Source of the DNA: Ideonella livida | GTDB taxonomy: Bacteria > Pseudomonadota > Gammaproteobacteria > Burkholderiales > Burkholderiaceae_C | Direction of reading: 5' to 3' | NCBI RefSeq assembly: GCF_010499455.1 | Contig: NZ_JAAGOH010000006.1 | Span: 124,001 to 188,000 of the forward strand | Length of the DNA: 64,000 nucleotides | Notes under the pieces: generated by a model | What the model saw: only the letters and a program-made list of their open reading frames with translations | What the model was told of the DNA's origin: nothing | The model's database searches: none | Shown here: positions 1 to 64,000 of the stretch, piece by piece | Position numbering within the stretch: position 1 is the stretch's first letter | How the letters are laid out: each line of letters starts with the position of its first letter | Position numbers and translations under genes: made by a program

Positions 1-570
1 ATCGGCCTGGTCAACCAGGCGGAGCTGGCCGCACTGCGGCAAGACCCCCAGGCGGACCTGGGCCGCTACGCCCTGGGAGCGCTGCTGGCCGTGGGGGCGG
101 TGGCCTGCTGGACCTGGTACCCGCTGCGCAACGCCGACTGGCTGCAAGCCCACCCCGACCGCTCACCACGCTCCTGGGCCACCGCCCAGGGCCTGATGAC
201 CCTGCCCCTGGGCCTGGCCGGCTATGCCGCCACCTGGATCACCTTCACCCTGACCGACGCCCCGCTGCCGATGCCCCTGGGGCCGCGCCCGGCCCTGTTC
301 GCCGGCCTGATGCTGCTCATCGCCCTGAGCGCCTCCTGGCTGGGCACCCTGTGCTGGAACGAGGCCAGCCAGCGCCTGCCCACCCACCTGGCCGGCCAAC
401 TCATCGTCTTTGAAACCCTGGCCGCACTGGGCTATGCCTACGCGTGGCGCGGCCACTGGCCCGACGGGCTGTCGCTGACCGGCGCCGCCTTGCTGGTGGC
501 CGGCGTGCTGTGGGCCTTGAACGCCGGGCGGCGTGACGCCCGCCCGCAAGCCCATGCCCCCATGGCCTGA
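1..570 (+). CDS. DMT/EamA-like membrane transporter, C-terminal part
   Basis: The reading frame is open from the first base and stops at 570, so the gene starts outside the window. The visible 189 residues hold about five hydrophobic segments, and their spacing and the small-residue-rich helices resemble the second half of a drug/metabolite transporter (EamA-like). The last helix is followed by a short basic tail. Substrate and direction of transport cannot be told. A 71-base gap separates it from the LicD-like gene downstream, so it need not belong to the glycan cluster. Family assignment is moderate because the N-terminal half is missing. Confidence 0.6.
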   Translation: MGLVNQAELAALRQDPQADLGRYALGALLAVGAVACWTWYPLRNADWLQAHPDRSPRSWATAQGLMTLPLGLAGYAATWITFTLTDAPLPMPLGPRPALFAGLMLLIALSASWLGTLCWNEASQRLPTHLAGQLIVFETLAALGYAYAWRGHWPDGLSLTGAALLVAGVLWALNAGRRDARPQAHAPMA

Positions 571-641
571 AGCCCGGGTGTCCCCCCAAGGCGGCACAAG
601 GTCACGGCGCCGTCACAAAGCACAATCAAGGGTTTGCGTGA

Positions 642-2180
642 ATGGCAAGCCAAAAGATCAAGGAGGACCTCTTGCCCGTGTATTTCGGCTGCGGCGACGG
701 CAGCGAACTGAGCCTGAATTTCCACGAGACCGAGGCCTGCGCCCTGCGGCTGAGCCACCCGCGGTCAGAACCGCTGCGCATTGAGGGCATCGACGTCCAG
801 ATCGGCAAGGTCTGGCGGCCCCTGGACGCCACGCTGGTGCGTACCCTCAAGTGCTCCACCGGCTTTGGCCGGCACTCCCAGCATGAGGCCTGCGGCTTCC
901 CGGTGACCACGCGCGCGGGCCGCCGCATCGAGCTGCGGGTGGAGTTCAAGGCCTCCCTGCCCATCACGGGGGTGCGGGTGCACAACCGTCCTGATGCCAA
1001 CTGGCAGGGCATGTCCCGTCTTGAGGTCGCCCTGGAGGCCCAGGATGGCCGGCATGTGATGCGGCTGGACCTGGACACGGCCTCCGGCACCCGGCACTAC
1101 TTTGAACGCCTGTTCACCCGCACCCGGGTGGACTGCCCGGACGCCGGCACCCGCCAGGCGCTGGGCCAGCTGGGCGAGGCCTTCCTGGCCGGTGAGGACG
1201 CGCGGGCGCTGAACAGCTTCGAAGCGCTCTTCGAACGCCTGCTGACCCAGGGCTTCGGCTTCGTCGTCCGCCCCGCGAGCGGGGCGCCCTCGCTGCGCAA
1301 GCTCTCGCGCCTGCTGCTCACCCTGGCCCTGCAGCTGCGGGCCCGTGGCCAGGCCAGCCCGTGCATGCTCTTTGCCGAGCTGCTGATCACCACCCTGGGG
1401 CAGGACGCGCGGCTGGCCTTCAACAAGCTCAAGCTCGGCCCGGCCGCCCTGATCGACAACGCGCTGTACGACTACTTCAACCGCCGGCTGCAGGAGCCGC
1501 AGGTGGTGGCCTGCCTGGGTGAGGCCTACGCCTTCCTCAGCCACGGCCTGCTGCCGCTGCGCAAGAAGGCCGATCCGCAGGCGGCGGTGCAGCTGGCCCG
1601 CACGCTGGCCGACCGGCTGGTGGCCGAGGGCTTCGAGCGCACCTACCTGGCCTACGGTGCACTGCTGGGTGCGGTGCGCCACGGGCACCTGCTGGACCAC
1701 GACGACGACGTGGACCTGCTGGTGCTGCTGCCCAGCCCGGACAGCTACACCAAGGCACTGCCCCGGATAGAGAAGGTGGCCCGCGCCGCCGGCCTGAGCC
1801 TGGAGCGCAAGCGCACCCGCACGCCGCCCTACGCCCTGCTGCAGTGCAAGTCCGCCGACACCCTGACGGTGGACATCTTCATCGGCTGGAAAGTCGGTGA
1901 AGGCGCCGACGCCCTCGCCCGCCTGCCCATGGGCAACGTGGCCTACGGCGAAATGCCCTGGTCGCTGGTGGAGGACCACCGCCCGCTGAACCTGCTGGGC
2001 CACGACTTCCGCGTGCCCAAGCAGGCCGAGGGCTTCCTCCAAGCCCGCTACGGGGCGGGCTGGCAGGTACCGGACCTGCTCTACCGCCTGCGCGAGGGCG
2101 TGCGGCCCGGCCTGGACCCGGCGGACACCGTCGAGGACACCGCCCCGTCACGGCCCGAGGCCGAAACCGCGCCCGCTTGA
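642..2180 (+). CDS. LicD-like nucleotidyltransferase-fold protein (512 aa)
   Basis: Residues about 318-480 carry a LicD-type domain: AYGALLGAVRHG at 337-348 followed by LDHDDDVDLL at 351-360, then a second acidic strand (TVDIFIGW) near 409-416. LicD proteins transfer phosphocholine or related phospho-alcohols onto cell-surface glycans, and the aspartates of the DDDVD motif bind metal. The first 310 residues match no family I recognise. The following gpsA-like and CDP-glycerol genes make phosphoglycerol transfer an attractive inference. No signal peptide is visible, so the protein is probably cytoplasmic. The start may be TTG at 672 rather than ATG at 642, because a good ribosome binding site lies at 660-666. 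Confidence 0.75.
   Translation: MASQKIKEDLLPVYFGCGDGSELSLNFHETEACALRLSHPRSEPLRIEGIDVQIGKVWRPLDATLVRTLKCSTGFGRHSQHEACGFPVTTRAGRRIELRVEFKASLPITGVRVHNRPDANWQGMSRLEVALEAQDGRHVMRLDLDTASGTRHYFERLFTRTRVDCPDAGTRQALGQLGEAFLAGEDARALNSFEALFERLLTQGFGFVVRPASGAPSLRKLSRLLLTLALQLRARGQASPCMLFAELLITTLGQDARLAFNKLKLGPAALIDNALYDYFNRRLQEPQVVACLGEAYAFLSHGLLPLRKKADPQAAVQLARTLADRLVAEGFERTYLAYGALLGAVRHGHLLDHDDDVDLLVLLPSPDSYTKALPRIEKVARAAGLSLERKRTRTPPYALLQCKSADTLTVDIFIGWKVGEGADALARLPMGNVAYGEMPWSLVEDHRPLNLLGHDFRVPKQAEGFLQARYGAGWQVPDLLYRLREGVRPGLDPADTVEDTAPSRPEAETAPA
660..666 (+). promoter_or_regulatory. Strong Shine-Dalgarno sequence inside the annotated LicD-like start
   Basis: AAGGAGG at 660-666 lies five bases before an in-frame TTG (672) and eleven before an in-frame GTG (678). 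No comparable site precedes the ATG at 642. It therefore suggests that translation begins ten or twelve codons inside the longest frame. Confidence 0.45.
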
Positions 2181-2233
2181 CCCGCAGCGGCCCGGCCCCG
2201 CTGGGCCGGGGCCCCACCCCACAGCCACACGAC

Positions 2234-3217
2234 ATGACTCCTCAGCCCCCACCTTCCCTGGTCGTCCTGGGCGGCGGCACCTTTGGCACCTCGCTGGCGG
2301 CAGCGCTGGCCCGCACCGGCCGGCCGGTGACGCTGGTGGTGCGCGACCCCCAGGTCGTGGCCAGCATCCAGACCCGCCGCGTCAACGAGAAGTACCTGCC
2401 CGACGCCCGACTGCCCAAGGGCATCCACGCCACCGCCGAGATCGCGGTGGCCGCCAGCGCGCAAGCCGTCTTCCTGGCCGTGCCCTCCCACAGCCTGCTG
2501 GCCACCGCCGGCCTGCTGCAGCCACTGCTGCGGCCCGGCACGGTGGTGCTCAACCTGGCCAAGGGCCTGCACGAGCACCACATCACCCTGGACCGCGCCC
2601 TGCAGCAGGTGCTGCCCCACTGCGCCGTGGGCGCCCTCAAGGGCCCCAACTTTGCCCGGCCGCTGCTGCATGGCGCGCCCACCGGCATGACGCTTGCATT
2701 GCCTCCCGGTGTGGCCCCCGGCCGCGGCCAGGCCTGGTTCCAGGGCTCCAACGTCCAGGTGGAGGAACATGCGGACGTCTCCGGCATCGAGTTCGTGGCC
2801 GCGGTCAAGAACGTGATCGCCATCGCCATGGGCCTGTGCGATGCGATCGAGGACAACCCCAACACCCGCTTCATGGTCGTCAGCAAGCTCATCGCCGAGG
2901 CCCACCGCCTGGTCGGGCACTTCGGCTACGACCCGTCGGTGATGTTCACCTTCGCCGGCTTGGGCGACATGCTGATGACCTCGCTCAACGACGCCAGCCG
3001 CAACCGCACCCTGGGCCTGCTCATCGGCCGCGGCTTCGATTTCGTCGGCCAGACCGGCGGCCCGGTCATGGAGGGCCGCAAGGCCACCCGCCTGCTGGCC
3101 GCCCACACCCAGACCGAAGCAGACCGCTTCCCCATCGTGCACCACCTGGACCAAGTCTTCTCGGCGGGCCTCTCGCCGCAGGCCTTCTACCAGCGCGTGA
3201 CCAAGCCCGCCCTCTGA
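2234..3217 (+). CDS. gpsA: NAD(P)H-dependent glycerol-3-phosphate dehydrogenase (GpsA family)
   Basis: This 327-residue protein would reduce dihydroxyacetone phosphate to sn-glycerol 3-phosphate. Visible hallmarks are the Rossmann loop GGGTFG at 13-18, the catalytic lysine in AVKNV (K192), the GDM motif near 244 and the substrate-binding SRNRTLG at 255-261. Length is normal for GpsA. The ATG at 2234 was chosen because it places the dinucleotide-binding loop at the usual distance; a TTG overlapping the upstream stop would add 19 low-complexity residues. Lying directly before a glycerol-3-phosphate cytidylyltransferase, it probably supplies precursor for CDP-glycerol, and the genome may have another housekeeping gpsA elsewhere. 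Confidence 0.88.
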   Translation: MTPQPPPSLVVLGGGTFGTSLAAALARTGRPVTLVVRDPQVVASIQTRRVNEKYLPDARLPKGIHATAEIAVAASAQAVFLAVPSHSLLATAGLLQPLLRPGTVVLNLAKGLHEHHITLDRALQQVLPHCAVGALKGPNFARPLLHGAPTGMTLALPPGVAPGRGQAWFQGSNVQVEEHADVSGIEFVAAVKNVIAIAMGLCDAIEDNPNTRFMVVSKLIAEAHRLVGHFGYDPSVMFTFAGLGDMLMTSLNDASRNRTLGLLIGRGFDFVGQTGGPVMEGRKATRLLAAHTQTEADRFPIVHHLDQVFSAGLSPQAFYQRVTKPAL

Positions 3218-3231
3218 CCCCGGCAGCAGCC

Positions 3232-3618
3232 ATGAAAAAAGTCATCACCTACGGCACCTTCGACCTGCTGCACCACGGCCACGTGAACCTGCTGCAGCGC
3301 GCCCGCGCACTGGGCGACCACCTGACCGTGGCCCTGTCCACCGACGAGTTCAACGCCCTCAAGGGCAAGCGTTGCTTCCACGACTACGGCGACCGCCGCA
3401 GCGTACTGTCGGCCATCCGCTATGTGGACGAGGTGATCCCCGAGGTGTCCTGGGAGCAGAAGGTCGAGGACGTGCAGCGCCTGGGCATCGACGTCTTCGT
3501 CATCGGCGACGACTGGACCGGCAAGTTCGACTTCCTCAAGCCGCTGTGCGAGGTGGTATACCTGCCCCGCACGCCCGGCATCTCCACCACTCAGATCAAG
3601 GAAGAGCTCAAGGGCTGA
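3232..3618 (+). CDS. tagD: Glycerol-3-phosphate cytidylyltransferase (TagD/Gct type)
   Basis: The 128-residue protein matches the length of Bacillus TagD and would make CDP-glycerol from CTP and glycerol 3-phosphate. The nucleotidyltransferase signature HHGH sits at 14-17, the GDDWTGKFD segment at 92-100 and the RTPGISTT motif at 113-120, all diagnostic of this family. The start ATG lies 14 bases after the gpsA stop, so the two are almost surely co-transcribed. In Gram-negatives such enzymes feed phosphoglycerol-containing capsules or glycan decorations. No CDP-glycerol polymerase of the TagF type is seen in the window, leaving the flanking LicD-like proteins as candidate transferases (inference). 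Confidence 0.93.
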   Translation: MKKVITYGTFDLLHHGHVNLLQRARALGDHLTVALSTDEFNALKGKRCFHDYGDRRSVLSAIRYVDEVIPEVSWEQKVEDVQRLGIDVFVIGDDWTGKFDFLKPLCEVVYLPRTPGISTTQIKEELKG

Positions 3619-3667
3619 CCGCCTTTGGCCTTCACCCGATGGACACGGCCCCCGCCGTGCGCTGCCC

Positions 3668-4687
3668 ATGATCGAACCGCAAGACATCACCGTCGTCATC
3701 CCGGCGCTGGACGTCCAGGCCCCGCTGGGCGAGGCCATCGTCTCGGTGCTGGCCCACGGCGGGCTGTCCTCCCCGGTCCTGGTGGCTGACGCCTCCGGCG
3801 ACCCCCGCACCGCGGACGCGGTGGCCCGGCTGAGCCGGCACTTCCCGCTGGTGCAGCACTTGGCCGCCCCGGGCGCCACCGCCGGCGAGGCCCTGAACCT
3901 GGGCCTGTCCCGCTGCACCACCGGGCGGGTGCTCTTCCTGGAGGCCCAGGACCAGATCGTCCAGCAGGGCCTGCGCCACTTGGCCGCCGCCATGGCGCCC
4001 GAAGCCGACCTGCTGCTGAGCAACCACACCCGCATCGATCCCGAGACCGGCCGCGGCCGGCCCCAGCGCCTGGCGCCGACCCTGCCCCCGTCGCCGCCGC
4101 AGGCCATGCCCTGGAAGGCACTGGCCCCGCTGTCGCTGCGGGGCGTGCTCTGGCGCACCGCCTTCCTGCGCGGGCAGGACCTGCGCTTTGCCGCCCAGCG
4201 GCACTATCCCGAGGCCGCCTTCATGGCACAGGCCTGGCTGGCCGCCACCACCGTCTGCGCGGTCGACCAGGTCACCTGCACCCGCCACCCCGAGCAACCC
4301 GGCTGCACGCTCAACCCCCGGGGCGAGCGGGCGCTGAGCGCCGAGGCCCTGGCCGACCGCATGCGGCAGATCCTGCAGACGGTCAAGACCACCCGGACAC
4401 CGGCTTGGCGCGAGCGCTTCAAGCGCCGCTTCACGCTGGAGCATGAGCTCTCCACCCACCTGTTCAAGGGCCATGTGCTGCCACTGGCGGCCCTGGCCCG
4501 CCGCGCCCCGGCCGACGCCCGCCTGGCGCCGCTGCTGGCCCAGCTTCAGGCCGCCGTGGCGCCGTATGAGGCCAGCCTGAAAACCCTGCCTGCCGAGCAG
4601 CAGCCCTATTGGCAGGCGGTGCTGGCGCAGGACGCCGCCGCCCTGAGCAGGCTGGACCCCACCCTGCCACAGGCCGAGCCGGCCTGA
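3668..4687 (+). CDS. Family-2-like glycosyltransferase (339 aa)
   Basis: The first 120 residues look like a GT-A fold: DITVVIPALDV at 6-16, then a long helix and the acidic stretch VLVADASGDP near 37-46 that replaces the usual DDGSTD. A downstream EAQDQIV near 96 sits where the DXD metal motif would be. The second half is helical and unlike families I know. It follows the cytidylyltransferase by 49 bases on the same strand, so it is probably part of the same surface-glycan operon. Acceptor and donor are unknown, and the departure from canonical motifs means activity should not be assumed. Confidence 0.6.
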   Translation: MIEPQDITVVIPALDVQAPLGEAIVSVLAHGGLSSPVLVADASGDPRTADAVARLSRHFPLVQHLAAPGATAGEALNLGLSRCTTGRVLFLEAQDQIVQQGLRHLAAAMAPEADLLLSNHTRIDPETGRGRPQRLAPTLPPSPPQAMPWKALAPLSLRGVLWRTAFLRGQDLRFAAQRHYPEAAFMAQAWLAATTVCAVDQVTCTRHPEQPGCTLNPRGERALSAEALADRMRQILQTVKTTRTPAWRERFKRRFTLEHELSTHLFKGHVLPLAALARRAPADARLAPLLAQLQAAVAPYEASLKTLPAEQQPYWQAVLAQDAAALSRLDPTLPQAEPA

Positions 4688-4732
4688 CACCCCGCTGCCC
4701 CACGCCGCGCCCGGCACAAGACCCCCAAGGAC

Positions 4733-5791
4733 ATGGACATGGCCGATCACTCCACCGCCCCAGGCCCGCTGCGGCTGATCTTCCACATCGGCGCCGGCAA
4801 GACCGGCACCAGCTCCATCCAGCAGAGCCTGCGCGCCTCGCTGGAGGCCCTGCACCGCCACGGCGTGCAGTACCTGGGCCTGATGCTGGAGCACGCCCCG
4901 CTGCAGCGCCACCCCTGGCAGAAGGCCGGGGGCAGCGAGATCTTCCACAACCTGCCGCCCCAGGCCGCCACGGCGCAGCTCTCCGAGGTGCTGCTGGACG
5001 CCTGCGCCCAGGCCCGCCAGCGCGGTTGCCACACGCTGATCTGGAGCAACGAGTCGTTCTTCAACCGCAACCACAGCGCGCGGCCTGTGCTGCAGGCCCT
5101 GCTGGCCGCCGGCGTGGACGTGCGCATCGTGGCCTATGTGCGGCGACACGACGCCTGGTTGCGCTCGGCCTATGCGCAGTGGGGCATCAAGCACAAGACC
5201 TACAAGGGGCCAGCCAAGCCTTTCTTGGAGTGGATCAAGTCGCATCCGGCGCGCTTTGGCCAGCCCTTGTGGTCCCTGGAGACCCAGTTCCCGGACCGGG
5301 TCACCGTGCGCAACCTGGATGCGGTCAAGGACGCCATCCCGGATTTCATGGCGCTGTGCGGCATCGAGCTGGACTGGCTGACCATCAGCCGGGACAACGT
5401 GACCCCCAGCAACGCGGAGCTGCTGCTGCGCGCGCTGTTCAATTCCCGGATCGAGGACAAGGTGCTGCCCGAGCGCTTTGACCAGGTCATGCAGACCGGC
5501 TGGTCCGGCGGCGAGCGGCCCGACGGCTACATGGCCCACCTGCTGCCTTCGGCGCAAGACCTGCAAGACGCCTCGGACGAAGCGCGGGAGGACCGCACGC
5601 TGGTCGACCAGCTGCTGCAAAAGGGCGGCCAGCCGCCGATCGACACCGACCCGCTGCGCGCCAAGTCCAACGCCGTGGACACCCAGGAGCTGGTGTTCCT
5701 GCTGGCCGAGGCGCTGGTGGTGCAGACCCAGAAGGTGGAGCGCCTGGAGCAGGCCCTGCGCAGCAAGGGCCTGCTGGACCCGGGCCCCTGA
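4733..5791 (+). CDS. Sulfotransferase-like P-loop protein (352 aa)
   Basis: The N-terminus carries FHIGAGKTGTSSIQ at residues 17-30, the form of the 5'-phosphosulfate-binding loop found in bacterial carbohydrate sulfotransferase-like proteins that use PAPS. A later YVRRHDAWLRSAY segment (about 136-148) matches the arginine/serine element that contacts the 3'-phosphate. The C-terminal 60 residues are helical and possibly coiled-coil. It ends the plus-strand glycan run and is convergent with the second LicD-like gene. The plausible job is modification of a surface saccharide. Substrate is unknown, and some relatives are annotated only as hypothetical. Confidence 0.65.
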   Translation: MDMADHSTAPGPLRLIFHIGAGKTGTSSIQQSLRASLEALHRHGVQYLGLMLEHAPLQRHPWQKAGGSEIFHNLPPQAATAQLSEVLLDACAQARQRGCHTLIWSNESFFNRNHSARPVLQALLAAGVDVRIVAYVRRHDAWLRSAYAQWGIKHKTYKGPAKPFLEWIKSHPARFGQPLWSLETQFPDRVTVRNLDAVKDAIPDFMALCGIELDWLTISRDNVTPSNAELLLRALFNSRIEDKVLPERFDQVMQTGWSGGERPDGYMAHLLPSAQDLQDASDEAREDRTLVDQLLQKGGQPPIDTDPLRAKSNAVDTQELVFLLAEALVVQTQKVERLEQALRSKGLLDPGP

Positions 5792-5812
5792 GGCCCCCCG
5801 CCGGCCCGGGGC

Positions 5813-7201
5813 TCAGGCCTTGGGACCGGTCAACAGGTCCTTGAAGGTGCGGCGGGAGGCCGCCCAGTCGAAACGGAAGGTCGGGTCCGGCTGCCGCCAG
5901 CCCTCGCCGTAGTTGACGGCCAGCAAGGCCTCGGGCTGCGCCGGCAGCGGCAGGGCCACGCCCCGGAACTCGCGTTCGACCAACGGCAACAGGGCCGTGG
6001 CCGGCAGTTGCCCGCCGCAATAGGGATAGATGTGCACCTGCCCGGCCTGGTCGACCCAGCCCGGGAAGATGTCGAAGGGAATGCCCAGGCGCATGACCTT
6101 CCAGTGCGCCGGACGCTCGGAAATGGACAGCCCGGCGGATTCCAGCGCCTGGGTGAACTCGGCCCGGCGACGGCGCACTTCGGCGGCACTGCCGGCTGGC
6201 AGCAGCACCGCCAGGTCGATGTCGTCGTCATGGGCCAGCAGACGGCCCTCGCGCACCAGGCCCAGCAGGGTGCCGGAATTGACGATGACGGGCCAGCCCA
6301 GGGTGGCCACCTTGCGCGCCACCTCGGCCACGGCCTGCAGCACCTCGGTCTCGTCACGGGTGCCCAAGCGCTGGTGCAGGCCGTGGTTGGCCAGGCTCAG
6401 GGGATAGGCCCATTCCAGCAGCTCGCGGTAGAGCACCTTGAAGCCGGCACTGTCCTGGGCAAGCTGCGCCCGCACCTGCTCCATCAGGGCCTGCAGGCCC
6501 TCGATGTCGTCCAGGTAGGCCGCGCCCAGGCGCAGCAGGTGGAAATCGATCGCGCGGCGCGTAGCGTCGTCGCTGGCGGCCTCGCGGCGGGCGGCCAGCA
6601 GGCGACGGGCGCTTTGCGCCGGCTGGGCCGGTGCGAACACCGAGACCCAGCGCCCGTCCAACTCCTGCACCTCCACGCTCATGCCGTAGTGCGCCGCCCG
6701 CTGCCGGTACTGGCGCTGGGCCAGGCGCAGGACCAGTTGGTCCACATGGCCGGGCTCCTCCAGGGTGATCTCCAGCGGTGTGTTGGCGATGTCGTCGACG
6801 GTGACCGCCGTCCAGTGGGCCTGGGCCGCCAGCCGCTTGACCCGGGTTCCCCAGCTGAGCTGGCGCGCACACTCCCGGCCCAGCAGGCACAGGTCCTCGA
6901 TGCGCATCGCCGCCTTCTGGCTGCCACGGATGCGCAGGCGCTGGATGTGGCGATGCAGCGGAATGACGCCGCCGCGCTGGAAGCTGTCCACCATCTGCCG
7001 CCCGGGCCGTGCCGCCTGCAGCAGTGCCTGCACCCAGGCGTCCAGGGTGAGGTCGGGGTCAGGCGGGGCAGGCACGGCCTGCGGTGGCGGCACCGCCGCC
7101 GGCGCCGCCACGGGCGCGCTCACCGGGTCGGCCTTTCGACCCGAACGCACCACCTGCCGCAACGCGCCTTTCCAGCCCCCCGATTCCTTGTCCGCAGGCA
7201 T
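5813..7201 (-). CDS. Second LicD-like protein (462 aa)
   Basis: Like the gene at 642 it ends in a LicD-type domain: VNSGTLLGLVREGRLLAHDDDIDLAVLL spans 307-334, with FDIFPGW near 376-382 as the second acidic strand. Residues 25-50 are an Ala/Pro-rich linker, and 60-300 are a helical region of no known family, different from the N-terminus of the first LicD-like protein. The start at 7201 is preceded by an AAAGG site; longer GTG/ATG starts at 7273/7270 add a Gly-rich stretch and are less likely. It is convergent with the sulfotransferase-like gene. A role in adding a phospho-alcohol to surface glycan is inferred from family and neighbours. Confidence 0.72.
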   Translation of the reverse strand: MPADKESGGWKGALRQVVRSGRKADPVSAPVAAPAAVPPPQAVPAPPDPDLTLDAWVQALLQAARPGRQMVDSFQRGGVIPLHRHIQRLRIRGSQKAAMRIEDLCLLGRECARQLSWGTRVKRLAAQAHWTAVTVDDIANTPLEITLEEPGHVDQLVLRLAQRQYRQRAAHYGMSVEVQELDGRWVSVFAPAQPAQSARRLLAARREAASDDATRRAIDFHLLRLGAAYLDDIEGLQALMEQVRAQLAQDSAGFKVLYRELLEWAYPLSLANHGLHQRLGTRDETEVLQAVAEVARKVATLGWPVIVNSGTLLGLVREGRLLAHDDDIDLAVLLPAGSAAEVRRRRAEFTQALESAGLSISERPAHWKVMRLGIPFDIFPGWVDQAGQVHIYPYCGGQLPATALLPLVEREFRGVALPLPAQPEALLAVNYGEGWRQPDPTFRFDWAASRRTFKDLLTGPKA

Positions 7202-7353
7202 GTGCCCACCCTTTCCGCTCTTGACTGTGTCCCCAGGGCCTGACGGCCGCCCGCCACCTGCGGGGGTCATCACCCTGTCATCGGATCAGTGTAGCGGCGC
7301 ACCCCCGGGGCCCGCCGCCGGCGGGCCGCCCAGGTGTGGGGGGCGTCGGACGC

Positions 7354-7965
7354 TCAGAAGCGGAAGGACAGCCCCACGCCGACGTGGTCGCCCTTGTAGG
7401 TGTCGGTGTACTCCCCCCCCCAGCCGGCGTAGTGGTGCTCGTACTTCTCGGCGACGTAGCGCACGAAGACCGAGCCGCGTTCGTCCCAGAGGTACTCGGC
7501 CTGCACGATGAAGCCGGGCTTGGCGGTCATGCGGGTGGAGTAGTCAGGGGTGCCGTCCACCGATTCACTGTACTTGGCGCGCAGCGCCTTGCGCAGGCCG
7601 GCGCCAAAGCGCCATTGCTCCGACCCGTGGGCAAAGGCCAGCAGCTCCAGCGGCAGGCGGCTGAAGGTCATGTCGCCGTTACGGGCCACCACGGTGTCCA
7701 CGTGATAGCCCAGGCTCGCCTGCAGGCTGTAGCCCGCCGCCTCCGGCCGGTATTCCAGGCCGCCGCCGAACTGGAACAGGCCGCCGGCCTTGATGGCGCG
7801 CGAGGTCCCGTCGGTGAACTCCGCCGTGCTCATGGTGTCCCCGCCAGCGGTGATCATGCCGGTGATGAAGGGGCGGGTCTGGGCCTGGCCCGACAGGGAA
7901 ACGGCAGCGAGGGCCAGGCCGGCCAAGGCGGCGCGGAGGAGGTGGGTGGAGCGGAAAGGACGCAT
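7354..7965 (-). CDS. Small outer-membrane beta-barrel protein (203 aa)
   Basis: A clear signal peptide (basic MRPFRSTHLLR, hydrophobic core, cleavage after GQAQ near residue 29) is followed by about 174 residues of alternating polar and hydrophobic stretches, ending in the outer-membrane signature GVGLSFRF with a terminal Phe. That fits a barrel of about eight strands. I cannot place it in a named family. Its gene stands alone, 82 bases downstream of the mltA stop on the same strand. A run of nine C on the plus strand (7413-7421) encodes Trp-Gly-Gly near residue 182; see the rejected list. Confidence 0.7.
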   Translation of the reverse strand: MRPFRSTHLLRAALAGLALAAVSLSGQAQTRPFITGMITAGGDTMSTAEFTDGTSRAIKAGGLFQFGGGLEYRPEAAGYSLQASLGYHVDTVVARNGDMTFSRLPLELLAFAHGSEQWRFGAGLRKALRAKYSESVDGTPDYSTRMTAKPGFIVQAEYLWDERGSVFVRYVAEKYEHHYAGWGGEYTDTYKGDHVGVGLSFRF

Positions 7966-8047
7966 GACAGGATCCCCTGGAGATTCAAAACCCGGCCGTT
8001 GGGCCGATGGGCCGCGCAGTCTAGGGGAAATTTACATTCGGCAACGA

Positions 8048-9229
8048 TCAGGGCGTCTGGTCGCGCGGCCACAGCACCCAGGCGCGCAGCGGCTGCCGGG
8101 TGCGTCCGGCCTGCGACTCGGCGTCCTCACCCCATCCCCAGAAGTAGTCGGCCCGCACCGCCCCGGTGATGGCGCTTCCCGTGTCCTGGGCCTGCACCAG
8201 GCGGCGCAGGGGCTGGGGCGACAGGGGCTCGGTGGTGTCCAGCCAGACCGGGGTGCCGTAGGGGATGCTCAGCGGGTCCACGGCAATGGAGCGCCCCGGG
8301 GTGAGGGGCACGCCCTGGGCCCCGCGCGGCCCCACCGTCGGGTCGGTCAGCGGCTCCTCGCGGAAGAAGACGTAGCGGGGGTTCTGCCACAGCATCTCCT
8401 GCAGGCGCTTGGGGTTGCGCCGGGCCCAGGCCTTGATGCCGGGCCAGGAGGCTTCGGCCAGGGTCAGCTCGCCCTGCTCGATCAGCCACCGGCCCACACT
8501 GCGGTAGGGCTGGTCGTTGTGGCCGGCAAAGGCCAGGCGCACCCAGCGCTGGCTGCCGTCGGGCTCGGTCACCCGCAACCGGCCCGAGCCCTGGATGTGC
8601 AGGACCAGGGCGTCCAGCGGATCCTCCAGCCAGGCGATCTCGCGGCCCTTGAGGGCGGCCTGGGCCGCGGGCAGGGTGTCGATCTGCTGGCGGGTCCACC
8701 AGGGGCGGCGGCTGGCCAGGTCGGCGGGCACGCCATGCAGCGGCACCTTGCGCTGGGTGGAGGCGCGGCGGCTGGCCGCCATCAGCGGCTCGTGGTAGCC
8801 GGTCATCAGGCCTTCGGTCTGGCCTTCCAGGCCCTCGACGCGCCAAACGCGCAGCTCCCCCTGCAGCCAGCGGCGCAGCGCGGGCTCATCCCCCGCCAGG
8901 CCGGTGGCAGCCAGCTGCCGGGCCTGGGCACAGGCCGCCTGCCACGGGGCGGGCGGCCGCACGCAGCCCGCCAGGAAGGCCGGCCACCAGGCCTGCAGGC
9001 GGTCGGCTTCCCACCCGGGCAGGTCCTCGAAACGGGCGGCCACCCAGCGGGCGCGTGGGCGCTCCAGGCTGGGTGCTGCCGGCGGTGGGGGCTCGGCGGC
9101 GGCCGCAGGCGCCACCGGCGGCGGGGTCTCCAGGGGCGGCAGGGGGATGGAGGTGCAGGCCGCCAGCAAGAGTCCCAGCCCCAGGGCGGCAGCGGCAGGC
9201 AGAAGACGTCGGTTCAGGAACGGGCGCAT
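8048..9229 (-). CDS. mltA: Membrane-bound lytic murein transglycosylase A
   Basis: MltA cleaves peptidoglycan glycan strands to 1,6-anhydro products at the inner face of the outer membrane. The 393-residue product begins with a lipoprotein signal with lipobox LLAAC (Cys25), then a Pro-rich linker. The MltA domain follows, with the MTGYHEP element, the GSGRL segment, and near the end the conserved QDTGSAITG (catalytic Asp near 349) and DYFWGWGEDAE. I chose the ATG at 9229 because it gives the lipoprotein signal; longer frames are low-complexity. The domain order is that of the family (MltA with embedded 3D domain). Confidence 0.92.
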   Translation of the reverse strand: MRPFLNRRLLPAAAALGLGLLLAACTSIPLPPLETPPPVAPAAAAEPPPPAAPSLERPRARWVAARFEDLPGWEADRLQAWWPAFLAGCVRPPAPWQAACAQARQLAATGLAGDEPALRRWLQGELRVWRVEGLEGQTEGLMTGYHEPLMAASRRASTQRKVPLHGVPADLASRRPWWTRQQIDTLPAAQAALKGREIAWLEDPLDALVLHIQGSGRLRVTEPDGSQRWVRLAFAGHNDQPYRSVGRWLIEQGELTLAEASWPGIKAWARRNPKRLQEMLWQNPRYVFFREEPLTDPTVGPRGAQGVPLTPGRSIAVDPLSIPYGTPVWLDTTEPLSPQPLRRLVQAQDTGSAITGAVRADYFWGWGEDAESQAGRTRQPLRAWVLWPRDQTP

Positions 9230-9359
9230 GGGCAGACGATAGGCGAGAGGGGCGGGAGATCGGCGGCCACGCCACCGCCCGGCGGCGGCTCGGGGGCGGC
9301 CGGGCCGGGGCCGGGCGGCGGACACCGCCGGCACCGCGGCCGGCGCGGTGTGCGCCGGC

Positions 9360-11372
9360 TCAGTGGGGCGGCAGAAAGAAGCTGCGGGCCTGCTGCCGCC
9401 AGCGGCGGCGCAGGGCCTGGGTGATGAGGTGGCGGTCCTGCAGGCGCAGCCCGCGTGAGGCCAGGGCCACGCGGAAGGCCAGGGTGAAGCTGACGCCAAG
9501 GTTGAGCAGGCCGATCACCGGAATGGCCGCCACACACCACCAGAAGGCTGGCTGCTGCAGCAGGTCCGGCCCCAGCGCGCCCACGGCCGCAGCCAGCTGG
9601 CCGGCCGCCAGGGTGACGTGGCGCACCTCCAGCGGCAGCCCGAAGAACGTGCCCACCGCGGGCACGATGCCCAGCATCAGGCCCAGCGACACGTTGGCGG
9701 CCAGGCCGGAGATGTGGCGCCGCCACCAGCCCGCCCAGCGGGCGGCGCGGGCCGCACCGGCCAGGCGCACCAGCCGGGGGTGATGCGCCAGGCGGCTCTC
9801 CAGGCGGTGGTAGACGAAGCCGTTCTCCACCCAGCCGGCGATCAGGCTGCTGGCAAACAGCAGCACGCCCGTGAAGGCGGCAAAGAGCGCGGTCGGCCCC
9901 AGCAAGGTGAGCGAGTGCAGCACGTACCCGGCGCTGGCCGTCCCCACCAGCGGCGAGCCGACCAGTGCCTGCGCCAGACCCTGCCCCAGCAGCACCACCG
10001 GCACCACCAGCAGCAGATTGCCCAGGATGCCGGCCATCTGCGAGCGCAGCAGGTGGGCGACTTCATCGACAAAGCCTTCCACCGCGGCGTCGCGGTCGCC
10101 CCCCGCACCGGCGGCAGCCTGCACCGCCTCCAGGCGCGCGGCCATGGCCGGCGCGGTCATGGCCGGCTGCTTGGTGGCCACCGTCCAGTGCATCAGCTGC
10201 ACCAGCACAAAGCTGGCGGCGTAGTTCATGCCCGCCCAGAAGCCGGCCCAGAAGATGGACAGGCCCAGGGCGCCCAGGGCGAACTTGAGGAAGGTGGTGC
10301 CGGCGATGACCACACCGCCGCCGGCGGCCTGGCGCAGCAGGGCCCGGTACTCGTCGCGGGTGCGGGTGATGTAGTGCTCGCCGGTCTCGGCGCTGCGCTC
10401 GGTGACCTTGCGGGCCAGCAACGCATAGTGCCGGCCGAAGAGCCGCCCGATGCCGCGCCGCTCCTGGCCCCGCTGCAGCAGGTGCAGCAGCAGCGCCTGC
10501 CAAGCGCCCAGGTCCTGCGGCGCTGCGGCCAGGGGCAGCAGCGACAGCAGACGGTCGGCCCGGGCATGGATCTGCTCGATCTGGAAGACCAGCTCCACCG
10601 AGATGCCGTGCTCATCCAGGTGCTGGCGCACGCTGTCGGCGGCCCGGGTGCAGCCGGCCAGCACGGCGGGCAGCGCGGCCAGCGCCGCCTCACGCCGGTC
10701 GGGCTCGTCGAGGTCTTCTGCGCATTGCACCAAGGCCTGGAAAGGCCGCGCCCCCAGGGCCTGCGGGTCCATGCGCCGGCGCATGCCCCCCGAGAGACCC
10801 GAGGCCCGCACCTGGCCGGCCAGCAGTTGGACCGACTCGATCACCGCCTGGCGTGCGCCCTCGCCCGGTGCCCCGGACCCAGGCGCCAGCAGGGCCACCA
10901 CGCGGGCCAGCAGCGGGGCGTCCAGGGCCTGCAGCCAGACGGCGTCCTCGGCATGGGCAAACAGCAGGGCGAAGAGTTCGCCCAGGTCGCGCGTCTCGGG
11001 GGTGCCCGGCAGCCAGGCCATGCGCAGGCGCTCCCCCAGCTCGCTGAGGAAGCCCGGCCGCGGTGGAAAACCGTGATCGGCCAGCAGGCCTGTGGCGTCC
11101 AGGCCAGCCAGGCTGGCCTGCAGCAGCGCGACCACCCGGGCACGGGGCTCGGGCTGCTGGTCCAGCACCTCCAGCAGGTGGGCCAGGCGCCTCACCGGCC
11201 AGGGCCTCAGTTCCTCGGGCGGTGGCAGGTCGCCGGGGGCGTAGGCACTGGGCGGTCCGGGCTGGCGCAGCCAGTCCAGCACGGCCAGCAGCCAGGCATG
11301 CCGCTGCGCGGCCGGGGCCTGGGGATCGGCCTGCGCCAGCAGGCTGCTCAGGTCGACCAAGACCCCTGCCAT
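9360..11372 (-). CDS. Gcr/'site-specific recombinase' family multi-pass membrane protein (670 aa)
   Basis: The protein resembles the SpecificRecomb (Gcr) family common in beta- and gammaproteobacteria. Residues 1-330 are soluble and helical. Residues about 340-660 contain six or so transmembrane helices, including FLKFALGALGLSIFWAGFWA and LLLVVPVVLLGQGLAQAL. No serine- or tyrosine-recombinase catalytic motif is visible, so the recombinase name inherited by this family is doubtful. The ATG shares one base with the apaG stop (TGATG at 11370-11374), indicating translational coupling to apaG. Function is unknown; a membrane role is all that can be supported. Confidence 0.75.
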   Translation of the reverse strand: MAGVLVDLSSLLAQADPQAPAAQRHAWLLAVLDWLRQPGPPSAYAPGDLPPPEELRPWPVRRLAHLLEVLDQQPEPRARVVALLQASLAGLDATGLLADHGFPPRPGFLSELGERLRMAWLPGTPETRDLGELFALLFAHAEDAVWLQALDAPLLARVVALLAPGSGAPGEGARQAVIESVQLLAGQVRASGLSGGMRRRMDPQALGARPFQALVQCAEDLDEPDRREAALAALPAVLAGCTRAADSVRQHLDEHGISVELVFQIEQIHARADRLLSLLPLAAAPQDLGAWQALLLHLLQRGQERRGIGRLFGRHYALLARKVTERSAETGEHYITRTRDEYRALLRQAAGGGVVIAGTTFLKFALGALGLSIFWAGFWAGMNYAASFVLVQLMHWTVATKQPAMTAPAMAARLEAVQAAAGAGGDRDAAVEGFVDEVAHLLRSQMAGILGNLLLVVPVVLLGQGLAQALVGSPLVGTASAGYVLHSLTLLGPTALFAAFTGVLLFASSLIAGWVENGFVYHRLESRLAHHPRLVRLAGAARAARWAGWWRRHISGLAANVSLGLMLGIVPAVGTFFGLPLEVRHVTLAAGQLAAAVGALGPDLLQQPAFWWCVAAIPVIGLLNLGVSFTLAFRVALASRGLRLQDRHLITQALRRRWRQQARSFFLPPH

Positions 11373-11770
11373 CAGTGCAGGGCCTGGGCTTGGGACAACT
11401 CGAAGGGGCCGACCGGCGCCTCGAAGGGCTGGGCGTCCTCGGTCATGCAGAAGAAGGTGCCCTGCATCTGGCCGCGGGGGGTGCCAATGCGGGTCCAGCT
11501 GGAATATTCGAACTGCTCACCCGGGCGCAGCAGGGGCTGGTGACCCACCACCGCCAGGCCACGCACCTCCTCGGTGTGGCCGGCGGCATCGGTGATGACC
11601 CAGTGGCGGGCGATGAGCTGGCCCGTCACCTGACCGGTGTTGCGGATGGTGATGGTGTAGGAGAAGGCGTACTGTCCGGTCGCGGCCGAGGACTGCTCAG
11701 GCAGGTACTGGGTGATGACGCTGCAGGTGAACTGCGCGTCAGCCGGGGCGTCGGTACGGGAGGAGCTCAT
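11372..11770 (-). CDS. apaG: ApaG domain protein
   Basis: This 132-residue protein has the whole ApaG (DUF525) fold: QYAFSYTITIRNTG, the ARHWVITDA strand, a VRGLAVVGHQP loop and the terminal GTFFCM segment. ApaG proteins bind pyrophosphate-like ligands and have been linked to Co2+/Mg2+ homeostasis and diadenosine tetraphosphate metabolism, but the exact role is unsettled. The stop overlaps the start of the Gcr-family membrane gene by one base, so they form a two-gene unit. In many Burkholderiales the same pair is adjacent. Length is typical (about 125-135 residues). Confidence 0.93.
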   Translation of the reverse strand: MSSSRTDAPADAQFTCSVITQYLPEQSSAATGQYAFSYTITIRNTGQVTGQLIARHWVITDAAGHTEEVRGLAVVGHQPLLRPGEQFEYSSWTRIGTPRGQMQGTFFCMTEDAQPFEAPVGPFELSQAQALH

Positions 11771-11856
11771 GACCGCATCCTAGCGAAGGGGCAATGGCCC
11801 TGGAGCGCGGGCGGACGAACAGGGGACGGGCGGCACACGCCGCCCCGGAGAGGCGC

Positions 11857-12957
11857 TCAGTCCCCGTCCACCACCACCGGCACGCGCGGGGCCACGGCGC
11901 ACATCAGCTCGTAGCCGATGGTGCCGGCGGCCTGCGCCACCTCGTCAATGCCCAGCACGCTGCCGCCCGGGCCATGGCCCCAGAGCGTGACCTCGCTGCC
12001 CATCCGGGCCTGGGGCACAGGCCCCAGGTCCACGGTGAGCATGTCCATGGACACGCGGCCCACGGTGCGGGTGCGCACGCCGTCCACCAGGACCGGGGTG
12101 CCGGTGGGGCAGTGGCGGGGGTAGCCGTCGGCGTAACCGCAGGCCACCACGCCGATGCGCAGGGGCGCCTCGGCCGTGAAACGGCTGCCGTAACCCACGG
12201 TGTCTCCGGGCTGCAGGTCTTGCACGGCCAGCAACTTGGAGCGCAGGGTCATGGCGGGCTGCAGGTCCCAGTGGGCCATGTCGTGCTCAGGAAAGTCGGG
12301 CACGCCGCCGTAGCTCATGATGCCGGCACGCACCCAGTCGGCGCGCACGCCCGCGTCCTGCGCAAAGCGCAGCGTGGCCGCGCTGTTGGACAGGCTGCGC
12401 TCGCCGGGCAGGTCGGCCGTGGCCTCGGCCCAGGCGGCCAGTTGGTGGGCGATGCCGCGCGGGCCGTCGGCATCGGAGAAGTGGGTGACCAGCGAGATCT
12501 CCTCCACCTGCGGCAGCACGTTCAGCCGCGCCCAGGCGGCCCGGAAGGCCTGCGGCCGGAAGCCCAGGCGGTTCATGCCGCTGTTGAGCTTGAGGAAGAC
12601 GCGGTGCGGGGTGTGGGTCTTGTGGGCGGCCAGCCAGTCGATCTGCTCGGTGCAGTGCACCACATGCCACAGGCCCAGGCGCGAGCACAGCTCCAGGTCA
12701 CGCGGCTCGAAGCAGCCCTCAAGCAGCAGGATGGGGCCGCGCCAGTCCAGGGCGCGCAGGCGCTCGGCCTCCGCCAGGTCCAGCAGCGCGAAGCCGTCGG
12801 CCCCGCGCAAGGCGTCGAACACGCGCTCGACGCCGTGGCCGTAGGCGTTGGCCTTGACCACGGCCCAGACGCGGGCATCGGGGGCGCAGGCGCGGGCGCG
12901 GGCCAAGTTGTGGGTGAGCGCGCGGGGGTGGATGCGCGCCTCGATGGGACGGGGCAT
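11857..12957 (-). CDS. alr: Alanine racemase
   Basis: Alr interconverts L- and D-alanine for peptidoglycan. The PLP-binding lysine is K35 in [10 protein letters not shown], and the second catalytic base is Y256 in VGYGSRF. The arginine-containing [10 protein letters not shown] (125-133) and the C-terminal [12 protein letters not shown] (301-312) are also intact. Length of 366 residues is normal. The gene is divergent from the DedA gene across a 299-base region rich in dyads. D-cycloserine would be the classic inhibitor of such an enzyme. Confidence 0.96.
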
Positions 12958-13040
12958 GGTGGGCGTCTCTCGGCAGGGGTGAGGGGCCGCGGGCGCCAGG
13001 CCTGGCCTGGCGGTGGGAGCGGCTCGGGATCGGTCCGAAC

Positions 13041-13056
13041 GCCCGCCCGGGCGGGC
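13041..13056. repeat. Perfect 16-bp GC palindrome upstream of alr
   Basis: GCCCGCCCGGGCGGGC is fully self-complementary. It lies 84 bases before the alr start and 200 before dedA, in the 299-base divergent region 12958-13256. Nearby are two more short dyads: GACCGG/CCGGTC at 13106-13124 and CCCC/GGGG around 13134-13145. A TATAAA at 13179-13184 could be the -10 of the dedA promoter, without a convincing -35. Confidence 0.4.
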
Positions 13057-13256
13057 CGGATTCTGCCGCAGGCCACCTCACAGAAAGCCCACCCCCGCGG
13101 AACTTGACCGGGGTCATACCGGTCTACCCCTGCCCCTGACGGGGAGAGGCCCGAAGGCGATCAGCGGCGCGATACTGCTATAAACGCGCCCTGCCGCATC
13201 AGACGGGCCGCCGGCCTGGAGCCTGCCGCTCATCGCCGGACCCCGGACCGACCCCC

Positions 13257-13886
13257 ATGGATGTCTTCAACGCACTGCTCCCGATCTTCACCGAATACGG
13301 TTACCTGGCGGTGTTTGTCATGTTGCTGGTGTGCGGCTTCGGCGTGCCGGTGCCCGAGGACGTCACCCTGGTCACCGGCGGCGTGATCGCCGGCATGGGC
13401 TATGCCGACGTGCACACCATGTTCGCGGTGGGCATGGCGGGCGTGCTGATCGGCGACGGCCTGGTGTTCACGCTGGGGCGTTTCCAGGGCGAGCGGGTGA
13501 TGCGGGCGCCGGGCTTTCGCAAGGTGCTCACCCCCGAGCGCTTCCAGGCCGCCCAGGGCGCCTTCGCCAAATACGGCCGCTGGGTGATGTTCGTGGCCCG
13601 CTTCCTGCCGGGGCTGCGCACGCCGGTGTTCTTCGCCGCGGGCATGAGCCGGCGCGTCTCCTTCTTCACCTGGCTGCTGATGGACGGCGTGGCCGCCCTC
13701 ATCAGCGTGCCCATCTGGGTCTACCTGGGCTACTTCGGCGCCCGCAACTGGGACTGGATGTGGCGCATGGTCCACAGCTTCCAGTACGGCATCTTCGGCC
13801 TGCTGGGCCTGGGGCTGCTGGCCGGCGGGGTGGTCTGGTGGCGCCGCCGCCGCCGCCAGCGCTGCGGCTCGGGCGAAGGCGCCTGA
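13257..13886 (+). CDS. DedA family membrane protein
   Basis: DedA (SNARE-associated/VTT domain) proteins are inner-membrane proteins needed for envelope integrity, and several flip lipid carriers such as undecaprenyl phosphate. The 209 residues show the family signatures: GVPVPEDV at 29-36 with the re-entrant acidic loop, IGDG at 65-68, and RFLPGLRTP at 115-123 carrying the essential arginines. Four or five hydrophobic segments are followed by a very basic tail of consecutive arginines. Divergent from alr. Which DedA subgroup it belongs to cannot be decided here. Confidence 0.9.
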   Translation: MDVFNALLPIFTEYGYLAVFVMLLVCGFGVPVPEDVTLVTGGVIAGMGYADVHTMFAVGMAGVLIGDGLVFTLGRFQGERVMRAPGFRKVLTPERFQAAQGAFAKYGRWVMFVARFLPGLRTPVFFAAGMSRRVSFFTWLLMDGVAALISVPIWVYLGYFGARNWDWMWRMVHSFQYGIFGLLGLGLLAGGVVWWRRRRRQRCGSGEGA

Positions 13887-13958
13887 CCCCTGGCGGCCGG
13901 CCCGCCCGCCGCCCTCCTCCTGCCCTGCGCCGGCCCCATCTGGCCGGCTGATCTGCCT

Positions 13959-14831
13959 GTGTCTCCTGCTGCCCCCCCCTCTTCCGCCCTGGCCGTCGGC
14001 GGCCTGCTGTTCAACGCCATGGTCTGGGGCCTGTCGTGGTGGCCGATGCGCGAGCTGCATGCCGCCGGCCTGCACCCGCTGTGGGCCACCGCCTTCGTGT
14101 TCCTCCTGGCGGTGGGCCTGATCAGCCTGCGCCAGCCCGGGGCCTGGAAGGAGTTCGGCGCCCATCCCCGGCTGTGGATCATCGTGGCCGCCGCCGGCAC
14201 CACCAACGCCGCCTTCAACTGGGGCGTGACCGAGGGTGACGTGGTGCGGGTGGTGCTGTTGTTCTATCTGATGCCGCTGTGGGCGGTGCTGCTGGCGCGC
14301 TGGCTGCTGCATGAGCCGCTGACGCGGGCGGCGCTGCTGCGGTCCGGGCTGGCCATGGCCGGGGCGGCGGTGGTGATGTGGCCGCCGCCGGGCCAGTCGC
14401 TGGGCGCCGGCTTCCAGCCCATCGACCTGCTGGGGCTGCTGGGCGGCTTCAGCTTCGCCCTCAACAACATCATGCTGCGCCGGGAAACGGCGCGCAGCGA
14501 CGGGGCCCGCGGCCTGGCCATGTTTCTGGGCGGCTGCCTGGTCTCCCTGGCCCTGGTGGGGGTGCTGGGTGTGCCCGGCCTGCCGCCGGCGGCGCCGGGC
14601 TGGATGGGCCTGGCCCTGGCGCTGGCCCTGTGCTTCCTGATGAGCAATCTGGCGCTGCAGTACGGGGCCTCACGCCTGCCGGCGGGCGTGACGGCGGTGG
14701 TGATGCTGACCGAGGTGCTGTGGGCCTCGGGCTCGGCAGTGGCCACCGGTGCGGGCACGCTCAGCCCGGCCCTGCTGCTGGGCGGCGGCCTGATCCTGGC
14801 AGCCGCCTTGCTGGCGGCGCTGCAGCGCTGA
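13959..14831 (+). CDS. EamA/DMT family transporter (290 aa)
   Basis: Ten hydrophobic segments arranged as two five-helix EamA repeats are evident, with the usual NAMVWGLSWWP start of helix 1 and ALNNIMLRRE between halves. The frame begins with GTG at 13959, 72 bases after the dedA stop, and no strong ribosome binding site is seen, so the start is provisional. Proteins of this family export metabolites or amino acids, but the substrate is not predictable. It may be read through from dedA. It is convergent with the unknown gene at 14872. Confidence 0.85.
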   Translation: MSPAAPPSSALAVGGLLFNAMVWGLSWWPMRELHAAGLHPLWATAFVFLLAVGLISLRQPGAWKEFGAHPRLWIIVAAAGTTNAAFNWGVTEGDVVRVVLLFYLMPLWAVLLARWLLHEPLTRAALLRSGLAMAGAAVVMWPPPGQSLGAGFQPIDLLGLLGGFSFALNNIMLRRETARSDGARGLAMFLGGCLVSLALVGVLGVPGLPPAAPGWMGLALALALCFLMSNLALQYGASRLPAGVTAVVMLTEVLWASGSAVATGAGTLSPALLLGGGLILAAALLAALQR

Positions 14832-14871
14832 AGGCCGGCCCCCCGCCCGGGCCGCGGCGCCCGCCGGCCGT

Positions 14872-15951
14872 TCAGGGCGCCACGAGCGCCTGCACGATGG
14901 CCGCCTGCGCGCGCTGCAGGCCGGCGGCCAGCACCTCCGGGTAGCGCTGAGGGTCGACGAAGGCCTGCAATTCCTCGCTGCTGGAGCGGTCCTGGCTGCC
15001 GGTGGCCAGGCGCAGCAGGCCCACGGCCACCGCACCGGCCACATCGCCGGCCGAGGTGGGCTTGGGCGCCACCTTGGCGATGGCGCCCGGGTCCATGGCC
15101 AGCGGGGCCTTGAGGGTCACCCGGGAGACCGCGCCGCCGGGTTGCGTCACCTCCACCTGCGTGCCCTCCAGGGTGAGGGCGGGGTAGACCTTGCCGTCCA
15201 CCCGCGCCGTGTCCGAGATCCGCCCCCAGAAGCCTCGGGTGCTGCTCTGCAGCTGCACAAAATGCACCCGCAGCTGCACCTCCAGCAGCGCCGCATCCAG
15301 CTCCTTCTGCAGCGTCAGCCGGTCGCCCATGCTGCCGATGGCGCTGGCGATCTGGCCAAAGGCGCTCAAGCCCCCCATCAGCCCGCCGCCGCGGGCGCCT
15401 TGCGCGGCCTGCGCCGCGCCATACAGGCGCATGCCGGCCGGGCCGACGGTGAGGCTGCGCTCGGCCACCACCGGCAGGGGTTTGCCGCTGCCCGAGACCT
15501 TGGCCCAGGTGGGCGAGGCCAGCACCTGCGCGGTGTCCACCACCTCCAGGCCTGCGGCCTTGAGCTGGCCCAGGAAGGCGGTGTGCAGCTGCTCGGCCAA
15601 GGCCTGGCAGAGCGCGGGATCCAGGCCGTGAAGCGTGTAGTACAGGCTGCTGCTGGCCCGGCCCGCCGAGGCGAAGCCGCTGGTCTGCGCGGTGATCTGG
15701 TCGGCGGTGACGAACTCCACCGTGAACATGGGCACCGCCACGCGGCGCTGCCCCTTGAGGGCCGGCGTGGCGCTGACCGCCAGCAGGCCCGCCGCCTGCG
15801 CAGCGGGATCAAAGCGCTCGTCCAGCGGCACGGGCTCGGGCGCGTCGGCGGCGTGGGCGGGGCCGGCGGCCAGCCAGGTGGCCCCCAGCGCGGGGGCGGC
15901 GGCCAGCGCCAGCAGGCGCCGGCGGGGGCGAGAGGGCATCGGGGTCGACAT
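14872..15951 (-). CDS. Unknown exported protein (359 aa)
   Basis: I do not recognise a family. The N-terminus has a Tat-like signal (RPRRRLLAL, then an Ala-rich core ending AHA near 33). The mature part holds a strand pattern with RRVAVPMFTVEF, a Gly/Ala-rich hinge (about 210-235) and a C-terminal helical segment ending in repeated Ala/Gln. The early segment resembles secreted proteins that build lipoprotein assemblies, but similarity is weak. The start at 15951 is fixed by AAGGAG six bases upstream. Only 22 bases separate it from the preceding cysteine-repeat lipoprotein gene, so the two form an operon and probably act together in the envelope. Confidence 0.7.
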   Translation of the reverse strand: MSTPMPSRPRRRLLALAAAPALGATWLAAGPAHAADAPEPVPLDERFDPAAQAAGLLAVSATPALKGQRRVAVPMFTVEFVTADQITAQTSGFASAGRASSSLYYTLHGLDPALCQALAEQLHTAFLGQLKAAGLEVVDTAQVLASPTWAKVSGSGKPLPVVAERSLTVGPAGMRLYGAAQAAQGARGGGLMGGLSAFGQIASAIGSMGDRLTLQKELDAALLEVQLRVHFVQLQSSTRGFWGRISDTARVDGKVYPALTLEGTQVEVTQPGGAVSRVTLKAPLAMDPGAIAKVAPKPTSAGDVAGAVAVGLLRLATGSQDRSSSEELQAFVDPQRYPEVLAAGLQRAQAAIVQALVAP

Positions 15952-15973
15952 GGTCGGTCTCCTTGTGCAGGAC

Positions 15974-17821
15974 TCAGTAGCCGGTGGCCACCAGTTCGCC
16001 GCTGAAGCTGCGGGTGGCACCAAAGCCGCTCAAGGTGAACTGGGCCAGGGACACATTGGCCAGCCGCACGGTGCGCCGGTCGGCGGCCAGGGTGATGCCG
16101 GCGCAGGTGGGTGCACCCAGTCCGCCACCGGCCTGGCACTGGTAGGTCTCCAGCTTGCCGCCAAAGTTCACGCTCGCGCTGACCACCTGCCCACCACGGA
16201 ACTCCACCAGCACGCTGGAGAGGCCGGCGGTGTCGACGAAGGTATAGCGCAGGGTGTCGTTGAAGGCGCTGACCGAGCTCTCGTCCGGCGTCACGCTCAG
16301 GCCCTCGCCACCGCTGACCTGTCCGGTTGTGCGGGCCACGAACAGGGTGTTGCCCAGGGTGACGCCCTCGCTCAGCGGGGTGGCGTCAAACGCCACGGTC
16401 ACGCCACCGGCCACGTCGGTGAGGGTGACGCGGCAGGCGCTGAAGCACATCTGGAAAGCGCCGCCCGAGGTGACCCGGGTGACCGTGGCGGCCCCGTCGC
16501 CACGCTGGCTCACGCCCACCGTACTGCCATCCATGAGCGACAGCGAGAGGTTGCGGCTGACCACGCCGCTCAGGCTGCTGCGGTCGTACTGGCTAAAGGC
16601 CACGGTCTGCGACACGCCGTTGACGGCCACCAGGCCATCGGTGCCGCGCGGCATCTCCAGCGGGTGCCACACCGCGCCGGCCACCTCGCCGGTCAGGCTG
16701 CCCTGCAGGCTGCGACCACCGCTCAAGGCCGTGCCGTCAAAGCGCACGGTCACCGGATGCCGCGTGCCCGCCGGGGCCGACACGGTCACGCCGCAAGCAC
16801 TGAAACAGGTGTACAGCGCCAGGGCATCGGCGTCGTCAAGGTAGGAGACAAAGGTGACCTGCCCGCTGCGGTCGGTGGTGAGCTCCACCCGCTCGGTCTG
16901 GGTGACCAGCGCGCTGCCCTGCTGCACCACGGTCTCCCGGGTGAAGGCGTACTGGACGGACAGCTCGTTGACCTTGACCTCAAAGCCGTCGGCCTGCGGG
17001 GTGAAGTCGCGCCGGCCGCCGGTCACGGTCAGGGTGCCGGTGGCGCTGATCTCCGGCTGCGGGGGCTCAGTGCCGCCGCCACCACCGCCGCCCCCTGCGG
17101 CGGCCTCCCAGGCCTCGCGCAGCGCCTGCGGGTCCACCGTGGACAGCAGCTCCGCCAGCGGCAGGCCATCGGCCACCATGCGCGAGACCACCGCCAAGGC
17201 AGCGGCATAGGCATCGCCCTCCACGCCGACCTGCGGCAGCGTGGCCGCCAGGTCCAGGGCGCCGGGCAGGCCGAAGGTGTCACGCACCGTCTGCAGTTGG
17301 GCGGCGAAGGCCGCCGCACTGGGGCTGCCATCGGCCAGCGTGGCATTGGCCGCCAAGGTGGTCAGGGGCGTGACGGCCGCCGTGAAGCGGCCGCCCGTCA
17401 GGGTGGCCAGGGTACTGAGCACGGCCTCTGCCGCCACCGTGGTGCGCACCCCGGTCGTCTCGTCCACATAGCTGCCGCCGCGGGCCTGCAGCAGGACCAG
17501 GCCGCTGACGGCCGGCACCTCCAGGCGATAGCTGCCGTCGGCGGCGGTGCGCACGCAGGCGCCCAGCAACGCGCCGGCGCCGGCCCCGGCCGGCCGGTGG
17601 GCGCAGACCTCAGCCCCCTCCACCGGCCCCTTGACCACCGCGCCCTCGATCACGGTGATGTCCGCCGGGGGCGGCGTACCACCGCCCTCGTCCTGCGCCC
17701 CGCCGCCGCCACAGCCCGCCAGGGTGAGGGACAGGCCGGCGGCCAGGCACAAGGCCCAGCGGCTCAGGCGCCGGGGCGCGGGCATCAGCCCGGGCGGCAT
17801 CGGATGGAGAAGGACGGACAT
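15974..17821 (-). CDS. Lipoprotein with three tandem cysteine-pair beta repeats (615 aa)
   Basis: A lipoprotein signal with lipobox LAGC (Cys37) and a Gly-rich spacer leads into a carboxypeptidase-regulatory-like beta module (about 55-120: AVVKGPVEGAEVC, DGSYRLEVPA). A helical region (130-240) follows, then a run of eight glycines at 243-250. The rest is beta-rich and repetitive: CFSAC at 339-343 and again at 459-463, each followed by a VT..FD.T.L..G strand pattern and a G.V.G end. A third, looser copy has C562/C573. The family is unknown to me. The start is supported by AGGAG upstream. First gene of a two-gene operon, divergent from an ECF sigma factor. Confidence 0.72.
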   Translation of the reverse strand: MSVLLHPMPPGLMPAPRRLSRWALCLAAGLSLTLAGCGGGGAQDEGGGTPPPADITVIEGAVVKGPVEGAEVCAHRPAGAGAGALLGACVRTAADGSYRLEVPAVSGLVLLQARGGSYVDETTGVRTTVAAEAVLSTLATLTGGRFTAAVTPLTTLAANATLADGSPSAAAFAAQLQTVRDTFGLPGALDLAATLPQVGVEGDAYAAALAVVSRMVADGLPLAELLSTVDPQALREAWEAAAGGGGGGGGTEPPQPEISATGTLTVTGGRRDFTPQADGFEVKVNELSVQYAFTRETVVQQGSALVTQTERVELTTDRSGQVTFVSYLDDADALALYTCFSACGVTVSAPAGTRHPVTVRFDGTALSGGRSLQGSLTGEVAGAVWHPLEMPRGTDGLVAVNGVSQTVAFSQYDRSSLSGVVSRNLSLSLMDGSTVGVSQRGDGAATVTRVTSGGAFQMCFSACRVTLTDVAGGVTVAFDATPLSEGVTLGNTLFVARTTGQVSGGEGLSVTPDESSVSAFNDTLRYTFVDTAGLSSVLVEFRGGQVVSASVNFGGKLETYQCQAGGGLGAPTCAGITLAADRRTVRLANVSLAQFTLSGFGATRSFSGELVATGY

Positions 17822-17919
17822 GGTGAGGACTCCTGTGCGGGGCCGGCCACCCCCTGTGGACGGACCTCCTGTGCACTAGCGCCGAGCACGGCACAGGGAA
17901 AGCTCACCCCCCCCTAGCC

Positions 17920-17937
17920 ATAGGGGGCCAAGGTCCG
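17920..17937. repeat. 7-bp perfect hairpin between lipoprotein and ECF sigma genes
   Basis: CCCCCTA (17920-17926) and TAGGGGG (17931-17937) flank a GCCA loop. It sits 15 bases ahead of the sigma factor start and 98 bases ahead of the divergent lipoprotein gene, a fitting place for an operator. No U-tract follows, so it is not a terminator. Confidence 0.4.
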
Positions 17938-17952
17938 CAGAGAATTCGCGGC

Positions 17953-18534
17953 ATGAGCGCACAGGACCTCCGCGGTGAAGTGACCGCCTGGCTGGCCAGC
18001 ACACAGGCGGACACGGCCCCGCCCGCCGCGGCCACCACCCACACCTTGTTCGAACGGCTGTATGCCGACCTGCGCCGGCAGGCCGCCAGCCAACTGCGCC
18101 ACGAGGCGCCCGGCCACACCCTCAGCGCCAGCGCCCTGGCGCACGAAGCCTGGTTCCGGCTGGCGGCCCAGGAGCGCACACCCTGGCAGAGCCGGAGTCA
18201 CTTCCTGGCGGTGGCCGCGGTGATGATGCGGCGCATCCTGCTCAACCATGCCGCGGCCCGCCGGGCCGCCAAGCGCGACGCGGTCAAGGTCTCGCTCACC
18301 CTGCCCGAGGCCCTGGCGGTGAGCGACGGCCCGGCCGCCGAGGTGCAGGCGGTGCATGAGGCCCTGCTGGCCCTGGAGGCGGTGGACGCCCGTGCCGCCC
18401 AGGTGGTGGAGATGAAGTTCTTCGGCGGCCTGGAGAACGAGGAGGTGGCCAGCGCCCTGGGCGTCTCCCTGGCCACCGTCAAGCGCGACTGGGCCCTGGC
18501 CCGCGCCTGGCTGCACCGGGCGTTGAGCGCCTGA
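17953..18534 (+). CDS. ECF-type RNA polymerase sigma factor
   Basis: The 193-residue protein belongs to the Sigma70_ECF group. Region 2 is seen as LFERLYADLRRQA, LAHEAWFRLA and the SHFLAVAAVMMRRIL helix (about 32-100). Region 4 with its helix-turn-helix is GLENEEVASALGVSLATVKRDW (about 157-178). There is no anti-sigma gene next to it; the downstream gene is tyrB, 69 bases away. Many members of this group pair with serine/threonine kinases, none of which is in the window. Its divergent partner, the cysteine-repeat lipoprotein operon, is the natural target candidate (inference). Confidence 0.88.
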   Translation: MSAQDLRGEVTAWLASTQADTAPPAAATTHTLFERLYADLRRQAASQLRHEAPGHTLSASALAHEAWFRLAAQERTPWQSRSHFLAVAAVMMRRILLNHAAARRAAKRDAVKVSLTLPEALAVSDGPAAEVQAVHEALLALEAVDARAAQVVEMKFFGGLENEEVASALGVSLATVKRDWALARAWLHRALSA

Positions 18535-18603
18535 GCACCCGAGGCGCCGTCCGATAATCCAGGCCCCCAAGTCTCCGGCCCCCGCGGCCCCCCTGGACCC
18601 ACC

Positions 18604-19797
18604 ATGTTCGCGCACATCGAGCCCTACGGCGGCGACCCCATCCTCACGCTCAACGAGAACTTCCAGAAGGACCCTCGCGCGGGCAAGATCAACCTGTCCA
18701 TCGGCATCTACTTCGATGACGCCGGCCGCATCCCGGTGATGGCCGCGGTGGCCCAGGCCGAGCAGCGCATCGCCGCACAAACCGGCCCCAAACCCTACCT
18801 GCCCATGGAAGGCCTGGCCGCCTTCCGCACCGAGGTGCAAAAGCTGCTGTTCGGCGCCGCACACCCGGCGCTGGCTGAGCGCCGCGTGGCCACCCTCCAG
18901 AGCGTGGGCTCCTCCGGCGGCCTGAAGGTGGGCGCCGACTTCATCGCCCGCTGGTTCCCGGGCAGCGGCATCTGGGTGAGTGACCCGACCTGGGACAACC
19001 ACAAGGCCGTGTTTGAAGGTGCCGGCCTGACCGTGGGCACCTACCCGTACTACGACGCCGCCACCGGCGGCCTGCGCTTTGACGCCATGCTGGCGGCGCT
19101 GCAGGCCCTGCCCGCCAAGAGCGTGGTGCTGCTGCACGCCTGCTGCCACAACCCCACCGGGGTGGACCTCACCCGCGCCCAGTGGGACGCGCTGATCCCG
19201 GTGCTGCGCGAGCGCGGCCTGATCGCCTTCCTGGACCTGGCCTACCAAGGCTTTGGTGACGGCGTGGAGGAAGACGCCTACGCCGTGCGGGCCCTGGCCA
19301 CCGCCGGCCTGAGTTTCTTTGTGGCCAACAGCTTCTCCAAGAGCCTGTCGGTGTACGGCGAGCGCTGCGGCGCCCTCAGCGTGGTCTGCCCCGACGCCGC
19401 CCAGGCCGACCTGGTGCTGGGTCAGCTCAAGGCGACCGTGCGCCGCAACTACTCCAGCCCGCCGCTGCACGCCGGCCAGCTGGTGGCCACCGTGCTGGGC
19501 ACGCCCGAGCTGAACGCCCTGTGGGTGGGCGAGCTGGACGCCATGCGCGTGCGCATCCAGCAGATGCGCGAACGGCTGCATGCCGTCATCAGCGCCAAGG
19601 TGCCGGGACGCGACTTCAGCTACTTCCTGACCCAGCGCGGCATGTTCAGCTACACCGGCCTGAACCCCGCCCAGGTGGACCGCCTGCGCGAGGAATTCGG
19701 CGTGTACCTGGTGCGCTCGGGCCGCATCTGTGTGGCCGGCCTGAACAACAGCAACGTGGAGCGCACCGCCGAGGCGATGGCCGCCGTGCTGGCCTGA
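18604..19797 (+). CDS. tyrB: Aromatic amino acid aminotransferase
   Basis: A class I PLP aminotransferase of the AspC/TyrB group, 397 residues, the normal length. The Schiff-base lysine is K246 in [21 protein letters not shown] (182-188) binds the cofactor, and the C-terminal [11 protein letters not shown] carries the substrate-carboxylate arginine. Tyr/Phe versus Asp preference cannot be fixed by eye, but the YLPMEGL and [15 protein letters not shown] segments look TyrB-like. It would catalyse the last step of phenylalanine and tyrosine synthesis. A GC hairpin without U-tract (19808-19829) follows the stop. Confidence 0.9.
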
Positions 19798-19875
19798 ACC
19801 TGGACGCCGCCGGGGCGCCCACCCCGGCGACATCCCCTTAAGCCGGCCTTCATGGCCGCCGCCCACCATGGCGGC

Positions 19876-20325
19876 ATGCCTTCCACCTCACGCCCCCGCC
19901 CCGCCCGCCGCCCCCCGGGCCGGCGGGCCTGCGCCGCCACCGCGCTCCTGGCGCTGGCCCTGGGCAGCCTGATGCCCCGCGGCGCGCAGGCCGCGCCCAC
20001 CACCCCGCAGGCCCTGCGCGACGCCTACGCCGCTGCCGCCGGCCAGCCGGCCGACGCCGCCCGGGGCCAGGCCCTGTTCACCGCCCGCCATGGCCGGGAA
20101 TGGAGCTGCAGCCAGTGCCACGGCCAACCCCCCACCCAGGACGGCCAGCACGCCAGCACCGGCAAGCGCATCACGCCGCTGGCACCGGCCTACAACGCCA
20201 CGCGCTTCACCGACGACGGCAAGACCGAGAAGTGGTTCCGTCGCAACTGCAGCGACGTGCTCGGCCGCGCCTGCAGCCCGGCTGAAAAGGCCGACGTGCT
20301 GGCCTACCTGATCAGTCTGAAGTGA
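19876..20325 (+). CDS. SHP-type monoheme cytochrome c (DUF1924)
   Basis: Sphaeroides heme protein family. After a twin-arginine-rich signal peptide (cleavage about residue 39, AQA) the mature protein has one heme site CSQCH at 78-82. Near the C-terminus is the segment RRNCSDVLGRAC, whose Asn124 and flanking cysteines (125, 133) fit the unusual Asn ligand and disulfide described for SHP, a high-spin cytochrome that binds oxygen and nitric oxide. Start could also be ATG 19852. It heads a run SHP, diheme cytochrome c, cytochrome b, response regulator, histidine kinase, the order known from other proteobacteria. Its physiological role is unresolved in the literature. Confidence 0.85.
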   Translation: MPSTSRPRPARRPPGRRACAATALLALALGSLMPRGAQAAPTTPQALRDAYAAAAGQPADAARGQALFTARHGREWSCSQCHGQPPTQDGQHASTGKRITPLAPAYNATRFTDDGKTEKWFRRNCSDVLGRACSPAEKADVLAYLISLK

Positions 20326-20338
20326 AGGAGCCTGCGTG

Positions 20339-20833
20339 ATGACCGCCCGGCCACCCCAACCCTCCCGCAACCTGCGTCGGCACACCGCCCTGCTGATGCT
20401 GACGGCGCTGGCGGCGCTGGCCAGCCCAGGCGCCTGGGCGGACGACCACGGCCCCCGGGTGCGCATGCCCGAGCGCTACCGCCAGGAATGCGCCGCCTGT
20501 CACGCCGCCTTTCCGGCGCAGGGCCTGCCGACTGCCAGTTGGCAGCGGCTCATGGCCCGGCTGCCGCAGCACTTTGGCAGCGACGCCTCGCTGGATGCGG
20601 ACACCGCCGCCGACATCAGCGCCTACCTGCAAGCCGGCGCCAGCCGCCGCGCACAGGACACCCCGCCCGAGGACCGCCTCACCCGCAGCGCCTGGTTCCA
20701 GCGCGAACACCGCGAGGTCCGGCCCGAGGTCTGGCAGCGCCCGGCCATCGGCAAGGCGTCCCAATGCGCCGCCTGCCATGCCGGGGCTGCGGAAGGCCGC
20801 TACGCCGAGCACGAGATCCGCATTCCGCGCTGA
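20339..20833 (+). CDS. Diheme cytochrome c (DHC)
   Basis: This 164-residue protein has a signal peptide ending GAWA near residue 34 and two CAACH heme-attachment sites, one at 51-55 and one at 143-147, the spacing of the DHC family that donates electrons to SHP. A GAAGGAG ribosome binding site eight bases upstream fixes the ATG at 20339. It starts 13 bases after the SHP stop and is followed 18 bases later by the membrane cytochrome b, giving a plausible electron path: quinol pool, cytochrome b, DHC, SHP (inference from family knowledge). Confidence 0.9.
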   Translation: MTARPPQPSRNLRRHTALLMLTALAALASPGAWADDHGPRVRMPERYRQECAACHAAFPAQGLPTASWQRLMARLPQHFGSDASLDADTAADISAYLQAGASRRAQDTPPEDRLTRSAWFQREHREVRPEVWQRPAIGKASQCAACHAGAAEGRYAEHEIRIPR

Positions 20834-20851
20834 GTCACACCAGGAGCCCCC

Positions 20852-21547
20852 ATGTCCCGCCCCCCACCTTCCACCCGCACCCCCCTGGTCTGGGACCTGC
20901 CGGTGCGCCTGATCCATGCCCTCACCGCCCTGTGCTTTGCCGGCGCCTGGCTCAGCGCCGAGAGCGAGCGCTGGCACCTGCTGCACATCACCCTGGGCTA
21001 CACCGTGGGCGGACTGGTGGCGTTTCGCCTGGTCTGGGGCTGGGTGGGCAGCCCGGCCGCGCGGTTCCGCCACTTTGTGCGCGGCCCGGCCGCCGTGACG
21101 CGCTACCTGCGCAGCCTGCTGCATGGCCGGCCGGAGCACCACGACGGCCACAACCCCGCCGGCGGCTGGGCCGTGCTGGGCCTGCTGACCGGCCTGGCCG
21201 TCACCGTCGCGCTGGGGTGGGCCACCGAAATGGAGTGGCTGCCCGCCGCCCTGGAAGAGGCCCATGAGGCCACCGCCGCCGCCGTGCTGACCCTGGTGGG
21301 CGTGCACCTGCTGGGGGTGGCCAGCGGCAGCTGGGCACATGGCGAGAACCTGGCGCGCGCCATGGTCACCGGCCGCAAGCGGGCCGCGCAGGCCCTGGCC
21401 ACACCGCACCGCCCCCTGGCGGCCCTGCTCTTGTGCGCCGTGCTGGGCTTCTGGGCCTGGCAGTGGCAGAGTGCGCCTCAGGCCCCGGCGGGGCTGCAGG
21501 CCGCGGGCACCCATGGCCACGCGGAAGACGACCACGAGGACGATTGA
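20852..21547 (+). CDS. Cytochrome b561-type membrane protein
   Basis: Residues 231 with four or five hydrophobic segments. VWDLPVRLIHALTA (13-26) and the later LLHITLGYTVGG and EEAHEATAAAV histidines match the heme-coordinating helices of the Ni/Fe-hydrogenase-type cytochrome b family found next to DHC and SHP genes. The C-terminus ends in a His/Asp/Glu-rich tail (GHAEDDHEDD), which could bind metal. AGGAG lies seven bases before the ATG. It probably anchors the electron transfer chain in the inner membrane. The response regulator begins four bases after its stop, so the regulatory pair is in the same operon. Confidence 0.88.
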   Translation: MSRPPPSTRTPLVWDLPVRLIHALTALCFAGAWLSAESERWHLLHITLGYTVGGLVAFRLVWGWVGSPAARFRHFVRGPAAVTRYLRSLLHGRPEHHDGHNPAGGWAVLGLLTGLAVTVALGWATEMEWLPAALEEAHEATAAAVLTLVGVHLLGVASGSWAHGENLARAMVTGRKRAAQALATPHRPLAALLLCAVLGFWAWQWQSAPQAPAGLQAAGTHGHAEDDHEDD

Positions 21548-21551
21548 ACCC

Positions 21552-22232
21552 ATGCGCATCCTGCTGGTGGAAGACGACCCCCTGCTGGGCGACGGCCTGC
21601 GCGCCGGCCTGCGCCAGCACGGTTTTCAGGTGGACTGGGTGCGTGACGGCGACGCTGGTCAGCGCGAGCTGCGCAGCGGGGTTTACGCCGCCGCGGTGCT
21701 CGACCTGGGCCTGCCGCTGCTGGATGGCATGGACGTGCTGGCCCGGGTGCGGGCCGCCGGCCTGGCCACGCCGGTGCTGGTGCTGACCGCTCGCGACGGC
21801 GTGCCCGACCGGGTGCGCGGCCTGGACGCCGGGGCCGATGACTACGTCGTCAAACCGGTGGACCTGGAGGAACTGGCCGCCCGATTGCGCGCACTGGTGC
21901 GGCGGGCCCACGGCCAACCCCAGGAGCTGCTGCGCGCCCTGGACGTGAGCCTGGACCCGGCCGCCCGCGTGGTCTGCCTGGCGGACCAGCCGGTGGCCCT
22001 GTCCACCCGAGAATTCGACCTGCTGCAGGCCCTGATGCTCAATGCGGGGCGCGTGCTCTCGCGCGAACAGCTGGAGCAGCATCTCTACAGCTGGGGCCAC
22101 GAGGTGGACTCCAACGCGGTGGAAGTGCACATCCACCACCTGCGGCGCAAGCTGCGGGCCGCGCTGATCGTCACCGTGCGCGGGGTGGGCTACACCGTGC
22201 CCCGCGCCCCGCAGGGCCTCGGCCAGCCATGA
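21552..22232 (+). CDS. OmpR-family response regulator (QseB/PmrA-like)
   Basis: 226 residues: receiver domain with acidic pocket EDD at 7-9, phospho-acceptor D51, T79 and K101, then a winged-helix DNA-binding domain (about 130-220) with STREFDLLQALM and HLRRKLR. Start ATG 21552 is four bases after the cytochrome b stop; its stop overlaps the kinase start (ATGA at 22229-22232), showing translational coupling. As part of the cytochrome operon it is likely to control that operon's expression, perhaps in response to redox or nitric oxide, but the signal is unknown. Confidence 0.93.
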   Translation: MRILLVEDDPLLGDGLRAGLRQHGFQVDWVRDGDAGQRELRSGVYAAAVLDLGLPLLDGMDVLARVRAAGLATPVLVLTARDGVPDRVRGLDAGADDYVVKPVDLEELAARLRALVRRAHGQPQELLRALDVSLDPAARVVCLADQPVALSTREFDLLQALMLNAGRVLSREQLEQHLYSWGHEVDSNAVEVHIHHLRRKLRAALIVTVRGVGYTVPRAPQGLGQP

Positions 22233-23614
22233 GCGGGAACGCCCCCACCTCCCTGCACAGGCGCCTGCTGCGGCCACTGGTGCTGGTGCTGGGGGGCCTG
22301 TGGCTGGGCTCGGGCCTGCTGCTGGCGGTGGACACCAGCCACGAGCTGGACGAGCTGCTGGATGCCCACCTGGCCCAGTCGGCCTCGCTGCTGGTGGCCA
22401 GCCAGCTGCCCGGCCACCACGATGACGACGGCCTGCTCGACACCCCGCAGCTGCACCGCTACGCCCCCCGGGTGGCCTACCAGGTCTGGCACGAGGGGCG
22501 GCTGCTGCGCCGCTCACGCAACGCGCCCGCCACGCCGCTGGGCACGGTGGCCCAGGGCTTTGAGACACGCGAGGTGTCCGGGCAGCGATGGCGGCTCTTC
22601 GCCGCCCAGGGCGGCGAGGCCGATGTGCAGGTCTACGTGGCCGAACAGGTCGGGGCCCGACGCGAGATCCTGGGGGGCGTGCTGCGCGGCCTGCTGCTGC
22701 CGCTGCTGCTGGTGCTGCCGGCGGTGGCGCTGCTGAGCGCCTGGATCCTGCGCCGGGGTCTGGCCCCGCTGCACGCCCTGGGTCGGACCCTGGCGCAGCG
22801 CCCGCCCGATGCCGACGGCCCGCTGGCCCCGGCGGCCCAGCCCGAGCCCGCCGAGCTGCAACCCCTGCGCCAGGCCCTGGACAGCCTGTTCGCCCGCATC
22901 GGCCAGCTGCTGGCGGCCGAGCGCCGCTTCACCGCTGACGCGGCCCATGAGCTGCGCACCCCGATCGCGGCCATCCGCATGCAGGCACAGGTGGCCCAGG
23001 GTGCCCAGGACGAGCCCAGCCGTCAGCACGCCCTGCAAGCCACCCTGCAGGGCTGCGATCGGGCCACGCGCTTGGTGCAGCAGCTGCTGACGCTGTCTCG
23101 GCTGGAAGCCGCCGGCCCCGCCGCCCTGGCCCCCACCGACCTGGCCGCCGTCGCCCGACAGGTGGCCGCCGACCTGGCGCCCGGCGCCCTGGACCGCGCC
23201 CAAACCCTGGCACTGGAAGGCGCCGAGCTGCCTGTTCCGGTGGCCGGCGACCCCACCTTGCTGGGGGTGCTGCTGCGCAACCTGCTGGACAACGCGCTGC
23301 GCTACAGCCCCGACGGCGCCCAGGTGCTGCTGCGCCTGCACCCGGCCGACGGCCCACAGGGCCCGGCGCTGGTGGTGGAGGACGGCGGGCCCGGCCTGGG
23401 CCCGGACGACCGCGCCCGGCTGGGTGAGCGCTTCTTCCGCGTGCTGCGCCCCGGCGCCGCTGCAGGCAGCGGCCTGGGCTGGTCCATCGTGCGCCGCATC
23501 GCCGCCGCCCACGGCGCGCAGGTCGAGGCCGGGGAGTCCGCCTTGCTGGGCGGCTTGTCGGTGCGGGTGCAGTGGGGGCCCACGGCGGCCCACGGCCACG
23601 CCCCTGCCGGCTGA
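22229..23614 (+). CDS. Sensor histidine kinase (QseC-like)
   Basis: 461 residues. Two transmembrane segments (about 17-35 and 152-172) bracket a short periplasmic domain of about 115 residues. A HAMP-like linker follows, then the dimerisation helix with phospho-acceptor H240 in DAAHELRTP, the N box LLRNLLDNALRYSP, and the G1 box EDGGPGLG. The periplasmic part contains a HHDDD stretch at 63-67 that might bind metal. It overlaps the response regulator by four bases. It forms the sensor of the SHP/DHC/cytochrome b operon. Confidence 0.93.
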   Translation: MSGNAPTSLHRRLLRPLVLVLGGLWLGSGLLLAVDTSHELDELLDAHLAQSASLLVASQLPGHHDDDGLLDTPQLHRYAPRVAYQVWHEGRLLRRSRNAPATPLGTVAQGFETREVSGQRWRLFAAQGGEADVQVYVAEQVGARREILGGVLRGLLLPLLLVLPAVALLSAWILRRGLAPLHALGRTLAQRPPDADGPLAPAAQPEPAELQPLRQALDSLFARIGQLLAAERRFTADAAHELRTPIAAIRMQAQVAQGAQDEPSRQHALQATLQGCDRATRLVQQLLTLSRLEAAGPAALAPTDLAAVARQVAADLAPGALDRAQTLALEGAELPVPVAGDPTLLGVLLRNLLDNALRYSPDGAQVLLRLHPADGPQGPALVVEDGGPGLGPDDRARLGERFFRVLRPGAAAGSGLGWSIVRRIAAAHGAQVEAGESALLGGLSVRVQWGPTAAHGHAPAG

Positions 23615-23626
23615 ACCGGCTGCACC

Positions 23627-24595
23627 TCAGCCCCCCGGCGGCACCGGCGCCGGATCGGGCACCGCGCGGTGGGTGGCCACGATGCGCTCACGCAGCCAGC
23701 GGTGGGCGGGATCGGCATCGCGGCGGCGATGCCACATCATCTCCACCTGGACGCGCTGCACCTCAAACGGCAGCTCCCGCACCACCAGCTCCTGCTGGTA
23801 GCCGGTGGCCGACAGGAAGGACTGCGGCAGCACCGTCAAGAGATCCGAGCCCGTGACCACCTCTCCCGCGGTGAAGAACTGGTTGACGGTGAGCACGATG
23901 CGCCGACGTCGGCCCAGGGCGCTGAGCGACTGGTCGATGAAACCATGGGGCTTGCCCGAAAAGCTCACCAGCAGGTGATGCGCCTCGCAGTAGGCGTCCA
24001 GGGTCAGCGGCCCCTGGGCCAGGGGATGGCCGGCACGCATCACGCAGACATAGCGGGTGTCGTAGAGCCGGCGGTGACGCAGCACCGCCTCATCGCCCTC
24101 GGCCACGATGGCCGCCAGTGCATCCGGGAAATGCCCCACCGCCAGGTCCGCGTCCCCGCGCTCCAGCAGGCCGCGCGGGTCACGGGTGGCCAGGGGCAGC
24201 ACCCGCAGGTTGACCTGGGCCTGGGTGGTCTCGATGGCCTGCACCAGGCCCGGCATCAGCAGCACCGCCGTGGCGTCCACCATCGCCAGCCGAAAACTCA
24301 CCGCATCCCCGCAGGGATCGAACTCGGTGGGCGCCAGGGCCTGCTGCAGCCCCGAAAGGGCCGACCGCACCTGGGGCCACAGCGCCTCGGCCCGCGGCGT
24401 GGGGCGCATGCCGTGGGAGCTGCGCACAAACAGGGCCTCGCCCACCGCATCGTGCAGGCGTTTGAGCGCGTGGCTGACCGCCGGCTGCGTCATCGCCAGC
24501 TGAGTGGCGGCGCGGGTCAGGCTGTGCTCGGACATCACCACATCGAAGACCCGCAGCAGGTTCAGGTCCAACGTCCGGAAATTCAGTGACCGCAT
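23627..24595 (-). CDS. LysR-family transcriptional regulator
   Basis: 322 residues with the N-terminal winged helix (about 8-66: LNLLRVFDVVMSE, ATQLAMTQPAVSHALKRL) and a periplasmic-binding-like effector domain. The N-terminus resembles regulators of the NodD/SyrM-like branch. It is convergent with the histidine kinase gene and divergent from two small genes at 24710 and 24984. LysR proteins usually regulate the divergent neighbour, so these small genes are the first targets to suspect. The 114-base divergent region is AT-rich compared with the surroundings. Confidence 0.9.
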   Translation of the reverse strand: MRSLNFRTLDLNLLRVFDVVMSEHSLTRAATQLAMTQPAVSHALKRLHDAVGEALFVRSSHGMRPTPRAEALWPQVRSALSGLQQALAPTEFDPCGDAVSFRLAMVDATAVLLMPGLVQAIETTQAQVNLRVLPLATRDPRGLLERGDADLAVGHFPDALAAIVAEGDEAVLRHRRLYDTRYVCVMRAGHPLAQGPLTLDAYCEAHHLLVSFSGKPHGFIDQSLSALGRRRRIVLTVNQFFTAGEVVTGSDLLTVLPQSFLSATGYQQELVVRELPFEVQRVQVEMMWHRRRDADPAHRWLRERIVATHRAVPDPAPVPPGG

Positions 24596-24648
24596 GTTTC
24601 GGCGTTATTGATATTTGTCTAGCGCATAGCGTACCTGAACATCATTCA

Positions 24649-24678
24649 TTGGCCCACAACCCGGGAAAACCCTAGGAT
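24649..24678 (+). promoter_or_regulatory. Candidate promoter for the small gene at 24710
   Basis: TTGGCC (24649-24654) and TAGGAT (24673-24678) are separated by 18 bases and lie 31 bases before the start codon. Just upstream the sequence becomes AT-rich (24600-24650), the likely LysR binding area. Confidence 0.4.
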
Positions 24679-24709
24679 GCGAACCATCGATCAATGAAAG
24701 GACCGCTCC

Positions 24710-24943
24710 ATGAGCACCCTGACCTCCCACACCTACGGTCTCCGCCCCATGCGTGCCGCCTCGCTGCGCCAGGTGTTGACCCAGCAGGCCCTGGCCGCTG
24801 CCCGGGGCGTCTGGACCGCCCTGGAGCAGCTGGGCCAGCGCCGCGCCGTGCAGGAACTGCAGCGCACCGCCGCGATGTACCGCAGCAGCCGCCCCGAGTT
24901 GGCCGACCAGCTCGCCCGCCTGGCCCGCGACGTTCAGCACTGA
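24710..24943 (+). CDS. Small unknown protein (77 aa)
   Basis: A real gene is supported by an AAAGGA ribosome binding site, codon use like its neighbours, and a candidate promoter. The protein is basic and mostly helical; residues 14-70 could form two amphipathic helices joined at a Gln/Arg-rich bend. No signal peptide. It opens with M-S-T-L-T-S-H-T-Y, much like the next small gene (M-A-A-I-T-S-Q-T-F), and both end in an Arg/Ala helical tail, so the two may be distant paralogues. Function unknown. Divergent from a LysR regulator. Confidence 0.65.
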   Translation: MSTLTSHTYGLRPMRAASLRQVLTQQALAAARGVWTALEQLGQRRAVQELQRTAAMYRSSRPELADQLARLARDVQH

Positions 24944-24983
24944 GCGTCCCGCCTTTCGTCACCGATCACCACAGGAGTCCACC

Positions 24984-25241
24984 ATGGCCGCCATCACCTC
25001 CCAAACCTTCCACGCCCACGCCCTGCCGCGCATGCCGCGCGGCGCACGCGCCGGCGCCGAGGTGTTCCTTGCCGGCATGCGCCTGCTGCGCCACTGGCTG
25101 GGCGGCACCCAACCGGCCCGGCTGACCCGTGCCCAGGAGGCCGAGGCCGTGCGCAGCCTGGCGCGCGAGCATGAGAAGAGCGATCCCGGCTTTGCCGCCG
25201 ACCTCTACGCCGCCGCCGCCCGCCACGAAGGCAAGGCCTGA
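24984..25241 (+). CDS. Small unknown protein (85 aa)
   Basis: An AGGAG site lies seven bases before the ATG. The product is helical: residues 22-40 (AGAEVFLAGMRLLRHWLGG) are amphipathic, and 46-80 form a charged helix rich in Glu, Arg and Ala. It resembles the preceding 77-residue protein in its first nine residues and overall plan. The genes are 40 bases apart, followed by a strong intrinsic terminator at 25317-25348, so they make a two-gene operon. Function unknown. Confidence 0.65.
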   Translation: MAAITSQTFHAHALPRMPRGARAGAEVFLAGMRLLRHWLGGTQPARLTRAQEAEAVRSLAREHEKSDPGFAADLYAAAARHEGKA

Positions 25242-25316
25242 GCCCTGAGGCCGCCAGGCCTCGGCGCACCGCTTACCGCGGCCCCCCTGCGCCCCAGGCG
25301 CGCCGCACACCTGCAC

Positions 25317-25348
25317 ACGCCCGGCACCTCACGGTGTCGGGCGTTTTT
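25317..25348 (+). terminator. Intrinsic terminator after the two small genes
   Basis: A 12-bp stem (25317-25328 with 25333-25344, one G-U pair) encloses a TCAC loop, and TTTTT ends the stem at 25344-25348. It closes the plus-strand operon 24710-25241. Confidence 0.85.
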
Positions 25349-25410
25349 CATGGTGGCGGCACGGCCGTGGCGGCCAGGGGCACCGCCGGCAGCCGCGCGG
25401 CGGCTGCGCC

Positions 25411-25698
25411 TCAGACGTGGTGGCGGTTCAAGGCCGCCGCATGCTCCAACCACTGGCGCAAGGCCTGCACCACTTCAGTGCGGCTGAAGGAGCAGCTTTC
25501 CTCGCCCAGCATGGCCGCGGTGTCCAGGGGCTGCAGCAGGCGCTCGAGCACCGCGTCATAGCGGGGGGGCAGGTCGGGCCACTGCAGGCTGGCCAGGCGG
25601 AAGCGCGCGCAGACCACATCGGGCGTGATCTCCCCGGCCTGCAGGGCCTCCAGGCTCCTGCCCAGGCGTTCAACGGTTTCACCGATGTCAATGCTCAT
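25411..25698 (-). CDS. Unknown small acidic protein (95 aa)
   Basis: The start at 25698 follows a GGGAGA ribosome binding site. The protein is cytoplasmic, helical and mildly acidic; it has no recognisable motif beyond a conserved-looking RYDAVLERLLQPLD (about 46-59) and SRTEVVQALRQWLE (73-86). It stands alone, convergent with the small-gene operon. A dyad with eight-base arms, CGACCTGG (25722-25729) and CCAGGTCG (25738-25745), lies 24 bases upstream of the start codon and could be an operator. Function unknown. Confidence 0.6.
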   Translation of the reverse strand: MSIDIGETVERLGRSLEALQAGEITPDVVCARFRLASLQWPDLPPRYDAVLERLLQPLDTAAMLGEESCSFSRTEVVQALRQWLEHAAALNRHHV

Positions 25699-25721
25699 GT
25701 TCTTGTCTCCCGGGACTGGCG

Positions 25722-25745
25722 CGACCTGGAACTGCCGCCAGGTCG
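25722..25745. repeat. Dyad upstream of the 95-aa gene
   Basis: CGACCTGG and CCAGGTCG form an eight-base inverted repeat with an eight-base spacer in the 180-base region 25699-25878. It is a possible operator or 5'UTR hairpin; no U-tract. Confidence 0.35.
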
Positions 25746-25878
25746 TCACCGGGGACGCCTTGCATGTCGCGTACCAGCCCCTGCACCGAGCTTGCGCCAA
25801 TCGGTCGGGTTTCAAGACAGGGTTTGCCCCTGATACACCTTGTTTCCCCCGCGAACGAGGGTCGCAGCACCCCGGGGG

Positions 25879-26628
25879 TCAGCCGTCCAGCAGTCCGGCG
25901 GCCCAGCTCAAGGCCACCAGGGGGGCGGTGTCGGCCCGCAACACCCGCGGCCCCAGACGCAGGGGCGCGAAACCGCGCGCCAGCGCCAGCGCCTCTTCGG
26001 CCTCCTCCAGCCCGCCTTCCGGACCGCTCAGGCACCAGACGGTGGACGCCAGCGGCTGACCCCACCGGCCCGGCAAGCGGGCCTCCGGACGAAAACACAG
26101 CAGCAGACGGTCCACCCCGGGCGCCGCCGCCTCGGGTCCGGCCGGCAGGCCGGCCAACCAGCGGTCCAGTTCCAGGATGGGCAGCACCTGCGGCAGCACG
26201 GTGCGGCCCGACTGCTCGGCCGCCGCCTGGGCCACCCCTTGCCAGTGCTGCACGCGCTTGGCGGCGCGCTCACCCTGCAGGCGCAGCACCGAGCGCCGGG
26301 TCTGCAGCGGCTGTATCCAGGACACGCCCAGCTCCACCGCCTTCTCCACCAGGGCGTCCATGCGCTCGTTGGCGGGCATGCCCAGCGCCAAGCCGATGCG
26401 GCGTGAGGGCTCGCGACCCGGCTCGCCGTGGACGCCCACCACCACCTGCACTGAACTGCGGCCCATGGCCTGCACCTGCGCCGCCCATTCGCCGCCCAGG
26501 CCGTTGAAGAGGACCAGCCCGTCTCCGGGCTGCAGGCGCAGCACCTGCACATGGCGGGCGGCGCCCGCCGGCAGGTCCAGCGTGGCGCCGTCCTGCAAAG
26601 GAAGATCGACAAAGACGCGGAGAGTCAT
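25879..26628 (-). CDS. rsmE: 16S rRNA (uracil-1498-N3)-methyltransferase
   Basis: RsmE methylates U1498 of 16S rRNA. The 249-residue protein has the PUA-like N-terminus (RVFVDLPL, HVQVLRLQPGD) and the C-terminal SPOUT knot: LSGPEGGLEEAE (about 200-211) and LGPRVLRADTAPLVAL near the end, the SAM-binding elements. Length is normal. Downstream neighbours are unrelated. In the same orientation as the 171-residue gene at 26678 but 49 bases apart with no sign of coupling. Confidence 0.94.
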   Translation of the reverse strand: MTLRVFVDLPLQDGATLDLPAGAARHVQVLRLQPGDGLVLFNGLGGEWAAQVQAMGRSSVQVVVGVHGEPGREPSRRIGLALGMPANERMDALVEKAVELGVSWIQPLQTRRSVLRLQGERAAKRVQHWQGVAQAAAEQSGRTVLPQVLPILELDRWLAGLPAGPEAAAPGVDRLLLCFRPEARLPGRWGQPLASTVWCLSGPEGGLEEAEEALALARGFAPLRLGPRVLRADTAPLVALSWAAGLLDG

Positions 26629-26677
26629 GCCAGCAGTGTGTCATGCCGGCGCCTCCCCCCGCTGCCAGGCCGCCGGC

Positions 26678-27193
26678 TCAGGCCTTGCGCAGCGCCTCGG
26701 CAAAGCCACGCACGGCGTTCATGCCCGCCTCATCGCGCAGTTGGGTGACAAAGCTGCGGGCCAAGGCGCGCAGGGCCTCCGGGCCATTGCACTTCTCGAC
26801 TTCGAGCACGAATCGGTAGCCCTTCATCAGGCCCAGGTGGGCCTTGCCTTGCGAGGTGAGCACGTCGTAGAGGGGCACATAAGGCGCGGCCTCCACAGCC
26901 TGCAGCAACTCGGTCCAGTCGGAATCGGGGCTCACGGTCTCAACCCGCGTGGTCCCGGGCGAAGCCGGCACAGCCTTGGCAACACGGGGGTCGACCACGG
27001 GGGCGATCAGGCCCTCAGCCACCAGCAGGTCCAGATCGCCCTCGCTCAGGCCGCGCACGCTGTCGAGCCAGTACTCGACCGGCTGGCTGTCGTTGATGAC
27101 GAGCAGCAGGTTGCGCAGCGGCCGCGACAGGGCCCTGGCGCGGGCCTGGATCTCCTGCTGGCCCGCGGACGTCTTGACGAAACGATTGGGCAC
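26678..27193 (-). CDS. Unknown protein (171 aa)
   Basis: A GTG start at 27193 is supported by GGAGG upstream. No signal peptide or membrane segment. The N-terminal 65 residues (ARALSRPLRNLLLVINDSQPVEYWL, SEGDLDLLVAEGLIAP) look like a winged-helix-like module of the kind found in proteins joined to response regulators. The C-terminal part (about 90-171) is helical with GYRFVLEVEKCNG and an Ala/Arg-rich end. I do not recognise the family with confidence. It follows fadD by 80 bases on the same strand. Confidence 0.6.
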   Translation of the reverse strand: MPNRFVKTSAGQQEIQARARALSRPLRNLLLVINDSQPVEYWLDSVRGLSEGDLDLLVAEGLIAPVVDPRVAKAVPASPGTTRVETVSPDSDWTELLQAVEAAPYVPLYDVLTSQGKAHLGLMKGYRFVLEVEKCNGPEALRALARSFVTQLRDEAGMNAVRGFAEALRKA

Positions 27194-27272
27194 AGGCCAC
27201 CTCCCTCAAGCGATTGACCGACGGCGCCTTGGGACGGGTCGGCGGGATTGCCTCCCCTGAACTTCAGGCGAC

Positions 27273-28958
27273 TCAGGTCTTGATGGTGGGCTTGTCGCGC
27301 AGTTCGCGCCTCAGGATCTTCCCCACCGGGGTCTTGGGCAGGTCCTGGCGGAACTCGATGTGGCGCGGGCGCTTGTAGCCGGTGAGGTTGGCCTCGCACC
27401 ACTGCTTGACCTCGGCCTCGGTCAGGCCGGGCTGGCGGCGCACGATGACCACCTTGACCGCCTCGCCCGAGTGCTCGTCGGGCACACCGATGGCGGCGCA
27501 CTCCAGCACGCCGGGCATCTGGGTGATGACGTCCTCCACCTCGTTGGGGTACACATTGAAGCCAGAGACCAGGATCATGTCCTTCTTGCGGTCGACGATG
27601 CGGAAGTAGCCGCGCTCGTCCACGATGCCCACGTCGCCCGTGCGGAAGAAGCCGTCGGCGGTCATGACCTTGGCCGTCTCGTCCGGGCGCTGCCAGTAGC
27701 CGGCCATGACCTGCGGGCCGCGGATGGCGATCTCGCCGGGCTGGCCCGGGGGCACCTCGGCGCCGTCGTCATCCAGCAGCAGCATCTCGGTGTTGGGCAC
27801 CGGCAGTCCGATGGTGCCGGTGAAGGCGGTGGCATCCACCGGGTTGCACGAAGCCACCGGCGAGGTCTCCGAGAGGCCGTAGCCCTCGCAGATCGCGCAT
27901 CCGGTCTTCTCCAGCCACAGGCGCGCGGTGGCCTGCTGCACGGCCATGCCACCGCCCACCGAGATCCTCAGGTGGCTCCAGTCCACCGTGTTGAAGTCGG
28001 CATGGTGGGCCAGGGCGTTGAACAGGGTGTTGACCGCCGGAAAGCTGTGGAAGCGCTCGACGCTGAGGGTCTTGAGCACTGCCGGCAGGTCACGCGGGTT
28101 GGGGATGAGGATGTTGCAGCCGCCCATGCGCAAGCCCAGCATCAGGTTCGTGTTGAAACCGAAGATGTGATAGAGCGGCAGCGCGCAGATGGTGACCACC
28201 TGCTCGCCGGCGGGGATCTTGCGCAGGGCCGGCTGGTACCAGGCCTCGCACTGCAGCACATTGGCCACCAGGTTGCGGTGCAGCAGCACAGCCCCCTTGC
28301 TGACCCCGGTGGTGCCGCCCGTGTACTGCAGCACCGCGATGTCGTCCGGTCCCACCGGCACCGGGCGCAGTGTCATGCCCTGCCCCTGGGACAACGCGTC
28401 ATTGAAACGCACGGCCTGGGGCAGCTCGAAGGGCGGCACCATCTTCTTGACCTTGCGCACCACATAGTTGATGAGCAAGCCCTTGAGCCAGCCCATAGAG
28501 TCGCCCATGGCCGCCAGGATCACGTGCTGGGTCGGCACATGGTGCTGGATCTGCTGGAAGGTGGCGGCAAAGTTTTCGAGGATCAGCAGGGCCTTGGCGC
28601 CGGCGTCCTTGAGCTGGTGCTCCAGCTCGCGCGGGGTGTAGAGCGGGTTGACGTTGACCACCACGCAGCCCGCGCGCAGCACACCGGCCACGGCCACCAC
28701 GTACTGCGGCACATTGGGCAGCATGATGGCCACACGGTCGCCCTTGGTCAGCCCCAGGGACTGCAGGTAGGCGGCGAACTCGCGCGAGCGCTGGTCGAAC
28801 TCACTGAAGCTGAAGGCGCGGCCCATGAAGCGCGCGCAGGGCAGCGTCCCGAACTTACGGAAGCTCTCCTCCATCAGCGCCACCAGCGACGGGAACAGAT
28901 CCGTCCGGACTTGTGCGGGCACCCCTTCCGGGTACTGTTTGACCCACTGCTTCTGCAT
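27273..28958 (-). CDS. fadD: Long-chain fatty acid-CoA ligase
   Basis: An adenylate-forming ligase of 561 residues, the same length as E. coli FadD. Motifs in order: the P-loop-like YTGGTTGVSKGA, GYGLSETSP, the A8 hinge DRKKDMILVSGFNVYP, and the C-terminal lysine in GKILRREL. It activates exogenous fatty acids to acyl-CoA at the inner membrane. I chose ATG 28958 (MQKQWVKQYPEG) with a GGAG site; a TTG eight codons upstream is an alternative. The 272-base region to the divergent subtilase gene holds GC-rich repeats and no further gene. Confidence 0.94.
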   Translation of the reverse strand: MQKQWVKQYPEGVPAQVRTDLFPSLVALMEESFRKFGTLPCARFMGRAFSFSEFDQRSREFAAYLQSLGLTKGDRVAIMLPNVPQYVVAVAGVLRAGCVVVNVNPLYTPRELEHQLKDAGAKALLILENFAATFQQIQHHVPTQHVILAAMGDSMGWLKGLLINYVVRKVKKMVPPFELPQAVRFNDALSQGQGMTLRPVPVGPDDIAVLQYTGGTTGVSKGAVLLHRNLVANVLQCEAWYQPALRKIPAGEQVVTICALPLYHIFGFNTNLMLGLRMGGCNILIPNPRDLPAVLKTLSVERFHSFPAVNTLFNALAHHADFNTVDWSHLRISVGGGMAVQQATARLWLEKTGCAICEGYGLSETSPVASCNPVDATAFTGTIGLPVPNTEMLLLDDDGAEVPPGQPGEIAIRGPQVMAGYWQRPDETAKVMTADGFFRTGDVGIVDERGYFRIVDRKKDMILVSGFNVYPNEVEDVITQMPGVLECAAIGVPDEHSGEAVKVVIVRRQPGLTEAEVKQWCEANLTGYKRPRHIEFRQDLPKTPVGKILRRELRDKPTIKT

Positions 28959-29230
28959 GGCGAAAGACTCCGTCAGTTTCAAGTCATTCTCTCCTGCGGC
29001 CTGCGGCCACAGGCATCAGGGGATTCGAGCAAGGTCGGCGCCTGCGGCCCCGCCTGCGGCGCCGGGCGCCGCGGGCACGGTCGGCACAGCGGATCGACCC
29101 TTCATCCGGACAAGGGCGCTTCTCCCACGTCGCGGGCCCCGGGCCTGCCTAGGATCGGCGCCGCCCGCGGCCGGGGCCAACCCGCCCCGACGCTGCCGGC
29201 CCCCCATGTGAAGTCACCTCAGGAGAGCCC

Positions 29231-30571
29231 ATGAAGCCGTCCCCCTCCCTGCGCAAACCCCTGCGCCGCGCCGTGGCCCTGGCCACCCTTGCCCTGCTGG
29301 GCGCCAGCGCCCACGCCGCCGGCACCGACCAGCTGGTGCTGACCCTGCAGCCCGGCACCGAACCCGCGGGCCTGGCCGCCTGGCAGCAACGCACCAGCGG
29401 CGCCGCCACCCGGGTGGTGGCCAGCCAGCGGCTGCAACTGGGCAGCCAGGTGATGGAGGTGCTGCGCCTGGACCGTGAGGCCGATGCCGCCACGCTGGGC
29501 GAACTGCGCCAGCGCCTGGCCGCCCATCCCGGCGTGCTGAAGGTGGAGCCGGACCGTCGCCTGCGCCCCACCGCGGCCACCCCGGTGGCCGCGCCCAGCG
29601 ACCCGCGTTGGCCCGACCAGTGGCACTACCATGAGCCGGCCGGCGGCATCAACCTGCTGCCAGCCTGGGCACTGACCCAGGGCGAAGGCGTGGTGGTGGC
29701 GGTGGTGGACACCGGCGTGCGCCCCCATGCCGACCTGAGCGCCAACCTGGTGCCCGGCTACGACTTCATCCGCAAGAAGACCGTGGCGGTGGACGGTGAT
29801 GGCCGCGATGCGGACCCCACCGACCCCGGTGACGGCTGCGGCCCGATCGGCAAGCTCTACGGCAGCAGCTGGCACGGCACGCACGTGGCCGGCACCGTGG
29901 CGGCGCTGACCGACAACGCACTGGGCGTGGCCGGCGTGGCGCCGTCGGCCCGGGTGCTGCCCGTGCGGGTGCTGGGCTGTGGCGGCGGCTACACCAGCGA
30001 CATCGCCGCCGGGGTCTACTGGGCCGCCGGCGGTGCGGTCAAGGGCGTGCCGGCCAACGCCCACCCCGCGCGGGTGATCAACATGTCCCTGGGCGGCAGC
30101 GGCGCCTGCCCGTCGTTCTTCCAGCGGGCGATCTCCGAGGCCACCGCGCTGGGCGCGCTGGTGGTGGTGGCCGCCGGCAACGACAACGAGAACGCCAGCG
30201 GCCACAACCCCGCCAACTGCCAGGACGTGCTGACCGTGGCGGCTGTGGGCCGCCAGGGCGGCAAGGCCTCCTACTCCAACTTCGGCAGCGTGGTGCGCAT
30301 CGCCGGCCCCGGCGGCGACGGCAGCGCCGGCGTGCTCTCCACCTACAACGCCGGCTTCATCAAGCCCAAGGCCGACAGCTACGACGAACTGCAGGGCACC
30401 TCGATGGCCACCCCCCATGTGGCCGGGGTGGCGGCCCTGGTGATGGCCCGCCATCCGGCCCTCACGCCGGCGCAGGTGGCGCAGAAGCTGGTGGACACCG
30501 CGCGCCCCTTCCCGGCAACCTGCCGGCAATGCGGTGCCGGCATCGTGGACGCCGAGGCGGCCGTGCAGTAA
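29231..30571 (+). CDS. Secreted S8 subtilisin-like serine protease (446 aa)
   Basis: A signal peptide (cleavage about residue 29, AHA) and an inhibitor-type propeptide (about 33-112) precede the peptidase domain. The catalytic triad is intact: D160 in VVDTGV, H215 in HGTHVAGT, S391 in GTSMATPHVAG, with oxyanion N317 in AAGNDN. Cysteines at 203, 249, 292 and 330 could form disulfides. The domain ends near residue 446, with no C-terminal extension, so it is a simple exported protease. A TAGGAT at 29150-29155 may be a -10 element. Convergent with mtnN, six bases apart. Confidence 0.93.
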   Translation: MKPSPSLRKPLRRAVALATLALLGASAHAAGTDQLVLTLQPGTEPAGLAAWQQRTSGAATRVVASQRLQLGSQVMEVLRLDREADAATLGELRQRLAAHPGVLKVEPDRRLRPTAATPVAAPSDPRWPDQWHYHEPAGGINLLPAWALTQGEGVVVAVVDTGVRPHADLSANLVPGYDFIRKKTVAVDGDGRDADPTDPGDGCGPIGKLYGSSWHGTHVAGTVAALTDNALGVAGVAPSARVLPVRVLGCGGGYTSDIAAGVYWAAGGAVKGVPANAHPARVINMSLGGSGACPSFFQRAISEATALGALVVVAAGNDNENASGHNPANCQDVLTVAAVGRQGGKASYSNFGSVVRIAGPGGDGSAGVLSTYNAGFIKPKADSYDELQGTSMATPHVAGVAALVMARHPALTPAQVAQKLVDTARPFPATCRQCGAGIVDAEAAVQ

Positions 30572-30577
30572 GACGGC

Positions 30578-31315
30578 TCAGGCGCCCTGCAACGTCGCCA
30601 TGACGATGTCGCGCGAATAGGGCGCCGCCACCTCCCGCAAGAAGCGCGGAAAGTCCACATGGGCCTGGTCGTCGGCCCGGTCGGAGATGGTGCGCAGCAC
30701 GGCAAAGGGCCGATCGAAATCGGCGCAGACCTGGGCGATGGCCGCGCCCTCCATCTCCACCGCCAAAGCATCGGGCAGCTCTGCCTGCAGGCGGCGGCAG
30801 ACCGCGCCGGAGGCGATGAACTGGTCACCGCTCAGGATGAGGCCCTGATGCAAGGCCGGCGCCTGGACGATGCCAAAGCCCGCCAGGGCCGCATGCGGCT
30901 GGGCCAGCACCCGCCGAGCCCCTGCGGCCAGGCGGTCGGCCCAGGGGGCATCCGCCCCAAAGCGGCTGCGGCCGGTCAGCGGCACCTCCCAGCGCGGGAA
31001 CAGCGGCGAGGCGTCCATGTCGTGTTGCAGGAACTCGCGCCCCACCACCACGTCGCCCACGGCCACGCCCGGCCCCAGGCCACCGGCCACGCCGGTGAAC
31101 AGCAGGGACCGCACCGCAAAGCGGTCCAGCAGCAGCGCGGTGGTGGTGGCCGCCGCCACCTTGCCGACCCCCGCCAGGCACAGCACCACCTCCTCGTCGC
31201 CCAGGCGGCCAAAGCGCCACTGGCGACCGGCCAGGGACTCGGTGCGGGTGGTGTGCAGCGCGGCGTCGATCGCCGCCAGTTCCTCGGGCAGGGCCGAGAC
31301 GATGGCCAGGGTCAT
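30578..31315 (-). CDS. mtnN: 5'-methylthioadenosine/S-adenosylhomocysteine nucleosidase
   Basis: MtnN hydrolyses MTA and SAH to adenine and the ribosyl sugar, recycling the by-products of SAM use. The 245-residue protein has IVSALPEEL (catalytic Glu region, about 4-12), the FTGVAGGLG phosphate/ribose loop, VEMEGAAIAQV (Glu/Met ribose contacts) and RTISDRAD with the catalytic Asp. AAGGAG lies nine bases before the ATG at 31315. It lies downstream of the pnt operon, but an intrinsic terminator between them means it has its own promoter. Confidence 0.93.
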   Translation of the reverse strand: MTLAIVSALPEELAAIDAALHTTRTESLAGRQWRFGRLGDEEVVLCLAGVGKVAAATTTALLLDRFAVRSLLFTGVAGGLGPGVAVGDVVVGREFLQHDMDASPLFPRWEVPLTGRSRFGADAPWADRLAAGARRVLAQPHAALAGFGIVQAPALHQGLILSGDQFIASGAVCRRLQAELPDALAVEMEGAAIAQVCADFDRPFAVLRTISDRADDQAHVDFPRFLREVAAPYSRDIVMATLQGA

Positions 31316-31359
31316 GGCAAAAAGCTCCTTCAATGCGCGGGCATTGTGGGCCGGCCATG

Positions 31360-31382
31360 AAAAAGGGCGCCCGCAGGCGCCC
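31360..31382 (-). terminator. Intrinsic terminator of the pnt operon
   Basis: On the minus strand, GGGCGCC and GGCGCCC (31365-31371 with 31376-31382) close a four-base loop and are followed by TTTTT (31360-31364), 36 bases after the pntB stop. Confidence 0.88.
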
Positions 31383-31417
31383 TGGTCGGCAAGGGGCGCC
31401 ACGCCCCCCGCCTGCGG

Positions 31418-32839
31418 TCACTCCACCGCCTTGACCATGTCCTCGACCACCTTCTTGGCGTCGCCGAAGACCATCATGGTCTTGTCCATGTAGAACAGCT
31501 CGTTGTCCAGGCCGGCATAACCGGCGGCCATGGAGCGCTTGTTCACGATGATGGTCTTGGCCTTGTAGGCCTCCAGGATGGGCATGCCGTAGATGGGCGA
31601 GCCCTTCTGCAGTGCGGCCGGGTTCACCACGTCGTTGGCGCCCAGGATGATGGCCACATCGGCCTGGCCGAACTCGCCGTTGATGTCCTCCATCTCGAAG
31701 ACCTGGTCATACGGCACTTCGGCCTCGGCCAGCAGCACGTTCATGTGGCCCGGCATGCGGCCTGCCACCGGATGGATGGCGTACTTCACCGTGATGCCCT
31801 TGTGGGTGAGCTTCTCGGCCAGTTCCTTCACGGCGTGCTGCGCGCGCGCCACGGCCAGGCCGTAGCCGGGCACGATGACCACGGTTTCGGCATTGCCCAG
31901 GATGAAGGCCGCGTCGTCGGCCGAGCCGCTCTTGACGTTGCGTTGCTGCTGCGCGCCGCCGGTGGCCGCGGCGGTGTCACCACCAAAGCCGCCCAGGATC
32001 ACGTTGAAGAACGAGCGGTTCATCGCCTTGCACATGATGTACGAGAGGATGGCGCCCGAGCTGCCCACCAGCGAGCCGGCGATGATGAGCATGCTGTTGT
32101 TGAGCGAGAACCCGATGCCCGCTGCCGCCCAGCCGGAGTAGCTGTTGAGCATGGACACCACCACCGGCATGTCGGCACCGCCGATGGGGATGATGATGAG
32201 CACGCCCATCACGAAGGCCAGGGCCAGCATGGCGAAGAAAGCCGTCCAGTTCTCGGTGGCCATGAAGACCAGGCCCAGGCCCACAGTGGCCAGGCCCAGC
32301 ACCAGGTTCAGCTTGTGCTGACCAGGGAACTGCACCGGCGCGCCCTGGAACAGGCGGAACTTGTACTTGCCACTGAGCTTGCCAAAGGCAATGACCGAGC
32401 CCGAGAAGGTGATGGCCCCGATGGCCGCCCCCAGGAACAGCTCCAGGCGGTTGCCCGCCGGGATGGGCTGGCCCTTGGCGGTGATCGCGAAGGCATAGGG
32501 CTCGGCCACGGCCGCCACGGCAATGAAAACCGCGGCCAGGCCGATCATGCTGTGCATGAAGGCCACCAGCTCAGGCATCTTGGTCATCTCGACCTTGTTG
32601 GCCATGTAGGCCCCCAGGCCGCCCCCCACCACCAGCCCGGCGAGCACCAGGGTCAAGCCGTTGGCCGAGCCGGCCAGCTTGACGATGAGCGCCGCGGTGG
32701 TGAGCACCGCGATGGTCATGCCCGCCATGCCGAACAGGTTGCCCCGGATCGACGTGGTGGGGTGGGACAGGCCCTTGAGGGCCTGGATGAAGCAGACGCT
32801 GGCCACCAGATACAGCAGCGTCACCAGGTTCATGCTCAT
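31418..32839 (-). CDS. pntB: NAD(P) transhydrogenase subunit beta
   Basis: Subunit beta of the proton-pumping transhydrogenase: nine membrane helices (domain II) then the NADP(H)-binding domain III. Seen here are TLLYLVASVCFIQALKGLS at the start, GGADMPVVVSMLNSYSGWAA (about 222-241), and the domain III loops IVPGYGLAVARAQHAV, HPVAGRMPGHMNVLLAEA and LGANDVVNPAA. The 473 residues match the usual length. The start ATG overlaps the stop of the upstream 71-residue membrane protein (ATGA). With the alpha subunits it uses the proton gradient to make NADPH from NADH. Confidence 0.96.
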   Translation of the reverse strand: MSMNLVTLLYLVASVCFIQALKGLSHPTTSIRGNLFGMAGMTIAVLTTAALIVKLAGSANGLTLVLAGLVVGGGLGAYMANKVEMTKMPELVAFMHSMIGLAAVFIAVAAVAEPYAFAITAKGQPIPAGNRLELFLGAAIGAITFSGSVIAFGKLSGKYKFRLFQGAPVQFPGQHKLNLVLGLATVGLGLVFMATENWTAFFAMLALAFVMGVLIIIPIGGADMPVVVSMLNSYSGWAAAGIGFSLNNSMLIIAGSLVGSSGAILSYIMCKAMNRSFFNVILGGFGGDTAAATGGAQQQRNVKSGSADDAAFILGNAETVVIVPGYGLAVARAQHAVKELAEKLTHKGITVKYAIHPVAGRMPGHMNVLLAEAEVPYDQVFEMEDINGEFGQADVAIILGANDVVNPAALQKGSPIYGMPILEAYKAKTIIVNKRSMAAGYAGLDNELFYMDKTMMVFGDAKKVVEDMVKAVE

Positions 32840-33051
32840 GATGCGGTGCCTCCCTGGCTTTCTGCCGGACGTGCGGCGATGAATTTGCCCAGGCGGTGCA
32901 CCAGCACCGCTTCGGCGATCAGGGTGATGACAGCGGCGATGCCACCGACGTAGCCAATGCCCGAGACTTCAGAGGCGACGACGCCCACGAATCCGGCGTT
33001 GACGAGACCGACGACGAAGGCGACGGTGAGGGCGAGTTGGGCGGCGTTCAT
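32836..33051 (-). CDS. Small two-helix membrane protein inside the pnt operon (71 aa)
   Basis: A short gene wedged between pntAB and pntB. Its ATG (33051) overlaps the pntAB stop and its own stop overlaps the pntB start, both as ATGA, so it is translationally coupled on each side. The protein has two hydrophobic segments, about 6-27 (LALTVAFVVGLVNAGFVGVV) and 33-52, then a short polar tail with Lys/Arg. pntAB already supplies the three alpha-2 helices and pntB its full set, so this is an addition. It may be an accessory subunit or assembly factor (inference). No known family comes to mind. Confidence 0.75.
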   Translation of the reverse strand: MNAAQLALTVAFVVGLVNAGFVGVVASEVSGIGYVGGIAAVITLIAEAVLVHRLGKFIAARPAESQGGTAS

Positions 33052-33365
33052 GACTGGGGATCCTTGTTTTGCTTCGGTGACTTCTTCTTGAACATCTCGA
33101 GCATGCGACGGGTCACCAGAAAGCCGCCAAACACGTTCACGGCGGCCAGCGCCACGGCCAGCACGCCCATGGATTTTCCCAGGCCTGTCTCGGTCAGCGC
33201 CGCCGCGAGCATGGCGCCCACGATGACGATGGCCGACACGGCGTTGGTGACCGCCATGAGCGGCGTGTGCAGGGCGGGCGTGACGGTCCAGACCACGTGG
33301 TATCCCACGTAGATGGCCAGCACGAAGATGATCAGGTTGATCAGGGTGGGAGAGACGGCATCCAT
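33048..33365 (-). CDS. pntAB: NAD(P) transhydrogenase subunit alpha part 2
   Basis: 105 residues with three membrane helices, about 6-28 (LINLIIFVLAIYVGYHVVW), 36-58 and 68-88, followed by a basic tail (RRMLEMFKKKSPKQ). This is the membrane fragment of the alpha subunit in species where alpha is split, as in Rhodospirillum. TPALHTPLMAVTNAVS (30-45) is the conserved loop. AGGAG precedes the start. It lies 91 bases after pntAA and overlaps the next small gene by four bases. Confidence 0.93.
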   Translation of the reverse strand: MDAVSPTLINLIIFVLAIYVGYHVVWTVTPALHTPLMAVTNAVSAIVIVGAMLAAALTETGLGKSMGVLAVALAAVNVFGGFLVTRRMLEMFKKKSPKQNKDPQS

Positions 33366-33456
33366 GAGGAGGCTCCTGGAAGTGGGAAACGGGGACGTCG
33401 GGGCGGGGGGCCGCAGCGGAACCGCACGAGGCCGGCACGGGCCACCCGCCGACGAC

Positions 33457-34590
<1,134 letters not shown>

Positions 34591-34690
34591 GGAACTCTCC
34601 TCTGTTGCCTTGGATGCCTGGCGGCGGCGGCCCGGACGGGCCGGCGCACACCGCCGGTGTACGGTGCCGACGTGCGCGGCAGGGCTCTCC

Positions 34691-34735
34691 CTGTGCCCCC
34701 GGGGCCGCGCATGACGCATGGGTTTGGGGGCACAG
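34691..34735. repeat. Inverted repeat between pntAA and nudJ
   Basis: CTGTGCCCCC (34691-34700) and GGGGGCACAG (34726-34735) are perfect ten-base arms with a 25-base spacer. It is centred in the divergent promoter region, about 100 bases from each start codon, so it could be a regulator binding site for either side. Confidence 0.5.
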
Positions 34736-34842
34736 CTTAGCGGAGCCGGCGCGCTGCGGCGCACCTGGGATCAGTCCGGGCTTGCGGGGTGTGGCAAGGC
34801 CCTGACAGAACGGCGCCGGCGGGGGCCCGGTAACATGCCCGG

Positions 34843-35331
34843 ATGTCCGAGATTCGCTGGAAACCGAGCGTCACCGTGGCGGCCATCATCGAGCGCGAGG
34901 GCCGCTACCTGCTGGTGGAGGAGCGCACCTCTGAGGGCCTGCGGCTGAACAACCCCGCCGGCCATCTGGACCCTGGCGAAGGCCTCGCCGAGGCGGCCGC
35001 CCGAGAGGCCCTGGAGGAGACCACCTGCCCCTTCACGCCCCGTGCGCTGGTGGGGGTCTACCTGGCGCGGCTGCGGCATCCGCGCACCGAGGAGGACATC
35101 ACCTACCTGCGCTTCGCCTTCACGGGTGAGCTGGGCGATCCCGTGCCGGGACGGACCTTCGACGCCCCGGTCGAGCGCACACTCTGGATGAGCCTGGAGG
35201 AGGTACGCGCCAGCGTGGCGCGCCACCGCAGTCCGCTGGTGCTGCAATGCATCGAGGACCACCAGGCCGGACGGCGCTTTCCGCTGGACCTGCTCCATAC
35301 CCACCCCAGTGTCACCCTGCTCCAGAAGTAA
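34843..35331 (+). CDS. nudJ: NUDIX hydrolase (NudJ-like)
   Basis: 162 residues with a complete Nudix box: G40, five residues, E46, then REALEET at 54-60, giving the Mg2+-binding glutamates. The N-terminal KPSVTVAAIIEREGRYLLVEER is typical of the NudJ (YmfB) phosphatase that removes phosphate from nucleoside di- and triphosphates and thiamine pyrophosphates. The link is strengthened by mnmA 21 bases downstream, an order also found in E. coli. A partner role with mnmA is not established. Confidence 0.88.
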   Translation: MSEIRWKPSVTVAAIIEREGRYLLVEERTSEGLRLNNPAGHLDPGEGLAEAAAREALEETTCPFTPRALVGVYLARLRHPRTEEDITYLRFAFTGELGDPVPGRTFDAPVERTLWMSLEEVRASVARHRSPLVLQCIEDHQAGRRFPLDLLHTHPSVTLLQK

Positions 35332-35352
35332 GCAGGGGTCACCAAGCATTTC

Positions 35353-36495
35353 ATGATGCGGAAAATTGCCCCACAACGTGTGGTCGTCGGCCTGTCCGGC
35401 GGCGTCGATTCGGCGGTCTCCGCCTGGCTGCTCAAGCAGGCTGGGCATGAGGTCATCGGCATCTTCATGAAGAACTGGGAGGACGACGACGACAGCGAGT
35501 TCTGCTCGTCGCGCCAGGACTTCCTGGACGCCGCCAGCGTGGCCGACGTGATCGGCATCGAGATCGAGCACGTCAACTTCGCAGCCGAGTACAAGGACCG
35601 CGTCTTCGCGGAGTTCCTGCGCGAGTACCAGGCCGGCCGCACGCCCAACCCCGACGTGCTGTGCAACGCCGAGATCAAGTTCAAGGCTTTCCTGGACCAC
35701 GCCATGCGGCTGGGGGCCGAAAAGATTGCCACCGGACATTACGCCCGCGTGCGCGCGGTGCCCGATGCCAGCCGGGAGGGGGGCGAGCGCTTTGAGCTGC
35801 TCAAAGGCCTGGACCCGCTCAAGGACCAAAGCTACTTCCTGCACCGGCTGCGTCAGTCCCAGCTGGCCAAGACGATGTTCCCGGTGGGCGAGCTGCCCAA
35901 GACCGAGGTGCGCCGCATCGCCGAGGCCATCGGCCTGCCCAATGCCAAGAAGAAGGACTCCACGGGCATCTGCTTCATTGGCGAGCGGCCCTTCCGGGAC
36001 TTCCTCAACCGCTACCTCTCCAACCAGCCCGGCCCGATCCGTGACGACCGCGGCCGCAAGCTCGGTGAACACGTGGGCCTGAGCTTCTACACCCTGGGCC
36101 AACGCCAGGGCCTGGGCATTGGCGGGGTGAAGGACAAGAAGGCGCCGCGGGGCGGTGGGGAGCACCTGCCCTGGTTTGTGGCCCGCAAGGACCTGGCCAC
36201 CAACACGCTGGTGGTGGTGCAGGGCCATGAGCACCCGTGGCTGCAGTACCGCTGGCTGGAGGCCGCGGACACCTCGTGGGTGGCGGGCCATGCGCCTGCG
36301 GCCGGCCTGCTGGGCAGCAAGGCCCGCTACCGGCAGGCCGATGCGCCAGGCACCCTGGCTGCCGGCGCGGGTGAAGCCTTCCGGCTGGACTTCGGCGCCG
36401 AGCACCTGCAGTGGGCCGTGACCCCCGGCCAGTCGGCCGTGCTCTACGACGGTGAGATCTGCCTGGGTGGCGGCGTGATCAGCGCCGCCGGCTGA
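35353..36495 (+). CDS. mnmA: tRNA-specific 2-thiouridylase MnmA
   Basis: MnmA adds sulfur to U34 of tRNAs for Lys, Glu and Gln. The PP-loop SGGVDS is at 15-20, the [10 protein letters not shown] segment at 38-47, the catalytic Cys104 in VLCNAEIKF and the partner Cys207 in [15 protein letters not shown] (129-133) and the C-terminal barrel are present, and 380 residues is the expected length. Start may be ATG 35353 or the adjacent ATG 35356. Probably co-transcribed with nudJ. Confidence 0.96.
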
Positions 36496-36514
36496 AAGCC
36501 CCGCGGCGCGGGCC

Positions 36515-37177
36515 TCACTGGCCCAGCAGCTCCCGCAGGCGCGGCTCGTCCAGCGAGCCGGCGCGCGCGCCATAGGCGCCGGTGCGCGCATGGCGATAGA
36601 GCATCAGGGGCACGCTGTCGGCGCCCAGCTTTTCAAAGATCTGCGTGTTGGTGCGGACCTTGCCCAACACCTCCTCGGACAGGTCTTGGGCGATGGGAAT
36701 GCCGCCCAGCCGCTGGGCCACGCGCGTCTCGTTCTCGCGCATGGCCTGCTGGGGGCTGGCGGCGGCCAGGATGGTCGCCCCCTGTCGCAGCGAGACCCCC
36801 GGGCGCAACAGCCCCACCGGCATCCACACAAAGCGCAGCTTGCCTGTGAGGGCCTCGCTGGCCTGCCAGAGGTGGGCGCAGTGCGGGCAGGTGGTGTCAA
36901 AGAACACATAGACCGGGTGTGCGGCCATCAGCGGGCCCACGCTCAGCCCATGTCCGCCGGCGGCCAGCGCATAGGCCTCCTCGGGGGCCAACTTGATCGG
37001 GGGGGCGGCCTGCCCCTGGGCGCGCACAGCCACGGCAGGCGTCAGGCCCAGCCCCGCGGCAGCGGTGGCGGCCAGCCATTGCCGCCGCCGCCACGGGCCA
37101 GAGGCGCCGGACGGCACCACCTGGGCGGCAGGCGCATGGGGGGCTGGATCGGACGGCAGAAGTACGGTGGGATTCAC
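36515..37177 (-). CDS. Periplasmic DsbA/DsbG-like thioredoxin-fold oxidoreductase
   Basis: 220 residues starting with GTG (AGGAAAG upstream). A Tat-like signal, WRRRQWLAATAAAGLG at 29-44, follows an unusually long 28-residue N-terminal extension. The redox motif CPHC at 97-100 sits in VFFDTTCPHCAHLW as in DsbA/DsbC-type proteins, and a cis-Pro loop (SVPLMLY) lies near 188-194. It would oxidise or isomerise disulfides in the periplasm. The overall size and short N-terminal region resemble the DsbG-like single-domain proteins of Burkholderiales; the exact subgroup is unsure. Confidence 0.82.
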   Translation of the reverse strand: MNPTVLLPSDPAPHAPAAQVVPSGASGPWRRRQWLAATAAAGLGLTPAVAVRAQGQAAPPIKLAPEEAYALAAGGHGLSVGPLMAAHPVYVFFDTTCPHCAHLWQASEALTGKLRFVWMPVGLLRPGVSLRQGATILAAASPQQAMRENETRVAQRLGGIPIAQDLSEEVLGKVRTNTQIFEKLGADSVPLMLYRHARTGAYGARAGSLDEPRLRELLGQ

Positions 37178-37297
37178 GGGTGTGCTTTCCTGGTGGGTGC
37201 GACAGCAAACGGTACGCTACAGCGTCCGACCCCGGAGACGGCAGCAGGTTCCCTGGCGAGCCGGGGGCCGCCGGCAGGGCGGCAAAACCATCGGCGC

Positions 37298-37321
37298 AAA
37301 AAAGCCGGCACAAGGCCGGCT
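37298..37321 (-). terminator. Intrinsic terminator of the SWIB gene
   Basis: On the minus strand AGCCGGC/GCCGGCT arms (37303-37309 with 37315-37321) enclose a five-base loop and run into TTTTTT (37298-37303), about 46 bases after the stop of the SWIB gene. Confidence 0.85.
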
Positions 37322-37366
37322 CGTCAGCAGCGGCGCAGGGGCGGTGCGTGGGCCGCCCCGGCACGG

Positions 37367-37696
37367 TCAGCTCAGGTGCGCATTGACCAGCTTGGTCATC
37401 TCGAACATGGTGACCTGATCCTTGCCCAGAACCGCCTTGAGCTTGGCGTCGGCGTTGATCAAGGTCTTCTTGTCGGCATCCTGCAGCTTGTGCTTCTTGA
37501 TGTATTCCCAGACCTTCTTGGTCACCTCGGTGCGCGGCATCGGCTGCTTGCCGATGACAGCGGCCAGGGCAGCGCTGGGGGTCATTGCCTTCATGAAGGC
37601 CGCGTTGGGCTTGCGCTTGGCCGGGGCGGCCTCAGCGGGCGTCGCCGCCGCGGCAGCCTTCTTGGCGGGGGCGTCAGCCTTCTTCGCAGTTGCCAT
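37367..37696 (-). CDS. SWIB/MDM2 domain protein
   Basis: 109 residues. An Ala/Lys/Pro-rich basic tail (about 1-33) is joined to a SWIB domain (about 38-107): MTPSAALAAVIGKQPMPRTEVTKKVWEYIKKHKLQD and INADAKLKAVLGK. SWIB proteins of bacteria are small, poorly understood and histone-tail-like; in chlamydiae and Burkholderiales they associate with DNA or topoisomerase. GGAGAG upstream supports the ATG. Monocistronic, with its own terminator. DNA binding by the Lys/Ala tail is inferred. Confidence 0.92.
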   Translation of the reverse strand: MATAKKADAPAKKAAAAATPAEAAPAKRKPNAAFMKAMTPSAALAAVIGKQPMPRTEVTKKVWEYIKKHKLQDADKKTLINADAKLKAVLGKDQVTMFEMTKLVNAHLS

Positions 37697-38000
37697 GTGG
37701 AATCTCTCCGTCTGATGAAATTTCGATTTGCCGTGTCGGCGCCTCACGCCAGGCGCCCGTTTCGCTCGAGCGTCACCACGGCGCGGGTAATGGTACTGCC
37801 CCTGTATGGGGCTGAGAAGCCGCATTCTCGCGGCAAACGCGGTTCCCGCCCTCGCAGCGCCACCGGCGGGCGCCGAGTGTGGCCCGCCCGCCGCACTGGC
37901 CGGCAGGCCCGGCGCCACCTGCAGGCATGATGAGCCCACGGGCGTGATCGCCGCCACCTGCGCCCATCGCCCGCCTTCTCCTTCACCTGAGGCCTTTCCC
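37697..38000. other. Gene-free 304-base divergent region
   Basis: The region between the SWIB gene (minus) and the small membrane protein gene (plus) holds no convincing gene. A short dyad GCCCC/GGGGC at 37798-37812 lies midway. Probable promoters for both sides must be here, but I see no good -35/-10 pair. Confidence 0.5.
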
Positions 38001-38363
38001 ATGAAGCTCCTCCTGCGCTGGGGCCTGCTGGCCGCCGCCCTGCTGCTGGTGGCCCACCTGGACATCGGCGTGAGCGTGAACAGCTACGGCGCCGCCCTGG
38101 TGGCCGCCTGCGTGCTGGGTCTGCTCAACCTGCTGGCCCGGCCGGTGCTGGTGCTGCTGACCTTGCCGGTCACGGTGCTCACCCTGGGCCTGTTCCTGTT
38201 CGTCATCAACGCCGCCCTGTTCTGGTTGGCGGCGGAGGTGCTGGAAGGTCTGGCGGTGGAGGGCTTTGGCGCGGCACTGCTGGGCTCGCTGATCTACAGC
38301 CTCTGCGGCCTGGTCATCGGCACCGCGCTGGACAGCCTGACGGCGCCCCGCCGGACCGACTGA
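38001..38363 (+). CDS. Small four-helix membrane protein (phage holin-4-like family)
   Basis: 120 residues with four hydrophobic segments, about 5-22, 31-50, 55-78 and 95-112, of the Phage_holin_4_2 (PF04020) type: LLNLLARPVLVLLTLPVTVLTLGLFLFVINAAL is the hallmark stretch (about 43-75). Despite the family name these are widespread chromosomal membrane proteins of unknown function. Start ATG 38001 was chosen because it begins directly at the first helix; upstream in-frame sequence is low-complexity. Confidence 0.8.
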   Translation: MKLLLRWGLLAAALLLVAHLDIGVSVNSYGAALVAACVLGLLNLLARPVLVLLTLPVTVLTLGLFLFVINAALFWLAAEVLEGLAVEGFGAALLGSLIYSLCGLVIGTALDSLTAPRRTD

Positions 38364-38429
38364 GCGCCCCGGGGCACGACGCAGGCCCCGCACGCCCCGG
38401 CGAACGGCCCTGCCGCCCGCTCCGCCCCC

Positions 38430-40118
38430 TTAATCCGGCCGCTCCCCGCGCGCCTCGGCCAGCAGCCGGCGCTTCTCGGCCTCCAGTTCGCGCAGCCGGG
38501 ACTGGACGATGGCCACCTCCATGTAGTCGGCCTTGGGGTCCTGCTGCACCGACTGCTGCGCCGCCCGGAAACGGTCCACGGCGCCGACCACATCGCCCTG
38601 GGCGGCGGCGGCCTCGGCGGCGGCGCGCTGCGCGCGCAGCGTCTGGCCCTGGGCCTCGGCCAACTGCGACAGGGTCTGCCAGGCCAACACATCCCGGCGG
38701 TGTTCAATCACCCAGGTCTGCAGGGCCTGCGTCTCACGGCGCAGCACGCCCTCGGTGCCTGCCACGCCATGGCGGCGCAGCAGCAAACCCGCCTGGGCGC
38801 GGGCCAGCAACGCCGCCCGACCGGGGCGTGCGGCCAAGGCGCCGCCGTCCTGCAGCAGGGCCAGGGCCTGAGGCCCCTGGCGCAGTGCGCTCACCTCCAG
38901 CTGCAGCAGGTCCAGCACGCCGGCCACCGCCGGCAGGGTGGCCAGCCGGCCGCCCTCCAGCGCCTGGGCCGAGCGCAGGAAGGCCTCGGCCCGCTCCGGC
39001 TCACGCAGTTGCAGCGAGGCCAGCGCCGCCGCGTAGTGCTGCCCCAAGCGCGTGGTCTCGGGCTGTCCGGCAGGGGCGGCGGCGCTGGCGCTGTCCTGCA
39101 GCCGCCGCCAGGCCTGCTCGCTGCGGTCCACCAAGGCACGGGCACGGCCCTGCATCAGGGCGTGCAGGGCCAGGACCTCGGCCGGGGCGGCCCCCGGCTC
39201 GGCCCCCGAGGCGCGCAGGCGCGCCTCGGAAATGCGCTCTATGGTCAGCGGGTGGCTGCGCAGATAGGGGTACTGGTTGCTGTCGTTCAAGCGCGCGCCG
39301 GCGTCGAGCTTCTCGAACATGCCGGCCATGCCCCAGGCGGAAAAGCCCGCCTCGCTGAGCACCTGCTGGCCGATGCGGTCGGCCTCGCGCTCCATCTCGC
39401 GGGAGAAGTTGAGCTGACCCTGCATGGCCGCGGCCTGCCCGCCCATGATGACCGCCTGCGCCCCGTCCACCGCGGTGGAGCGCGAAGCCACCAGGATGCC
39501 CAGCAGGATGGCCGCCATGGAGGCCATGCCCTGCCGCTGCGAGTTCTCCATGCTGCGGGCAATGTGCCGCTGGGTGACGTGGGTCAGCTCGTGGGCCAGC
39601 ACCGAAGCCAGCTCATCGCTGCTGGCCGTCATGGCGATCAGGCCCAGGTGGACCCCGACAAAGCCCCCCGGCAGGGCAAAGGCATTGACCGAGCGGTCAC
39701 GCACCTGGAAGAGCTCCCAGCCGTAAGTGCGGTCCAGGTCGGGATTGATCTCGCCCCGGGCGCGCGCGGCCTGCAGCAGCCGGCTCCACAGCGGCTGCAG
39801 GTAGTCGCTCAGCAGGGGGTCGTCCAAGTAGTCCGGATCACGGCGCACCTCGCGCATGATCCGCTCGCCCAGGCGACGCTCGCCCAGGATGTCCAGGCCC
39901 TCGGAGGAGGCATCGCCCAGGGCTGGCAGACTGCTCTGGGCCCTGGCGGGGGCCAGGGGCGCGGCGCCTGCCCCCATCAGGCACAGGGCCAGGGCCAGCG
40001 CCCGCAGGCGGCTGGGCGGTGCTGAGGCGGGGCGTGCGGTCAAGGCGGGAAATCCTGGCTGGCGGGCGGCAGCCGGCCGCGGGGCCGGGACGCCCGGGAA
40101 AAAGGGCGCCGATATCAT
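38430..40118 (-). CDS. M48 family metalloprotease with TPR-like C-terminus (BepA-like)
   Basis: A periplasmic zinc peptidase of the BepA (YfgC) type. The metal-binding HELTH is at 176-180 in the full frame ([15 protein letters not shown]), the third ligand in [10 protein letters not shown] (about 236-245), and the C-terminal 250 residues are helical repeats resembling TPRs. BepA helps assemble or degrade outer-membrane proteins such as LptD. An unusually long N-terminus precedes the signal peptide (cleavage near ARAQ, residue 61); a TTG at 40043 with a CAGGA nearby would give a normal signal and may be the true start. Confidence 0.88.
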
Positions 40119-40151
40119 CGCACCGGTTTGTCAAGCGCAGGTGGCCGCCCC

Positions 40152-40637
40152 ATGTCCTCTTCTCCCCTCACCCATTTCGACGCCCAGGGCCAGGCCCATA
40201 TGGTGGACGTGGCCGCCAAGGCCGACACCCACCGCGTCGCCCGCGCCGCCGGCGTCATCCAGATGCTGCCGGCCACGCTGGCCCTGATCCAGGCCGGTCA
40301 AGCCGCCAAGGGCGACGTGATCGGCATCGCGCGCATCGCCGCCATCCAGGCGGCCAAGCGCACCAGCGAGCTGATCCCCCTGTGCCACCCCCTGCCGCTG
40401 ACCCGCGTGGCGGTGGACTTCAGCCTGCATCAGGACCCGCCGCGGGTGGAATGCACCGTGCAGGCGGAGACAGTGGGCAAGACCGGCGTCGAGATGGAAG
40501 CCCTGACCGCCGTGCAGGTCGGCCTGCTCACCATCTACGACATGTGCAAGGCCGCCGACAAGGGCATGGTCATGACCGACGTGCGCCTGCTGGAGAAGCA
40601 GGGCGGCAAGAGCGGGCATTGGGTGGCGCCCGCCTGA
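40152..40637 (+). CDS. moaC: Cyclic pyranopterin monophosphate synthase MoaC
   Basis: MoaC makes cyclic pyranopterin monophosphate in molybdenum cofactor synthesis. The 161-residue protein has [18 protein letters not shown] (about 17-34), [18 protein letters not shown] (about 68-85, with the catalytic Lys and His), [20 protein letters not shown] (about 114-133) and the terminal [15 protein letters not shown] 40152 was chosen over an upstream TTG at 40128. It is divergent from the M48 protease gene and convergent with pglL. No other moa genes are in the window. Confidence 0.95.
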
Positions 40638-40653
40638 GGCGCGCCGGCGCCGC

Positions 40654-42480
40654 TCACCGCCGGGCGCGTGCCGGATCCAGGGCCTGGAAGGCGCGCCAGT
40701 CGGCCGGGGTCTGCGGCGCTTCGCACTGCACCGGCCGCGGCGATTGCTGGGCCAGCGGGTCCTGACATTCGGCCAGGAACTCCCGCGAATCGGGGTTGCC
40801 GAATTCCCGCAGCCGCTGCGCCAGGTGGCGCGCCAGCTCCCGGTCGCCCTGGGCCTCCAGGGCACGCAGCCAGACCAGCATCAAGCGGGTGTCCAGCAGC
40901 GAGTGCGCCGTGCGCCAAGCCGGTGCCAAGGCCCGCTCCAGCGGGTCGGCCAGCGTGGCCGCCGCATAGTCGGCATGGTGGCCATAGAGCGGACTGCGCT
41001 GGCCGGCCGCGATGCGCTGATCCAGCGGCGGCGCGTGCGGCCCGGGCTGGTAGATGACGACCACACGCTGGTAGTCCAGCGCGGCCGCCAAGGCGCCCAG
41101 CACCAGGACGGCACCGGCCGCGGTGGTCAGCCGCCGCCCCTGCGGCCAGGGCTGCACGCCCTGCACCGCGTCGGCCGGTGCGGCCCAGGCGCCGGCGCGC
41201 AGGGCACGCCCCAGTGCCCAGGCGGTGGGCAGCAGGAAGTACAGGTACCAAAGCGGGTACTCAAACAAGCTGTGCAGACCGGCCAGCAGCACGATCATCC
41301 AGGCGCCGCGGGCGGTCACCCCCTCATCGCCCGGGGCGGCGGCGGCGGCACGGCCGGCCAGCACGGCAGCAGCCCCCAACCCCAGCAGGACCAGCCCGCC
41401 CAGCGGCAGGCCCAGCTCCACCAGCCACTGCAAGGCCAGGTTGTGGCTGTGGTCGAAGAAGGGAGGGGGCCGCTGCGGCAGGGGCGAGAGGCTCCAGGCA
41501 AAGTTGAAGTTGCCAAAGCCCACGCCGGTCCAGGGCTCCCGCGCGATGAGGGTGAGGGTGTCGCGCCAGATGCCCAGCCGGGAGGAGCGCAGGTCGTTCT
41601 CGGCCAGCCGCGCCTGCCCGCCAAAGGTGCGTGCAGCGGCCTCGGCCCAGGCCGACATCAGCAGCCAGCCCCCCAGGTACAACAAAGGCGTGACCACCAG
41701 GGACCAGCGCACCGCGGGCCGCAGCCGCTTGTCGCACAGCCCCCACACCGCCAGCAGCAGGATGCCCGCCACGCCGGTGCGGCTGGCGGTGAGCACCACC
41801 GCCAGCACCAGCAGCAGGCCCATGGCCGCGGCCAGCCCGTCGGGCAGGCGCTGGCCCAGCCAGCGCCCTCGGTGGGCCATCACGGCCAGCGCCATCAGGC
41901 CCCAGATGAGCAGGGTGCTGAGGTGGTTGGGCTGGCGCAGGTTGCCCACGGCACGCCCGGCCAGGCTGGTGCGCGCCAGCCACTGGCCGTCGGCGGCGGC
42001 CGGCCAGAAGACTTGCACCAGCCCGACGAGCGCCGACAGCAGCGCCGCCGTCAGCAGCCCGCCCAACACCCAATCGGTGGCGGCGTCATCGCCCTGCCGT
42101 GGCGGCGCAGCCGCCCACAGCATCACTCCCAGCGCGGCGGCCACCCCCAGCGCCGGGCCCAGCGCCAGCGGCCCGGGCAGGCCCTGCCAGGCCGACAGGG
42201 CAATGCCTGCCAGGATCAGCAACAGTGCAGCCGACGGCACCGCCAGCCGCCGGGCCACGGCCCCGGACCAGCACGCCGCCGGCGGTGCCAGCAGCAGCAG
42301 CAGGCCCCAGGCGGCCACCGCCAGCAACTGGTTGACCACCGTGGTGGACGGGCTCAGGCTGGAAGCCACCAGGAAAGGCAGCGCCAGCAAGGCCAGCAAC
42401 ACCGGACTGCGCGAGTCGTGCCACAGGGGCACCGGACCAGGCGCGCGCGGCGGGAGGGAGGAGGCGGAAGCGTCGGTCAT
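40654..42480 (-). CDS. pglL: O-antigen-ligase-like / PglL-type O-oligosaccharyltransferase
   Basis: 608 residues with about 12 membrane segments. Key elements are LRQPNHLSTLLIWGL (about 191-205), the periplasmic loop histidine in FFDHSHNLALQWLVELGLPLGG (about 353-374), and HSLFEYPLWYLYFLLPTAWALG, which together fit the Wzy_C/PglL group. PglL transfers lipid-linked glycan onto serine or threonine of periplasmic proteins such as pilins. The location beside moaC is known for pglL in Burkholderiales. It starts 27 bases after the aroG stop on the same strand, so it may be read from the aroG promoter. Ligase versus protein glycosylation is not settled by sequence alone. Confidence 0.82.
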   Translation of the reverse strand: MTDASASSLPPRAPGPVPLWHDSRSPVLLALLALPFLVASSLSPSTTVVNQLLAVAAWGLLLLLAPPAACWSGAVARRLAVPSAALLLILAGIALSAWQGLPGPLALGPALGVAAALGVMLWAAAPPRQGDDAATDWVLGGLLTAALLSALVGLVQVFWPAAADGQWLARTSLAGRAVGNLRQPNHLSTLLIWGLMALAVMAHRGRWLGQRLPDGLAAAMGLLLVLAVVLTASRTGVAGILLLAVWGLCDKRLRPAVRWSLVVTPLLYLGGWLLMSAWAEAAARTFGGQARLAENDLRSSRLGIWRDTLTLIAREPWTGVGFGNFNFAWSLSPLPQRPPPFFDHSHNLALQWLVELGLPLGGLVLLGLGAAAVLAGRAAAAAPGDEGVTARGAWMIVLLAGLHSLFEYPLWYLYFLLPTAWALGRALRAGAWAAPADAVQGVQPWPQGRRLTTAAGAVLVLGALAAALDYQRVVVIYQPGPHAPPLDQRIAAGQRSPLYGHHADYAAATLADPLERALAPAWRTAHSLLDTRLMLVWLRALEAQGDRELARHLAQRLREFGNPDSREFLAECQDPLAQQSPRPVQCEAPQTPADWRAFQALDPARARR

Positions 42481-42507
42481 GCGGGGCCGGAAGGGGGCGG
42501 GGCCAGG

Positions 42508-43635
42508 TCAGCCGCGGCGGGCCTGAACCGCGGCGCTCAACAGCGCCAGCACCTGCTCCGTGTCGTCCCAGCCGATGCAGGCGTCGGTGATGCTCTGGCC
42601 GTAGCAGAGCTTGGCCGGATCGTCCTTGCCCGGAGAGAACTTCTGCGCACCCGCCACCAGATGGCTCTCGATCATCACGCCGAAGACCTGCCGGCTGCCC
42701 TGCTGGAGCTGGGCGGCGATGTCCCGGGCCACGTCGATCTGGCGCTGGTGCTGCTTGCTGGAGTTGGCGTGGCTGCAGTCCACCATCAGGCTGGCGGGCA
42801 GCTTGGCGGCGGCCAGCTCCTGGCAAGCCGCCGTCACGCTGACGGCATCATAGTTCGGGGTCTTGCCGCCGCGCAGGATGACGTGGCAGTCCTTGTTGCC
42901 CTTGGTCTGGACGATGGCCACCTGCCCGTTCTTGTGCACCGACAGGAAATGGTGGGGCCGGGCCGCCGCCTGGATGGCGTCCACGGCAATGCGCAGATTG
43001 CCGTCGGTGCCGTTCTTGAACCCGATGGGGGCCGACAGGCCGGAAGCCAGTTCGCGGTGCACCTGGCTCTCGGTGGTGCGCGCGCCGATGGCGCCCCAGC
43101 TGATCAGGTCGCCGATGTACTGCGGGCTGATGGTGTCGAGGAACTCGCTGGCCGCGGGGACCCCCTGGCGGTTGATCTCCAGCAGCAGCTGGCGGGCGAT
43201 GCGCAGGCCCTCGTCGATGCGGTAGCTCTCATCCAGGTAGGGGTCGTTGATCAGCCCCTTCCAGCCCACCGTGGTGCGCGGCTTCTCGAAGTACACCCGC
43301 ATCACCACCTCCAGGCTGTCCTGGTACTTCTCGCGCAGCGGACGCAGGCGGCGCGCGTAGTCGATGGCGGCGGCCGGGTCGTGGATCGAACACGGGCCCA
43401 CGATGACCAGCAGGCGGTCGTCCTTACCGTGCAGGATGTGGCGCACGGTCTGGCGGGTCTCCTTGACCAGACGCTCGACGGGACCGCCGGCGATGGGGAA
43501 GAAGCGGATCAGGTGCTCGGGGGGGGGCAAGGGGGTCACCTCCTGGATGCGCAGGTCGTCGGTCTCGCTGGTGCGTTCACGCAGCGACCAGGCACTGGGG
43601 TTGTCCACGGGGGCGGCGGTCTTGGTGGCGTTCAT
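42508..43635 (-). CDS. aroG: 3-deoxy-7-phosphoheptulonate synthase (DAHP synthase, class I)
   Basis: Condenses phosphoenolpyruvate and erythrose 4-phosphate, the first step of the shikimate pathway. The 375 residues hold the AroFGH signatures: VGPCSIHDP (79-87), PRTTVGWKGLINDP, SWGAIGARTTESQVHRE, FKNGTDG and DCSHANS. The N-terminal extension with residues about 20-50 is the region that confers feedback sensitivity in E. coli homologues; Tyr, Phe or Trp specificity is not clear. GGAGAAG precedes the start. Upstream lie a leader peptide gene and terminator (43704-43840), so expression is very likely controlled by aromatic amino acid attenuation. Confidence 0.95.
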   Translation of the reverse strand: MNATKTAAPVDNPSAWSLRERTSETDDLRIQEVTPLPPPEHLIRFFPIAGGPVERLVKETRQTVRHILHGKDDRLLVIVGPCSIHDPAAAIDYARRLRPLREKYQDSLEVVMRVYFEKPRTTVGWKGLINDPYLDESYRIDEGLRIARQLLLEINRQGVPAASEFLDTISPQYIGDLISWGAIGARTTESQVHRELASGLSAPIGFKNGTDGNLRIAVDAIQAAARPHHFLSVHKNGQVAIVQTKGNKDCHVILRGGKTPNYDAVSVTAACQELAAAKLPASLMVDCSHANSSKQHQRQIDVARDIAAQLQQGSRQVFGVMIESHLVAGAQKFSPGKDDPAKLCYGQSITDACIGWDDTEQVLALLSAAVQARRG

Positions 43636-43703
43636 CAGGTCTTCTCCGGTGGATGGGATCGGGTGGATCGATCAGGGACGTGGCGCCTTGCTGCGGACCG
43701 GCG

Positions 43704-43731
43704 AAAAAAAACCGCCGGGGCTGCCGGCGGT
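43704..43731 (-). terminator. Attenuator (intrinsic terminator) upstream of aroG
   Basis: On the minus strand ACCGCCGG and CCGGCGGT (43711-43718 with 43724-43731) close a five-base loop and run directly into eight T (43704-43711). It lies 68 bases before the aroG start and 28 bases after the leader peptide stop. Within the leader RNA the CTGGCGG segment (43792-43798) can pair with the CCGCC of the terminator arm, giving a candidate antiterminator (inference). Confidence 0.88.
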
Positions 43732-43759
43732 CTTCTGGGGGTGTTCGCTTCGCTGTTTC

Positions 43760-43840
43760 TCAGGTGCGCGCGTTTGCCTCTCCAGCCGCCAGACGGGGCG
43801 AGAACCAAAAGTAGGCAAAGAAAAATCGCGAAGCGCGCAT
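43760..43840 (-). CDS. Aromatic-rich leader peptide of aroG (26 aa)
   Basis: A 26-codon frame encodes M-R-A-S-R followed by FFFAYFWF and then S-P-R-L, ending in TGA at 43760. Eight residues (6-13) contain five Phe, one Tyr and one Trp, a run far above chance. Its place between the promoter-like sequence at 43849-43857 and the terminator at 43704-43731 is that of a transcription attenuation leader, like pheL of E. coli. No ribosome binding site precedes the ATG, and the candidate promoter implies a near-leaderless message. Stalling at these codons when charged aromatic tRNAs are scarce would allow read-through into aroG. Confidence 0.85.
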   Translation of the reverse strand: MRASRFFFAYFWFSPRLAAGEANART

Positions 43841-43848
43841 AGCCGTTG

Positions 43849-43857
43849 AATGTAGCA
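43849..43857 (-). promoter_or_regulatory. Candidate extended -10 promoter for the aroG leader
   Basis: TGCTACATT on the minus strand matches the extended -10 pattern TGnTAnnnT. It ends eight bases before the leader ATG, so transcription would start about two bases before the start codon. No good -35 is seen, which an extended -10 can tolerate. Confidence 0.45.
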
Positions 43858-43860
43858 CGA

Positions 43861-45201
43861 TCAAGTGGGCAGGTGCCGGGCCAGCTCGGCGATGACACCG
43901 GCGTAGGCCGGATCCCCGGCCAGGTTGCGGTGCTCACCCGGGTCGGCCTGCTCGTCATAGAGCTCCTGCTCTCCCCGGGCATAACGGATGTAGCGCCAGC
44001 GGCTGTCACGCACGGCGAAGTTGTGCTGATCCAGTGTCGTGACCACAGGCTCGCTCCAGCTGAGGTCGGCCTGGGTCATGAGCGGTGTCAAGTCACGACC
44101 GTCCATGGCGTAGGTGGGCTTCACCCCACACTGGCTCATCAGGGTAGGGGCCAGGTCCGCCAGGCTCACACAGGAATCAATGGCGCGGCCAAGGCGCTGC
44201 CCTGGCAGGCGGATCAGGAACGGCACCCGGGTGGCGTGCTCCCACAGCGCCAGCTTGTGCCAATGGAACTTCTCCCCCAGATGGAAGCCATGGTCACTCC
44301 AGAGCACCACGATGGTGTTGGCCGCATGGGGACTGGCCTCCAGGGCGGCGATGAGCCGGCCAATCTGCTCATCCACCCAGGAGATGGTGGCCAGATAGCC
44401 CTGGACGGCGGAGGCCCAGAGGTCCTGCCGCACGATGCACTCGTGGAATTTCCACTTGAGCGCAAAGGCCTTGGCCTCCGGCCCCAAATCCTCCAGCTCA
44501 TCCGCAGGCACGGTGGGCAGGATGAGCTGGTCCAGCGGATACAGGTCGATGAACCGCTGCGGCGTGTACCAGGCGACGTGGTTGCGATAGAGCCCCACCG
44601 ACAGGCAGAACGGCCGCCCGACCGCCTGTGCCTTGAGGAAGTCAATGCCCCGCTGGGCCAGGATGTAGTCGGGCTGCCCGGACTCCAGTCCCGGGGCAGG
44701 CCCCCAGTCAAATGCCCCCTGAAAGTCCAGATCCGTGCTGCCATGGACCGCGGGGCACTGCTTGTTGTGGTACGGCCGGCTCACCGGCACGGGTTGTGAC
44801 AGGGCGCCGGCCCACTCATGGTCAATCTTGCCGTGGCGCTGCACCTGATAGCCGGCGCCCGCCAGCATCTGGTCGAACTGCAGCTTGCCTGGATTTTTGG
44901 ACTTGAAGGTCGCGCTGAGGTCGTACACGCCCGTGGACTGCGGAGACAAGCCCGACAGGACGCTGGCCCGGGAGGCGGAGCACACCGGGACCGTGCAGTA
45001 GGCACGGCGGAAGTTGAAGGCGCTGGCCGCCAGGGCATCCATGTGCGGCGTCTTGGCCTGCGGATGCCCCAGGAAACCGACCCAGTCATTCAGGTCATCC
45101 AGGGCAATGTTGAGGATGTTGGGGGTGAGCTGCCCGCTGCCCGATCCGCAGCCCGTCAGTGCCGCGCCAAGGGCGAGTTGAAGAAGTTCGCGTCGTTGCA
45201 T
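43861..45201 (-). CDS. Lipoprotein sulfatase (iduronate-2-sulfatase-like)
   Basis: 446 residues of the alkaline-phosphatase superfamily sulfatase type. The leading signal MQRRELLQLALGAALTGC gives lipobox LTGC (Cys18) with a twin-arginine look. Metal ligands are in IALDDLNDW (about 32-40) and WSDHGFHLGEKFHW near 305-318; HGK near 126 and the IDSC/CGVKPTYAMDGRDL end fit the iduronate-sulfatase branch. The catalytic signature reads C74-S-A-S-R78, with Ala in place of the usual Pro of CXPXR. It would remove sulfate from saccharides at the cell envelope. The stop lies just ahead of the aroG leader promoter. Confidence 0.87.
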   Translation of the reverse strand: MQRRELLQLALGAALTGCGSGSGQLTPNILNIALDDLNDWVGFLGHPQAKTPHMDALAASAFNFRRAYCTVPVCSASRASVLSGLSPQSTGVYDLSATFKSKNPGKLQFDQMLAGAGYQVQRHGKIDHEWAGALSQPVPVSRPYHNKQCPAVHGSTDLDFQGAFDWGPAPGLESGQPDYILAQRGIDFLKAQAVGRPFCLSVGLYRNHVAWYTPQRFIDLYPLDQLILPTVPADELEDLGPEAKAFALKWKFHECIVRQDLWASAVQGYLATISWVDEQIGRLIAALEASPHAANTIVVLWSDHGFHLGEKFHWHKLALWEHATRVPFLIRLPGQRLGRAIDSCVSLADLAPTLMSQCGVKPTYAMDGRDLTPLMTQADLSWSEPVVTTLDQHNFAVRDSRWRYIRYARGEQELYDEQADPGEHRNLAGDPAYAGVIAELARHLPT

Positions 45202-45225
45202 GAATTGGGTTCTGGAGGATCAGAT

Positions 45226-45879
45226 TCAACGGCCACGCCACCAATTGAACAGCTTGGCTCGCGGCACCGCTGCAGGGGTTTCGGTGGCTTTCATGGGCAG
45301 GCGGCGGCGGTCCCAGGTCACGCCAGTGCGCAACACGCGGGCCGGCACCCCGGCAGCCAGGCTGCCGGCGGCCAGGTCGTCGGCCACGATCGACCCCGCC
45401 CCCACCACGCAATCCTGCCCGATCTGGACGCCCTTGAGCACATAAACGCCAAAGCCCAGCCAGACATGGTCGCCGATGAGCACGTCCCCCGGCGGGTTGA
45501 GGCGCTCCCCAGTGGCCGCATCCAGGATGCTGTGCATGTCGCTGGTATCCATGCGCACCTGCCCGGCAAACATGCAGTCCCGCCCGATGCGGATGCGCCC
45601 GGCCTCATGCATCGTGATCTTGGCGCCCATCATGGTCGTCTTCTCGCCGATGGTCAGCGCGGTGTCGCGCTCCTTGAGCACGAACTCTCCTATCAGGACG
45701 CAGGACGCGCCGATGTGGACCGTGCAGCCGTCGGCCGCGATTTCAAACCGGGCGTTCTGCAACCGGCAACCGGCGGCGATGGTGATCTCATTGCCGGAGC
45801 CCGTCACCAACAACTGCCCCGCCTGCACCGACTTGTCAACGGTGATGCGGTTGTCTTTGCCCTCGTCCTTGATGTTCAT
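45226..45879 (-). CDS. Hexapeptide-repeat acyltransferase (217 aa)
   Basis: A left-handed beta-helix protein: many imperfect [LIV]-G-x-x-[CSV] hexapeptide turns from residue about 55 (CTVHIGASC, ALTIGEKTTMMG, RIRIGRDCMFAG) to 185 (VLIGDHVWLGFGVYVLKGVQIGQDCVVGAGSIV), followed by the usual AAGVPARVLR loop. A histidine in SDMHSI, after MDTSDMH (about 119-125), is a likely catalytic residue of O-acetyltransferases of the WbbJ/NodL type. It sits between a sulfatase (24 bases downstream) and a divergent lipoprotein gene, so acetylation of a surface or exported sugar is likely. The ATG at 45879 lacks a clear ribosome binding site. Confidence 0.82.
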   Translation of the reverse strand: MNIKDEGKDNRITVDKSVQAGQLLVTGSGNEITIAAGCRLQNARFEIAADGCTVHIGASCVLIGEFVLKERDTALTIGEKTTMMGAKITMHEAGRIRIGRDCMFAGQVRMDTSDMHSILDAATGERLNPPGDVLIGDHVWLGFGVYVLKGVQIGQDCVVGAGSIVADDLAAGSLAAGVPARVLRTGVTWDRRRLPMKATETPAAVPRAKLFNWWRGR

Positions 45880-46063
45880 GCGTGTGCCTGGCCGCCAGGG
45901 GTGGATCTGAAGTCGATCGCAGTCTAACGGCCCTGGCCCGCTGCGCCCACGCGGGCGCTCGCCCCTACCCGTGCGCCAACACGACCTCAAGCTGCGCCAG
46001 GGAGTTGCCGACATCCCGGTCAGACGGCGCGGTGTGTGCGCCTGGATGCATGAGGAGTTGGCC

Positions 46064-47452
46064 ATGGAAAAGCGGCCCCGCCCTTGGGCGCAACTGTCAG
46101 CGGGCCGGAGCCCACGCGGCGCGGCGTGGCGCTTTGCGGCAATCGTCGGCGGTCTGGTGGCCACCAGCGTCATTTCCGTGGCCTGCGGAGGCGGTGGCAG
46201 TGCAGACGCCAACCCAGACAGCCCACCCGACCAGGACATGCTGGACGACGGCCAGAGCACAGGCCCGGTACTGGCCACGGCCAACGGCGAATTCCTGTTC
46301 CGCCCGGACAGCAAGATGACAGAAGCGGCCACACTGGACCGCGTGGCCGGCGGCACCGCCCTGGCCCTGGCCTGGAACCCCTCTGAAGCCAAGACGGCCT
46401 TGCGCCCGGGCATGAAGGTGCTGTTCTTCGGTCGGGCCACGCAGTGCGACAACAGCCGTCAAGGCCCGCTGGACTCCTTCGATGACGCCCGGCTGCTGGA
46501 CGTGGCCCAACGCACCGGCATGGCCGCCCAGGCCGTCCCTGCCACGCTGCGCTGGACCCCCGTCGGCACGGTGGACCGCTGCACGGGCGAAGCGCCCTGG
46601 CTGGGGGGGGACGCCGCCGCCTTCCTCTCGCCCGACGACGAGCACGGAGGGGTGGCGCTGCTGACCACCACCGGCGCCCGGGAAGACGGCAGCAAACCCT
46701 TCTTCGACACCTTCACGGCCGATGGACAGGATGGTGCGGGCACCAACAACTACCTGCAAGTCGGCATCGTCTCCTTCCGCATGAACCCAAGCGCCACGAC
46801 TGCGCTCAAGCCGTGGGCCGGCGGCAAGCCAGCCCGGGTGCAAAGCACCCAAACCCTGGGGACGGCCACGGTGGAAGGCGGCAATGGCCAGCTGGTACAA
46901 GCCAAGCAGCAAATTGGTCTGAGCTTCCTCAACCGCCAGTGCTTTGCAGAGCGGCGCAGCTCCCCGTGCCAGCTGCAGTACATCCTCACGACGGCCATCG
47001 TGCGCCGGGGGGTGCAGGACTGGTCCGAGGTGGGCTGGTTCCGGCGGGCCAATGTGCTGTTCGACCCGGTGCAGGGCGGCATTGCCGTCATGGATGGGCG
47101 CATCGGCACCAGCGGCACCGACACCGTCGATGCCGAACACCGCCTGCCACTGTGGTCCTCACAAGGCTCCGCAACGCAGCACGGCACCTTCAGTGCACGC
47201 ACCTTTGACGTGACCATCAGCTTTGAGCAGTTCCAGAATGCGCTGAAGATCATCGCGGCCCGCAAGCATGGCGTGCCCCTGGCCTCCGTGGACGCGGCAC
47301 GGATGGTCGAGTTCTGGGGCGGCGGTTGGAACGACACCAGCCAATGGGTCCTGCTCTCCACCGACGTCGGCCAGGAGGTCTACAACCCGGACACCGCGTT
47401 CCGCGCCGAACTCGGTGGTGGCTTCCGGCACCTGTATGTGGGCCAGCAGTGA
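46064..47452 (+). CDS. Unknown lipoprotein (462 aa)
   Basis: A GAGGAG site six bases upstream fixes ATG 46064. The signal ends in SVAC followed by five glycines (Cys near residue 43), so it is a lipoprotein. The mature part is beta-rich and ends in GGGFRHLYVGQQ; cysteines around 127, 165, 298 and 307 are sparse and may pair. I do not recognise a family. Neighbours are a divergent acyltransferase and, convergent, a glycosyltransferase; the surrounding region is envelope-glycan work, so a structural or binding role there is plausible but unproven. Confidence 0.6.
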   Translation: MEKRPRPWAQLSAGRSPRGAAWRFAAIVGGLVATSVISVACGGGGSADANPDSPPDQDMLDDGQSTGPVLATANGEFLFRPDSKMTEAATLDRVAGGTALALAWNPSEAKTALRPGMKVLFFGRATQCDNSRQGPLDSFDDARLLDVAQRTGMAAQAVPATLRWTPVGTVDRCTGEAPWLGGDAAAFLSPDDEHGGVALLTTTGAREDGSKPFFDTFTADGQDGAGTNNYLQVGIVSFRMNPSATTALKPWAGGKPARVQSTQTLGTATVEGGNGQLVQAKQQIGLSFLNRQCFAERRSSPCQLQYILTTAIVRRGVQDWSEVGWFRRANVLFDPVQGGIAVMDGRIGTSGTDTVDAEHRLPLWSSQGSATQHGTFSARTFDVTISFEQFQNALKIIAARKHGVPLASVDAARMVEFWGGGWNDTSQWVLLSTDVGQEVYNPDTAFRAELGGGFRHLYVGQQ

Positions 47453-47467
47453 GCCCTGTCCCAGCGC

Positions 47468-48769
47468 TCAGGCCCGAGGAGCGAGCAGGGCCTCGGGTGA
47501 CAGGCCCGCGTCGATCAGGGCCTGGTGCGCCCGGCGCCGCTGGGCAAGCAGGGGATCCAGGGTTTCACGCCAGTCTGGCATCAGGTGGTCCATGACTGCG
47601 GTGACAGGCAAGGGATCGCGGAGCAGTGCGGCGGCGGCATGTTGCTCCAGGTGGGTGCGCATCACCGACCGCAAACCGGCCACGCCGCGCTGACAGACCT
47701 GCTTGTACCAGGCGGACCAGTGCGTGCCGATCGGCGCGGCGCCCAACTGGGCGGCCGCCTCCAGCGCACGACCACCATTGACGATCTTGCCGAGGAACTG
47801 GGCCTCGGAACGGACGGGATACTCCCGCATGGTCAGGCCCCGCGGCGAGGCGTACGCGACCGGCGGGGCGTCGGCAGCAGACTCCACCAAACGGTGGTTG
47901 CCCGCACCAACGGCCAGCCCCCCGCGGCCCGCACGCACCAGCACCTTGTTGGAGACTTGGAACGGCAGCTTGCGGCTCAGGAGGCGCTCCGAAAAATGAG
48001 CGCTCTCCAGCGCATCGTCTCCTTCGGTCAGCCCGTAGACGCTCTTGGGCATCACCAGCGCCTGGGCCGGGCCCGCGTCGGCCAAGACCTCGTCCCACGG
48101 CCGGTGCAGGCAGAGGAATTCATCGGCATCGACCAGCAGCAGCCAGGCCACATCCGGCCAGATCTGCTCGACGAAAGCGCAGGCCGCCGTCATCTTCTGA
48201 CCCTGCAGGTAGGCCACGACCGGGTCATGCAACCGGTAGACCACGGCGTCGGCAAAACGCTGCTCGAACAGGCAGACCAAGGGGCCGGTCTGGTCCGTGG
48301 AACCGTTGTCCATCAGGAAGAAACGCCTGACGCCCAGGGCATAGTGCCAGACCAGATTGAAGAGGATGATGTCCTCCTCGTTCTTGACCATGCCCACGTA
48401 GGCCAGGTCCGGCCGCGGCGGCAGGCCCTGGGTGAGCACCGGGGAGACGTCTTCCAGGTCCATGCCGGCGAGGTGCGCCGCCAGGCTGAACTCGCGGGAC
48501 GACAGGGCCTGCAGGCCCGGGCGGTCGGTCAGCGCCTTGAACTGCCCGGCCTTGAGCAGCTGCACCGCCAGGCGCCGCCCCACCACAGCGTCCCCGTGGC
48601 GGTCAAAGTAGGCCTGGAGCAGTGCCAGCGATTCTTCGGTGCGCTTGCTGTCAGCCAAGTGGGTGGCCTGCTCCAGCACCTGCTTGCGCTCTTTGGCGCG
48701 CAAGCCGTCGGCCAGCTTCTGCGCAGAGGCCAGGGGCTTGCCCCAACTCATCCAGGACGGCTTGTTCAT
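47468..48769 (-). CDS. Family 2/92-like glycosyltransferase (433 aa)
   Basis: A GT-A domain of the Glyco_tranf_2_4 type: LAYVGMVKNEEDIILFNLVWHYALGVRRFFLMDNGSTD (about 125-163) with the nucleotide-sugar loop, and LLLVDADEFLCL (about 214-225) supplying the DXD metal motif. The first 110 residues form a helical extension (ADGLRAKERKQVLEQATHLADS) with repeat-like spacing. The second half (about 230-430) includes WSAWYKQVCQRG. No signal peptide. It likely decorates an envelope glycan; acceptor unknown. Convergent with the unknown lipoprotein. Confidence 0.8.
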   Translation of the reverse strand: MNKPSWMSWGKPLASAQKLADGLRAKERKQVLEQATHLADSKRTEESLALLQAYFDRHGDAVVGRRLAVQLLKAGQFKALTDRPGLQALSSREFSLAAHLAGMDLEDVSPVLTQGLPPRPDLAYVGMVKNEEDIILFNLVWHYALGVRRFFLMDNGSTDQTGPLVCLFEQRFADAVVYRLHDPVVAYLQGQKMTAACAFVEQIWPDVAWLLLVDADEFLCLHRPWDEVLADAGPAQALVMPKSVYGLTEGDDALESAHFSERLLSRKLPFQVSNKVLVRAGRGGLAVGAGNHRLVESAADAPPVAYASPRGLTMREYPVRSEAQFLGKIVNGGRALEAAAQLGAAPIGTHWSAWYKQVCQRGVAGLRSVMRTHLEQHAAAALLRDPLPVTAVMDHLMPDWRETLDPLLAQRRRAHQALIDAGLSPEALLAPRA

Positions 48770-48815
48770 GCCTCTTTCACCCGTCGACGGTGCACGGGAG
48801 CAGACCCGGGCGCAC

Positions 48816-50282
48816 TCACGCCGTGCCGCCCACCGTCAGCCCGTCAATGCGCAGCGTGGGCTGTCCCACGCCCACGGGCACGCTCTGGCCTTCCTTGCCG
48901 CACACGCCCACGCCGGCGTCCAGGCTCAGGTCACGGCCGATCATGCTCACCCGGTTCATGGCGTCCGGACCGTTGCCGATCAGGGTGGCCCCCTTGACCG
49001 GGTACTGGATCTTGCCGTTCTCGACCCAGTAGGCCTCCGAGGCGGAGAACACAAACTTGCCCGAGGTGATGTCCACCTGCCCCCCGCCAAAATTGGTGGC
49101 GTACAGGCCGCGCTTGATGCTGGCCACGATCTCCTGCGGATCCTTGTCGCCGGCCAGCATGTAGGTGTTGGTCATGCGCGGCATGGGCACATGGGCGTAG
49201 CTCTCGCGACGGCCGTTGCCGGTGGGCTTGACCCCCATCAGGCGGGCGTTGAGGCTGTCCTGGATGTAGCCGCGCAGGATGCCGTCCTCGATCAGCACAT
49301 TGCGCTGGCTGGGGTGGCCTTCGTCGTCGATGTTGAGGCTGCCGCGGCGGTCGGCCAGGGTGCCGTCGTCCAGCACGGTCACGCCCTTGGCGGCCACGCG
49401 CTCGCCAATGCGGCCGGAGAAGGTGGAGGAACCCTTGCGGTTGAAGTCGCCCTCCAGCCCGTGGCCCACCGCCTCGTGCAGCAGCACGCCCGGCCATCCG
49501 GGGCCCAGCACCACGGTCATCATGCCGGCCGGCGCCGGCCGGCTTTCCAGATTGGTCAGGGCGGCGCCCACGGCCTGGTCCACATAGGCCTGCAGTTGCT
49601 CCTGCTGGAAGTAGCCCAGCCCAAATCGACCCCCACCGCCGCCGGAACCCACCTCCCGGCGGCCGTTCTGCTCGGCGATGACCGTGATGGACAGGCGCAC
49701 CAGCGGGCGCACGTCGGCGGCCCGGGTGCCGTCGGCGCGGGCGACCAGGACCACGTCATATTCGGCGGCCAGGCCGGCCATCACCTGCACCACCCGCGGG
49801 TCCTTGGCGCGCGCCATGCGTTCCACCCGCTCCAGCAGGGCCACCTTCTGGGTGCTGTCCAGCGTGGCAATGGGATCGAGCGCGGGATAGAGCAGGCGGC
49901 TGCGGGCCACCTGCGGCTTGCGCGCCAGCTTGACACGGCGGTTCTGCCCGGCCGCGGCGATGGCGCGCACCGTGGTGGCGGCGTCCAGCAGGGCGGCTTC
50001 GGACAGGTCGTCGGAGTAGGCGAAGGCGGTCTTCTCGCCCGCCACCGCGCGCACGCCCACCCCCTGGTCGATGGAGAAGCTGCCGCTCTTGACGATGCCC
50101 TCCTCCAAGCTCCAGCCCTCGGCCCGGGTGTACTGGAAGTACAGGTCGGCGTCGTCCACCTGGTGCTGGGCGATGGTGCCCAAGGCCTTGGCGAGCGAGG
50201 CTTCGCCCAGGCCATAAGGGTCCAGCAGGAGGCTCTGGGCGACAGCCAGTCGTTCGAGGGTGGTTTCGCGCGAGATCATCAA
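48816..50282 (-). CDS. tldD: Metalloprotease TldD
   Basis: TldD with TldE forms a cytosolic metalloprotease that unfolds and degrades small peptides such as microcin and CcdA. The zinc motif HExxxH is H269-E270-H274 in LLHEAVGHGLEGD, and the preceding GGGGGRF and LGPGWPG elements are typical. A glycine-rich C-terminal half (SVRGYIQDSLNA-like) is complete. Length 488 is usual. Two consecutive ATG codons (50282, 50279) begin the gene. The tldE/pmbA partner is not in the window. Confidence 0.95.
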   Translation of the reverse strand: MMISRETTLERLAVAQSLLLDPYGLGEASLAKALGTIAQHQVDDADLYFQYTRAEGWSLEEGIVKSGSFSIDQGVGVRAVAGEKTAFAYSDDLSEAALLDAATTVRAIAAAGQNRRVKLARKPQVARSRLLYPALDPIATLDSTQKVALLERVERMARAKDPRVVQVMAGLAAEYDVVLVARADGTRAADVRPLVRLSITVIAEQNGRREVGSGGGGGRFGLGYFQQEQLQAYVDQAVGAALTNLESRPAPAGMMTVVLGPGWPGVLLHEAVGHGLEGDFNRKGSSTFSGRIGERVAAKGVTVLDDGTLADRRGSLNIDDEGHPSQRNVLIEDGILRGYIQDSLNARLMGVKPTGNGRRESYAHVPMPRMTNTYMLAGDKDPQEIVASIKRGLYATNFGGGQVDITSGKFVFSASEAYWVENGKIQYPVKGATLIGNGPDAMNRVSMIGRDLSLDAGVGVCGKEGQSVPVGVGQPTLRIDGLTVGGTA

Positions 50283-50386
50283 ATGATTGTAGGAGGGGGG
50301 CTGCGGCGGCGGCCGCCGGATTTACAGGGACGAACCAAGGGAGATACCCCGCCATCGGCCCTGCGGCCCCAGCGGTCCGGGCGGGC

Positions 50387-51385
50387 CTACCCGCGCGCGT
50401 CGCCCGCCTCGTCGCCCGCCCCACCGCGGGCGTCGTCCAGGTCATCGCCCGCCTCCTGCCCGCGGCGCCGGGCCAGGGCCTCCTGGTAGAGCGCCTTGCG
50501 GGGCACCCCCGTGAGCTCCGCCGCCAGGGCCGCCGCCTGCTTGAGCGGCAGCTCCCGCAGCAGCACCTCCAGCGTGCGCAGGGCTTGCGGCGGCAGGCCG
50601 TCGGCAGCGGCCGCCGCCTTGGGCTCGGCATGCAGCACCAGGGCGAACTCTCCGCGGCGGTGGCCGGACTCCTCGGCCAGCCAGGCCGGCAGGGCCTGGG
50701 CGGGCAGGGTCAGGATCTGCTCGAACTGTTTGGTGAGCTCGCGGCCCACGGTCACGCGCCGGTCGGGACAGGCCTGGGCCAACTGCTCGGCCAAGGCCTC
50801 GATGCGGTGTGGCGCCTCGAACAACACCACACTGCCTGCCCGCGCCAGGGCCTGCTGCAGCGCCGCCTGGCGCTCGGCCCCCTTGGGCGGCAGAAAGCCC
50901 GCAAACGAGAAGCCGCTGCCCTGGGCGGCGGCCTCGGCATCCCCCGCGGCACAGAGCAGGGTGGCCACGGCGCTGGCCCCCGGCAGGGGCAGCACCCGGT
51001 GCCCTGCCGCCCGGACCCGCGACACCAGTACCGCGCCGGGATCGGACACCGCCGGCGTGCCCGCGTCGCTGACCTGGGCCACCCGCTCGCCACGGGCCAG
51101 GCGCTCCAGCACCCGGTCGGTGGCGGCTTGCTCGTTGTGCTCGTGCAAGGGGATGAGGGGCTTGGCTTCCAGGCCCAGGTGGCGCAGCAGGCCGCCGGTG
51201 ACGCGCGTATCCTCGCAAGCCACGGCATCGGCCAGGGCCAGCGCATGCAGGGCACGCAGGCTGAAGTCCGCCAGGTTGCCGATGGGCGTGGCCACCACAT
51301 ACAGGGTGGCCGGCGGAAAGAGCTGGCCGCCGGCCGCCGAGGCGGCGGCCTGCAGCAGGGACGGCGCAGGAGAGGTGATGGTCAC
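50387..51385 (-). CDS. rsmI: 16S rRNA (cytidine-1402-2'-O)-methyltransferase
   Basis: RsmI methylates the ribose of C1402 in 16S rRNA. Signature elements are [19 protein letters not shown] (about 27-45), [15 protein letters not shown] (56-70), [12 protein letters not shown] and GFLPPKG, in a 332-residue protein. The start is a GTG at 51385 whose first bases overlap the divergent yraN start (51378). The acidic Ala/Gly/Asp-rich tail ([20 protein letters not shown]) is a lineage addition. Together with yraN, diaA and dolP it reproduces the E. coli yraL-yraP neighbourhood. Confidence 0.93.
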
Positions 51386-51776
51386 GGGCAGCAAGCCTTC
51401 TTCAGATGCAACGGGCCGCGCCCGCACCGGCCAGCAGGCCGAGGAGCGGGCCGCGGCCTTCCTGCAGCGGCAGGGCTTGCGCCTGCTGGCCCGCAATTAT
51501 CGGGTGGCCCTGGGGCCTTACCGCCGCGGCGGCGAGATCGACCTGATCCTGCAGGACCGCGATGGCACGGTGGTGTTCGTGGAAGTGCGGGCCCGGGCGG
51601 CCGGGGCCCGGGTGGACGCGGCCGCCAGTGTCACCGCCATCAAGCAGCGCCGTGTGGTGCATGCGGCCCAGCATTACCTGCAGCGCTGGCCCCGGCTGCC
51701 GCCCTGCCGCTTTGACGTGGTGGCCGTTGACGGCGAGCAGCTCCAGTGGCTGCAGGCGGCGTTTGAGGCCGGCTGA
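51378..51776 (+). CDS. yraN: UPF0102 protein YraN
   Basis: 132 residues of the YraN family: [26 protein letters not shown] (about 17-42) and [23 protein letters not shown] (about 53-75), a nuclease-like fold (PD-D/ExK: D57, E71-V-R) of unproven role in DNA recombination or ribosome-related control. AGGAGAGG sits just upstream of ATG 51378. The start overlaps the rsmI start by eight bases in opposite direction, so both promoters must lie inside the neighbouring gene. The diaA gene follows after 86 bases. Confidence 0.9.
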
Positions 51777-51862
51777 AACCTGAACGATCGGCCCATTTTG
51801 GTGCAGACCCCGCGCCGGCGCCGGGTCGGGGGCAGCCCTGTCCCCACTTATGATGCCGCCCC

Positions 51863-52456
51863 ATGCTCCAAGCCCGTATCCAGCAGCAGTTCTTTGGTGC
51901 GGCCGACCTGCTCAACCAGGTGGCCGACATCCTGGCGCGCCCGCTGGAAGAAGCCACCGAAGCGGTGGTCAACTGCCTGACCAATGGCGGCAAGGTCCTG
52001 GCCGCCGGCCTGGGCGCCGATGCCGGCCTGGCGGCCCTGCTGTGCGGCCTGCTGCAGCACGGCCATGAACGTGAGCGCCCACCCCTGCCCGCCTTCTGCC
52101 TGGGCCCGGGGCTGGGCCTGCCCGCCGGCGCGGGCATCGACCCGGTGGATGCGCTGGTGCGCCAGCTGCAGGTGCTGGGCGCGCCCGGCGACCTGCTGGT
52201 GCTGCTGGCGGGCCCGGTGGAGGCCCACGTGCCCCTGCTGACCCTGGCCGAGGCTGCGCGTGAGGCCGACATGAGCCTGCTGCTGTTCACCGGCGGGGAA
52301 CCCGGACCCTGGATCGAGCATCTGGTGGAAACCGACGTGTGGCTGCCGCTGGCCGAAAGCCGGCCGGCGCAGGTCCGCCAGATCCACCTGGTGGCCGTTC
52401 ATGCCCTGTGCGACGCGATCGACCTGCAACTGCTGGGGCCCGCCGAAGGCGAATGA
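51863..52456 (+). CDS. diaA: SIS-domain protein, DiaA/GmhA-like
   Basis: 197 residues with a sugar isomerase fold: ILARPLEEATEAVVNCLTNGGKVLAAGLGADAGLAALLC (about 24-62) and DLLVLLAGPVEAHVPLLTLAEAAREADMSLLLFTGG. In DiaA the usual GNGGSAADA is the phosphate-binding loop; here the loop reads AAGLGADAGL, so binding may differ. DiaA tunes DnaA-dependent initiation, while GmhA makes ADP-heptose precursors. The order yraN-diaA-dolP argues for the former. Phosphosugar binding should be tested. Confidence 0.8.
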   Translation: MLQARIQQQFFGAADLLNQVADILARPLEEATEAVVNCLTNGGKVLAAGLGADAGLAALLCGLLQHGHERERPPLPAFCLGPGLGLPAGAGIDPVDALVRQLQVLGAPGDLLVLLAGPVEAHVPLLTLAEAAREADMSLLLFTGGEPGPWIEHLVETDVWLPLAESRPAQVRQIHLVAVHALCDAIDLQLLGPAEGE

Positions 52457-52510
52457 CGCCGGCCCGTCAGGCGGTGCGCCGTCTTTTCCGCCATTCCTGA
52501 AGGAGACCCC

Positions 52511-53194
52511 ATGACCGTACAACATCAGGCCCCGCGACGGGCCGGATGGACTTCCGCCGCCCTGCTGCTGGGTGCGGCCAGCCTGTTGAGCGCTTGCGTG
52601 CCCGTGCCGCTGATGATCGGCGGGCTGGCCGCCGGCGGCGTGCTGGTGCAGACCGACCGCCGCACCTCCGGCACCCAGCTGGAGGACCAGAGCATCGAGG
52701 TCAAGGCCATGATGCGCGTGCCCAAGGCGCTGGGCGACCGCGGCCACCTCAACTTCACCAGCTACAACCGGGTGGTGCTGATCACCGGCGAGGCGGCCAG
52801 CGAGGCCGACCGGGCACTGGCCGCCGACACCGCCAGCCGCATCGAGAACGTGCGCTCGGTGGTCAACGAGGCCGCGGTGATGACCTCCAGCGCCCTGAGC
52901 GAGCGCACCCGCGATGGCCTGATCACCACCAAGGTCAAGGCCACGCTGGTGGATGCCGGCGATGTGGAAGCCAACGCCTTCAAGGTGGTGACCGAACGCG
53001 GCATCGTCTACCTGATGGGCCTGGTCACCGACAAGGAGGCCGAGCGCGCCACCACCCTCATCCGCACCATCGACGGCGTGCAGAAGGTGGTGCGGGTGAC
53101 GGAGACGATCTCCGAGGCCCAGCTCATGGAGATCAAGGCCCGCCTGGCCCGTCCGGCCAGCGACAAGCCCGCCTCCACCAAGCCGGCGAGCTGA
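52511..53194 (+). CDS. dolP: Lipoprotein with two BON domains, DolP-like
   Basis: The lipobox LLSAC (Cys29) and AAGG near the mature start are followed by two BON domains, about 60-120 (RGHLNFTSYNRVVLITGEA) and 135-205 (DGLITTKVKATLVDAGDVEAN, ERGIVYLMGLVTDKEA). DolP (YraP) lies at the outer membrane and supports BAM function and divisome integrity. A Ser/Lys/Pro-rich tail (DKPASTKPAS) closes the protein. AAGGAG lies seven bases before the ATG. Last gene of the yraN-diaA-dolP run. Confidence 0.92.
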   Translation: MTVQHQAPRRAGWTSAALLLGAASLLSACVPVPLMIGGLAAGGVLVQTDRRTSGTQLEDQSIEVKAMMRVPKALGDRGHLNFTSYNRVVLITGEAASEADRALAADTASRIENVRSVVNEAAVMTSSALSERTRDGLITTKVKATLVDAGDVEANAFKVVTERGIVYLMGLVTDKEAERATTLIRTIDGVQKVVRVTETISEAQLMEIKARLARPASDKPASTKPAS

Positions 53195-53201
53195 GCGCGC
53201 C

Positions 53202-54095
53202 TCAGCGCAGGCGGCGGATGAGGCTGGAGGTGTCCCAGCGGCCGCCGCCCAGCGCCTGCACATCGGCGTAGAACTGGTCCACCAGGGCGGTGACGGGCAG
53301 CTTGGCGCCGTTGCGGCGGGCCTCGTCCAGCACCAGGCCCAGGTCCTTGCGCATCCAGTCCACGGCAAAGCCGAACTCGAACTGGCCGTCCACCATGGTG
53401 TGGCCGCGGTTGTCCATCTGCCAGCTCTGGGCGGCGCCCTTGCCGATGACACCCAGCACCTGCTTCATGTCCAGGCCCGCCTTCTGACCAAAGGCCACGG
53501 CCTCGGACAGGCCCTGCACCAGCCCGGCGATGCAAATCTGGTTGACCATCTTGGCCAGCTGACCGGCCCCGCTCTCGCCCACGCGGGTGACCGCGCGCGA
53601 GAAGGCCATGGCCACCGGACGCATGGCCTCGAAGGGCGCCTCGTCGCCCCCGCACATCACCGTGAGCACGCCATTGACCGCACCGGCCTGGCCGCCGGAG
53701 ACCGGCGCATCCACAAAATGCAGGCCCAGGCGGGCGGCCTCGGCGTGCAGCTCGCGCGCCACCTCGGCCGACGCGGTGGTGTGGTCCACCAGGATGGCGC
53801 CGGGCGACATGCCCGCAAAGGCGCCGTCCGGGCCCAGGACCACACTGCGCAGGTCGTCGTCGTTGCCCACGCAGGCAAACACGATCTGGGCGCCGGCGGC
53901 CGCCTCGCGCGGGGTGGGCGCGCAAGCGCCCCCGGCGTGGGCCTGCACCCAGGCCTGGGCCTTGGCAGCGGTGCGGTTGTAGACGGTGACGGCATGGCCG
54001 GCGGCCTGCAGGTGGCCGGCCATGGGGCCGCCCATCACGCCCAAGCCCAGGAAGGCGACGCGGTGGGAGGCGATGGAGTCGTAGGTGCGGGACAT
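53202..54095 (-). CDS. Beta-hydroxyacid dehydrogenase (3-hydroxyisobutyrate dehydrogenase family)
   Basis: 297 residues: Rossmann glycine loop FLGLGVMGGPMAGHLQAAG (about 15-33), FVDAPVSGGQAGAV (about 125-138) for substrate binding, and the catalytic Lys in SGAGQLAKMVNQI (about 172-184). Members act on hydroxyisobutyrate, tartronate semialdehyde or succinic semialdehyde; substrate cannot be predicted. It lies between dolP (convergent) and pilU, unrelated to both. Fourteen bases separate it from the upstream pilU stop, so it may be co-transcribed with the pil pair. Confidence 0.9.
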   Translation of the reverse strand: MSRTYDSIASHRVAFLGLGVMGGPMAGHLQAAGHAVTVYNRTAAKAQAWVQAHAGGACAPTPREAAAGAQIVFACVGNDDDLRSVVLGPDGAFAGMSPGAILVDHTTASAEVARELHAEAARLGLHFVDAPVSGGQAGAVNGVLTVMCGGDEAPFEAMRPVAMAFSRAVTRVGESGAGQLAKMVNQICIAGLVQGLSEAVAFGQKAGLDMKQVLGVIGKGAAQSWQMDNRGHTMVDGQFEFGFAVDWMRKDLGLVLDEARRNGAKLPVTALVDQFYADVQALGGGRWDTSSLIRRLR

Positions 54096-54109
54096 GGCAG
54101 AGGGCGGGG

Positions 54110-55246
54110 TCAGAGAATCTTCAGGTGCTCGGTGCCCACCGTCAGGTCCTGGCGGTGGCTGCGCTGGCTGTTGAGCTTGATGTTCAGGCGCAGGTCGTTG
54201 ACCGAGTCGGCGTTGCGCAAGGCGTCCTCCAGGGTGATGGAGCCCGCCTCGTAGAGGTCGAACAGGGCCTGGTCAAAGACCTGCATGCCCTGCTCGCGCG
54301 ACTTCTTCATGTGCTCCTTGAGCTCGGCCACCTGGCCGCGGAAGATCATGTCGGCCACCAGCGGCGTGTTGAGCAGGATCTCCACCGCGGCCACGCGGCC
54401 GCGGCCGTCCTCGCGCGGGATCAGGCGCTGCGAGACCATGCCCTTGAGGTTGAGCGACAGGTCCATCAGCAGCTGCTCGCGCCGTTCCTCGGAGAAGAAG
54501 TTGACGATGCGGTCCAGCGCCTGGTTGGCGCTGTTGGCATGCAGCGTGGCCATGCACAGGTGGCCGGTCTCCGAGAAGGTGACCGCCATCTCCATGGTGT
54601 GCTTGTCGCGGATCTCCCCCATCAGGATCACGTCTGGCGCCTGACGCAGGGCGTTCTTCAGGGCAATGTCCCAGTCGTCGGTGTCAATGCCGATCTCGCG
54701 CTGGGTGACGATGGAGTTCTTGTGCGGATGCACGAACTCCACCGGGTCCTCCACGGTCAGGATGTGATCAAACGAGTGCTCATTGCGCCAGTCCACCATG
54801 GCCGCCAGCGTGGTGCTCTTGCCCGAGCCGGTGGCGCCCACCATGATGACCAGGCCGCGCTTGGTCATGGCCACCTCCTTGAGCACCGCCGGCAGGGCCA
54901 GGTGGTCCAGGCTGGGCAGTGTGGTGGGGATGACCCGCAGCACCAGGCCCACATGGCCCTGCTGCATGAAGGCGTTGACGCGGAAACGGCCGATGCCCTG
55001 CGGCGCGATGGCGAAGTTGCACTCCTTGGTGCGCTCAAACTCCGCCGCCTGCTTGTCGTTCATCAGCGAACGGGCCAAGGTCAGGGTGTGGGCGCCGGTC
55101 AGGGGCGTGGGCGAGACCCGCGTGACCTTGCCGTCCACCTTGATGGCGGGCGGAAAGTCGGCGGTGAGAAAAAGGTCCGAGCCCTTGCGGCTGATCAGCA
55201 GCCGCAGCAGGTCGCTGACAAATTTGGATGCCTGGTCGCGTTCCAT
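54110..55246 (-). CDS. pilU: Type IV pilus retraction ATPase PilU
   Basis: 378 residues of the PilT/PilU secretion ATPase family: N-terminal PAS-like domain (1-100), Walker A GATGSGKSTT (137-146), then the Asp box (HILTVEDPVEF), Walker B region (APDVILMGEIRD) and the His box ATLHANSANQA. The form of the Asp box plus the C-terminal extension QRSHRQDLTVGTEHLKIL separate it from PilT. PilU works with PilT in pilus retraction. Its ATG lies downstream of pilT, 61 bases after the pilT stop. Confidence 0.94.
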   Translation of the reverse strand: MERDQASKFVSDLLRLLISRKGSDLFLTADFPPAIKVDGKVTRVSPTPLTGAHTLTLARSLMNDKQAAEFERTKECNFAIAPQGIGRFRVNAFMQQGHVGLVLRVIPTTLPSLDHLALPAVLKEVAMTKRGLVIMVGATGSGKSTTLAAMVDWRNEHSFDHILTVEDPVEFVHPHKNSIVTQREIGIDTDDWDIALKNALRQAPDVILMGEIRDKHTMEMAVTFSETGHLCMATLHANSANQALDRIVNFFSEERREQLLMDLSLNLKGMVSQRLIPREDGRGRVAAVEILLNTPLVADMIFRGQVAELKEHMKKSREQGMQVFDQALFDLYEAGSITLEDALRNADSVNDLRLNIKLNSQRSHRQDLTVGTEHLKIL

Positions 55247-55307
55247 GTGGCCTGCGCGCTCCTGAAGGACGGCTTGGAAAAAGAGGACCGGGGCCCGCCG
55301 TGGCGGC

Positions 55308-56351
55308 TCAGCCCGGGAAGTTGTCGGGGAACTTGGCCTTGGAGCGGGCCTCGGCCGGCGAGACGCGGTTGCGCCGCACCAAGTCCGTCAGGCACTGGTC
55401 CAGGGTCTGCATGCCCATGTTCTGGCCCGTCTGGATGGAGGAGTACATCTGGGCGATCTTGTTCTCGCGGATCAGGTTGCGGATGGCGGAGGTGCCCAGC
55501 ATGATCTCGTGCGCCGCCACCCGGCCACTGCCGTCCTTGGTCTTGCACAGCGTCTGCGAAATGATGGCCACCAGCGACTCCGAGAGCATGGCGCGCACCA
55601 TGTCCTTCTCGGCCCCGGGGAACACGTCCACGATACGGTCCACGGTCTTGGCCGCGCTGGAGGTGTGCAAGGTGCCGAACACCAGGTGGCCCGTCTCGGC
55701 GCCGGTCAGGGCCAGGCGGATGGTCTCCAGGTCGCGCAGCTCACCCACCAGGATGGCGTCCGGGTCTTCACGCAGCGCAGCGCGCAGCGCGTTCTGGAAG
55801 CTGTGGGTGTGCGGTCCCACCTCGCGCTGGTTGACCAGGCACTTCTTGGACTCGTGCACGAATTCGATCGGGTCCTCCAGCGTCAGGATGTGGCCGTACT
55901 CGTTCTCGTTGAGGTGGTCGATCATGGCCGCCAGCGTGGTGGACTTGCCCGAGCCGGTGGGGCCCGTCACCAGCACCAGACCCCGCGGGCGCAGCGCCAG
56001 CTCGGCAAACACCGGCGGGCAGTTGAGCTGCTCCAGCGTCAGGATCTTGGACGGAATGGTCCGGAACACCGCCGCCGAGCCCCGCTGCTGGAAGAAGGCG
56101 TTGACCCGGAAGCGCGCCAAGCCCTGCACCTCGAAGCTGAAGTCGCACTCCAGCGTCTCCTCGTAGTGCTTGCGCTGCGAGTCGTTCATGATGTCGTACA
56201 CCATGGCGTGGACCTGCTTGTGGTTGAGCGGCTCCACGTTGATGCGGCGCACATCCCCGTGCACGCGGATCATGGGCGGCATGCCGGCCGACAGGTGCAG
56301 GTCCGACGCCTTGTTCTTGACCACGAAGGCCAGCAGTTGGGTGATGTCCAT
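55308..56351 (-). CDS. pilT: Type IV pilus retraction ATPase PilT
   Basis: 347 residues, the normal PilT length. Walker A GPTGSGKSTT at 130-139, the HILTLEDPIEF Asp box, PDAILVGELRD Walker B, the GTLHTSSA His box, and the C-terminal AIRNLIRE motif, a PilT hallmark needed for retraction, are all intact. PilT hydrolyses ATP to depolymerise the pilus at the inner-membrane platform. It is the first gene of pilT-pilU and is divergent from yggS, the same arrangement as in Pseudomonas. Promoters must lie in 56352-56462. Confidence 0.95.
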   Translation of the reverse strand: MDITQLLAFVVKNKASDLHLSAGMPPMIRVHGDVRRINVEPLNHKQVHAMVYDIMNDSQRKHYEETLECDFSFEVQGLARFRVNAFFQQRGSAAVFRTIPSKILTLEQLNCPPVFAELALRPRGLVLVTGPTGSGKSTTLAAMIDHLNENEYGHILTLEDPIEFVHESKKCLVNQREVGPHTHSFQNALRAALREDPDAILVGELRDLETIRLALTGAETGHLVFGTLHTSSAAKTVDRIVDVFPGAEKDMVRAMLSESLVAIISQTLCKTKDGSGRVAAHEIMLGTSAIRNLIRENKIAQMYSSIQTGQNMGMQTLDQCLTDLVRRNRVSPAEARSKAKFPDNFPG

Positions 56352-56462
56352 GGTGGAGACGCAGGGGAGGGGCGGCCCGGGAGGGGGTTGGCTTATGCTC
56401 GCGGCCTTGCCGCCGGGCCCCGTCGGATCGGTCCGACACCACGGGCGGCGGGAAGACCACGC

Positions 56463-57167
56463 ATGTCGAGTATCGCTGAGAACCTTTTGCAGGTTGGCCA
56501 CCGCATCCAGGCCGCCTGCCGCCTGTCCGACCGCCCATCCGCCGGGGTGCGGCTGCTGGCCGTGAGCAAGACCTGCCCGCCCGAGGCGGTACGCGCCGCC
56601 CACGCCGCGGGCCAGCGCGACTTTGGTGAGAACTACGTGCAGGAGGCGCTGGACAAGATGGCCGCGCTGGCCGACCTGCGCGGCCAGCTGTGCTGGCACC
56701 TCATCGGCCCGCTGCAGAGCAACAAGACCCGCGCCGTGGCCGAGGCCTTTGACTGGGTCCACAGCGTGGACCGGCTCAAGATCGCCCAGCGCCTGAGCGA
56801 ACAGCGCCCGGCCTGGCTGCCCCCGCTGCAGGTCTGCCTGCAGGTCAATGTGAGCGGCGAGGCCAGCAAGAGCGGCGTGGCCCCGGCCGATCTGCCCGCC
56901 CTGGCCCAGGCCGTGGCCGCCCTGCCCCGGCTGCAGCTGCGCGGCCTCATGTCCATCCCCGAGCCGGCGGACACCTTGGCGGCCCAACGCGCCCCGCACG
57001 CCCGGCTGCAGGCCCTGCTGCGCGACCTGCAGGCCCGGGGCCTGGCGCTGGACACCCTGTCCATGGGCATGAGCGCCGACCTGGAGGCCGCGGTGCTGGA
57101 AGGTGCCAGCTGGGTGCGGGTGGGCACCGCCGTGTTTGGGCAGCGGCAGCGCCCCGCAGCCGGCTGA
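56463..57167 (+). CDS. yggS: PLP homeostasis protein YggS/PLPBP
   Basis: 234 residues of the YggS (COG0325) family: PLP lysine K36 in LLAVSKTCPPEAV (about 31-43), then FGENYVQEALDKM (about 56-68), CWHLIGPLQSNKT (about 78-90) and the end MGMSADLEAAVLEGASWVRVGTAVFG (about 198-223). It is a single-domain, non-catalytic PLP carrier that keeps vitamin B6 and amino acid pools in balance. Divergent from pilT, a known neighbourhood in gammaproteobacteria and betaproteobacteria. Confidence 0.94.
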   Translation: MSSIAENLLQVGHRIQAACRLSDRPSAGVRLLAVSKTCPPEAVRAAHAAGQRDFGENYVQEALDKMAALADLRGQLCWHLIGPLQSNKTRAVAEAFDWVHSVDRLKIAQRLSEQRPAWLPPLQVCLQVNVSGEASKSGVAPADLPALAQAVAALPRLQLRGLMSIPEPADTLAAQRAPHARLQALLRDLQARGLALDTLSMGMSADLEAAVLEGASWVRVGTAVFGQRQRPAAG

Positions 57168-57263
57168 CTGCGGCCCGCCCCCAGGGCGGGCCGGTCACGG
57201 CACGGTGGCCGTGGCCACCCGGACAACCCGGGCAGCCCGAACAAGCCGGGCTGCCAACACGGC

Positions 57264-60200
57264 TCAAAGCCCCAGCGCGACCGACGTGGTGGTCAGGCCG
57301 GTGCCCAGCCCGGCCAGGGTCGTCACCAGGGTCAGCTCCGCCGCAGACACATCGTTGTCTGCATTGGCCGCCGTGAACAGGAACAGCGCCGACTGGCTGC
57401 CGTTGTCCACCGCAAACAGGCGGGTATCACCCACCGCGTAGCTGGCGCTGGCATTGCCAATCACCGCCGCCGCGCTGGTGGTGGTGATGGCGCCCCCCAC
57501 GTTGTTGGTGATGACCACCAATTCGGCCGTGGTGGCAAAGCCGGTGCTGGCCACGCTCACCGCGCCATCCACCACCGTGTCGCCGTCGCCCACCACCACG
57601 CCAGAAGACTGGGTGATGTAGAGCTTGTCGCCTGAGGTGCTGAAGTCGTTGATGGTGTCCAGCAGGTCGGTGATGACAAAGGTGTCCGAGCCCGCGCCAC
57701 CGCTCAGGGTGTCGGCGCCGCCGCCGCCGCCCAGGATGTTGTTGCCGCTGTTGCCCACCAGGGTGTTGGCCGCCCCGTTGCCAAAGCCATTGACCGCTGC
57801 CGTGCCCGTGAGGGTCAGCTTCTCGAAGTTGTCGGCCAAGGTCCAGCTGACCGAGGTCTCCACGGTGTCGGTGCCGGCGGCCGCCGCCTCGGTCAGCACG
57901 TCGCCCACGCTGTCCACCCGGTAGGTGTCGTCGCCCGCGCCGCCCACCAGGGTGTCGTCACCCAGGCCGCCGTCCAGGGTGTCATGGCCGTCCAGGCCGG
58001 TCAGCACGTTGGCGGCTTCATTGCCCGTCATCAGGTTGGCCAGGGTGTTGCCCGTGCCATTGAGGGTGTTCGCGCCCTTGAGCGCCAGGTTCTCCACATT
58101 GGCCGCCAGGGTGTAGGTCAGCCAGGCCTCCACCAGATCGGCCGTGCCTTCAGTGGCCAGCTCCGTCACCAGGTCGCCGGCGTTGTCCACCACGTAAGTG
58201 TCGTTGTCAGCGCCACCGGTCAGGTTGTCGGCGCCCACGCCCCCGTCCAGCGTGTCGTTGCCCGCACCGCCGCTCAGGAAGTTGACGCCTGCGTTCCCAA
58301 TGAGCACGTTGTGCAAGGCGTTGCCGGAGCCGTTCAAGGCCGCAGAACCCAGCAGGGTGAGGTTCTCCACGTTGGCCAGGCTGTAGGGCGTCAACTGACC
58401 CAGGTTGATGGAGATCGTGGAACGGATGGTGTCCGTGCCAGCGTTGGCCGCCTCGGTCACCACATCGCCCGCGTTGTCGACCACATAGGTGTCGTCACCC
58501 GCACCACCAGACATCAGGTCGGCGCCGCCCGCACCATCCAGCCAGTTGTTCAGTGCATTGCCCACCAGCGTGTTGGCAGCGGCATTGCCCTTGCCATTGA
58601 GGGCGGTCGTGGAGCCGATGAGGAGGTAGAGACTCTCAAACCCGTCGGCCAGCGTCCAGTCGATGGCACTGATCACTTCGTCGTCGGTGCCGCTGCTGTC
58701 CACCAGCACGTCCCCGATGTTGTCCACCCAGTACCAGTCGTTGCCGTCACCGCCCACCATGGAGTCGGCGTCGCGGTTGTAGTTGGCCCACGTCCAAGTG
58801 GAACCGGAATTGGTCAGCGTGCCCGAACCGGCCATGATGTCGTCGCCGGCCAGACCCGTCAGCACGTTGTAGCCGCCGTTGCCCACCAGAATGTTGTTCA
58901 GGGCATTGCCCGTGCCGTTGATGGAGCCGCCGTTGCCCAGTGCACCCTCCATCAGGTAGAGGTTCTCCAAGGTCGCGCCCAGCGTCCAGCTCACATAGGA
59001 CTGCACCGCATCGGCGCCGCCCGAAATGGACGTCTCGCCCTGGATCACGTCCAGCAGGTTGTCCACCACAAAGGTGTCGTTGCCCAGGCCGCCATCCAGG
59101 GTGTCCACGCCGGCGCCGCCGTCCAGGGTGTCGTTGCCGTCACCGCCCACCAGCGAGTTGGCCGCCGCGTTGCCCACCAGCAGGTTGGACAGGGCGTTGC
59201 CGGTGGCGTTGATGGCGGCGCTGCCGGTCAGCACCAGGTTTTCCACGGTGCTCAGCCCGGCCAGGCTGTAGGTGACCGAGCTGCGCACCACGTCGGTGGT
59301 GCCGGAGGCGTCCACGATCACATCGCCCACGTTGTCGACCACATAGGTGTCGTTGCCCGCGCCCCCGTCCAGGGTGTCCACACCGCCGGAGCCCCCGTCC
59401 AGGGTGTTGTTGCCGGCGTTGCCGGTGATCAGGTTGTTGAGGGCGTTGCCCGTGCCCGCCGTACTGCCCGAACCGGTCAGCGTCAGGTTCTCCAGGTTGT
59501 CACCCAGCGTCCAGCTCACCGAGGCCTGCACCACGTCCGTGCCCTCGCCCGCGGCCTCGCTCACGCTGTCCAGCACCGAGTCCACCACATAGCTGTCATT
59601 GCCCAGGCCGCCCACCAGCGTGTCGGCGCCGCCCTGGCCGTCCAGGGTGTCATCGCCTGCCAAGCCGTACAGGACATTGGCCCCCTGGTTGCCGGTGATC
59701 TTGTTGGCGTCGGCGTTACCGGTGCCGTCCAGGGCCGGGTCGCCGCCATCGGCGCCGCCCCCGTCCCCCAGCAGGGTGAGGTTGTCCACATGGGCCGACA
59801 AGGTGTAGGACACAAAAGAGCGCACCTCGTCCAGACCCGCCAGCGCGGCCTCGGTCACCACATCGGCGGCGTTGTCCACCACATACACGTCGTTGCCGGT
59901 GCCACCTTCCATCACATCGGCGCCGGCACCGCCGTCCAGCGTGTCATTGCCTTCGGCGCCCCACAGGGTGTTTTGCCCCACATTGCCCCAGAGCTTGTTG
60001 GCCAGGCTGTTGCCGCGGCCCGTCAGGTCGGCGCCGCCGGTCAGCACCAGGTTCTCCACCTTGTCGTTGGCGTCGTCCAGGCCGTCGGCGCCGATCAGGC
60101 TCCAGCTCACCGAGGCCAGCACCTGGTCGCTGCTGGAATTGGTGGTCAGCAGCGACTCCTGCACCACGTCGGCCGCGTCATCCACCACATAGGTGTCGTT

Positions 60201-62648
60201 GCCGTCGCCGCCGATCAGGGTGTCCACGCCGGCCCCGCCGTTGAGCACATTGGCGCCGGTGTTGCCGGTCAGGGCATTGTTCAGGGCGTTGCCGCTGGCG
60301 TTCAGCGCCGCCGTGCCCAGCAGCACCAGCTTTTCGGTGTGGGCCGCCAGGGTCCAGTCCACGGTGGCATACACAGTGTCCACCGAGGTGTCCGCGGCGT
60401 ACTCCACGGTCAAGTCGTCCAGGCTGTCGACAAAGTAGGTGTCAGCCCCCGAGCCGCCCTCCATGGAATCGGCCTCGCCGGCATTGCCGGTCCAGGTCCA
60501 CACCCCGCCAGACGAGGTGGCCGTGCCGCCGCCCACCATCGTGTCATTGCCGGCACCGCCCAGCAGGCGGTTGTAGGCGCCGTTGCCGGTGAGCACGTTG
60601 TTCAACCCATTGCCGGTGGCGTTGTTGGCCTCGGCCCCCAGCAGGGTCAGGTTTTCAACTTGGGTGGACTTGGTCCCCATGTCCCAGCTGACATAGGCCT
60701 CAATGCGGTCGGCCGTGCCGCTGTTGGCGGCCTCCACCGTCTTGTCGTTGAGGTCGTCCACCACGTACACGTCGTTGCCGCCGCCGCCCACCAGGGAGTC
60801 AGCCCCCTCGCCACCATCCAGCCGGTCATTGCCATCACCGCCGCTCAGGGTGTTGACGCCGGCCGTGCCACGCAGGAAGTTGTTGCCGCTGTTGCCGGTG
60901 CCCACCGTGGCACTGCCCACCAGGGTCAGGTTTTCGATGTCCTGGCCTTGGGCCAGGGTGTAGCTCACGCTGGCCACCACCGAATCGGTGCCGCCGCCGG
61001 TGGCTTCCTCGATCACGTCGGTGGCGCTGTCCACCAGGTAGATGTCATCACCGGCCAGACCGCGCATCGTGTCATTGCCCGCCCCGCCATTGAGCACATT
61101 GGCCGCAGAGTTGCCGGTCAGCACATTGGCCAGGGCATTGCCCGTGGCGTCGATCTGGGTGGTGCCCGACAGGGTCAGGTGCTCCAGCCCATCGCCCAGG
61201 GTCCAGGACACGCCGGCCTGCACCGTGTCATTGCCCGCGGCGTCCACGACCACGTCGCCCAGCGAGTCGACCACCAGCAGGTCGTTGCCATTGCCACCGT
61301 CCAGGGTGTCGGCGCCCAGGCCGCCGTCCACGGTGTCGTTGCCGTCGCCGCCGCTCAGCAGGTTGTCACGGGCATTGCCCGTCAGGGTGTTGGACAGGGC
61401 GTTGCCGGTGCCAGTCAGGGCCGAGATGCCCACCAGCGTCAGTTGCTCCACGTTGACCTGACCGGCCAGCGACCAGTCCACCGACGACTGCACCAGGTCG
61501 GCCGTGCCCGCCGCCGCGTCCTCGGTCACCACGTCACTGGCGTTGTCCACCACATAGGTGTCGTTGCCACCGCCGCCCACCAGGGTGTCGGCGCCGGTCA
61601 TGCCGTTGAGGGTGTCGTCGCCTTCGCCGCCCACCAGGCTGTTGGCGGCGGTGTTGCCGGTGATGGCGTTGGCCAGCTCGTTGCCGGTGCCGTTCACCGC
61701 GGCACCGGTCAGGGTCAGGTGTTCCACATTGCTGAGGGAACCCAGGTTCCAGTTGACCGAGGCGCGCACCAGGTCGGTGCCGGCGCCGGCGGCTTCGGTC
61801 ACCACGTCCCCCGCGGCGTCCACCACGTAGATGTCGTTGCCGGTGCCGCCGGCCAGGGTGTCGTTGCCGGCGCCGCCGTCCAGGGTGTTGGCGCCGGTGT
61901 TGCCCACCAGGCTGTTGGCCAGGCTGTTGCCGGTGGCAGACAGGGCCGCGCTGCCGGTCAGCTCCAGGTTCTCCAGGTTGGCGCCCAGGGTCCAGTTCAC
62001 GCTGGTGCGCACGGTGTCGGTGCCCGCCGCGGCGGCTTCCACCACCTGGTCCAGCACGTTGTCCACCACATAAATGTCGTTGCCGGCGCCGCCGGCCATG
62101 GAGTCGGCCCCCGCGCCACCGTCCAGGGTGTTGGCCAGGGCGTTGCCCAGCAGCTCGTTGTTGAGCGCATTGCCGGTGCCGGTGGTGGCCACGGTGCTCT
62201 GCGACAGGTCCAGGCGCTCGACGAAGCCGCCCAGGGTGTAGCCGGTCAGGGTGGTGCCGGTGAGCTGCACCGTGTCCTTGCCGCCGCCGGCCACTTCCAC
62301 CACCAGGTCGCCCACGGTGTCCACGCGGTACAGGTCACGCCCCGCGCCGCCCACCATCGAATCGTTGCCCGTGCCGCCGTCCAGCGTGTCGGCACCGGCG
62401 CCGCCCAGCAGGGTGTCCACGCCGTCCAGGCCCACCAGGGAGTCGTTGCCGTCGCCGCCGTCCAGCAAATCGGCACCCGCGGTGCCGGTCAGGGTGTCGT
62501 CACCGGTGGTGCCGGTCACCAGGGGCTGCACACCCGGCAGGCCCAGGGCGTCGGCCAGCTGCAGTTCAGCGGCGCGGTCGTCGGTCTGCGGGTCAGCACC
62601 GGTACGGCGCAGGTTCTGGACGGTGGACGGGTCGAAACGAGCGTTCAT
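57264..62648 (-). CDS. Large RTX-type calcium-binding repeat protein (1794 aa)
   Basis: A giant acidic protein with very low cysteine content and no N-terminal signal peptide, as for type I-secreted RTX proteins. From residue about 46 to 1669 it holds a tandem of about 17 modules of roughly 85-105 residues. Each combines a GGxGxD nonapeptide stretch (GNDTLxGGxGND) with a strand-rich partner (YVVDxxxDVVxE, then TGTGNxLxNxLxGN). The C-terminal 125 residues are a different, low-complexity secretion-signal-like segment. Start ATG 62648 was preferred to 62699, a start in low-complexity sequence. No T1SS genes are in the window. Ca2+ binding and secretion are inferred; role could be adhesin or S-layer-like. 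Confidence 0.88.
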   Translation of the reverse strand: MNARFDPSTVQNLRRTGADPQTDDRAAELQLADALGLPGVQPLVTGTTGDDTLTGTAGADLLDGGDGNDSLVGLDGVDTLLGGAGADTLDGGTGNDSMVGGAGRDLYRVDTVGDLVVEVAGGGKDTVQLTGTTLTGYTLGGFVERLDLSQSTVATTGTGNALNNELLGNALANTLDGGAGADSMAGGAGNDIYVVDNVLDQVVEAAAAGTDTVRTSVNWTLGANLENLELTGSAALSATGNSLANSLVGNTGANTLDGGAGNDTLAGGTGNDIYVVDAAGDVVTEAAGAGTDLVRASVNWNLGSLSNVEHLTLTGAAVNGTGNELANAITGNTAANSLVGGEGDDTLNGMTGADTLVGGGGNDTYVVDNASDVVTEDAAAGTADLVQSSVDWSLAGQVNVEQLTLVGISALTGTGNALSNTLTGNARDNLLSGGDGNDTVDGGLGADTLDGGNGNDLLVVDSLGDVVVDAAGNDTVQAGVSWTLGDGLEHLTLSGTTQIDATGNALANVLTGNSAANVLNGGAGNDTMRGLAGDDIYLVDSATDVIEEATGGGTDSVVASVSYTLAQGQDIENLTLVGSATVGTGNSGNNFLRGTAGVNTLSGGDGNDRLDGGEGADSLVGGGGNDVYVVDDLNDKTVEAANSGTADRIEAYVSWDMGTKSTQVENLTLLGAEANNATGNGLNNVLTGNGAYNRLLGGAGNDTMVGGGTATSSGGVWTWTGNAGEADSMEGGSGADTYFVDSLDDLTVEYAADTSVDTVYATVDWTLAAHTEKLVLLGTAALNASGNALNNALTGNTGANVLNGGAGVDTLIGGDGNDTYVVDDAADVVQESLLTTNSSSDQVLASVSWSLIGADGLDDANDKVENLVLTGGADLTGRGNSLANKLWGNVGQNTLWGAEGNDTLDGGAGADVMEGGTGNDVYVVDNAADVVTEAALAGLDEVRSFVSYTLSAHVDNLTLLGDGGGADGGDPALDGTGNADANKITGNQGANVLYGLAGDDTLDGQGGADTLVGGLGNDSYVVDSVLDSVSEAAGEGTDVVQASVSWTLGDNLENLTLTGSGSTAGTGNALNNLITGNAGNNTLDGGSGGVDTLDGGAGNDTYVVDNVGDVIVDASGTTDVVRSSVTYSLAGLSTVENLVLTGSAAINATGNALSNLLVGNAAANSLVGGDGNDTLDGGAGVDTLDGGLGNDTFVVDNLLDVIQGETSISGGADAVQSYVSWTLGATLENLYLMEGALGNGGSINGTGNALNNILVGNGGYNVLTGLAGDDIMAGSGTLTNSGSTWTWANYNRDADSMVGGDGNDWYWVDNIGDVLVDSSGTDDEVISAIDWTLADGFESLYLLIGSTTALNGKGNAAANTLVGNALNNWLDGAGGADLMSGGAGDDTYVVDNAGDVVTEAANAGTDTIRSTISINLGQLTPYSLANVENLTLLGSAALNGSGNALHNVLIGNAGVNFLSGGAGNDTLDGGVGADNLTGGADNDTYVVDNAGDLVTELATEGTADLVEAWLTYTLAANVENLALKGANTLNGTGNTLANLMTGNEAANVLTGLDGHDTLDGGLGDDTLVGGAGDDTYRVDSVGDVLTEAAAAGTDTVETSVSWTLADNFEKLTLTGTAAVNGFGNGAANTLVGNSGNNILGGGGGADTLSGGAGSDTFVITDLLDTINDFSTSGDKLYITQSSGVVVGDGDTVVDGAVSVASTGFATTAELVVITNNVGGAITTTSAAAVIGNASASYAVGDTRLFAVDNGSQSALFLFTAANADNDVSAAELTLVTTLAGLGTGLTTTSVALGL
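57642..62513 (-). repeat. Tandem RTX-like module array in the giant repeat protein
   Basis: About 17 module copies of around 0.3 kb each share GNDTL/GNDxY-VVD cores; the seventeen VVD-type centres (for example IYVVDNVLDQVVEA and TYVVDNAGDVVTEA) are recognisably related but diverged. Several modules are exchanged or inserted (TATSSGGVWTWTGNA and LTNSGSTWTWAN occur at two separated places), a sign of internal recombination. The DNA is GC-rich. Confidence 0.8.
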
Positions 62649-62774
62649 TGAGGATCCCTGTGTTTCAAACTGAGTCTGAATGTATATGGTACGCAGCACC
62701 TCAGGGGTCCACCACCCGGGGGAGGCACGGTGTGGCGTGGGGGCTGCGCCCGGCGGCGCCGGGTCACACGGGCG

Positions 62775-62800
62775 AAAAAAAAGCCCGCCAAGGCGGGCTT
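62775..62800 (-). terminator. Intrinsic terminator of pilA
   Basis: On the minus strand AAGCCCGCC and GGCGGGCTT (62781-62789 with 62792-62800) form a 9-bp stem with a two-base loop, followed by eight T (62775-62782). It lies 57 bases after the pilA stop and separates it from the RTX gene. Confidence 0.9.
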
Positions 62801-62856
62801 TGGGGGCGGTGAGGGGCGGGCGGGTGGTTCAGCTCAAGCCACCACCCGCAGGCGCC

Positions 62857-63396
62857 TCAACGGCAGTTGTTGGGGGCGTACTTGGCCAGCAGGGTGCCCG
62901 TGCCAGCGGTGATACCGTCGTTGCCGGCGGTGGTGCCGGTGGCGGAGGTGCAACCCCAGTCCACCACGCCGGTGGCGCCGGCAGCCAGACCGGTCGCGTA
63001 GGCTTGACCGGCGGCGGTGTCACGCATCCAGGGGGTCAGGACAATGGTGTTCTCGGCAGCGCCCACACCCACGGCGGTGGCGTTGAAGGTGATGGTGATG
63101 ACGCCAGTGGCGGTGTCAGCTTGGATGTTGTCGACGTACTTGCTGGTGGCACCCGCGCCGCCGGCTTGGGCGTTCCAGGTGGTGGCGGCCACAGACAGAT
63201 CATTGGCCGAGGCCACGCCGGTGGTCAGCATGTTCTTGGCATCACCCGCCAGGCCCAGACCTTCAGAGATGCGGGCGCGGATGGTGTAGTCCTGGTAGGC
63301 CGGCAGGGCCACGGCGGCCAGAATGCCGATGATGGCCACCACGATCATCAGTTCGATCAGGGTGAAACCCTTTTGGACGAGCTTCTTGGCTTGCAT
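62857..63396 (-). CDS. pilA: Type IV major pilin PilA
   Basis: A type IVa prepilin of 179 residues. The short leader [10 protein letters not shown] is cut before Phe11, giving mature [18 protein letters not shown] with Glu5 of the mature chain, the signature of all pilins; a second conserved stretch [18 protein letters not shown] completes the alpha1 helix. The C-terminal disulfide loop is formed by C149 and C178 with a Gly/Thr-rich interior. AAGGAG precedes the ATG and a sigma-54 promoter lies upstream. The retraction ATPases are about 7 kb away; PglL in the window may glycosylate it (inference). Confidence 0.95.
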
Positions 63397-63434
63397 AGCT
63401 GACTCCTTGACTTGAGAGAGACGGTAGAGGAAGC

Positions 63435-63464
63435 GGTTGCCTCTCTGAGGAGGTCCTGGCAACC
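63435..63464 (-). promoter_or_regulatory. Stem-loop in the pilA 5' untranslated region
   Basis: GGTTGCC and GGCAACC (63435-63441 with 63458-63464) form a seven-base stem. On the transcript the loop holds CCUCCU, complementary to the AGGAG of the pilA ribosome binding site, and AGAGAG, complementary to the CUCUCU just upstream of it. A structural role in translation is possible. Confidence 0.4.
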
Positions 63465-63480
63465 AACGACGATTACCCTT

Positions 63481-63497
63481 ATGCGGGAACCGTGCCA
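63481..63497 (-). promoter_or_regulatory. Sigma-54 promoter of pilA
   Basis: On the minus strand TGGCACGGTTCCCGCAT carries the GG and GC doublets of a -24/-12 sigma-54 promoter with the right ten-base spacing (consensus TGGCAC-N5-TTGCA, with CC for TT). It lies about 84 bases before the ATG, as expected for a PilS/PilR-controlled major pilin. Confidence 0.7.
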
Positions 63498-63579
63498 GCT
63501 TTTGCGCCCCATGCCAATCCCGGCGGCTGCCACGGCAGGGTCGGCCGTGAAGTGACGATTAGCGGCAGGTTTACCCATC

Positions 63580-63600
63580 AACTGACAAGTTTTGTCAGTT
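63580..63600. promoter_or_regulatory. Perfect dyad upstream of pilA, possible PilR site
   Basis: AACTGACAA and TTGTCAGTT form nine-base arms with a three-base loop, 83 bases upstream of the -24 element. It holds TGTC in both directions and a further GTGTC follows at 63617-63621, resembling PilR-binding TGTC repeats. Position fits an enhancer for sigma-54. Confidence 0.5.
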
Positions 63601-63658
63601 CAGGCCGTGACATAACGTGTCAGCCTCGGCCCGAACAGGGCCGGACCGGACCGGCGGC

Positions 63659-64000
63659 TCAGGCCTCCAGGGCAAAGTGCTGCCCCTCGCGCAGCGGCGC
63701 CGCGGGGCAGCCCAGCAGGGCCGACCAGTCCACGGGGGGGCAGGCCGGCGCCGCCGCGGCGCCACCCGCCGGGCGGGGTTTGAAGTGGCTGAGCCACAGC
63801 CGGGTGTCGGCCCCCTGCGGCCGCAGCGCGGCCAGGTCCTGCCGCAGGCTGGCGGGGCAGTGGTGGCCGCTCAGCCGGGCCAGGTCGGCCTCGTCGTCGC
63901 CAAAGGTGAGTTCAACCAGCAGGTCCCGCACCGGCAGGTGGCGCAGCGCCTGCCACAGGGCGGGGTTGGGGCCGGTGTCGCCGGTGTAGACCCACCAGCC
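63659..64000 (-). CDS. MBL-fold metallo-hydrolase, C-terminal part
   Basis: The frame continues past the end of the window, so the N-terminus is missing. The visible 113 residues include WVYTGDTG near the edge, where the Asp is a metal ligand of the metallo-beta-lactamase fold, and SGHHCP, followed by TRLWLSHFKPRP, the late histidine ligand region of hydrolases of the 3',5'-cyclic-nucleotide phosphodiesterase or RNase Z-like group. The C-terminus is short and hydrophobic. It is upstream of pilA on the same strand, and its stop lies 59 bases from the pilA dyad. Exact substrate is unknown. Confidence 0.75.
   Translation of the reverse strand, partial: GWWVYTGDTGPNPALWQALRHLPVRDLLVELTFGDDEADLARLSGHHCPASLRQDLAALRPQGADTRLWLSHFKPRPAGGAAAAPACPPVDWSALLGCPAAPLREGQHFALEA

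Follow-up and report, generated by a model that had tools for sequence, protein, structure and literature searches.

Attenuation of transcription by leader peptides rich in aromatic residues is a classical form of control, exemplified by trpL and pheL. In the pheL-pheA system of Escherichia coli (Rfam RF01859, Phe_leader), a Phe-rich leader peptide and alternative hairpins precede a gene of the aromatic pathway, as they do at the locus described here, and in the textbook layout the pheL open reading frame (ORF) stops short of its segment 2. Aromatic synthesis is entered through 3-deoxy-7-phosphoheptulonate (DAHP) synthase, for which control by TyrR and TrpR in E. coli is the textbook case. Attenuation in proteobacteria is reportedly the subject of a 2004 survey by Vitreschak and colleagues (cited in PMC11878033). 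Among the titles and the first lines of abstracts in the open-access literature, we found no paper on attenuation of an aroG that stands alone in beta- or gammaproteobacteria; an earlier mention in the 2004 survey or in subscription journals is possible. In Vibrio, we take aroA(I-alpha), going by its nomenclature, to be a DAHP synthase gene.

Three described or predicted systems can be set beside the locus. Passages in two papers describe an aromatic leader peptide, AroR, with the residues Phe-Tyr-Phe, that attenuates the DAHP synthase gene aroF in Corynebacterium glutamicum (PMC4046766, PMC11802643). This organism belongs to a different phylum, three aromatics are named in its leader compared with seven in Ideonella livida, and we liken the two by description and not by sequence. 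Passages of another paper list database predictions of attenuators, in two Vibrio species ahead of aroA(I-alpha)-tyrA and in Bordetella ahead of a tyrA supraoperon (PMC1173090). The Vibrio operon is proteobacterial, but its attenuator is a prediction only, those passages give no leader peptide, the gene order is another one, and the likeness is again by description. In Sinorhizobium meliloti, according to the parts of PMC7298713 that we consulted, the first bases of the rnTrpL/trpLE(G) RNA are the leader ORF's own ATG, a start like the one that we predict for the aroG leader; it differs in carrying Trp codons and in preceding trpE(G), and the released RNA and peptide act in trans in that species. 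Known, then, are this kind of attenuation, one DAHP synthase case (C. glutamicum aroR-aroF) and a leader RNA that starts with its ATG (S. meliloti). What appears to be new, judged from the family libraries and open-access literature searched, is a widespread aroG leader, set apart by a start that is probably leaderless and by an ORF extending across the antiterminator strand.

The window, that is, the whole 64-kb stretch of I. livida DNA that we analysed, carries four elements in order on its minus strand: an extended −10-like box, a leader ORF, an intrinsic terminator and aroG. The box, TGCTACATT (43857-43849), contains the −10-like hexamer TACATT (43854-43849) and ends 8 nt 5' of the leader ATG. 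The leader ORF, MRASRFFFAYFWFSPRLAAGEANART (43840-43760), has 26 sense codons and a TGA stop and is kept in relatives. Its control codons, FFFAYFWF (43825-43802), specify seven aromatics in eight residues and include Phe, Tyr and Trp codons; this is the frame that a first-pass annotation of the sequence, which makes no mention of the box, had reported. The same annotation had placed an intrinsic terminator with eight U ahead of aroG, and both were found. The terminator, GACCGCCGGCAGCCCCGGCGG followed by eight U, spans 43732-43704 (U run 43711-43704), and the 30 nt at 43733-43704 fold with −16.8 kcal/mol (z −3.7 against dinucleotide shuffles). The product of aroG (43635-42508; 375 residues) is a class I DAHP synthase according to Pfam (PF00793, E 1.7e-97) and NCBIfam (aroFGH, E 2e-165). 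The whole 137-nt leader folds with −59.4 kcal/mol (z −3.9). A generic consensus scan called neither a promoter nor a terminator at the I. livida leader; in our reading it missed the terminator because it needs T's directly after the stem, and the stem here continues into the U tract.

Within this leader, again on the minus strand, segment 1 (UUCUC..., 43804-43795) overlaps the last aromatic codon and provides the 5' strand of a hairpin, 1:2, whose 3' strand is GGAGAG (43783-43778); in it UUCUC pairs with GAGAG and encloses GGCGG. Segment 2 (CUGGCGG, 43792-43786) is the candidate antiterminator strand, segment 3 (ACCGCCGG, 43731-43724) is the 5' arm of the terminator, and segment 4 (CCGGCGG with the eight U, 43718-43704) is its 3' arm and U tract. 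The CTGGCGG segment had been proposed to pair with the terminator arm, and it is able to do so with CCGCCGG at 43730-43724. Segments 2 and 4 compete for segment 3, which makes the terminator and its GGCGG antiterminator mutually exclusive, overlapping pairings.

We consider it highly probable that the unit is a ribosome-mediated transcription attenuator controlling aroG; ribosome stalling and termination in vivo are what we infer from the parts, their conservation, the pairings and the covariation reported below. Transcription would start at or a few bases from the leader ATG, and translation of the leader would probably be leaderless. Under a shortage of charged tRNA-Phe, tRNA-Tyr or tRNA-Trp, a ribosome would stall in FFFAYFWF, cover segment 1 and open hairpin 1:2. 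The freed GGCGG of segment 2 would pair with the emerging CCGCC of segment 3, the 3:4 terminator would be blocked and aroG would be transcribed. When aromatics are plentiful, the ribosome would pass over segment 2, or hairpin 1:2 would re-form behind it, 3:4 would form and transcription would stop at 43704. On an I. livida leader without a ribosome, hairpin 1:2 would likewise favour termination.

The first-pass annotation had likened this architecture to pheL-pheA. The likeness holds for the attenuator parts, which are conserved before aroG, but not for the E. coli layout: the start is probably leaderless, the ORF runs past segment 2 so that the stop codon lies beyond the antiterminator strand, and the gene under putative control encodes DAHP synthase and is not pheA. 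The RF01859 model aligns over its full length to 43841-43702, with 18.5 bits (E 1.2) against a gathering score of 55, and so does not reach the threshold. No Rfam family reached threshold over the I. livida leader or in 10 loci with the leader, and Pfam and NCBIfam gave no match for the five leader peptides scanned.

The conservation of the leader was examined ahead of aroG in relatives. Among 60 related genomes, 56 had aroG-like proteins, and we read 50 upstream regions, namely those of all 36 same-family genomes sampled and of 14 from the 20 matching genomes in other families. An aromatic leader ORF and a GGCGG-T terminator preceded aroG at 42 of these 50 loci (36/36 in the same family, 6/14 in other families; the frame of one leader, L029, was chosen by hand). 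The rule of GGCGG followed by a T run would miss leaders with other terminators among the eight failures, and in one of the eight genomes (G057) the leader precedes its other, adjacent aroG copy (L088). A covariance model, R2, matched directly upstream of aroG at 58 of 80 named loci. Conservation of the leader codons in relatives was the test that the first-pass annotation had set for its reading, and at these 36, 6 and 58 loci the aromatic run, GGCGG and the terminator are kept.

The R2 matches include Hydrogenophaga, Polaromonas, Roseateles, Rhizobacter, Acidovorax, Variovorax, Comamonas, Ramlibacter and Rubrivivax, among others, as well as Burkholderia, Caballeronia, Paraburkholderia, one Cupriavidus, Massilia, Rugamonas, Janthinobacterium, Oxalobacter and one Xanthomonas. 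R2 gave no match at the other 22 named loci, including two other Cupriavidus copies, three Polynucleobacter, Rhodocyclus, Thauera, Methylotenera, Shewanella and Erwinia, and one locus (L200) with only 25 nt upstream. By a separate ORF rule, one locus (L233) has an aromatic ORF without a model match and another (L174) matches the model without an aromatic ORF. On a quick tree of 78 aroG proteins (78 of 81 rows; L200 and L231 were left out, and L226 was dropped for a stop in its translated match region), leader presence needs at least 6 changes, compared with a shuffled mean of 18.1. The leader was found in both major aroG groups of the tree, and the nearest named rows to I. livida are Comamonadaceae and Sphaerotilaceae. 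As a separate observation, no leader was detected at two Cupriavidus aroG copies (L189, L201) and three Polynucleobacter copies (L190, L193, L195) in the largely leader-bearing half of the tree, and Cupriavidus lacunae (L239) has a leader before an aroG copy in the other half; losses or paralogue exchange are possible explanations for these exceptions.

A search that did not depend on aroG gave a similar association. A covariance model built from 42 leaders was run over 399 genomes of the order, where 165 had a match at E ≤0.1; by our count, 105 rows in 104 genomes and 14 families lay at E ≤4.6e-5. All 97 strong matches that were fetched, none of them from the training set, had aroG downstream on the same strand, and the remaining 8 of the 105 rows were training loci that had been located via aroG. 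At the six weaker loci examined (L155-L160, E 7.5e-5 to 0.0013), aroG was absent downstream in every case. Leader presence in the order is a lower bound, since each genome contributes only a few scored candidates and weak matches drop out. In 369 genomes of the class, R2 gave nine matches at E ≤0.001, of which three were in the family of I. livida, four were outside the order and two were weak and without aroG. All four strong matches outside the order lay upstream of aroG.

The aromatic run stands out clearly from chance in the I. livida leader. In the collection of 196 distinct leaders, 189 had at least five aromatics in eight residues, compared with 0.8% of 3,920 dinucleotide shuffles of the 196 leader regions under the same ORF rule; the 189/196 is not an unbiased rate, because an aromatic ORF, or a model built on leaders with one, was part of how the collection was assembled. 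The other seven had fewer than five aromatics in eight, two of them only one. The 23-nt aromatic stretch occurs a single time in the window even when three mismatches are allowed. A multi-copy repeat was rejected as an explanation: the 12-base core occurs once in the genome, where the covariance model also finds one leader copy. Three leaders of genus g91, family f44 (L139, L147 and L141), keep GGCGG and the terminator before aroG with maxima of 1, 1 and 3 aromatics in eight, respectively, and are perhaps decaying sensors.

The composition of the leader peptides bears on which amino acids are sensed; the first-pass annotation had suggested that it may be all three aromatics. In 140 leaders (this count and model R2 include L157, a leader not associated with aroG, which is excluded from the 196), Phe makes up 19.6% of residues, Tyr 7.3% and Trp 2.9%. 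Phe and Tyr are each encoded by both of their codons, which points to conservation of residues and not of bases. Attenuation could answer only to Phe, in which case the Tyr and Trp codons would be of no consequence, a sub-question that does not compete with the attenuator reading itself. Phe is never absent from the 140 leaders, whereas Tyr is missing from 14 and Trp from 57, and C. glutamicum AroR, with Phe-Tyr-Phe, is reported in passages of a review to respond to Phe and not to Tyr (PMC11802643). On the other hand, the I. livida run also holds Tyr and Trp, and 77 of the 140 leaders contain all three. We think a response to Phe alone somewhat less probable than not; of the three amino acids, Phe is the likeliest to matter most.

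Ahead of the leader start, a TANNNT box ending 6-10 nt upstream was found in 125 of 196 leaders, compared with 1.9% of 3,913 control windows, and TGNTANNNT occupied this position in 102 of the 196. A Shine-Dalgarno-like site was present at 8 of 196 leader starts versus 151 of 192 aroG starts. A −10 box at this distance suggests that transcription begins at or near the leader ATG, so that translation would be leaderless; in most leaders the mRNA is probably of this kind. By eye, the four leaders outside the order have TGTTATC(A/T)A at a similar distance from the start, and Burkholderia, Massilia and relatives have a TATA-like box about 30 nt further upstream, also without a Shine-Dalgarno sequence. 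Burkholderia cenocepacia and Cupriavidus metallidurans are known to have leaderless mRNAs (PMC4603805, PMC7563307, from passages of each), and a search listing for these two texts did not return aroG.

The −10 box also helps to weigh a simpler explanation, that the terminator merely ends the upstream gene and that the small ORF arose by chance or encodes a small protein with another role. The same-strand gene upstream in I. livida, which by its look we take to be sulfatase-like, ends only 20 nt before the leader ATG, and by a loose criterion 155 of 195 loci have a same-strand frame, open for at least 70 codons, that stops within 150 nt upstream. However, the leader stays with aroG while the upstream neighbour changes; an end that looks TldD-like by its motif was recognised at 38 of the 195 loci and not at the others. 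A terminator serving the upstream gene also fails to account for the −10 box that immediately precedes the ORF in 125 of 196 leaders, or for the conserved aromatic run and GGCGG. We regard this explanation as extremely improbable and continue with the attenuator reading.

The pairings of the proposed switch were then counted in two alignments, A1 and A3; the latter has 60 rows fitted to the covariance model, including two weak second matches on the other strand, and the rows of both share ancestry, so related sequences are not independent. The terminator is the most invariant element, with its 7 pairs formed in 99.0% (A1) and 99.5% (A3) of cells. The GGCGG core of segment 2 and CCGCC of segment 3 are paired in 99% of A1 cells, with slid controls at 22-66%, and one compensatory A-U was seen; 35 of 500 shuffles reach this core pairing, because the columns hardly vary. 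The segments were also counted in 189 of the 196 leaders, 7 having been dropped for a missing segment; core pairing in this set is biased upward, because segment 2 was chosen by complementarity. Here the first position flanking GGCGG forms G-C in 65 leaders and A-U in 58, and it is paired in 75.1%, compared with a shuffled mean of 60.4% and a maximum of 65.6% in 1,000 shuffles. The second flanking pair showed no covariation in the 189 leaders (73.0% paired versus a shuffled mean of 70.8%). Relative to the ORF, GGCGG lies in frame 0 in 53 leaders, frame 1 in 11 and frame 2 in 125; its occurrence in all three frames indicates that the RNA is kept and not the peptide.

Hairpin 1:2 was assessed by counts of pairs that we had named ourselves. 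In A3 (59 distinct rows) it is 84.7% paired and 4 of its 5 pairs show double changes; the figures for A1 are 85.8% and 3 of 6 pairs. Together with the terminator, 93.4% of A3 cells are paired, compared with 42-66% in slid controls, and 56 cells show double changes versus a shuffled mean of 19.6, a count that none of 500 shuffles reached; the corresponding count in A1 was above all 500 shuffles as well. The number of pairs with double changes did not exceed shuffles in either alignment (4 in A1, reached by 45 of 500; 6 in A3, reached by 87 of 500). RNAalifold on A1 predicted the terminator alone (8 pairs), with hairpin 1:2 absent, and the I. livida hairpin 1:2 by itself is no stabler than shuffles (z −0.28). 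Local pairing of GGCGG was not above that in shuffled flanks (0.69 versus 0.73), but the region around it was somewhat stabler than shuffled (−15.3 versus −13.5 kcal/mol). From this folding comparison, hairpin 1:2 may work by enclosing GGCGG and not by pairing each of its bases.

Folding of the switch was modelled with the RNA cut before segment 4 and a 26-nt ribosome footprint blocked, and the probability of the 2:3 pairing, P(2:3), was computed. In I. livida, P(2:3) was 0.00 without a ribosome, 0.98-1.00 with a ribosome stalled at any of the seven aromatic codons, 0.19 at the codon after them, 0.00 with the ribosome on segment 2 and 0.73-0.82 (two runs) on the stop codon. Over 189 leaders, the medians were 0.19 for free RNA, 0.98 for the mean of the aromatic stalls, 0.00 on segment 2 and 0.39 on the stop codon. 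Stalled P(2:3) exceeded 0.5 in 177 of 189; since blocking upstream RNA can only free segment 2, the model cannot fail the other way and supports the design without proving it. Free P(2:3) was below 0.5 in 108 of 189 and at or above 0.5 in 81, so the default-off state is not seen in all leaders. Segment 2 also stays available in many leaders when the ribosome sits at the end of the ORF, on the stop codon (P(2:3) >0.5 in 87 of 189).

Equilibrium folding of the full-length RNA had been tried as a test of the switch and was uninformative, the terminator winning at every stall site in the 8 leaders used. With the terminator preferred at equilibrium in 8/8, a switch must be kinetic, chosen during transcription. 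The same result would suit a leader peptide sensor that acts mainly through translation, mRNA stability or a leader-binding protein and not through termination, as would the position of the stop codon, 6-34 nt past the start of segment 2 in the 189 leaders, which makes the classical geometry imperfect. Such a sensor is hard to reconcile with a strong U-tract terminator as the most invariant element of the leader. Furthermore, the U tract and the beginning of the aroG match are a median of 52 nt apart (range −40 to 157), so that a switch acting on translation at the aroG start would have little to work with. We therefore consider a sensor of this type very unlikely and retain transcription attenuation as the preferred reading.

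A wider proposal, for which we see the case as evenly poised, is that the order as a whole shares an ancient aromatic sensor built on a small mRNA without a leader of its own. Transcription would start at the leader start codon and translation would proceed without a Shine-Dalgarno sequence. Each default termination would free a leaderless RNA of about 130 nt and an aromatic peptide, which could act in trans in the manner of S. meliloti rnTrpL, and a passing ribosome would erase the antiterminator because the ORF spans it. That the attenuator is conserved across 14 or more families of the order, and in a few relatives outside it, offers a hypothesis for how these bacteria set their aromatic supply. 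The covariance model could become an annotation family, and the leader is a promising system for studying how ribosomes on leaderless mRNAs couple to transcription.

Two further observations were made. Elsewhere in the window, at 51432-51520 on the minus strand, the Rfam Twister-sister ribozyme model matched with 34.3 bits against a threshold of 34. The match lies antisense to a reading frame that we take to be YraN-like, beside a gene that we likewise take to be rsmI-like, and is probably a chance match at threshold. The other concerns genus g73 (family f45, same order), where a second conserved aromatic leader with a terminator (L157 and L248-L260; best form FAYFYWYHTNVRYSFALV) precedes a gene for an uncharacterised protein of about 165 residues. 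Pfam gave no credible match for this protein in 11 members (best E 0.038), NCBIfam gave none for the single member scanned, and there was no PDB match to E 1. Of 21 genomes searched, 13 contained homologs of it, every one of them in genus g73, and the upstream regions hold an ORF with at least five aromatics in eight residues in 10 of the 13 and four aromatics in the other three. Judged from these leader sequences, it may represent an uncharacterised gene under aromatic attenuation.
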